Below are positions 1 through 32,302 of a DNA stretch of 32,302 nt, one piece after another. Every line of letters starts with the position of its first letter. The stretch's first letter is position 1. The position numbers and the translations under genes were made by a program. The notes below the pieces were generated by a model. That model made no database searches. It was given only the letters and a program-made list of their open reading frames with translations, and was not told the DNA's origin. The DNA comes from Bacteroidia bacterium. GTDB taxonomy: Bacteria; Bacteroidota; Bacteroidia; NS11-12g; UBA9320. The stretch covers positions 1-32,302 of the forward strand of contig JAFMCI010000022.1 of NCBI GenBank assembly GCA_017857855.1, read 5' to 3'.

Positions 1-250
1 TTCGATTCCGATATTCTCCACTGTTTTTCGGTTCGTTTCGACCGTTTTCTAAAGTAGCCAGTGTCAAACAAGACGTTGGACTACGGTTGTAACCGTATAC
101 TAGCTCTGCTTTGAACTAAATCTACATATAAGACCGTCTTATGGTATCTGCTAGAATATTTGATATGGTATCCTCAATTAACTTCCATGCATTTTGTCTC
201 CTCTGGTCTAGAATTATATTAGTCTTTCAAAGACCGATGGGTAAGTAATA

Positions 251-847
251 TCACTCCATAGGTAGATTTTCTAAAACGACAATAACCTCATTTCTTCGAT
301 TGCTCGTCTCATAAGGGGCATTATATCCCAGAAAATAAAATTGATCAGTGAAAGCTATGTTTTGTGCTTTAAGTGCTTCAATTAATTGTGTTTTATACTG
401 ATCTATTTTTTCTTGATTTGCCCATCCCCCAAAAGTGATTGCAGCGACTTTTTTTGCAGGTTCTTCTTTAAACTGAATCTGATTGTCATTTGGTTTTGGG
501 AGTTTATTCTCACTATCTTTTGGCACCATAAACATCATCGTCATAGAATCGTCTAATGACATAGCTACCGGAGAGGTCATAGCGATTTTTTCATTGGTTT
601 CATTACCTCCGAAAATATAACCGGCCAAAATAGAGAAACCCTTACTTGAAACTTTACTATAGTCATTAGAGGTTAGCTTAACGGATGTAAATAATCGTGA
701 TTCGTATTGGCGTATCTCAAAACCGTCGTAAGTTTTTAGTACAGTATAAGGATATGTTTCTATCCCTTGCTGACTTTTTTTAGCAAATAATTGAATGATA
801 ATAAAAATAAGAGTTATTGTAACTGTTATGGCAAAAAGTATTTTCAT
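251..847 (-). CDS. SOUL family heme-binding protein
   Basis: This 198-residue protein starts with a hydrophobic segment (about residues 3-21) that should act as a signal anchor or uncleaved signal peptide. A SOUL domain follows: the early Y-x-x-x-K-x-Y-D-x-F-E-I-R-x-Y stretch, then G-Y-I-F-G-G-N, then I-A-M-T-S-P-V near residue 90, which is the family signature, and an R-R-N-E-V near the C-terminus. SOUL/HBP proteins bind heme or other tetrapyrroles; the bacterial members are poorly characterised and no catalytic role is established. The size fits a single complete domain. The ATG start is preceded by 164 non-coding bases that separate it from the SPFH gene on the same strand, so co-transcription is possible but not shown. 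Family assignment is firm; physiological role is unknown. Confidence 0.88.
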   Translation of the reverse strand: MKILFAITVTITLIFIIIQLFAKKSQQGIETYPYTVLKTYDGFEIRQYESRLFTSVKLTSNDYSKVSSKGFSILAGYIFGGNETNEKIAMTSPVAMSLDDSMTMMFMVPKDSENKLPKPNDNQIQFKEEPAKKVAAITFGGWANQEKIDQYKTQLIEALKAQNIAFTDQFYFLGYNAPYETSNRRNEVIVVLENLPME

Positions 848-1011
848 AGGAAGGTGTGTTTTTTATAGAACATAGCAGTTACTTTTTTGATTTTATATTG
901 CTAATTATCGGTAAATAAAAAGGTTCTGCTGCCCAATGATACTCATTTATATTGTTGGAAGAATATAACTTCTTATATAGATTGACCATAGCTGTAGTTA
1001 GCTAACAAATC

Positions 1012-1836
1012 TTATTTCTCACCAACGCCAATAAATGGTACAGCACCTGCACCAGTTACCGTAGGTAAGATTCCATTCCATTTTTCAATGGCTTTAAGAT
1101 TGGCTTCAATCTTTCGCAATTCAATTAAGTCAGGTGAAATATTCATCTTCTGTAAACGCAATGCCTCTGCTTCAGCTGTTGCTGCTGCCACGGTTTGTTG
1201 AGCTTCTACCTTTATTCTATCTAAGTCTCTTTTTGCTTTCAAGGCATTTTGTTCTGCAGTTTGTTTGGCTTCAATAGCATCAGTAAATGTTTGGGAAAAA
1301 CTAAATGAGATAATAGAGAATGCATCAACAGAAATATGGGATGCTAATAGTCTATTGGTTAAAGCTTCTTGCATTTCAGAACTAACTGCAGGCCTTTTCG
1401 TGATTAACTCTTCTGCTGTATATCGCGCACTTACTGCTTTCATCACTTCTTGTATAGCTGGATCTATTATACGTTCTTTGAAAGATAGACCAATAGTTTG
1501 ATAGACTAAATTTGCCTTATCTGGAATAATGTGATAATTAAGTGCTACGGATAAGTCAACATCTTGAAGGTCTGAAGATGACGAGGCAGCATCAGTATTG
1601 GCTTTCTGAATTTTAACATCCATAGGGATGATTTTCTGAACAATAGGAATTCTGAAATGAATACCTTCATTTAAAACTACGTCTTGTACCGCACCAAAAT
1701 TAAGTACGATTCCTCTTTCACCAGCGCCTACCTGAACCCACGGCTTAAAAAGTAACAGGAGTATTACTAATACTATTGGAATAATAAACTTTTTCATTTG
1801 TCCATTTTTTAGTTCGTTGATTAGATCTTTTAGCAT
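1012..1836 (-). CDS. SPFH/prohibitin-like membrane protein
   Basis: The protein has 274 residues. A short charged N-terminus is followed by one transmembrane helix (about residues 16-31), a V-G-A-G-E-R-G-I-V-L-N-F-G motif opening the SPFH domain (about 36-200), and an alanine/glutamate-rich helical region (about 185-230) expected to form a coiled coil. This is the layout of prohibitins, which form large ring assemblies on membranes and often stabilise or regulate membrane proteases such as FtsH. No protease gene is adjacent here. An ATG at residue 14 (MKKF) just before the helix is an alternative start. The upstream ATG chosen here lies in the arm of an inverted repeat, listed separately. Family is clear; partner is unknown. 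Confidence 0.88.
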   Translation of the reverse strand: MLKDLINELKNGQMKKFIIPIVLVILLLLFKPWVQVGAGERGIVLNFGAVQDVVLNEGIHFRIPIVQKIIPMDVKIQKANTDAASSSSDLQDVDLSVALNYHIIPDKANLVYQTIGLSFKERIIDPAIQEVMKAVSARYTAEELITKRPAVSSEMQEALTNRLLASHISVDAFSIISFSFSQTFTDAIEAKQTAEQNALKAKRDLDRIKVEAQQTVAAATAEAEALRLQKMNISPDLIELRKIEANLKAIEKWNGILPTVTGAGAVPFIGVGEK

Positions 1837-1860
1837 TGCTTTTTTTATTTATAAGCAATG
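1834..1860 (-). promoter_or_regulatory. Inverted repeat covering the start codon of the SPFH gene
   Basis: Read on the minus strand, CATTGCTT (1860-1853), an 11-base A/T loop and AAGCAATG (1841-1834) form a perfect 8-bp hairpin whose last three bases are the ATG of the prohibitin-like gene. In RNA this would hide the start codon. It could equally be a DNA operator or chance in AT-rich sequence. Confidence 0.35.
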
Positions 1861-2115
1861 ATAGGCAACTATCTGTGCTTTGGGCAAGAAATGAGGGAGA
1901 CACACCATAAGAATCGCTAAGATTTAATTTTATGAGTAGCTAATTGGTGAGATAAGTCTTTTTACGTAGTACATAATCTGCAGCCTAAACAATAAATACA
2001 GAACTAAACTTTCGTTTTCGTTAAAACCTGACGCATCTTTATAAGATTGATGGTCTTGTGCTAAGGTAAGTCGTTTAGACTAAATAAACGCTATTCCTTA
2101 TCATTTTGCAGGAGA

Positions 2116-2586
2116 TTAGTTGCAATTTCGGGGATCTATTCCTATTCTCCACCATCGCCAGGTACTTGGCTCAAGAACTCCGGGAAAATCGATGTTTATC
2201 AAATTGCCATCACAATCGAATGTCAGGTTATAGATTATTTTACTATCAATCGTTAATGAGTCATTCGTAAATGTATATTTATTGGGATTAGGAATGGCAT
2301 CAGAACTATCAAGACTTAACCAATAACTGTCATCTACATTCTCTGTTCCCCCATAATAGGTATACTTTAACCCGTTTCTAAATTCATACATTGTGTTGGG
2401 AGGTAAATTACTGCCGCTTGCATTTTCCAGCAACCATTTTCCTTCGATGCTATAATTTACTTTAGCAGTTATGTTATCTACTTTTTTACAACCTGAAAAC
2501 AGCGTAAAAACCAATAAAGCTAAAACCAATATAGTCAACCAGATGATAAAGTCCTTTAAGGTTGGTTTGTAAGTAATGTATTTCAT
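2116..2586 (-). CDS. Small lipoprotein, lipocalin-like (hypothetical)
   Basis: The protein has 156 residues. The N-terminus has lysines, then a hydrophobic stretch (about 13-30) ending in a lipobox L-F-S-G-C with the lipidated cysteine at residue 33, so this should be an exported lipoprotein. The N-region is longer than usual, so a membrane-anchored form is possible. The mature part contains an E-G-K-W-L-L-E segment followed by alternating polar and hydrophobic strands, and tryptophans near the C-terminus (W-R-W-W-R). This pattern is common in small Bacteroidetes lipoproteins with a lipocalin-like beta-barrel. I do not recognise a specific family. It stands alone, 279 bases upstream of the SPFH gene on the same strand and divergent from the epimerase. 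Confidence 0.65.
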   Translation of the reverse strand: MKYITYKPTLKDFIIWLTILVLALLVFTLFSGCKKVDNITAKVNYSIEGKWLLENASGSNLPPNTMYEFRNGLKYTYYGGTENVDDSYWLSLDSSDAIPNPNKYTFTNDSLTIDSKIIYNLTFDCDGNLINIDFPGVLEPSTWRWWRIGIDPRNCN

Positions 2587-2856
2587 TCTATACGAAAGTA
2601 TTGGAAATACAGCGTTTTACAAGGGTTGTTATTGTTTCCTTATATTATGAAGTTTATGTTTATTTGTCGGACTTCTAATTTCATGCTATTAAATGAAAAA
2701 CAGGAAAATTCCTTTAGAGTACAAGAATATGAATTTAACTACCTAATTACCGTAATCTAGGAAATCACCGATAACATAAGAATAGCTTCTAAAATAATTT
2801 AAGGTCCTTGGTCTAAAGATGCAACTTCAGTATGTGATTTTAGACTTTTAGAACTT

Positions 2857-2864
2857 TAGATTTG
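2857..2864 (+). promoter_or_regulatory. Candidate -7 element before the aldose epimerase gene
   Basis: TAGATTTG fits the Bacteroidetes -7 consensus TAnnTTTG and lies 19 bases before the ATG at 2884. No clear TTTG -33 box sits at the expected distance, so confidence is modest. Confidence 0.35.
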
Positions 2865-2883
2865 AATTAATATTGCAAATAAT

Positions 2884-3738
2884 ATGATTAGCAAATATTC
2901 TATACAAAATAAGTTCCTTACGGTTAACATAAATAGGCTAGGAGCCGAGTTGTGTTCTGTTATAGATTCTGAGGGAACAGAATTTATTTGGCAAGCAGAT
3001 GAAGTATGGCCTAAACATGCACCTAATCTTTTCCCTATAGTAGGAAGTTTGCTCGACCACGAGTATACATATCAAGGAGAAACATATTCATTAAGTCATC
3101 ATGGTTTTGCCCGAAATAAAAATTTTGAATTGCTACATCAAAGCGAGCATTCTGTCTGCTTGGTTCTGCAACATGACGAGGAAACACTCCATTCGTACCC
3201 ATTTAAATTTACTTTTTTGATTACCTATACGCTTGAAGCTAATAATCTTAGTCAGACATTTAGGGTCATTAATGATGACGACAGAACATTACCAGTATCC
3301 TTTGGAGGTCATCCGGGTTTTAATGCAAGTCCTATCAACGATTTTGAAATAATATTCAGTGAAAAAGAATTCATAAAAAGCAATCAACTCAGTGGTCCTT
3401 ATATTAACGAGAATGAAATTGATATAATTCAAACAGATCGTATCTCTATGGATAAAACTATATTTGATAACGATGCCCTTATTTTTCAAGGTTTGAATTC
3501 TAAAGAAGTTTCGCTTCAAAAAAAGAATTCTACTTACGCGGTAAAAATGAATATCGATGAGTTTCCTTATCTAGGAATTTGGGCTAAGCCAGGTGCGCCA
3601 TATGTATGCTTAGAACCTTGGCAAGGATTAGCTGATTATCTCGATCACAATAAAAACATAGAGCATAAAAAAGGAATTATTCTACTGCCATTTGGAGAAG
3701 AGATAGAAAAAATTTTTAGGATGACATTTACCAGTTAA
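2884..3738 (+). CDS. Aldose 1-epimerase family protein (LacX-like)
   Basis: The 284-residue protein has the galactose mutarotase-like beta-sandwich signature. It shows an early L-G-A-E-L-x-S-V segment, W-P-x-x-A-P-x-L-F-P-I-V-G (about 44-56), H-H-G-F-A-R near residue 76, V-S-F-G-G-H-P-G-F-N with the likely catalytic histidine at 143, and L-E-P-W with the likely catalytic glutamate at 244. These enzymes interconvert alpha and beta anomers of sugars or sugar phosphates; the LacX subgroup has no settled substrate. It is cytosolic, with no signal peptide. It is transcribed alone toward the DUF4835 gene, with only 19 bases between the two convergent stops, so a shared bidirectional terminator would have to be very compact. 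Family is firm, substrate unknown. Confidence 0.88.
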   Translation: MISKYSIQNKFLTVNINRLGAELCSVIDSEGTEFIWQADEVWPKHAPNLFPIVGSLLDHEYTYQGETYSLSHHGFARNKNFELLHQSEHSVCLVLQHDEETLHSYPFKFTFLITYTLEANNLSQTFRVINDDDRTLPVSFGGHPGFNASPINDFEIIFSEKEFIKSNQLSGPYINENEIDIIQTDRISMDKTIFDNDALIFQGLNSKEVSLQKKNSTYAVKMNIDEFPYLGIWAKPGAPYVCLEPWQGLADYLDHNKNIEHKKGIILLPFGEEIEKIFRMTFTS

Positions 3739-3757
3739 TAGCGTAAATTCACAAAAG

Positions 3758-4645
3758 TTACTGTTTTATTTTCTCGTAGTTCGTCAAATTACTGGGGTCT
3801 AGCTTGCCCAGTAATTCGATGGCACGGTTTTGAAGTCCGGCATCTGCTTTTGAAAAAATGTTTATTAATTCTGCTCTTTTTGCATTAAAGAAGATTTTGA
3901 AAATAACGGAGTTAGGTAGTCTCTCCTGAACTGTTCTTATTTTTTCTAATGATTCATAAATTTGCTTACGTGCAGCTTCATTGTCATCTTTGAATACATC
4001 CATACCAATCATGTGGTATTGATATAAAGACGCTCTCAAAGGCTTATATCGATCATCTAGTAATTGATCTATTACGTAGTATTTGTTACGATTACCTCTA
4101 CCATCACTTGGTCCCCATCCATTGGTATTTTGTGCAGCATTTCGCAGTTGCAGAGCCTTATTGTAAAATGTTGAACCTCCCTCTAGGGCATAGGTGTCAA
4201 AATCCAGTCCAATTATAATATTAGCATAAAAAGCAAGTAGCGTAGTAAGCTGCATCACATTGGCATTTTCTTGAAAATCCAGACTTTGAAATTGTGCATA
4301 TTGAAAATACCACTCTTGGTCAAAATGGTTAAAAATAGGAGTGTTGTAGGTTGTTCCATAAACTGGTCTACTGCTGGTTATACTAACCTCTGCTGCAAAT
4401 TGGTCAATATTGAGATTTTTAATATTTATGACAAAATTACAATTGATTTTCTCTTGAGGTTGAACCTTGTCACTTATCCATTTGCGTTGATTCATGAATT
4501 GTGTTATGGCATTTTGTAGATCTTCAAATATGGCCTTGTTAGATGCTTGTATATTATCTGAATTTACTTGAACGTTACACTGTAAATCTTGAGCAAACGT
4601 TGATAAAGAGAAAGCAAAACTTAGGAGGAATACGATATATTTCAT
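3758..4645 (-). CDS. DUF4835 family exported protein
   Basis: The 295-residue protein has a clear type I signal peptide (residues 1-18, ending S-T-F-A before Q-D). The mature protein contains V-Q-V-N, Q-F-M-N-Q-R-K-W and C-N-F-V-I-N-I early, a central Q-F-Q-S-L-D-F region and L-G-K-L-D near the end, which I recognise as the Bacteroidetes DUF4835 family. It should be periplasmic; its function is unknown. The ATG overlaps the coaBC stop as ATGA, so translation is probably coupled to coaBC. In many Bacteroidetes this gene follows bamD-rpoZ-coaBC, often with recN after it. No recN is present here: the operon ends against the epimerase gene. Confidence 0.82.
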   Translation of the reverse strand: MKYIVFLLSFAFSLSTFAQDLQCNVQVNSDNIQASNKAIFEDLQNAITQFMNQRKWISDKVQPQEKINCNFVINIKNLNIDQFAAEVSITSSRPVYGTTYNTPIFNHFDQEWYFQYAQFQSLDFQENANVMQLTTLLAFYANIIIGLDFDTYALEGGSTFYNKALQLRNAAQNTNGWGPSDGRGNRNKYYVIDQLLDDRYKPLRASLYQYHMIGMDVFKDDNEAARKQIYESLEKIRTVQERLPNSVIFKIFFNAKRAELINIFSKADAGLQNRAIELLGKLDPSNLTNYEKIKQ

Positions 4646-5850
4646 AAATAGGTAGCTAATAAATTGACAATATCAATGGCCACATCTTTTTTAGGTTTGG
4701 TTTCAAATGTATGTTTTTTGCCATTCTTTTCTAAGATTGTAATTTTATTGGTGTCCTTCCCAAAGCCTGCTCCTTTATCATTCATTGAGTTGAGTATTAT
4801 GAAGTCTAGATTTTTCTTTTCAAGTTTTAAAAGCGCGTTTTCTTGTTCATTCTGGGTTTCTAAGGCAAACCCGGCTAAGAATTGATGGTTTTTTTTAATC
4901 TCTCCCAAACTCTTTAGTACATCAACTGTCTTTACTAGTTCTAGATTAAATTCTTCTGTCTTTTTCTTTATTTTTTGGTCTTCCTGAGAAGCTGGTCTAT
5001 AGTCTGCCACAGCAGCACTCAATATTGCGGCATCACAAGTTGTGAAAATTTCTGAACACGCCTTGTACATTTCTTGAGCACTTTCAATTTTGGTAAGATG
5101 TATCTTAGTATCTAGCCCATCAGCGCTTACAGGTCCTAATACTAGATGAACCATTGCGCCACGGCTAGATAACTCGTTTGCAATAGCTTTACCCATCTTG
5201 CCGCTACTGTAGTTGCCAATAAATCTTACGGGGTCTAGTTTTTCATGTGTAGGTCCTGCATTAACTAGAATAGTTTTACCCAAAAGACTTTCTTCTCGTT
5301 CAAAATAGGATGACAAAATGTGCTCAATTTCTTCTGGCTCGCACATCCTGCCTTTCCCTACCAAACCACTAGCTAGCTCACCTTCTCCTGTTGGCAGTTC
5401 TATATTATTATAACTTAATAAAGTACTTATATTGTGCTGTGTGGTTGGATGTAAATACATGTCCAGATCCATAGCAGGTGCAAAGAAGACAGGACAATCT
5501 GCTGAAAGATAGGTAGCGAGTAAAAGGTTATCACAATAGCCATTCGCCATTTTAGTTAACGTATTAGCTGTGCATGGAGCAACCACAAAGGCGTCAGCCC
5601 ATTTGCCGAGCTCTACGTGATTTACCCATTCTCCGGTTTCTTTAACAAAAAAATGCGAATAAATCGCATTTTTAGATAAGGTAGATAAGGTGAGTGGCGT
5701 AACAAAATCGAGTGCATTTGGGGTACAAACCACTTTCACTTGAGCACCACTTTTTATCAAAAGCCGAATAAGGCTAGCGGCTTTATATGCTGCTATACCT
5801 CCTGTGACTCCTAGAAGTATTTTTTTGTTATTTAGACCCTTCTTTTGCAG
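4642..5850 (-). CDS. coaBC: Bifunctional phosphopantothenoylcysteine decarboxylase / phosphopantothenate-cysteine ligase
   Basis: CoaBC joins 4'-phosphopantothenate to cysteine (CTP-dependent CoaB half) and decarboxylates the product to 4'-phosphopantetheine (FMN-dependent CoaC half) in coenzyme A synthesis. Numbering from a CTG at 5848-5850, the CoaC half shows G-V-T-G-G-I-A-A-Y-K (14-23), the active-site histidine of N-H-V-E-L at about 78, A-N-T-L-T-K-M-A-N-G, P-A-M-D at 125-128 and the A-S-G clamp at 160-162. The CoaB half shows N-A-G-P-T, P-V-R-F-I-G-N-x-S-S-G-K-M-G, A-A-V-A-D-Y-R-P and K-I-K-K. No ATG, GTG or TTG is in frame before the FMN motif. The first standard codon, TTG at 5758-5760, would delete that motif. 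The start given is therefore an inference; an ATT nearby is another option. The gene overlaps rpoZ upstream and DUF4835 downstream. Confidence 0.88.
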   Translation of the reverse strand: MQKKGLNNKKILLGVTGGIAAYKAASLIRLLIKSGAQVKVVCTPNALDFVTPLTLSTLSKNAIYSHFFVKETGEWVNHVELGKWADAFVVAPCTANTLTKMANGYCDNLLLATYLSADCPVFFAPAMDLDMYLHPTTQHNISTLLSYNNIELPTGEGELASGLVGKGRMCEPEEIEHILSSYFEREESLLGKTILVNAGPTHEKLDPVRFIGNYSSGKMGKAIANELSSRGAMVHLVLGPVSADGLDTKIHLTKIESAQEMYKACSEIFTTCDAAILSAAVADYRPASQEDQKIKKKTEEFNLELVKTVDVLKSLGEIKKNHQFLAGFALETQNEQENALLKLEKKNLDFIILNSMNDKGAGFGKDTNKITILEKNGKKHTFETKPKKDVAIDIVNLLATYL

Positions 5851-6160
5851 GATTTCTAAAATAAACTTTGTTATGTAAAAATTCTTCTATAGCTATAATA
5901 GTAGATTTTGGAAGACTTTCGTAATGCTTGGATATTTCAATTTGCTCTCTATTTTCGAAAATCTCTTCTAGATTATCATGATCAGAAGCAAATTCTTCTA
6001 ATTTCGCGACTAATTCTTCTTTCACAGTAGATGAAATCTGATTAGCTCGTTTCGAAATAATCGCAACTGATTCGTACAAATTACCTGACATTTCACTTAA
6101 CGTTCTGGTGTCACGCGTAATCGTTGAGCTTGGGATTTCTATATCGTTATTATTATTCAT
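5828..6160 (-). CDS. rpoZ: DNA-directed RNA polymerase omega subunit
   Basis: The 110-residue protein has the Bacteroidetes-type RpoZ/Rpb6 core: an N-terminal R-D-T-R-T segment, then L-Y-E-S-V-A-I-I-S-K-R-A-N-Q-I, where the alanine/isoleucine/arginine pattern corresponds to the conserved omega helix, and a C-terminal helix P-K-S-T-I-I-A-I-E-E-F. Omega helps fold the beta-prime subunit and stabilise the RNA polymerase core. The gene begins 13 bases after the bamD stop, and its 3' end overlaps the 5' end of coaBC. The placement matches the usual Bacteroidetes bamD-rpoZ-coaBC order, which supports the call despite low sequence similarity to E. coli omega. The beta and beta-prime genes are in the same window, about 11 kb away. 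Confidence 0.85.
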   Translation of the reverse strand: MNNNNDIEIPSSTITRDTRTLSEMSGNLYESVAIISKRANQISSTVKEELVAKLEEFASDHDNLEEIFENREQIEISKHYESLPKSTIIAIEEFLHNKVYFRNPAKEGSK

Positions 6161-6173
6161 ATGGCTATATACG

Positions 6174-6968
6174 TTAATTGTTTAGTATTGCTAATTCTTG
6201 GTTTGTTTTTTCTGAAATTCGTTTAATATCTTTTTGAAATGAACTAGAATCTCCAAATTCTTTTTTGAACTCTTTTATTTTTTTCAAAGTTACCTCATAG
6301 CGTTCTGTTTGCTTTGCAGCAACACTGTTTTTAGCATATTGGTAGGATGCGTCTACTACTAAGTAACTCAGTTCTGAACGGTTTATCATGTCAGGAAAGT
6401 CCTCAAGTGCATTGGTACAAGAAACCATAGCACTCTGGAAGTATCCTAAGCTATGATACAGCTTAGCTGACTCATACACTTTAACTAGTATTCTTGCACG
6501 TAGTTGATCGATTTTTAAATTACAATCCTCAACGTATGTGCTATTTGGGTATTGATTTATAAAGGTTTGTAGTGAGCTTATTGCAGCATTCGTTGGTGTT
6601 TGATCTAGCTCATAAGGCATCGCTTTTTTGAAAGAACATACTGCAGACATGTAACTTGCTTCTTCTACCTTTGGGCTTAATCCGTAGGTTTGAACAAAAT
6701 TGTTGAAGTGATAACCAGCCAATAAATACTCCTCATTACCAAAGTAAGATTGGGCATATAAATAGTAAATTTCCTCTCGTTCTTTTCTTCCATAATAAAG
6801 CCCTAGTAACTCTTCTAATAATGGTTGAGCCCTCAGGTAGTCATTTTTTTCATAGTACTTTTTGGCGGCATCCAGTTTTTCTTGAGGCGTGCCTTTTTTT
6901 ACCAATGTTTGGTATTTTGAGCAGCTGGTTGCTGTTAGAAAAAGAATTAAGTAAATGAAATATCTCAT
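6174..6968 (-). CDS. bamD: Outer membrane assembly lipoprotein BamD
   Basis: BamD is the essential lipoprotein of the BAM complex, which inserts beta-barrel proteins into the outer membrane together with BamA. The start chosen is the ATG at 6966-6968. It gives a 264-residue protein with a compact lipoprotein signal (M-R-Y-F then a hydrophobic run) and lipobox T-A-T-S-C with cysteine at residue 16. A TTG fifteen bases upstream would only add five residues. The mature part is built of tetratricopeptide-like helices: A-A-K-K-Y-Y-E-K-N-D-Y, A-Q-P-L-L-E-E-L, Y-L-L-A-G-Y-H-F-N-N-F, and F-I-N-Q-Y-P-N-S-T-Y with the BamD-typical N-Q-Y-P-x-S. It is the first gene of the bamD-rpoZ-coaBC-DUF4835 operon and divergent from the oxoamine synthase gene, with 169 bases between them. 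Confidence 0.88.
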   Translation of the reverse strand: MRYFIYLILFLTATSCSKYQTLVKKGTPQEKLDAAKKYYEKNDYLRAQPLLEELLGLYYGRKEREEIYYLYAQSYFGNEEYLLAGYHFNNFVQTYGLSPKVEEASYMSAVCSFKKAMPYELDQTPTNAAISSLQTFINQYPNSTYVEDCNLKIDQLRARILVKVYESAKLYHSLGYFQSAMVSCTNALEDFPDMINRSELSYLVVDASYQYAKNSVAAKQTERYEVTLKKIKEFKKEFGDSSSFQKDIKRISEKTNQELAILNN

Positions 6969-7104
6969 TGAAAATGCCCGCAAAATTAAGTATTTATAAT
7001 GGATATACGAAAAAGTTCTTCAATAGTTGCATATATGTTTTGATGCAATATTTAAAACATAAAAAAACGTTAAGTCATATATTATTACGAATCATTTTAC
7101 TTCT

Positions 7105-7112
7105 TATCTTTG
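7105..7112 (+). promoter_or_regulatory. Candidate -7 promoter element before the oxoamine synthase gene
   Basis: TATCTTTG matches the Bacteroidetes consensus TAnnTTTG exactly and lies 25 bases before the ATG at 7138, which would give a short leader of about 20 bases. The -33 region is AT-rich without a clean TTTG. Confidence 0.55.
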
Positions 7113-7137
7113 CACAACATTTTTGTTATAAAATTAC

Positions 7138-8382
7138 ATGGATTTATTTGAAAAAATAGCAAGCAAAAAGAGCCCTCTTGGGCAGTTTGCTAATGAAGCT
7201 CATCATTACTACACCTTTCCTAAGTTGGAGGGTGAACTGGCGCCACGTATGGGGTTTAGAGGTAAGACTGTTTTAAACTGGTCACTTAATAACTATCTTG
7301 GGCTAGGCAATCACCCTGAAGTACGTAAGGCAGATGCAGACGCTGCAGCTGATCATGGGTGTGCATATCCTATGGGAGCTAGAATGATGTCAGGTAATAC
7401 TGATTTTCACGAAGAACTTGAAAGGCAACTTGCCGAGTTTGAACAAAAGGAAGATGCAATCCTTTTAAATTTCGGGTATCAAGGTATTCTTTCTGCAATA
7501 GATGCTTTGGTGGATCGACGTGATGTTATTGTGTATGACGCTGAATCTCACGCTTGTATAATAGACGGAGTTAGATTGCATCAAGGTAAACGTTTTGTTT
7601 ATGCCCACAATGATATGGATAGCCTTGAGAAACAATTAGTACGTGCGACTAAAATGGCTGAAGAACAAGGTGGTGCTATTTTAGTAATTACAGAAGGTGT
7701 TTTTGGTATGAGTGGTAACCAAGGAAATCTGAAAGGGACAATCGCACTTAAGTCAAAGTTCAACTTTAGACTTATGGTAGATGATGCTCACGGATTTGGT
7801 ACTTTAGGTCCCAATGGAGAGGGCGCAGGCGTGGAGCAAGGCATACAAGATGGAATAGATATATACTTCTCTACTTTTGCTAAGTCTATGGCATCTATTG
7901 GTGCTTTTATTGCTGGCGATCAAATGATGATTAACTATCTGCGTTATAGTATGCGTTCACAAATATTTGCTAAATCTCTTCCAATGGTATTTGTAAAAGG
8001 TGCTCTGAAAAGATTAGAAATGCTAAGAACGCAGCCCGAACATAAAGCGAATTTGTGGAAAATTACCGCTGCGTTACAGGATGGTTTGAAAGCGGAAGGT
8101 TTTAATATTGGTACTACATCATCTTGTGTTACTCCTGTACTTTTAAAAGGCAATATACCAGAGGCTACGCACCTTATTCATGATTTGAGAGAAAACTACA
8201 ATATTTTCTGTTCAATAGTGGTTTACCCTGTAGTTCCTAAAGATGTGATAATGCTTAGATTGATACCAACAGCGGCACACTCACTTGAGGATGTTGCTGA
8301 AACAATAAAAGCATTTCAAGACATAAAAGGTAAGCTTGCCGCAGGCGAGTATCGAGCTGAAACATTAGCTGCATTCAATTGA
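7138..8382 (+). CDS. PLP-dependent alpha-oxoamine synthase (serine palmitoyltransferase or cysteate acyltransferase type)
   Basis: The 414-residue enzyme belongs to the alpha-oxoamine synthase family, which condenses an amino acid with an acyl-CoA or acyl-ACP and releases CO2. Seen motifs: N-Y-L-G-L near residue 53, the phosphate-binding N-F-G-Y-Q-G region, the D-A-x-x-H-A-C-I-I-D-G stretch that stacks on the cofactor, V-D-D-A-H-G-F-G with Asp215 (pyridine nitrogen) and His218, and S-T-F-A-K-S with the Schiff-base lysine at 249. In this phylum the closest known relatives make sphingolipids (serine substrate) or the sulfonolipid precursor capnine (cysteate substrate, required for gliding in Flavobacterium johnsoniae). 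The sequence alone does not let me choose. KBL and BioF are less likely, as there is no biotin or threonine-degradation context. An acyl-CoA dehydrogenase lies nearby. Confidence 0.85.
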   Translation: MDLFEKIASKKSPLGQFANEAHHYYTFPKLEGELAPRMGFRGKTVLNWSLNNYLGLGNHPEVRKADADAAADHGCAYPMGARMMSGNTDFHEELERQLAEFEQKEDAILLNFGYQGILSAIDALVDRRDVIVYDAESHACIIDGVRLHQGKRFVYAHNDMDSLEKQLVRATKMAEEQGGAILVITEGVFGMSGNQGNLKGTIALKSKFNFRLMVDDAHGFGTLGPNGEGAGVEQGIQDGIDIYFSTFAKSMASIGAFIAGDQMMINYLRYSMRSQIFAKSLPMVFVKGALKRLEMLRTQPEHKANLWKITAALQDGLKAEGFNIGTTSSCVTPVLLKGNIPEATHLIHDLRENYNIFCSIVVYPVVPKDVIMLRLIPTAAHSLEDVAETIKAFQDIKGKLAAGEYRAETLAAFN

Positions 8383-9314
8383 TAAATGAGCTTTTCATAA
8401 AGCTTAAATCATATTTAGAAATATCAAGTTTCGAAAGGAGGGGAGTTTTTTTCCTCCTTTTTTTTATACTAACAGTTTGTGTATACCACTTTAGTGTTCG
8501 CAAATTTCTGACGGATGACATTCCTTTAGATGAGCCTAAATTCTCACGTTTAATCAGTCAACTTGAGGCTAATGAGAACAGCCGTAGCAATCTCGATTCT
8601 AGTTTCAGTAAATCTAATGGTTCAAATAATGCCCAAAATAAACAGCCAAAAGTCTTACAATTTTTTGATCCCAACGAAGACGATTTTGAAAGCTTAATTA
8701 AAAAGGGCGTTCCTTACAAAGTGGCTAAAAATATAGTTAACTTCAGTCAGAAAGGAGGAGTGTTCAGGACTAAGGCGGACGTAAAAAAAATGTACAGTAT
8801 TACAGATGACGAGTACCTCAAACTAGAGCCCTACATAACGCTGAACGTTTCCTCAAATCTACCGAAGTCGTTTGCTGCGCCTGACAAGATTAAAGTTGGC
8901 AGAGAATATAAAAATCAATCTATATCCATAAATACAGCAACACAAGTTGAGTTGGAAAAACTTAGGGGAATTGGCCCAAGCTATGCTGCTAAAATCTTGA
9001 GATATAAAGGATATTATGGCGGGTTCTATGATTCCCAACAACTTTACGAGATTAAAGGGCTCGATTCTATACTTGTCTCAAGTATCCTTCCTTATCTCGT
9101 TTTTGACAGTAATGTAATAACTCGATTAGATGTTAATAAAGCTACTGCTGCTGAGTTAGCAAAACACCCTTACATCAGCTATAAAGAAGCAAGTGCAATA
9201 GTAAGCTTTAGAGAGCAACATGGTAGATTTAATCAAATTTCCGAAGTGAAAGAACTACATATTTTTAAAGGGAAAGACGTTAGTAGACTAATTCCCTATT
9301 TAGACCTAAACTAA
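8379..9314 (+). CDS. ComEA-like helix-hairpin-helix membrane protein
   Basis: The 311-residue protein has an N-terminal transmembrane helix (about residues 23-40, rich in Phe and Leu) and three helix-hairpin-helix modules. Module 1 is F-D-P-N-E-D-D with G-V-P-Y-K-V-A-K-N-I (about 90-155). Module 2 is I-N-T-A-T-Q-V-E-L-E-K-L-R-G-I-G-P-S-Y-A-A-K-I (about 183-240). Module 3 is D-V-N-K-A-T-A-A-E-L with Y-I-S-Y-K-E-A (about 250-311). Such domains bind double-stranded DNA without sequence specificity; ComEA does so in DNA uptake. No other competence gene is nearby, so uptake is only a hypothesis. The start is TTG at 8379, overlapping the TGA of the preceding gene (TTGA), and it is the only standard codon that keeps the membrane helix; a nearby ATG at 8386 is out of frame. 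Translational coupling to the synthase is likely. Confidence 0.78.
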   Translation: MINELFIKLKSYLEISSFERRGVFFLLFFILTVCVYHFSVRKFLTDDIPLDEPKFSRLISQLEANENSRSNLDSSFSKSNGSNNAQNKQPKVLQFFDPNEDDFESLIKKGVPYKVAKNIVNFSQKGGVFRTKADVKKMYSITDDEYLKLEPYITLNVSSNLPKSFAAPDKIKVGREYKNQSISINTATQVELEKLRGIGPSYAAKILRYKGYYGGFYDSQQLYEIKGLDSILVSSILPYLVFDSNVITRLDVNKATAAELAKHPYISYKEASAIVSFREQHGRFNQISEVKELHIFKGKDVSRLIPYLDLN

Positions 9315-9371
9315 TTTCCAAACGGCTTCTAGAGTCCATATCATTGCATTCGATTTAGAATAACAAAAGAT

Positions 9372-10511
9372 ATGAATTTCAAAACTTCTGAAACCCAAGA
9401 TATGATTCGTCAGGCAGCTAAAGATTTTGCCGCTAAATACATTAAACCCTATGTGATGGATTGGGATGAGTCTCAACATTTTCCAGTTGAATTATTTAAA
9501 AAAATGGGAGAACAAGGCTTTATGGGTGTTTTAGTCCCAGTTGAATATGGCGGTTCCGGACTTGGCTATTTCGAATATTCTGCAGTGGTAGATGAAATTG
9601 CCCAAGTGTGCGGCAGTATTGGGCTCTCTACAGCTGCGCATAACTCTTTATGTACCGGTCATATTCTATATTTCGGAAATGATGAACAGAAACAAAAGTA
9701 CCTTCCAAAGCTCGCCTCAGGTGAATGGATAGGAGCGTGGGGTCTTACTGAGCCTAATACGGGGAGTGATGCCCTACGCATGCAAACTGTAGCTAAAAAG
9801 GTAGATGGCGGTTGGGAGTTAAACGGTGCTAAAAATTGGATTACACACGGGATCTCTGGCAATGTAGCGGTCGTACTGGCTCGTACAGGTGAGCTTTTAG
9901 ATAGTAGAGGTATTTCTGCATTTATTGTAGAGCGAGGTACTCCAGGTTTCAAGGGAGGAAAAAAAGAAAATAAACTAGGCATGCGTGCTTCTGAAACAGC
10001 AGAAATGATTTTTGAAAATTGTTTTGTTCCTGATGAAAATGTGCTAGGTGAACTTGGAGACGGCTTTATTCAAGCAATGAAAATATTAGATGGGGGTAGA
10101 ATTTCTATAGCTGCTTTATCGCTTGGCATAGCTAAAGGTGCATTCAAAGCGGCTTTGCAATACAGCAAAGAAAGAGAGCAATTTGGTAAACCTATATCCT
10201 CATTTCAAGGCATAAGTTTTAAACTTGCAGATATGGCTACAGAAATTGAAGCAGCTCAGCTTCTTATTGATCAATCATGCTATTTAAAGAACGAAGGTAA
10301 GCCGCTAACCAAAGAAAGTGCCATGGCGAAGTACTATGCATCTGAGGTGGCTGTTCGCGCAAGTACTGAGGCCGTACAGATTTTTGGTGGATATGGTTAT
10401 ACAAAAGACTTTCCTGTAGAGAAGTTTTACCGTGATTCCAAGCTTTGTACCATTGGTGAAGGTACTTCTGAAATACAGAAAATTGTTATTTCTCGCCAAA
10501 TTTTAAAATAG
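9372..10511 (+). CDS. Acyl-CoA dehydrogenase
   Basis: The 379-residue flavoenzyme has the length of short/medium-chain acyl-CoA dehydrogenases. It catalyses FAD-dependent alpha,beta-dehydrogenation of an acyl-CoA, passing electrons to electron-transfer flavoprotein. Seen motifs: the helical N-terminal domain, [12 protein letters not shown] near residue 126 (flavin and substrate site), W-I-T-H-G (about 157), the arginine-containing signature [20 protein letters not shown], and [11 protein letters not shown], whose first glutamate is the expected catalytic base of the butyryl/short-chain type. It is cytosolic. It starts with ATG 57 bases after the ComEA-like gene on the same strand and may be co-transcribed with it. 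Chain-length specificity cannot be read from the sequence. Confidence 0.92.
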
Positions 10512-10536
10512 TATAACGGTTATTCAATATTAATTT

Positions 10537-10544
10537 TAGTTTTG
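10537..10544 (+). promoter_or_regulatory. Candidate -7 element before rpsU
   Basis: TAGTTTTG fits TAnnTTTG and lies 17 bases before the rpsU ATG, predicting a very short leader. No convincing -33 TTTG is present. Confidence 0.4.
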
Positions 10545-10561
10545 CAGTCCTTTTTATAGAA

Positions 10562-10750
10562 ATGCTATTAATAAATCTTAAAGAAAACGATACAATCGAC
10601 AAGGCTCTCAAGAAGTACAAGAAGAAATTCGAGAAAACTGGAGTCGTGAAAGAATTGAGAGAGAGACAACAGTTCATTAAACCATCTGTGGTAAAACGAA
10701 AGATGGTTATCAAAGCTAGATACAAGCAGTCTCTGAACAACCCTAAATAA
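10562..10750 (+). CDS. rpsU: 30S ribosomal protein S21
   Basis: The 62-residue basic protein has the S21 signature: I-D-K-A-L-K-K-Y-K-K-K-F-E-K-T-G early, then F-I-K-P-S-V-V-K-R. S21 sits near the anti-Shine-Dalgarno end of 16S rRNA on the 30S platform; in Bacteroidetes the ribosome sequesters that tail, consistent with the few Shine-Dalgarno sequences seen in this window. It is a single gene with its own candidate promoter and a hairpin overlapping its stop codon. The size is normal for this phylum. Confidence 0.93.
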   Translation: MLLINLKENDTIDKALKKYKKKFEKTGVVKELRERQQFIKPSVVKRKMVIKARYKQSLNNPK

Positions 10751-10758
10751 GGGTTGTT
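10736..10758 (+). terminator. Hairpin overlapping the rpsU stop codon
   Basis: AACAACCCT (10736-10744), a five-base loop, and AGGGTTGTT (10750-10758) form a perfect 9-bp stem that includes the last codons and TAA of rpsU. The following T-run is weak, so it could be a partial terminator or an mRNA 3' stabiliser separating rpsU from xerC. Confidence 0.5.
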
Positions 10759-10809
10759 GTAATTAGTATTTTGTTTTAAGCCACATCCGTGGTATATTGG
10801 CACTGTTTA

Positions 10810-11697
10810 ATGGGTGCTAATATTTTAACTGTACACGATTTTCATGCGTATTTGCATAGAGAGCGAAATTATTCGCTGCTGACTTGTAATGCTTATTTAA
10901 CAGATCTCATCCAGTATGAGGTTTTTTTAAAATCAAATCAGGAACAGTTGTTGCCTGATAGCAAATCTGTGCGTCAATGGATTAGATTTTTGGCGCTTCA
11001 AAAAATATCGTCAAAAACTATTCATCGGAAGGTAAGCTCCGTAAGGTCATTCTCGAAATACTTATTTCTGAAGGGAGCTGTTGCTGATGCCATATCTATT
11101 GAGGTACAACTCCCCAAAATAAAAAAACGTATTCCGAGTTTTGTTAAGGTTTCAGAGATGCATGGTCTTTTGGATGAACTTGAATCTGCTGTAAAAGATT
11201 ATGATACGGCGTTGGCCTTTAGCATAATTTCAACTTTTTACCATACAGGTATACGTAGATCTGAACTAATTGGACTTAAGCACGCCAGTATATCTTTGGT
11301 TAATGGTGAAATGAAAGTGCTAGGAAAAGGCAGAAAAGAGCGCATTATTCCCTTTTCAGCCGAGCTTGGTCGACAACTCGATACCTTTTATAAAATAAAG
11401 GCGGATTTTAATATTGATTCAGAAATATTTTTTTGTAAATTCGACGGAGATAAATTGTCAGAAAAATGGCTTTATAATTTGGTAAAGAAATCACTTGAAA
11501 AAACACACTTAGGAAAGAGAAGCCCGCATATACTAAGGCATACCTTTGCTACACACTTATTGCAAAATGGTGCAGATATCAATGCGATTAAAGAACTTCT
11601 AGGACACTCTAGTTTAGGTGCTACCCAAATTTATACGCACAATGACATTAGTCAACTGAAAAAAGTGTACAAGGACACGCACCCGTTTTCAGATTAA
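10810..11697 (+). CDS. xerC: Tyrosine recombinase, XerC/XerD type
   Basis: The 295-residue protein has the full tyrosine-recombinase set: Arg149 (T-G-I-R-R-S-E-L), Lys173 (G-K-G-R-K), His240 and Arg243 (H-I-L-R-H), His266 (L-L-G-H-S) and the nucleophile Tyr275 (I-Y-T-H). The N-terminal SAM-like DNA-binding domain covers about residues 8-90 (F-x-x-Y-L-x-x-E-R-N-Y-S). Xer enzymes resolve chromosome dimers at dif. The context, between rpsU and hpf in a core region with no integrase-like cargo or att repeats, fits a housekeeping Xer rather than a mobile-element integrase. A GTG at 10789 would add seven residues, but it lies just before a promoter-like TATATTGG, so the ATG at 10810 is preferred. 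XerC rather than XerD is inferred mainly from context. Confidence 0.88.
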   Translation: MGANILTVHDFHAYLHRERNYSLLTCNAYLTDLIQYEVFLKSNQEQLLPDSKSVRQWIRFLALQKISSKTIHRKVSSVRSFSKYLFLKGAVADAISIEVQLPKIKKRIPSFVKVSEMHGLLDELESAVKDYDTALAFSIISTFYHTGIRRSELIGLKHASISLVNGEMKVLGKGRKERIIPFSAELGRQLDTFYKIKADFNIDSEIFFCKFDGDKLSEKWLYNLVKKSLEKTHLGKRSPHILRHTFATHLLQNGADINAIKELLGHSSLGATQIYTHNDISQLKKVYKDTHPFSD

Positions 11698-11732
11698 ATA
11701 TCTTTACAACTAATTTTAACAGTAACAAAAAC

Positions 11733-12041
11733 ATGAACACACAAATTCAAGCAATCCATTTCAAGGCAGATCAAAAATTACAAGGCTACATTAGTAAAAA
11801 ACTAGAGAAGCTAGAAACCTTTTATTCGGGAATAATAGATGCTCAAGTTTTCTTAAAGGTTGAGAATAGATCTGTGAAAGAGAACAAGACGATAGAGATA
11901 AAATTGAATGCAAAGCAAAACAGCTTCATTCAAACGGTTACTTCTCGATCTTTTGAAGCATCAACTGACCTTGCAATAGAATCGTTAAAAAAGGCTATAA
12001 AGCGCTATAAAGGAAGGTCTGACGCTTTATTGCTGCACTGA
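11733..12041 (+). CDS. hpf: Ribosome hibernation promoting factor, short form (HPF/RaiA family)
   Basis: The 102-residue protein has the single beta-alpha-beta-beta-beta-alpha domain of the YfiA/HPF family: the I-H-F-K-A-D first strand, L-x-x-Y-I-S-K-K-L-E-K-L-E first helix, a central A-Q-V-F-L-K-V strand, and a last helix D-L-A-I-E-S-L-K-K-A-I-K-R-Y. These proteins bind the 30S subunit across the mRNA and tRNA channel and inactivate ribosomes in stationary phase. The C-terminal dimerisation domain of long HPF is absent. It lies 35 bases after xerC on the same strand and directly before the tRNA-tuf operon. Both xerC-hpf and hpf-tRNA-tuf are orders I recall from Flavobacteriia. Confidence 0.9.
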   Translation: MNTQIQAIHFKADQKLQGYISKKLEKLETFYSGIIDAQVFLKVENRSVKENKTIEIKLNAKQNSFIQTVTSRSFEASTDLAIESLKKAIKRYKGRSDALLLH

Positions 12042-12098
12042 TGATTGACCTCTGTTTTAGTCTTTAGAAAAAAATATAGAAAAATTTACAGTAAAGGA

Positions 12099-12128
12099 TT
12101 TGTACATTTAAAAAAATACTTACCTTTG
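12099..12128 (+). promoter_or_regulatory. Promoter of the tRNA-tuf-secE-nusG operon
   Basis: TTTG at 12099-12102, an 18-base spacer and TACCTTTG at 12121-12128 match the Bacteroidetes sigma-A consensus (TTTG, about 19 bases, TAnnTTTG). It is the best promoter in the window, about 73 bases before the first tRNA, with transcription expected to start around 12135. Confidence 0.75.
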
Positions 12129-12165
12129 CCCACCTTAAAATCAGATGGGTGATGGAAAGTATTTA

Positions 12166-12176
12166 GTTCTTTGACA
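12166..12176 (+). promoter_or_regulatory. boxA-like antitermination signal in the operon leader
   Basis: GTTCTTTGACA resembles the rRNA boxA element (E. coli form TGCTCTTTAACA) and the GTTCTTTGACAT sequence that I recall upstream of 16S rRNA genes in Flavobacteriia. It lies between the promoter and the first tRNA, where boxA would load NusB/S10 and NusG. NusG itself is encoded in this operon. Confidence 0.5.
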
Positions 12177-12201
12177 TATCCTATCGTTTTTTAAGCATAT
12201 T

Positions 12202-12274
12202 GCCGCCTTAGCTCAGTTGGTAGAGCAGCTGATTTGTAATCAGCCGGTCGTTGGTTCGAGTCCAATAGGCGGCT
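12202..12274 (+). tRNA. tRNA-Thr(UGU)
   Basis: The 73-base cloverleaf has acceptor arms GCCGCCT and AGGCGGC, D-arm GCTCAGTTGGTAGAGC, anticodon stem GCTGA/TCAGC with loop TTTGTAA (anticodon TGT), and a T-arm with GGTTCGAGTCC. CCA is not encoded. It is the first tRNA of the operon. Confidence 0.97.
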
Positions 12275-12285
12275 CTTTTTTTTCT

Positions 12286-12369
12286 GGGGAGATACCAGAG
12301 CGGTCAAATGGGGCAGACTGTAAATCTGCTGCTTCGGCTACGTAGGTTCGAATCCTACTCTCCCCACCA
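12286..12369 (+). tRNA. tRNA-Tyr(GUA), CCA encoded
   Basis: The acceptor stem is GGGGAGA/TCTCCCC, with anticodon loop CTGTAAA (anticodon GTA), a long variable arm as expected for tyrosine tRNA, and T-loop GTTCGAATC. The discriminator A is followed by CCA in the DNA, unlike the other tRNAs here. Confidence 0.97.
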
Positions 12370-12414
12370 GTTTTTTTGGAGAGACCGAAAGAAAGAAAAG
12401 TGAGCAATATGAAT

Positions 12415-12487
12415 GCGGGAGTAGCTCAGTTGGTAGAGCGACAGCCTTCCAAGCTGTAGGTCGCGGGTTCGAGCCTCGTCTCCCGCT
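12415..12487 (+). tRNA. tRNA-Gly(UCC)
   Basis: The acceptor stem is GCGGGAG/CTCCCGC, with anticodon stem ACAGC/GCTGT, loop CTTCCAA (anticodon TCC) and T-loop GTTCGAGCC. It has 73 bases and no encoded CCA. Confidence 0.97.
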
Positions 12488-12619
12488 CTGTGCTTTTGAG
12501 TGTATAACTCTGAAGCTTGCAAAGCCTAAAGGTTTTGTAGATTTTAGTTTGAGCCGAAGATGAGTGTTCCGACTTTCCTCTAGGTCTATTCCTTTGTGCA
12601 TTGCGTTTAGTATTATAAC

Positions 12620-12691
12620 GCCGACGTAGCTCAGGGGTAGAGCGTTTCCTTGGTAAGGAAGAGGTCGTGGGTTCAATTCCCATCGTTGGCT
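12620..12691 (+). tRNA. tRNA-Thr(GGU)
   Basis: The acceptor stem GCCGACG/CGTTGGC contains one G-U pair. The anticodon loop is TTGGTAA (anticodon GGT) and the T-loop GTTCAATTC. It has 72 bases and no encoded CCA. It lies 44 bases before tuf, a common Bacteroidetes arrangement. Confidence 0.97.
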
Positions 12692-12735
12692 CTACATTTA
12701 TTATTAAAAAAAAGAAAGAATAACTTAATTTTATC

Positions 12736-13923
12736 ATGTCAAAAGCAACATTTGATCGTTCTAAAGAACACGTAAACATTGGAACCATTGGTCACGTTGA
12801 CCACGGTAAAACCACACTAACCGCAGCTATTAGCTCTGTACTTGCAGGTCAAGGACTTGCAGAAAAAACAGATTTCGGTACCATCGATTCAGCTCCAGAG
12901 GAGAAAGAAAGAGGTATTACTATTAACACTGCACACATTGAGTACCAAACATTAGCAAGACATTACGCACACGTAGATTGTCCAGGTCACGCTGACTATG
13001 TAAAAAACATGGTTACAGGAGCTGCACAAATGGATGGTGCGATATTAGTGGTTGCTGCTACTGATGGACCCATGCCACAAACAAAAGAGCATATCCTTCT
13101 TGCACGACAAGTTGGTGTTCCTAAATTAGTTGTATTCATGAACAAAGTGGATATGGTTGATGATGAAGAGCTTTTAGAACTTGTTGAAATTGAAATCAGA
13201 GAGCTTCTTGGGTTCTATGAATTTGACGAAGATAATACTCCTATCATCCAGGGATCTGCACTTGGTGCATTAAATGGTGATGAAAAATGGGTGGCTACAG
13301 TACAGCAATTAATGGATGCAGTGGATTCTTGGATTCCTGTTCCTCCACGTTTGACTGATTTACCTTTCCTTATGCCAGTTGAAGACGTATTCTCGATCAC
13401 AGGTCGTGGTACAGTAGCTACAGGTAGAATTGAAAGAGGTGTAATTAACGTTCAAGATCCAGTAGAAATTATCGGTATGGGTGCTGAAGGTCTTAAATCA
13501 GTTTGTACTGGTGTAGAAATGTTTAGAAAACTTTTAGATAGAGGTCAAGCTGGTGATAATGCTGGTATTCTTTTAAGAGGTGTTGAGAAAACTGAAATCA
13601 GAAGAGGTATGGTAATTATCAAGCCAGGATCAGTTAAACCACATACTAAATTTAAAGCTGAGATATATGTATTATCAAAAGAAGAAGGTGGACGTCATAC
13701 TCCGTTCTTTAACAAATATCGTCCACAGTTCTATTTTAGAACAACAGACGTAACTGGTGAAATCATGTTACCTGAAGGTACTGAAATGGTGATGCCAGGT
13801 GATAACGTAAGTATTACGGTAGAGCTTATCAACTCTGTAGCAATGGAGAAAGGACTTAAATTCGCTATCCGTGAGGGTGGTAGAACTGTAGGTGCTGGTC
13901 AGGTTACCGAAGTTATAGAATAA
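12736..13923 (+). CDS. tuf: Elongation factor Tu
   Basis: EF-Tu delivers aminoacyl-tRNA to the ribosome as a GTP complex. The 395-residue protein shows G1 G-H-V-D-H-G-K-T (residues 19-26), the switch I region [10 protein letters not shown]3 D-C-P-G-H, G4 N-K-V-D and G5 S-A-L, followed by the two beta-barrel domains (from about 205) with [13 protein letters not shown] and the C-terminal [10 protein letters not shown]. The His in C-P-G-H-A-D is the catalytic histidine. Length is normal. It is flanked by tRNA genes on both sides and heads the protein-coding part of the superoperon; no separate strong promoter is visible directly before it. Confidence 0.98.
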
Positions 13924-13944
13924 TTTATAATAAATAAGGCATAA

Positions 13945-14017
13945 ACGGGTGTAGCTCAATTGGTAGAGTAGTGGTCTCCAAAACCATTGGTTGGGAGTTC
14001 GAGTCTCTCCACCCGTG
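13945..14017 (+). tRNA. tRNA-Trp(CCA)
   Basis: The acceptor stem is ACGGGTG/CACCCGT with discriminator G, anticodon stem GTGGT/ACCAT with one G-U pair, loop CTCCAAA (anticodon CCA) and T-loop GTTCGAGTC. It lies between tuf and secE, the usual position for this tRNA in many bacteria. Confidence 0.97.
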
Positions 14018-14032
14018 CAACATAAAAAATTA

Positions 14033-14227
14033 ATGAGTAGGATAGTAGAAATCTGGAAGAATACCACGGACGAGTTGGTAAACAAAGTATCTTGGCCTTC
14101 ATGGGAAGAGTTAAGAAGCAGCACTGCAATTGTAATTGTTGCTTCTGTAATCTTCGCTTTAGTGCTTTGGGTAATTGACTCTGCTCTTGGTGGTGTTATG
14201 GATCTTCTTTACAGTCTTTTAAAGTAA
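14033..14227 (+). CDS. secE: Protein translocase subunit SecE
   Basis: This is the 64-residue short SecE: an amphipathic helix with E-L-V-N-K-V-S-W-P-S-W-E-E-L, the family hallmark, then one transmembrane helix (about 31-50). SecE clamps the SecY channel in the inner membrane. The ATG at 14033 is chosen; an upstream in-frame ATG at 13991 lies inside tRNA-Trp and is not credible. The start is 15 bases after the tRNA, and nusG follows after 10 bases. Confidence 0.95.
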   Translation: MSRIVEIWKNTTDELVNKVSWPSWEELRSSTAIVIVASVIFALVLWVIDSALGGVMDLLYSLLK

Positions 14228-14237
14228 TAAATAATTT

Positions 14238-14786
14238 ATGGAAAAGACTCAGGATGAATTTAAGTGGTACGTAGTTCGTGCTATAAGTGGACACGAAAAA
14301 AAGGTTAAAGCCATAATAGAGTCCGAGCTTACGCGTGAGAAACTTACTAAGTACGTTCCAGAAATTTTGATCCCGACTCAAAAAGTTTACGAAATCAAAA
14401 ACGGTAAGAAAACTTCTAAGGAGAAAAGTTACTTCCCGGGATATATTCTAATACAAGCGCATTTAGTGGGTGAGGTTGTTCCAACGATAAGATCAGTTAA
14501 TGGTGTTGTTGGATTTCTCGGTCAAGATGGTGAGCCAGTTCCGATGAGGCAATCAGAGGTGAACAGAATTTTTGGTCAGGTTGATGAGAATAACCAAGAC
14601 GGTGAGAGTGCAATGAATCCATTTATTATTGGAGAATTTGTTAAGGTTACCGATGGACCTTTCAACGGATTTAGCGGAGTAATAGAGGAAGTAAACGAAG
14701 AAAAGAAAAAGTTAAAAGTAATGGTGAAGATATTCGGAAGAAAGACACCATTAGAACTTAATTATATACAAGTAGAAAAAGAATAA
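14238..14786 (+). CDS. nusG: Transcription termination/antitermination factor NusG
   Basis: The 182-residue protein has an NGN domain (about 9-115; W-Y-V-V-R-A-I-S-G-H-E-K-K-V, and F-P-G-Y-I-L-I) and a C-terminal KOW domain (about 128-180; V-K-V-T-D-G-P-F-N-G-F-S-G). NusG binds the RNA polymerase clamp, increases processivity, and links to S10 or Rho through KOW. A short charged stretch (G-Q-V-D-E-N-N-Q-D-G-E) joins the domains. It is adjacent to rplK, the classical order. Confidence 0.97.
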   Translation: MEKTQDEFKWYVVRAISGHEKKVKAIIESELTREKLTKYVPEILIPTQKVYEIKNGKKTSKEKSYFPGYILIQAHLVGEVVPTIRSVNGVVGFLGQDGEPVPMRQSEVNRIFGQVDENNQDGESAMNPFIIGEFVKVTDGPFNGFSGVIEEVNEEKKKLKVMVKIFGRKTPLELNYIQVEKE

Positions 14787-14792
14787 TCTTAT

Positions 14793-15236
14793 ATGGCAAA
14801 GGCAATAAAGGCGTTTATTAAGTTACAAGTGAAAGGTGGGTCGGCTAATCCTGCACCTCCAATCGGTCCAGCACTAGGTGCTAAGGGTGTTAACATCATG
14901 GATTTCTGTAAACAATTTAATGGTAGAACCCAAGACAAAATGGGTAAAACATTACCAGTTGTTATTACAGTTTTCGCGGATAACTCATTTGATTTTATAA
15001 TCAAAACGCCACCAGTAGCTTCACAACTACTAGAAGTTACTAAAAAAACAAGCGGTTCTGCAGAACCAAACAGAGCAAAAATTGCAAAAGTAAATTGGGA
15101 TCAAGTTAAAGTTATCGCAGAAGATAAAATGTCTGATCTTAATGCTTTTACAGTAGGTTCGGCCATGAAAATGGTTGCTGGTACAGCGAGAAGCATGGGT
15201 ATTACTGTAACCGGACAGTTTCCGGAAGATAATTAA
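14793..15236 (+). CDS. rplK: 50S ribosomal protein L11
   Basis: The 147-residue protein has the L11 N-terminal domain with [20 protein letters not shown] (proline-rich, thiostrepton and factor-binding side) and the C-terminal 23S rRNA-binding domain ending in [11 protein letters not shown]. It forms the base of the GTPase-associated stalk. It starts 6 bases after nusG stops, so the two are translated from the same message. Confidence 0.97.
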
Positions 15237-15253
15237 AGATTATCGCATATTAA

Positions 15254-15949
15254 ATGAGTAAAATAACCAAAAAGAGAAAAGAAGCCTTATCGAAATATGA
15301 TAAGGATGCTTTGCACTCGTTGCTAGAAGCTAGTGAGGTTGTAAAGAAAATTACGAACACCAAGTTCGACTCTTCAGTCGACATGGATGTTAAGCTAGGT
15401 GTTGATCCTAGACAAGCTAATCAAATGGTAAGAGGCACTGCTAAATTACCACATGGTATTGGAAAAGATGTACGTGTTTTAGCACTTGTTACTCCAGATA
15501 AGGAGCAAGAGGCTAAAGATGCAGGTGCAGATTATGTTGGTTTAGATGATTATATCGCTAAAATTGAAAGCGGTTGGTTAGATATCGACGTGATAATTAC
15601 CATGCCTGCGGTAATGGGTAAAATAGGAAAGTTAGGACGTGTATTAGGTCCTAGAAATCTTATGCCAAACCCGAAGAGTGGCACTGTAACTATGGATATT
15701 GGTAAAGCGGTTGTTGAAATTAAAGCGGGTAAGATCGACTTTAAAGTAGACAAAACAGGTATCATTCATACTTCTATAGGTAAAGTATCTTTCGATAAAG
15801 AGAAAATAGCAGAGAACGCTAAAGAACTTATAGATACGCTTAATAGACTAAAACCTAGTGCAGCAAAAGGAATTTACTTCCAAAGCATTACTATGTCTAG
15901 TACAATGGGTCCAGGTATTAAAGTAGATCCTAAAGCCCTAACTGTTTAA
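15254..15949 (+). CDS. rplA: 50S ribosomal protein L1
   Basis: The 231-residue protein has L1 signatures: the [24 protein letters not shown] segment, with [11 protein letters not shown], and [29 protein letters not shown] in the second domain. L1 forms the mobile L1 stalk that escorts deacylated tRNA from the E site; in many bacteria it also represses its own operon by binding the rplK leader. Length is normal; it is in operon with rplK (17-base gap). Confidence 0.97.
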
Positions 15950-15974
15950 TTCACTATTTAATAGAGACATAGAG

Positions 15975-16496
15975 ATGAACAAAGAAGAAAAAAATATTAT
16001 AATAGAAGAGTTAGCTTCAAATTTACAACAGTATCAGTATGTTTACGTAACTGATAGTTCTAAACTTACCGCTAATTCTAACAACGATTTACGAAAGTTG
16101 TTGCATAAAAATGGTGTTAAAATGCAGGTGATCAAAAACAAATTTGTTCACCAAGCCCTTAGTCGTACTGACATTGAATGGGGTGAGCTAAAAGACACCT
16201 TGGTAGGCACAACTGCACTCTTATTCGCTTCCAATCCCAAAGCCCCTGCTATCGCTATTAAAGAGTTCCGTAAAAAGAGCGATAGACCGTTACTTAAAGG
16301 TGCTTACATCGACTCTGGCATTTTCATTGGTGATGATCAACTAGGTACACTAGTAGATCTTAAAACTAAAGAAGAACTAGTTGGAGAAATTATCGGACTG
16401 TTACGTTCACCAGCTATAAACGTTATCTCTGGCCTTAAGTCAGCAGGAACTACAATAGCAGGTTTAGTTAAAACACTTGCCGAAAGAGAAAATTAA
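15975..16496 (+). CDS. rplJ: 50S ribosomal protein L10
   Basis: The 173-residue protein shows the L10 pattern: an N-terminal rRNA-binding domain with L-R-K-L-L-H-K-N-G-V-K-M-Q-V-I-K-N-K and the C-terminal helix that holds the L7/L12 dimers. It anchors the stalk with L11. The intergenic space before it is only 25 bases, too short for the long structured rplJ leader known from E. coli, so L10-L12 autoregulation by that mechanism is not evident. Confidence 0.95.
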   Translation: MNKEEKNIIIEELASNLQQYQYVYVTDSSKLTANSNNDLRKLLHKNGVKMQVIKNKFVHQALSRTDIEWGELKDTLVGTTALLFASNPKAPAIAIKEFRKKSDRPLLKGAYIDSGIFIGDDQLGTLVDLKTKEELVGEIIGLLRSPAINVISGLKSAGTTIAGLVKTLAEREN

Positions 16497-16531
16497 TTAT
16501 TACAAAAACAAAATTTTAAACAAAACAAAAA

Positions 16532-16909
16532 ATGGCTGACATTAAAAAATTAGCAGAAGAGTTAGTTAATCTTACAGTTAAAGATGTAAACGAATTAGCA
16601 ACTATTCTTAAAGATGAGTACGGAATCGAACCAGCTGCTGCACCAGTAGCAATGATGGCTGGACCTGCTGGCGGCGACGCTGCTGTTGTAGAAGAGCAAT
16701 CAGAATTTACTGTTATTCTTAAGAGTGCAGGAGCTTCTAAGTTAAACGTAGTTAAAGCTGTAAAAACTTTAACTGGTTTAGGTCTTAAAGAGGCAAAAGA
16801 ATTAGTAGACGCAGCTCCAAAAGAGGTTAAAGAAAATGTTTCTAAAGATGAAGCAGAAGCTTTAAAAGCAGCCTTAGAAGAAGCAGGAGCTGAAGTTGAG
16901 CTTAAGTAA
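16532..16909 (+). CDS. rplL: 50S ribosomal protein L7/L12
   Basis: The 125-residue acidic protein has an N-terminal dimerisation domain, an Ala/Pro/Gly hinge (about 35-52) and the C-terminal factor-binding domain with [20 protein letters not shown] and [10 protein letters not shown]. Multiple copies recruit EF-Tu, EF-G and IF2. It lies 36 bases after rplJ. A terminator-like hairpin follows before rpoB, matching the need for more L7/L12 than RNA polymerase. Confidence 0.97.
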
Positions 16910-16929
16910 TAAAACTAAATAACACGTTC

Positions 16930-16966
16930 AAAAGACCCCTGATTTCAGAGGGTCTTTTGGCGTTTT
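16930..16966 (+). terminator. Terminator or attenuator hairpin between rplL and rpoB
   Basis: AAAAGACCC (16930-16938) pairs with GGGTCTTTT (16950-16958), and inside it CTG pairs with CAG, leaving one bulged A. Downstream comes GGCGTTTTT. Partial termination here would lower rpoBC relative to the ribosomal genes, as the E. coli rplL-rpoB attenuator does. No convincing new promoter is visible before rpoB. Confidence 0.7.
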
Positions 16967-17008
16967 TATAATTTTTCAATTCCATTAACATCAAACATTT
17001 ACAATACC

Positions 17009-20000
17009 TTGTCATCAAAATATAACGAAAGAATAAATTTTGGGAAGATCGCTAAAGTGATTGATTACCCAGATTTTTTGGATGTACAGTTGAAATCGTT
17101 TCAAGAATTCTTCCAACTTCAGACTTCATCAGAAGATAGAAAATTTGAAGGTTTGTTTAAAGTTTTTAGTGAAAATTTTCCAATCACTGATACTCGTAAC
17201 ATCTTTGTTTTAGAATTTCTTGATTACTTTGTTGATCCTCCAAGATATACTATACAAGAGTGTATTGAGCGTGGCTTAACTTATGCCGTACCTCTTAAAG
17301 CGAAGCTTAAATTAAGCTGTAATGACGCGGAACACGAAGACTTTGAAACAGTGGTACAAGATGTATATCTTGGTACGCTGCCTTATATGTCTCCGACAGG
17401 TTCTTTCATTATAAATGGTGCTGAACGCGTAATAGTTTCTCAGCTACACCGTTCGCCAGGTGTATTCTTTGGTCAAAGTTACCATACCAACGGTACGAAG
17501 CTTTACTCTGCTAGAATTATCCCTTTTAAAGGAAGCTGGATAGAGTTTGCTACTGACGTTAATAACGTGATGTACGCTTACATCGATCGTAAAAAGAAAT
17601 TCCCAGTTACTACCTTGCTTAGAGCAATCGGGTACGAGACTGATAAAGATATATTGGATTTATTTGGATTAGCTGAAGATGTAAAAGTGTCAAAAGCTGG
17701 TTTAAAGAAGGTCTTGGGTAGACGCCTAGCTGCTAGAGTTCTGCGTTCATGGATTGAAGATTTTGTGGATGAGGATACAGGAGAAGTAGTTTCTATCGAG
17801 CGTAATGAAGTAGTTATTGAACGTGATACGGTTCTTGAAGAAGATCATATTGACGAAATAATTGAGTCTGGGGTTAAGTCGATAATCTTGAGTAAAGAAA
17901 ATGATGATAAAAATGATTTCCAAATCATTTTGAATACCCTGCAAAAAGATACTTCAAACTCAGGTAAAGAGGCGGTAGAACATATCTATAGACAATTGCG
18001 TAACACTGATCCACCTGATGAGGAAACTGCTCGTGGTATTATAGAGCGTCTTTTCTTCTCTGATAAAAGATATGATCTTGGAGAAGTTGGTAGATATAGA
18101 ATTAATAAAAAGCTTGAATTAGCAATAGATAATAATATCAGGGTTTTAACCAATGAAGATATTATCTCGATTATTCAGTATCTAATAGAGTTAGTGAACT
18201 CTAGAACAGATGTTGATGATATTGACCACTTAAGTAACAGAAGGGTTAGAACGGTTGGAGAACAACTATATAATCAATTTGGTGTTGGTTTAGCTCGTAT
18301 GGCTCGTACTATAAGAGAACGTATGAATATACGCGATAATGAAGTGTTTACACCAACAGATTTAGTGAACGCCAGAACACTATCTTCTGTAATAAATTCA
18401 TTCTTTGGTACAAATCAACTTTCTCAGTTTATGGATCAAACGAATCCGCTTGCTGAGGTTACACACAAGAGAAGAATGTCGGCTCTAGGTCCGGGTGGAC
18501 TTTCAAGAGAACGTGCAGGATTTGAGGTAAGGGATGTTCACTACACACATTACGGACGTCTTTGTACCATTGAAACACCAGAGGGGCCGAATATTGGTCT
18601 GATCTCTTCGCTTTGTGTTCATGCTAAAATTAATAATCTTGGTTTTATCGAAACACCTTATCTGAAAGTAGATAATGGACGCGTAAAAATAGAAGAAGAA
18701 GTTATATATCTTAGTGCGGAAGAGGAAGACGAGCACACTATTGCTCAAGCTAACTCTCCTATGGACGCTAAAGGTAATCTAACTAACGATCTTGTCAAAG
18801 CAAGATTTGAAGGAGATTTTCCAATTGCAGATAAAGGCACTATCCATTATATGGATGTTGCACCAAATCAGATTGTATCTATTGCTGCTTCGTTAATTCC
18901 TTTCTTAGAACATGATGATGCTAACCGTGCATTGATGGGTTCGAATATGCAACGTCAGGCGGTGCCTATTATGAATCCTCATGCTCCAATAGTAGGAACA
19001 GGTTTAGAGGCTCAGGTAGCTAAAGATTCTCGTACACAATTAGTTGCAAAAGCTAATGGTGTGGTTGAATTTGTGGACGCTAATGAGATTAGAATCAAGT
19101 ACGAAATGAGTGAAGATGATATTCTTTCTTCATTTATTGGAGATACTGAGACTTACAACATTACTAAATTTAGAAGAACGAATCAAAATATGACTGTAAA
19201 CCTTAGACCAATTGTGGTAAAAGGCGATAAAGTTGTGGAAGGTCAAGTTTTAAGTGAAGGTTATGGTACTCAAGGGGGTGAACTTGCACTTGGTAGAAAT
19301 CTTAAAGTAGCGTTCATGCCTTGGCAAGGATATAACTTTGAGGATGCTATCGTGATTTCTGAAAAGGTAGTTAAAGAAGATTATTTTACTTCAATTCATA
19401 TTACAGAACATGATGTGGAAGTTAGAGATACCAAAAGAGGTATTGAAGAACTTACAAATGATATTCCTAACGTAAGTGAAGATGCTACTAAAAACTTGGA
19501 CGAGAATGGTCTAATAAGAGTAGGAGCTCGTATTAAAGAAGGCGATATTCTGATAGGTAAAATTACGCCTAAAGGTGAGTCTGAGCCGTCTCCAGAGGAA
19601 AAACTACTTCGTGCGATTTTTGGTGATAAAGCAGGTGACGTAAAAGATGCTTCATTAAAAGCGACTCCATCAAAAGAGGGTGTTGTTATTGCTAAGCAAC
19701 TTTTTGTACGAAGAAAGAAAGATAGAGCAAATAAAGCTGACGATAAAACGAAACTAACCAAGTTAGAAAACGATTATTTAAATGAAATAGATAAACTAAG
19801 AGCTATTTTACTTGATAAGCTTTATAAAGTAGTTAATGGAAAAACTTCTGCAGGTGTACAAAACGTATACTATGAAGATGTAATTCCTAAAGGAACAAAG
19901 TTTACACTTAAAAACTTAGCTACCATAGATTTTACTACTGTTTCATATAATAATTGGACTTCTGATGCCGGTAAGAACGAGTTGATTGGAAGAATACTTA

Positions 20001-20815
20001 CTAATTACAAAGCAAAATACACTGATGTATCAACTACTTATAAGCGTGAACAATTCGCTATAAGCGTTGGTGATGAATTACCAACTGGGATCTTGAAATT
20101 AGCTAAAGTTTATCTTGCTAAGAAGAGAAAACTTAAAGTTGGGGATAAAATGGCAGGAAGACACGGTAACAAAGGTATTGTTGCACGTATCGTTCCAGAA
20201 GAAGATATGCCATACCTTGAAGATGGAACACCCGTAGAAATTGTACTTAATCCATTAGGAGTACCTTCACGTATGAACTTGGGACAGATTTATGAAACTG
20301 TTCTTGGATGGGCTGGTATGGAGTTAGGATTAAATTTTGGCACGCCAATCTTTGATGGGGCTTCTGAATCAGAAATAAACGATCAAGTAACCAAAGCAGG
20401 TATACCTGTAAACGGTTCTGCACAATTATACAACGGTCTTACTGGGGAGAAATTCCACCAAAGAACAACTGTAGGAATTATGTACATGCTTAAACTAGGG
20501 CATATGGTTGACGATAAGATGCACTCGCGTTCTATTGGGCCATATTCACTTATTACTCAGCAACCGTTGGGTGGTAAGGCTCAGTTTGGGGGTCAGCGTT
20601 TTGGTGAGATGGAGGTTTGGGCACTTGAAGCATTCGGTGCTGCCAACATATTACGTGAGATATTAACTGTAAAATCAGATGATATAGTAGGTAGAGCTAA
20701 AGCGTACGAAGCGATTGTTAAAGGAGAAAATATGCCAGAACCAGGACTTCCTGAGTCATTCAACGTATTACTTCATGAGTTAAGAGGTTTAGGTATCGAA
20801 ATTACCTTTGATTAA
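17009..20815 (+). CDS. rpoB: DNA-directed RNA polymerase beta subunit
   Basis: The 1268-residue protein matches Bacteroidetes RpoB over its full length. Seen features: the N-terminal [14 protein letters not shown] region, the rifampicin region with [14 protein letters not shown] and [26 protein letters not shown], the active-site [12 protein letters not shown] and the C-terminal clamp [12 protein letters not shown]. The start is TTG at 17009, with no ATG in a suitable position, which suggests weaker initiation. Residue 520 is Thr in L-C-T-I-E-T-P-E-G, where E. coli has Pro564 in rifampicin cluster II. It is followed by rpoC after 26 bases. Confidence 0.98.
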
Positions 20816-20841
20816 TAAAATTTAAATTAGGATAAAGTAAA

Positions 20842-23800
20842 ATGTCAAATAAAAAAGACGTAAAAGTAAAATCTAATTTTAAGAAACTTAGAATTGGTTT
20901 ATCATCTCCAGAAGTTATATTACAACGTTCTTTTGGTGAAGTAACAAAACCAGAAACAATAAACTACAGATCTTATAAACCGGAAATGGGTGGATTATTC
21001 TGTGAAAGAATATTCGGTCCAGTAAAAGATTATGAGTGTCATTGTGGTAAATATAAGCGAATTAGATATAAAGGAATAGTTTGCGATAGATGTGGTGTAG
21101 AGGTTACGGAGAAAAAGGTACGTAGAGAACGTATGGGACATATCGAGTTGGTTGTTCCTATTGTTCATATCTGGTATTTCAAATCACTTCCTAACAAAAT
21201 TGGTTATTTAATAGGTCTTCCTTCTAAGAAATTAGAGATGATTGTATACTACGAGCGTTATATCGTAATACAAGCTGGCCAAAAAGAAGCTGATGGGGTA
21301 AATTATCTTGACTTTCTTACCGAGGAAGAATACCTTGATATCTTGGATTCATTACCAAAGGAAAATCAGTATTTAGACGACAATGACCCGAATAAATTTA
21401 TCGCTAAAATGGGTGGTGAGGCAATTTGGGATTTATTATCTCGTCTTGATTTAGATGGTTTATCTTTCAGCTTAAGACATCAAGCAGCAAATGAGACTTC
21501 TCAACAACGTAAAAATGAGGCTTTAAAAAGACTTAATGTTATTGAAGGTTTTCGTGCTTCTACATTAACCGGTGAAAATCGTCCTGAATGGATGATTTTA
21601 AAAATGCTTCCCGTAATTCCGCCAGAGCTAAGACCATTGGTGCCATTGGATGGAGGTAGATTTGCAACTTCTGATTTGAATGATCTTTACAGAAGAGTTA
21701 TCATCAGAAATAATCGTTTAAAAAGACTCATGGAGATCAAAGCTCCAGAGGTTATATTAAGAAATGAGAAACGTATGCTTCAAGAGGCAGTAGACTCATT
21801 ACTTGATAATACAAGAAGAGCTAATGCGGTTAAAGCAAATGGGAATAGACCCTTAAAGTCTTTGAGTGATATGCTCAAAGGAAAGCAAGGTCGTTTCCGT
21901 CAAAACTTATTAGGTAAGCGTGTTGACTATTCTGGTCGTTCGGTTATCGTAGTAGGGCCAAAACTTAAGTTACACGAATGTGGCTTGCCTAAAGGGATGG
22001 CGGCAGAGCTTTTTAAACCATTTATTATTCGAAAATTAATAGAACGTGGTATTGTAAAAACGGTAAAATCTGCAAAGAAAATTGTAGACAAGAAAGAACC
22101 AGTAATATGGGAAATATTGGAGAATATCCTTAAAGGACATCCGATTCTTCTTAACCGTGCCCCTACGCTGCACAGACTAGGTATCCAAGCATTTCAACCT
22201 AAATTAGTAGAAGGTAAAGCTATTCGTCTTCACCCATTAGTTTGTACTGGTTTTAACGCAGATTTTGATGGTGATCAAATGGCTGTGCACGTACCTTTAG
22301 GTAATGCAGCTATTTTAGAGGCTCAGATTTTAATGCTTGCTTCTCATAATATTCTTAACCCTGCTAACGGTGCTCCTATTGCGGTGCCATCACAAGACAT
22401 GGTTTTGGGTCTTTATTACATGACTAAAATGAGAAGAACTACCGACACTGAAATAGTAGTTGGTCAAGGTCTTACATTCTATAGTTTTGAAGAAGTAGAA
22501 ATAGCATACAATGAAGGTAAAGCTAACTTAAATGCTGTGATTAAAGTAAGAACTAAGGTTCTTGAAAATGGTGAGTTAGTCAACAGAATAATTGAAACTT
22601 CCGTAGGTCGTGTAATATTTAATTTACACGTTCCTGAAGAAATAGGATTTATCAATACACTACTGACTAAAAAATCGCTTAGAGATATTATCGGTGATAT
22701 GATAAAATCTGTAGGTGTTGCGCGTACTGCTAAATTCTTAGACGCAATTAAAGAACTAGGTTTCTACTATTCATTTAGAGGTGGACTATCGTTTAACATT
22801 TCTGACGTACTTGTTCCTTCTACAAAAGAGGCATTAGTGGAGTCAGCACGTGTTGAAGTTGCTGAAATCACAAGTAATTACGAGAACGGTTTCATTACGA
22901 ATAACGAACGTTATAACCAAGTAATTGATATCTGGACTAGAATTAACTCTAGAGTAGCAGATGCATTACTTCATGATATTGCAACAGATAATCAGGGATT
23001 CAATCCTATTTATATGATGCTTGATTCAGGAGCGAGGGGTTCTAAAGAGCAGATTCGTCAGCTTGGAGGTATGAGGGGTCTTATGGCTAAACCTCAAAAG
23101 AAAATAGGTGCAGGAGGAACAGGTGAAATTATCGAGAATCCAATTCTATCTAACTTTAGAGAAGGATTATCCATTCTTGAATACTTTATATCTACTCACG
23201 GTGCTCGTAAAGGTCTTGCGGATACGGCTCTTAAAACAGCAGATGCTGGTTACTTAACGAGAAGACTTCATGATGTCGCTCAAGATGTAGTAGTATCCAT
23301 TGAAGATTGTGGAACACTTCGTGGTTTTGAGGTTCGTACATTGAAAGAAAACGATGAGGTAATTGACAGTTTAAGAGATAGAATAGAGGGTAGAGTCTCT
23401 CTACTTGATATTCATCACCCAGAAACTGGCGAACTTCTGATAGCGGCCAATGATGAGATTACTGATAAATTAGCGGATGTTATTGAAAATTCTGGAATAG
23501 AATCGGTTGAAATACGTTCTGTAATGACATGTGAGTCTCGCAGAGGTGTTTGTACTAAATGTTATGGAAGAAACCTTGCAACAGGTAGAACGGTACAAGA
23601 AGGTGAAGCTGTAGGTGTTATCGCTGCTCAGTCTATTGGTGAACCAGGTACTCAGCTTACACTTAGAACATTCCACGTGGGTGGTACAGCGTCTAACATT
23701 GCACAAGATTCAATGCACATCGCAAAAGCGAATGGTATCATAGAATTTGATGAGGTTAAAACGGTTCCTGGGAAAGACTCAAATGGCGATACTGTGGGCA

Positions 23801-25155
23801 TTGTTGTAGGAAGATCTGGAGAAGCTAAAATCATTGATTCAAAAACGAAGGATGTATTATTCTTGACGAATATTCCTTATGGTTCATTCTTGTACGTTGA
23901 AGAAAAAGCAAAGATTACAAAAGGTGACAAGATTTGTTCTTGGGATCCTTACAATGCTGTAATACTTTCTGATCTTGATGGTAAGGTAGAGTTTGTTGAT
24001 CTTAAAGAAGGTATTTCTTTCACTGTTGAGATGGACGAGGCTACAGGATACAAAGAAAAGGTAGTAACTGATTCTAGAGACAAAAAAGTAAATCCAGCTG
24101 TTCACATAGTTGGTAAAAGTGGTGAAGTACTGAAGGAACTCAACGTTCCAGTAGGGGCTCACCTTTCTATAGAAGATGGAGCTAAAGTATCTGCAGGTAC
24201 TATTATTGCTAAAATTCCTAGAGTTGTAGGTAAAACGAGCGATATTACCGGTGGGCTTCCAAGGGTAACGGAGCTTTTCGAAGCGCGTAATCCTTCTAAT
24301 CCAGCAGTAGTTTCAGAGATTGATGGTGTTGTAACCTACGGAGGTATTAAGCGTGGTAACAGAGAGGTAACTATAGAATCAAGAGAAGGAATTTCTAAGA
24401 AATATCTTATTTCTTTATCTAAGCACATTTTAGTGCAGGATGGTGATTTTGTAAGAGCAGGAACTCCTCTGTCTGACGGTTCTATTACGCCTCAAGATAT
24501 TCTCTCTATTGAAGGTATTAGTGCCGTGCAAAACTATATAGTTAATGGTATTCAAGAGGTATATCGTCTTCAAGGTGTGCGTATAAATGATAAGCATATC
24601 GAAGTAATCATTAAGCAAATGATGCAAAAAGTAGCGGTTATTGAAGCTGGTGACACTAAATTCTTAGAAGGATCTGCGGTTGATAAATTAGAGTTTAAAG
24701 AGGAAAATGACGAATTATACGACAAGCGTGTAGTTATGGAGCCTGGAGATTCTAATGAAGTAAAAGCAGGTGAGATTATAAGTCTTAGAAGATTGAGAGA
24801 TCTAAACTCTTCGCTAAAAAGAAAGGATATGAAAGTAATTGAGGTTAGAGATGCTTTACCAGCTACTTCTGGACCTTTATTACAAGGTATCACTAAAGCG
24901 TCATTGGGTACTTACAGCTTTATGTCAGCTGCATCATTCCAGGAGACTACTAAAGTGTTAAACGAAGCTGCAATCGCAGGTAAAGTTGACCATATGTTAG
25001 GTCTTAAAGAGAATGTAATTGTAGGACATCTTATACCAGCAGGTACAGGACTTAGAATGTACGAAAACCTAGTGGTAGGTTCTCAAGAGGAGTTTGATTT
25101 ATTGAAAGCGGCTAAAGCTGAAGTAATGAGTGCTTCTACCGAAACGGTTAACTAA
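20842..25155 (+). CDS. rpoC: DNA-directed RNA polymerase beta-prime subunit
   Basis: The 1437-residue protein carries the catalytic [10 protein letters not shown] motif whose three aspartates hold the active-site magnesium (about residues 473-482). It has the N-terminal zinc ribbon C-x-C-x(6)-Y...C-D-R-C-G (about 67-88), the second zinc site [14 protein letters not shown] (about 897-910), the switch and rudder region [10 protein letters not shown], and the trigger-loop segment M-R-G-L-M-A-K-P. Several barrel-sandwich insert repeats (about 1000-1200) are typical of the phylum. It forms the clamp and active site with RpoB. It is the last gene of the superoperon, followed by two hairpins. Confidence 0.98.
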
Positions 25156-25217
25156 TCTCTCATAAAGAGATTTTCAATTATACTGATGGGCTACTAGATT
25201 TCTAGTAGCCCATTTTA
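25154..25217 (+). terminator. Tandem terminator hairpins after rpoC
   Basis: First, AATCTCT (25154-25160, overlapping the TAA) pairs with AGAGATT (25166-25172), followed by TT. Second, a perfect 13-bp stem ATGGGCTACTAGA (25186-25198) with TCTAGTAGCCCAT (25201-25213), followed by TTTA. The second is a strong rho-independent terminator closing the operon. Confidence 0.85.
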
Positions 25218-25340
25218 TTTGTACCCAAATATAGTTTCTGCTTTGACAATGATAAAAGTTCGTCGTAAGCTTTGATGTTCAAACACAAATTGTTTAAAGT
25301 AAATTATGGTATTACGTAAAAAAATACCTTGTTTTGAACC

Positions 25341-25655
25341 ATGGCAGAACCAAATAAAGGCAATCATATAGATATTGAATTAACTGAAGAAATAGCGGAT
25401 GGTATATATAGTAACTTAGCTATTATATCGCACTCTAATTCTGAGTTTGTAATAGATTTTATTAGGCTTTTGCCCGGTGTACCAAAGGCTAAAGTCAAAA
25501 GCAGAATCTTGTTAAGTCCGCAGCATGCTAAAAGACTGCATCAGGCCTTGTATGAGAATATACGTAAGTTTGAGGCACAGTTTGGGGAGATAGAAATGCA
25601 AGAGAGCGCCCCACAATTCCCACCTATGAGTTTTGGCCCAACTGGGGAGGCATAA
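25341..25655 (+). CDS. DUF3467 family protein
   Basis: The 104-residue protein has the small DUF3467 fold: I-D-I-E-L-T-E-E-I-A-D-G-I-Y-S-N-L-A, S-x-S-E-F-V-I-D-F-I-R-L-L-P-G-V-P-K-A-K-V-K-S-R-I-L and P-Q-H-A-K-R-L-H-Q-A-L. The C-terminal tail is Pro/Phe-rich. There is no signal peptide, so it is cytosolic. Function is unknown. It regularly follows rpoC in Bacteroidetes, which hints at a gene-expression role, but that is inference only. A strong terminator lies between it and rpoC, so it needs its own promoter; none is clear. Confidence 0.85.
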   Translation: MAEPNKGNHIDIELTEEIADGIYSNLAIISHSNSEFVIDFIRLLPGVPKAKVKSRILLSPQHAKRLHQALYENIRKFEAQFGEIEMQESAPQFPPMSFGPTGEA

Positions 25656-25656
25656 T

Positions 25657-25723
25657 CAGAAAATTAAACGTTACTAGGTAAGCGTTAGCATGGCACACCC
25701 TAGCGGAGTTATGTGGTTTTCTG
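25657..25723. other. Structured intergenic region between convergent genes
   Basis: CAGAAAA (25657-25663) pairs with TTTTCTG (25717-25723), followed by TTTT. Inside, AACGTTAC pairs with GTAA-CGTT (one bulged G, 25667-25686), and CACA pairs with TGTG further on. This could be a bidirectional terminator for the DUF3467 gene and the convergent gene, or a small structured RNA. Confidence 0.3.
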
Positions 25724-25735
25724 TTTTAGGAAGTT

Positions 25736-27418
25736 TTATTTAAATATTTGCTCCAAAATCTTCTCTGTGATTAGATATGTTGGTTTCACACCTGTAGTTC
25801 CAAGTCCGCCGCTGGCTAAGGTGCTACCAGTTTCTAAAGGGTTGTCAGATGCGTAATAAGCATAATTTACGATCACATTCGGATTTATACTCTTTCTTAT
25901 TTTAGAGTGAGCTTGAATAGCTTTTTGGTAATGTGCTCCTTCCATTTCTAAGCCTGTTGCTCCCCATGTACTCTTAAGAAAATAACGTAGTAAATCTTCA
26001 TTTTGTAATGATGTTCCTAACACTGATATCATAGTCCCTTCGTATACATCTAAATCTAATCCTTCAAAATCTTGTTTGTTGAGTCCGTTTTCGAATGGGT
26101 AATTATCAGCCGTTCCCTCAAATATATGAGCGGAAGGGATCATAATATCACCTTTTCCTCCTTCTAAAATACCAGCTTTCCCCATAATAGATATAGATGT
26201 TACGTTTAGATATTTCACAATACCTTCATCGGGTTTGTAGGGTTTAAGAAGCTCATCCATGGTTTCATACGCTTGTTCTCCAAAAGCATAGTCCATAACA
26301 ATAAGTACAGGTTTTTCTGTTTCAGTGGTGGTATTTAGTCGTTGAGCCAGTTCACCAGATATATATTTAGCAGTGTCAAAAATTTGAACATCAATATTAG
26401 TACCGCTAGTATCTGCAATAAAAGTCATTCCTTCTTTTTCGGCCAATTTTATCACTGTTTCTCGATACTTTGAACTGCCACTAAGTTCTTCAAATATGCC
26501 TAGTTTATCTTTATCTTTGAGCTTGCTTTTAAGTGCCACAGGTGCAAATAATGTATTTTGTACACTATGCATATTAGCGCTTATAATGTGAATAGGTCTA
26601 TGAAGTAAATCGCGCTTATGTAATTCTTTTTTAATGTTGTCTGCCCACATCTCACCGTGTATGTGTTGGCCTAGGCGCTCTCGAAGGACTGCACTGAATG
26701 TTACTGTGCGTTTGTTTTCTAGTAATTCTTCATCTAATGCTAATTTTCCGAGCCAAAAAATAATATGTAAAAATCGGTTAGGATTTTCAGCACTTTTAAA
26801 ATTATCATAAACATCGCTCACTTCTTTGTAAGTGCGCCCCAAGATATTTGCTGTATGCATTAGCGTGACTTCCTGTTCGTCCTTTGTTAATGCTGTTTTT
26901 TGTTGTATCGCTGCTTCTAGTTTTTGCCAATCACGATTTACTGCACCTTCTTCATTTATTAAGACACTGTGCATTATCTTATGACTTTCAATAAACAGAA
27001 AGGTAAGGTGGGTTAAAATATCATAGATTTCTGATCTACCACGCGTAATCTCTATGTTCATTTGATCAGCGTCTATTCGATAGCAGTTTCTTCTCCGTTT
27101 AGGCGGAATAATCGCTTTAAAATGAGAACCCTCGTATCCTTCGTCGCTTGTTAAATTAATGTAGCGGCATTCTTCTATTCCTATGGGCAATCTGTCAATG
27201 ACATAATTTAAACCGGCTAATTCTACTTTGTCCTGAGCAATGCTTCCGTATATTTCTGGTCTAAGGGTTAATAGTGCTTCCCTTAAGGTAGCACCACTTA
27301 CGCCCATAGGTTTATAAAATCCCCTATTAAATAAGTGACGCATGGTAACATATAGGCGTTGGATTGCACCAGTACTTTCTTGAGCTCTGCTGCGGTGATG
27401 CGGAGTATTTTTAATCAT
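25736..27418 (-). CDS. Conserved two-part protein with nucleoside-phosphorylase-like C-terminal half
   Basis: This is a 560-residue cytosolic protein without membrane segments, which I place with a Bacteroidetes protein of unknown function (probably DUF6909). The N-terminal half (about 1-265) is helical and basic, with P-P-K-R-R-R-N-C-Y-R near 105. The C-terminal half (about 270-560) has what looks like the nucleoside phosphorylase/nucleosidase signature: I-M-G-K-A-G-I-L-E-G-G-K-G-D-I-M-I-P (411-428), like the G-x-A-G...G-D-x-V-I of that superfamily, then G-L-E-M-E-G-A (489-495), and A-S-D-N (523-526), whose aspartate would match the catalytic acid. AMP nucleosidase, with its N-terminal regulatory domain, is a possible distant relative. 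This is a motif-level inference. The gene is transcribed alone and convergent with DUF3467. Confidence 0.6.
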   Translation of the reverse strand: MIKNTPHHRSRAQESTGAIQRLYVTMRHLFNRGFYKPMGVSGATLREALLTLRPEIYGSIAQDKVELAGLNYVIDRLPIGIEECRYINLTSDEGYEGSHFKAIIPPKRRRNCYRIDADQMNIEITRGRSEIYDILTHLTFLFIESHKIMHSVLINEEGAVNRDWQKLEAAIQQKTALTKDEQEVTLMHTANILGRTYKEVSDVYDNFKSAENPNRFLHIIFWLGKLALDEELLENKRTVTFSAVLRERLGQHIHGEMWADNIKKELHKRDLLHRPIHIISANMHSVQNTLFAPVALKSKLKDKDKLGIFEELSGSSKYRETVIKLAEKEGMTFIADTSGTNIDVQIFDTAKYISGELAQRLNTTTETEKPVLIVMDYAFGEQAYETMDELLKPYKPDEGIVKYLNVTSISIMGKAGILEGGKGDIMIPSAHIFEGTADNYPFENGLNKQDFEGLDLDVYEGTMISVLGTSLQNEDLLRYFLKSTWGATGLEMEGAHYQKAIQAHSKIRKSINPNVIVNYAYYASDNPLETGSTLASGGLGTTGVKPTYLITEKILEQIFK

Positions 27419-27444
27419 ATTTATTGCGTTTATTGAGTTAAGGT

Positions 27445-27464
27445 TGACTTTATACTGAAAGTCA
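27445..27464 (-). promoter_or_regulatory. Dyad in the leader of the nucleosidase-like gene
   Basis: TGACTTT, six bases, AAAGTCA form a perfect 7-bp inverted repeat, 27 bases upstream of the ATG and downstream of a candidate promoter. It may be an operator or leader hairpin. Confidence 0.35.
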
Positions 27465-27472
27465 GAATATCA

Positions 27473-27480
27473 CAAATATA
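27473..27480 (-). promoter_or_regulatory. Candidate -7 element for the nucleosidase-like gene
   Basis: On the minus strand TATATTTG matches TAnnTTTG exactly, 54 bases before the ATG at 27418. The -33 box is not clear. Confidence 0.4.
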
Positions 27481-27575
27481 GACTTATGTCTTATACACTT
27501 TTATTTTGTGTTTATACGCTTATAATCACCTGAGTTAATAAATCAGTATTTCTTTACTCTATAGAATATACCTGG

Positions 27576-28214
27576 CTAAAGTACCCAGTTATAGATGGAA
27601 ATAAAGTGACATAAACTGCCAAGTATGACAAACACGTGGAAGATAGCGTGGTTGTATTTAATCCTATCTGGCATACTATAAAAAAAAGCACCAATTGTAT
27701 AGAACAATCCACCTGCAAGAAGCCAGTATAAACCTGCTGATGCAATATTTCTGATTAATGGATTTATGGCAAAGAGTATCATCCAACCCATGAAGAGGTA
27801 CACAAGCGTGCTTAGTTTTTCGTACTTTCCTGTAAACCATAGTTTTAGAATAACGCCTGCTACTGCAAATATCCATACTGCAGAAAGAAGAATGAACCCG
27901 TTGGCCCCTTTTAAGGTGATTAATGAAAACGGCGTATAGGTGCCTGCTATTAATACATAAATTGCCGCGTGATCCAATATGTTTAAGCGGTTTCGAAGTT
28001 TAGGTATAGTGCTATTATGATACAGTGTGGATGCGGCGAAGAGTAGCATCATCGAAAATCCATAAACCAATGAGCTTATAGTTTGTATATTATCGTCTGA
28101 CTTTGATAGCATTAAAATGGTTCCAAAAACACTTAATACAAAACCTACAATGTGTGATATAACATTAAAACGCTCTTCGATAGGAGGGTAGGAGGTGGCT
28201 TGATACTTAGTCAT
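27576..28214 (-). CDS. Hemolysin III / PAQR family membrane protein
   Basis: The 212-residue protein has seven hydrophobic segments, as in the YqfA/HlyIII branch of the PAQR superfamily. The zinc-site motifs are present: N-x-x-S-H-I-x-G in the first helix, A-A-S-T-L-Y-H (S-x-x-x-H type) in the second, L-D-H-A-A-I-Y before the G-T-Y-T-P-F signature, and H-A-I-F-H-V-F-V-I-L-G-S-L-C-H-F in the last. Members are proposed metal-dependent membrane hydrolases acting on lipids; the haemolysin name comes from a Bacillus protein and does not imply toxicity here. It begins 13 bases after the preceding minus-strand gene, so the two are probably one operon. Confidence 0.88.
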   Translation of the reverse strand: MTKYQATSYPPIEERFNVISHIVGFVLSVFGTILMLSKSDDNIQTISSLVYGFSMMLLFAASTLYHNSTIPKLRNRLNILDHAAIYVLIAGTYTPFSLITLKGANGFILLSAVWIFAVAGVILKLWFTGKYEKLSTLVYLFMGWMILFAINPLIRNIASAGLYWLLAGGLFYTIGAFFYSMPDRIKYNHAIFHVFVILGSLCHFISIYNWVL

Positions 28215-28227
28215 CTTTTCAATGGAC

Positions 28228-28992
28228 TTAATATTGTACGTTATCGTTATCTAACATCCATCCTAATATTTTACCGCACTTATCTTCACAAGCAGGATAG
28301 AATTGTTGATGTGTTCGCATAACATTGCCTGAACTTGTGGGAGCTCCCCACCAAAATTCAGCTATTGCCAAGGGCTTTAAACGATGTATGTGTGCGTATT
28401 GTAATAACTTAGGTGCAGCACATTCGCCAGCTCCAGCAGGTGGGTTGTCAAATAACTGGTTAGGAGTTTTAGTATGTCCCGAACTATTTAGAAATTTATA
28501 GGCATCAAAGAGCTGATTTTGCAACGCCTGAGAGTGTGCTTTCCGTTTTTCTTTTAGTTTTATATGCTCACTCATAGCTTTACAGCCGGCGAGTTCTATT
28601 TCTTTTATCTGATCATTGATTACCTTGAGTGCGCGCATACCTCGGTTAAGAAATTCATTTTCATGGAGCGAGTCAAAGACGGGAGGTACAAAGTACTGGT
28701 GGTGATTGCCATCGGCTAGTTTACCACTAAAAGCGGCCAGAAAACCTAGGTCTCCAAGTATGGTTTGAACTACCAAAACGCCAAACATCTTGCCGATCGG
28801 TTTACCAGAGTAATTTTCTACCAATCCAAAGTTATGCTTCCATTCGTTTTGTGAAGTGAGGTGCTCTTGCAGTTGAGCAACCGCCCTCGTTACTAGTTCA
28901 TGTGGTTTCAGGGATACAACAAACGGATCGTTAAGTTTTTCTGGTAACGCTACGTTGGTAATATCTGTGGTATATGTGATTATTTTTTGCAA
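28228..28992 (-). CDS. Stand-alone N-terminal region of RluA-type pseudouridine synthase
   Basis: The 254-residue protein closely resembles the long N-terminal extension of some RluA-family pseudouridine synthases (about 550 residues, known to me from gammaproteobacteria). Shared landmarks are G-K-M-F-G-V-L-V-V (67-75), G-F-L-A-A-F-S-G-K-L (83-92), F-V-P-P-V-F-D (101-107), N-P-P-A-G-A-G-E-C-A-A-P-K-L-L-Q-Y-A (183-200), E-F-W-W-G (212-216) and F-Y-P-A-C-E-D-K-C (231-239). The central coiled-coil region is shortened. It stops where the catalytic domain (with R-L-D) would begin, and none is present nearby, so it cannot be a pseudouridine synthase itself. Conserved Cys191, Cys235 and Cys239 suggest a metal or redox site. 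The start is TTG at 28992; no in-frame ATG precedes the conserved part. Confidence 0.72.
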   Translation of the reverse strand: MQKIITYTTDITNVALPEKLNDPFVVSLKPHELVTRAVAQLQEHLTSQNEWKHNFGLVENYSGKPIGKMFGVLVVQTILGDLGFLAAFSGKLADGNHHQYFVPPVFDSLHENEFLNRGMRALKVINDQIKEIELAGCKAMSEHIKLKEKRKAHSQALQNQLFDAYKFLNSSGHTKTPNQLFDNPPAGAGECAAPKLLQYAHIHRLKPLAIAEFWWGAPTSSGNVMRTHQQFYPACEDKCGKILGWMLDNDNVQY

Positions 28993-29122
28993 TGCGTACT
29001 GAGGTAAGAAGGCAATCTTCGATAAGTGTTTTGACTATATATTTAAGTTTGATTTACGATCTCAGACAGTCGGCCTTAATCCTTAATCTCCTGCCAATTA
29101 ACCATCAACCCAAAACCGAAAA

Positions 29123-30076
29123 TTAGCTTTTACGCCACTGTTTTCTTGCTGCTTTACTATGAAATGACCAAGCAACAATGCGGCTACTTTTATTTCCTTG
29201 TCCCATTTCTATGGTTTCAACGCTATGGGCTTCTACTTTTTTTAGCGCGAAGTATATGTCCTTTAAATTACCATGTTTACTCACTAAAGTACTAAACCAT
29301 AAAACTTGATCTTTGTAATTAATACTTTCGGCAATCATATCTTTTAGAAAGCGCAGTTCTCCTCCTTTACACCACAATTCATTGTGTTGTCCACCAAAAC
29401 TGGCGTTAGACTCCTGTGGCTTTTTACCCTTTAGATTCTTTATCTTTCGCAAATTACTTGAGATTGCATCTTCCTCACTCGCGTGGAAAGGAGGGTTACA
29501 AACTGTAAGGTCAAAAATTTCATCTTCTGCTATAATGCCATCGAAAATATATTTACTATCAGATTGAAGTCGGAGATCTATATTTAAATTATTTGACTTT
29601 GAAATAGCTTTAGCCATAGTTATAGACTTAGGCTCTATTTCAGATGCGACCCAAGACCATTTGTACTCACATGTCCCTATTATTGGGTAAATACAATTTG
29701 CTCCTGTGCCAATATCTAAGCACTTGACACTTGCTCCTTTTGGAATTATACCATTATTTTCTTTGGCAAGTAAATCTGCAGCGTAATGTATGTAATCTGC
29801 TCTGCCAGGAATGGGTGGGCAAAGGAAGCCATCAGGGATGTCCCAGTGATCTATACCGTAATCAAACTTAAGAAGGGATTGATTAAGAAGTTTAACAGCA
29901 TTTGAATTAAAGAAATCTAAGGTTTCTATACCATACTTATTGATAGCTACATGATTACCAAGCTCAGGAGTTTGAGCAATTAGTTTCTTAAAATCATATC
30001 GGGTATTGTGCTTATTACGCGGATGAAGTTTAGATTTAACTTCGGCACTAGCAATAGATTCATCTGTTTTTGACAT
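29123..30076 (-). CDS. rlmF: 23S rRNA (adenine(1618)-N(6))-methyltransferase RlmF
   Basis: The 317-residue SAM-dependent methyltransferase modifies A1618 of 23S rRNA. Motifs: an N-terminal basic segment L-H-P-R-N-K-H-N-T-R-Y-D-F typical of RlmF, F-L-C-P-P-I-P-G-R-A-D-Y-I-H (about 84-97), the SAM-binding L-D-I-G-T-G-A-N (120-127), and the amino-methyltransferase N-P-P-F (194-197) followed by H-A-S. The C-terminus A-R-K-Q-W-R is also family-like. The start is the ATG at 30074-30076. A TTG nine bases upstream overlaps the -7 element and is not used in my model. It lies 130 bases before the next minus-strand gene. Confidence 0.93.
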   Translation of the reverse strand: MSKTDESIASAEVKSKLHPRNKHNTRYDFKKLIAQTPELGNHVAINKYGIETLDFFNSNAVKLLNQSLLKFDYGIDHWDIPDGFLCPPIPGRADYIHYAADLLAKENNGIIPKGASVKCLDIGTGANCIYPIIGTCEYKWSWVASEIEPKSITMAKAISKSNNLNIDLRLQSDSKYIFDGIIAEDEIFDLTVCNPPFHASEEDAISSNLRKIKNLKGKKPQESNASFGGQHNELWCKGGELRFLKDMIAESINYKDQVLWFSTLVSKHGNLKDIYFALKKVEAHSVETIEMGQGNKSSRIVAWSFHSKAARKQWRKS

Positions 30077-30082
30077 GGGGTG

Positions 30083-30090
30083 CAAAGGTA
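30083..30090 (-). promoter_or_regulatory. Candidate -7 element directly before rlmF
   Basis: On the minus strand TACCTTTG matches TAnnTTTG and ends only six bases before the rlmF ATG. If used, the mRNA would be leaderless or nearly so. A clear -33 box is missing. Confidence 0.45.
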
Positions 30091-30186
30091 TGCGTAAGTA
30101 GAAGAATAAGTTGGTTGACTATAAATAGTTTAGGCTGTTGCTTTAAATCTTAAAAAACTATCTCTGATACTCGATTTAGTGTACTC

Positions 30187-30741
30187 TTATTGCTTGATTT
30201 TTGCTAAAAATGGCTGCAAATATTTTGTAATACGAATGTAGTCAGGTTCTACTTCATACAATGTTTTATTGACTAGGCGTGAAGAAGTTAGTAATTTTTC
30301 TACGTCAAGTTTTTCAGTAGCAAAATAATTTTTAAACTCTTGTTTACTGAGTTTACCTGCCTTAAGATCTTGTTTTAAAGCAGATAGTTGTTCATTTAAA
30401 GCAGATTGCTCTTTGAGATTGCTATTAAACTTGCCTGCGTTGAATTTGTATACTTTACGGATAGACTTATATCTACTGAGGTTGTTTCCCATTTCAAATC
30501 CCATGGAGTCCGTGTAATTATTATGAAAAACGAGTAAAACACTGTCAATGTACTTTGCTCTGTAATTGAAAATAGAAATGTCCATTAATAGGTTCTCTTG
30601 GTTTAGGGTTAGACTATCTTGCATTGCAAACACATGTTTTAATTCCTCTTGATGAAGTCTAGAACAGCCACTCATTGTGAAAAAAAGTGTAAAAACTGAA
30701 ATTATTACTTTATTAATTGGATTAACAATACATTTGAACAT
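30187..30741 (-). CDS. Putative lipoprotein of unknown function
   Basis: The start is the ATG at 30739-30741, giving 184 residues. The signal is M-F-K-C-I-V-N followed by a hydrophobic run and lipobox T-M-S-G-C, cysteine at 26, so an exported lipoprotein. The mature part is mostly helical and charged: a middle R-Y-K-S-I-R-K-V-Y-K-F-N segment, L-N-E-Q-L-S-A-L-K-Q-D-L-K-A-G-K (about residues 115-130) and K-Q-E-F-K-N-Y-F, with coiled-coil-like spacing. I do not recognise a family. An in-frame extension upstream to 30897 runs antisense to conserved chromate-transporter sequence and has no signal-peptide logic. The 5' end faces the transporter gene, so the two are divergent and very close or overlapping. 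Confidence 0.65.
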   Translation of the reverse strand: MFKCIVNPINKVIISVFTLFFTMSGCSRLHQEELKHVFAMQDSLTLNQENLLMDISIFNYRAKYIDSVLLVFHNNYTDSMGFEMGNNLSRYKSIRKVYKFNAGKFNSNLKEQSALNEQLSALKQDLKAGKLSKQEFKNYFATEKLDVEKLLTSSRLVNKTLYEVEPDYIRITKYLQPFLAKIKQ

Positions 30742-32026
30742 TCTGGCAAAGAAAAATACAAATAGCGTAAAAAAGATAAAACATCTACTTTTTTTAAGAG
30801 ATGTTTTTATTATTGCCTTGAGTGCATACGGAGGCCCCAATATGCATATTGCATTATACCAAAAACGCTTGGTAGATGCAAAGGGGTATCTTACCAACGA
30901 TGAACTGCTGGAATATTATTCTCTATGCCAGATGCTTCCAGGTCCTTCATCCACGCAAACATTAATGAGTATAGGTTACCAATTTGGAGGCAGGTTGCTT
31001 GCGTTTTTAACACTATTGGTCTGGGTGTTACCTGCTTTTATCCTACTTACAGCTAGTGCTATTTTTATTGGAGCATTTCAGGAATATGCGCTTCAATATT
31101 TACGTTTTGTGCAGCCTGTTGCTGTTTCCTTTGTTATGGTAGCAGGTATTAATATGATAAAAAAGTCTATTCATAATCGTCAGGGATACTTATTGGCTGG
31201 TATGGCATTCATTGTAACCGCCTTACTAAGACACCCCTTAGATACTATTGTGAATATGAAAACTCCTTGGATGTTTCCCATTGTCTTAGTTTTAGGAGGA
31301 TTATTCTCTTTTTTTGATTTTAAGGGAAAAGTAGAACCTTATGAACCTATTCAAATTAAATTCCCATGGCGATCACTGATTGCTTTTGTATTGGTCTTTA
31401 TACTTGCTGGTGTCATAGGAAAATTGAGTTCCAATAGATTAGTTATTCTCTTTGAGAATTGTTATAGATTCGGCACTTTGGTTTTCGGAGGCGGAAATGT
31501 ACTGATTCCTATGATGTTGGAGCAGTTTGTAAATCACTCTCATTATATGACGGCCGAGCAGTTTTTAAATGGAGTGGGGTTAGTGCAAGCTATCCCAGGG
31601 CCTATTTTTTCTATAGCAAGCTACACCGGAGCAACAGCTATGCAGGGATTTGGTATTGTCAATCAAATAGCGGGCAGTTTTGTGAGTACGCTCGGTATTT
31701 TTTTGCCTGGAGCACTGCTTATTTTCTTTGTGTTTCCTATATGGAAAAGAATAAAAAGTCATCCTATAGTAGTAAAAGCACTTCCAGGAGTTATTGCAGC
31801 ATCTTGCGGGTTGGTGTTAGCAGCGGCGTATCTTATGTTTTTACCTGTAGGACTTAATTGGGTGCAAGAGGATAGTTTTTACTATACTAATCTGCAGGCT
31901 ATGAACACAGTAAATTATACCAAGATAATGACGATTATTTTAACTGGGATAATGCTTCTAAAAACTAAAATAAAAGCGCCATGGTATATTTTAGTGGCTA
32001 TTGTGTTGGGTGTAATAATACCTTGA
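30677..32026 (+). CDS. chrA: Chromate transporter family protein (two-domain CHR)
   Basis: This is a 449-residue inner-membrane protein with duplicated CHR domains. The first contains F-I-I-A-L-S-A-Y-G-G-P (44-54) and C-Q-M-L-P-G-P (84-90). The second contains L-V-F-G-G-G-N-V-L-I-P (268-278) and V-Q-A-I-P-G-P (303-309). About ten hydrophobic segments are visible. Two-domain CHR proteins include ChrA, which exports chromate; many members are uncharacterised, so the substrate is inferred. The true start is uncertain: conserved sequence begins near residue 40, and residues 1-22 run antisense to the lipoprotein signal peptide. A TTG at 30734 is an alternative, and the next ATG (30842) would cut the first domain. 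Confidence 0.85.
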   Translation: MKKSVKTEIITLLIGLTIHLNILAKKNTNSVKKIKHLLFLRDVFIIALSAYGGPNMHIALYQKRLVDAKGYLTNDELLEYYSLCQMLPGPSSTQTLMSIGYQFGGRLLAFLTLLVWVLPAFILLTASAIFIGAFQEYALQYLRFVQPVAVSFVMVAGINMIKKSIHNRQGYLLAGMAFIVTALLRHPLDTIVNMKTPWMFPIVLVLGGLFSFFDFKGKVEPYEPIQIKFPWRSLIAFVLVFILAGVIGKLSSNRLVILFENCYRFGTLVFGGGNVLIPMMLEQFVNHSHYMTAEQFLNGVGLVQAIPGPIFSIASYTGATAMQGFGIVNQIAGSFVSTLGIFLPGALLIFFVFPIWKRIKSHPIVVKALPGVIAASCGLVLAAAYLMFLPVGLNWVQEDSFYYTNLQAMNTVNYTKIMTIILTGIMLLKTKIKAPWYILVAIVLGVIIP

Positions 32027-32060
32027 ATAGCCTTTGAGTATTAATTGATAAGATAAAAGG

Positions 32061-32302
32061 TTAAGTGAATCTAATAGCTGCTTTAATATTAAAAACTTCC
32101 TTTTTTATGTGGTTTCTTTTTTTAGCACTAAAAGGATATTGGAAAACTTTTTTATCCTTGTTAATTATGGTTAAAGTATAGCGCTTCCAAAATAGTATTT
32201 TAGCCGTTTTGATATAGATATTTTGAATCTGCTTTAAGTCAAATTTCTGCGTTTCACTCTTGAAATTAAGTTCAACTATTGAATCTACCTCATCAAAAAA
32301 AA
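32061..32302 (-). CDS. C-terminal part of a hypothetical protein cut by the window edge
   Basis: On the minus strand a reading frame is open from the right edge to TAA at 32061-32063, giving the last 80 residues of a protein. It is rich in Lys, Ile and Phe (F-D-L-K-Q-I-Q-N-I-Y-I-K, then K-I-L-F-W-K-R-Y-T-L-T-I, Y-P-F-S-A-K-K-R) with beta-strand alternation, which could be the end of a PH-like or small membrane-associated domain. No family is recognised. It is convergent with the chromate transporter, 34 bases between stops. Confidence 0.55.
   Translation of the reverse strand, partial: FFDEVDSIVELNFKSETQKFDLKQIQNIYIKTAKILFWKRYTLTIINKDKKVFQYPFSAKKRNHIKKEVFNIKAAIRFT

Follow-up and report, generated by a model that had tools for sequence, protein, structure and literature searches.

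The window protein studied here belongs to the family DUF6909, which may be a two-domain nucleosidase of the nucleoside phosphorylase (PNP) superfamily that replaces AMP nucleosidase (AMN) and has AMP as its most likely substrate. We give this reading an even chance. The window is the whole 32,302-nt stretch that was analysed, contig JAFMCI010000022.1 of a Bacteroidia bacterium (UBA9320), positions 1 to 32,302. AMP is the most likely substrate because DUF6909, among the sampled Bacteroidota genomes, is found only in those without the short AMN, and DUF6909 probably does the job of that enzyme. The likely reaction would be the conversion of AMP into adenine and ribose 5-phosphate.

The gene is located at 25736-27418 on the minus strand, with ATG at 27418 and a stop at 25736-25738, and encodes 560 amino acids; over this interval the opposite strand is crowded with stops. 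The Pfam profile PF21850 (DUF6909) matches the protein with 209.1 bits in two stretches covering both halves, where the curated cut-off is 27 bits, and the protein is a full-length member. The profile also matches 31 of 31 diverse homologues, and DUF6909 is a real and widespread family. The original prediction spoke of an undescribed nucleosidase or phosphorylase. Its PNP fold was found, but the family is already catalogued in Pfam as DUF6909, without an assigned function, and a phosphorylase is unlikely because of Ile or Val at the position of the phosphorylase arginine. The function proposed here is new, and a literature search for DUF6909 found no paper naming the family. No NCBIfam family matches the window protein at E≤1, including the AMN models TIGR01717 and NF005500. 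Since DUF6909 neither matches the AMN models nor carries the phosphate ligands of AMN, it has not been filed as AMP nucleosidase. A phage or defence role was rejected because there was no phage, viral, PHROG or PADLOC match, and plasmid matches were limited to two large Persicobacter replicons. A phmmer match to the solute-binding protein 5sv6 (E 0.0046) disappeared when the family profile was used.

Judging from the predicted structure, the C-terminal half (residues 256-560; 25739-26653, minus strand) almost certainly has the PNP fold and belongs to the superfamily. The AlphaFold2 model of the window protein, made from an alignment of 68 sequences, has a mean pLDDT of 82.5 and a pTM of 0.67, and both Foldseek and VIA-align recognise in it the PNP alpha/beta core that had been predicted for this half. 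Residues about 253-560 match the PNP superfamily in VIA-align with Z up to 18.9 and with 678 solved chains at Z≥8, the best match being DeoD of Bacillus (1xe3_E; Z 18.9, rmsd 2.7 A, 213 aligned). The best Foldseek match has an E of about 2e-7, with 393 chains at E≤0.001, and AMP nucleosidase (2guw) comes third. In VIA-align the scores of phosphorylases, MTA/SAH nucleosidase (MTAN), futalosine hydrolase and uridine phosphorylase lie within about Z 1 of each other and count as ties, thus the fold names no substrate.

The relation to the PNP superfamily is also present in the sequences, where it is faint. PF01048 (PNP_UDP_1) matches residues 402-496 of the window protein with 17.2 bits (E 0.0036), which is below the curated cut-off of 25.1, so the protein is a relative by fold and not a Pfam member of PNP_UDP_1. 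The same profile is found at E<1 in 16 of 31 homologues, with a best E of 0.0027. Profile-profile comparison with 60 column-shuffled controls gives a score of 36.7 for DUF6909 against PNP-I (shuffled maximum 25.2) and 26.6 against the short AMN (shuffled maximum 24.7). One score in a separate set of 20 shuffles was 26.4, which is near the short-AMN score and above the score of 24.7 for the combined AMN alignment. At the profile level DUF6909 resembles AMN weakly, and less than it resembles PNP-I, for which the alignment is deeper.

Enzymes of the PNP superfamily bind ribose with a Met-Glu pair, and a Ser-Asp pair places the acid from which the base receives its proton. Three landmarks of this kind had been predicted and lie where they were expected: the second core beta motif G413-K-A-G...G-K-G-D-I-M-I-P428 (26135-26182), the putative ribose-binding motif E491-M492-E493-G-A495 (25934-25948) and the putative catalytic acid motif S524-D525-N526 (25841-25849), all on the minus strand. 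Among 62-63 DUF6909 homologues with identity down to 54%, residues G413, K414, G416, K422, D424, M426, M492, E493, S524, D525 and N526 are invariant, which argues that the motifs are not chance. E491-G494 and S524-N526 are unchanged in 62 of 62, and the expected conservation of Glu493 and Asp525 is thereby borne out. A further motif, S280-A-N282-M-H-S285, follows the first core strand (26564-26581, minus strand), and S280, A281, N282, H284 and S285 are identical in 63 of 63 homologues.

These motifs have counterparts in AMN. The G413 motif is profile-aligned with GKCGG...GDLILP of the short AMN, the Met-Glu motif aligns with IDMETA, the Ser-Asp motif continues as SDNPL (compare SDKPL/SDQPM in AMN) and the S280 motif aligns by eye with Asn205 of AMN (TNY/TNF). 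The residues N205, M404, E405 and D428 that contact base and sugar in AMN (PMC9584410) correspond to N282, M492, E493 and D525 in the profile alignment (N282 by eye), all invariant. If the superfamily is a guide, the hydroxyls of the ribose would be held by Met492-Glu493, the proton for the departing purine base would come from Asp525, which follows Ser524, and Asn282 would line the pocket for base and sugar. The conserved loop T530-G543 (25790-25831, minus strand) has low pLDDT at 534-541 and is a probable active-site lid; being flexible, it would close over the pocket. A conserved and poorly ordered loop is found over the active site of AMN as well (PMC9584410).

The residues of AMN that bind phosphate, R381 and K436, and the base-binding W383 (PMC9584410) have no counterparts in DUF6909. 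The position of K436 is T533, and the counterpart of TTDDR381NW383 is the loop from G461 to N473 (GTMISVLGTSLQN; 26000-26038, minus strand), without Arg, Lys or Trp. K545 is conserved in 54 of 62 homologues and, judging by the alignment, might be a stand-in for Lys436.

Of 395 genomes sampled from the phylum, 56 carry DUF6909, and every one of them belongs to the class of the window. In the window's genus it is present in nine of 19 genomes, the window's own included, and the remaining sampled genomes of the same family and order had none. The same genome samples were searched for NF005500, the short AMP nucleosidase of Bacteroidota. In the sample of the class (247 genomes) the short AMN occurs in 171 and DUF6909 in 16, with none having both and 11 expected by chance. 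At the genus level (n=135) there are 97 with AMN and 10 with DUF6909, and the overlap is zero when 7.2 are expected (hypergeometric p 1.2e-6). These statistics are inflated by kinship among the sampled genomes, and the exclusion is partly phylogenetic because a single family constitutes most of the DUF6909 set. In the phylum sample the class of the window has 56 genomes with DUF6909 and 40 with AMN, counting strong AMN matches only, again without overlap, and among 42 class members listed in full there are 22 with DUF6909, 19 with AMN and one with neither. Some DUF6909 genomes have weak matches to the AMN model (E 1e-5 to 1e-10) that fall far short of the family cut-off, and these are taken to be other PNP-superfamily proteins.

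Four families contain DUF6909 and AMN in different genomes but never together, which suggests repeated exchange. A replacement in place was rejected, as AMN and DUF6909 have no common genomic position. Neither of the two is found in 60 of the 247 genomes of the class, thus the function is dispensable. A search of the window genome found no AMN, and one PNP-I and one uridine-phosphorylase-like protein are present. Ordinary PNP-superfamily proteins are also found alongside DUF6909.

The best-surviving alternative, which we consider rather unlikely, is that DUF6909 is a nucleosidase of the same superfamily with another substrate, such as adenosine, inosine, MTA/SAH, dAMP or another nucleotide, and that the N-terminal domain gives the specificity. 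All such enzymes share the core fold and the catalytic residues, and the phosphate ligands R381 and K436 of AMN are not conserved. Moreover, H431, E434, D438, N439, Y440, Q472 and N473 are invariant and specific to the family, which suggests a pocket of its own. However, another substrate does not explain the strict mutual exclusion with AMN, nor the AMN-like SDxPL and SAN/TN motifs, and MTAN shows no such exclusion. In the control search MTA/SAH nucleosidase was found in 15 of 385 genomes and occurs together with DUF6909 in two of them (G133 and G353), so it was rejected as the displaced function, being too rare and co-occurring.

We infer AMP as the main substrate of DUF6909, with about equal weight for and against. 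A more far-reaching version is offered tentatively and with less confidence: DUF6909 could be an independent AMP-hydrolysing family that has been exchanged for AMN several times within Bacteroidota, with new ligands for the 5'-phosphate and with a regulatory fold in the N-terminal domain that has not been seen before.

A phosphorylase with inorganic phosphate as the nucleophile is improbable. The best structural matches are phosphorylases such as DeoD and uridine phosphorylase and the profile-profile score is highest against PNP-I, but structural matches within Z 1 are ties. In addition, the position of Arg87 in DeoD of E. coli is I411, just before the G413 motif, and it is Ile or Val in 63 of 63 homologues (IRVGSCG in DeoD and SIMGKAG in DUF6909 in the motif alignment), and SANMHS takes the place of the GDP loop found in DeoD. 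This arginine is also absent from AMN (LMIGHCG) and from the short AMN (LFLGKCG). Because the position is Ile or Val in DUF6909 and the AMNs lack the arginine as well, we infer hydrolysis rather than phosphorolysis, and since the phosphate-binding arginine of the phosphorylases is absent, water and not phosphate would be the likely nucleophile. That DUF6909 is a nucleosidase, rather than a phosphorylase or an inactive protein, is quite likely.

There is little probability that DUF6909 is an inactive PNP-fold nucleotide sensor or scaffold, perhaps for linked envelope polysaccharide genes in Flavobacteriaceae: the strong conservation of the large N-terminal domain and the gene's position in Flavobacteriaceae, with a GH3 gene on one side and a Wzz-like/rfb polysaccharide set on the other, would suit such a role, but all residues of the catalytic motifs are invariant and the polysaccharide linkage is absent in the genus of the window and in the other families examined.

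In Flavobacteriaceae DUF6909 usually follows a GH3-family gene and stands directly before a gene that we take to be Wzz-like, which occupies the +1 position in 82 of 121 loci and is followed by what we take to be rfb genes. A Pfam search of the Wzz-like protein gave no match. GH3 is an acyl-adenylating family. The conserved gene order containing GH3 and DUF6909 is found in L071, L103 and L107 and in most Flavobacteriaceae loci, and is presumably phosphoglycerate kinase, LysM, DUF4837, M23 peptidase, GH3, DUF6909, Wzz-like and rfb. The neighbours are different in the genus of the window and in the other families examined, so the linkage gives no general functional clue. In four loci of one family DUF6909 adjoins a divergent gene for glutamine synthetase type III, and this gene is also near DUF6909 in L052 and L057.

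In the window a small DUF3467 protein is encoded at 25341-25655 (plus strand); its gene immediately follows rpoC and is convergent with the DUF6909 gene, and the arrangement of rpoC, DUF3467 and DUF6909 is kept in the close relatives L083, L085 and L091. The last of these (CAMDCQ010000119.1) has the same gene order and a DUF6909 protein with 93% identity to that of the window; it is labelled Chitinophaga pinensis, a doubtful organism name for this metagenome bin. A frame of 254 amino acids at 28228-28992 (minus strand) has no Pfam, NCBIfam, PHROGs or PADLOC match, and other members of the genus have a homologue in the neighbourhood of DUF6909, not far from RlmF and a TrhA/hemolysin-III gene. 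A chromate-transporter-family gene at 30187-30897 (minus strand) overlaps by about 220 bases with a reading frame without family match at 30677-32026 (plus strand), and one or both starts are probably set too far upstream in the list of open reading frames.

The leader of the DUF6909 gene has the 7-bp dyad that had been pointed out, a perfect inverted repeat with a 6-nt loop at 27445-27464 on the minus strand (arms 27445-27451 and 27458-27464), but it is unremarkable. The 157-nt leader folds no better than shuffled sequences (z -0.70), an Rfam search of it gave no match, and several similar short repeats are found within the same 200 bases; thus the dyad is no evidence of regulation. Promoter-like and terminator-like sites are as frequent in the leader region as in shuffles. 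A riboswitch or attenuator was rejected, as the dyad is not distinguishable from chance.

The N-terminal domain (residues 1-255; 26654-27418, minus strand) is predicted to be mostly helical with a small beta part, with low confidence for residues 1-43. It is strongly conserved among the homologues, and in the genomes searched neither half of the profile ever turned up without the other in the same frame. The first 256 residues modelled alone have a pLDDT of 76, and a search of this model against solved structures gave no Foldseek match at E<0.001 and a best Z of 3.5 in VIA-align, in agreement with the prediction that this half has no recognised fold. Uridine phosphorylases at the top of the VIA-align list are too weak to count at that Z. 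A shallow alignment with the N-terminal domain of the long AMN pairs MRHLFNRGFYKPM...AQ with MEKIYDSGKYPKM...AQ (score 23.3), but with 13 diverse AMNs the score is 12.1, below the shuffled mean of 13.6, and homology is unsupported. Of the predicted resemblance to AMP nucleosidase, the exclusive distribution relative to the short AMN is in favour, but no N-terminal homology to AMN was found. The N-terminal region of about 250 residues would serve assembly or allosteric control, and with it the PNP superfamily would gain a new module for regulation or assembly.

Should DUF6909 be the AMP nucleosidase that is missing in these bacteria, their purine salvage and adenylate balance could be assigned, and one could test a case in which a remote relative has repeatedly taken the place of an enzyme. 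The named relatives are mostly Flavobacteriaceae, where DUF6909 is widespread (Aquimarina, Kordia, Dokdonia, Flavobacterium and others), with Persicobacter more distant. Flavobacteriaceae rank among the main degraders of polysaccharides in the sea.

Two known systems can be compared with DUF6909. AMP nucleosidase (Amn, EC 3.2.2.4) exists in a long form (TIGR01717, E. coli) and a short form (NF005500/PRK07115, Bacteroidota). DUF6909 shares with it the PNP core, the Met-Glu and Ser-Asp motifs, TN or AN after the first strand and SDxP[LM], with the pairs SAN282 and TN205 (SANMHS and TNYTR), GKAG and GKCG, GDIMIP and GDLILP, and SDNPL and SDQPM. In the long AMN, too, there is an ancillary domain at the N-terminus, and a mobile, conserved loop covers the site (PMC9584410). 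On the other hand, DUF6909 is unmatched by the AMN models, Arg381, Lys436 and Trp383 have no match, and its N-terminal domain is larger and without detectable similarity. The hexameric phosphorylases and MTAN (PF01048: DeoD, uridine phosphorylase and MTA/SAH nucleosidase) have the same core fold (Z 17-19), and the ME and SD motifs of DUF6909 are as in DeoD and MTAN, but DUF6909 differs from the PF01048 enzymes in lacking the phosphorylase arginine and GDP loop and in having an extra N-terminal domain of about 250 residues.
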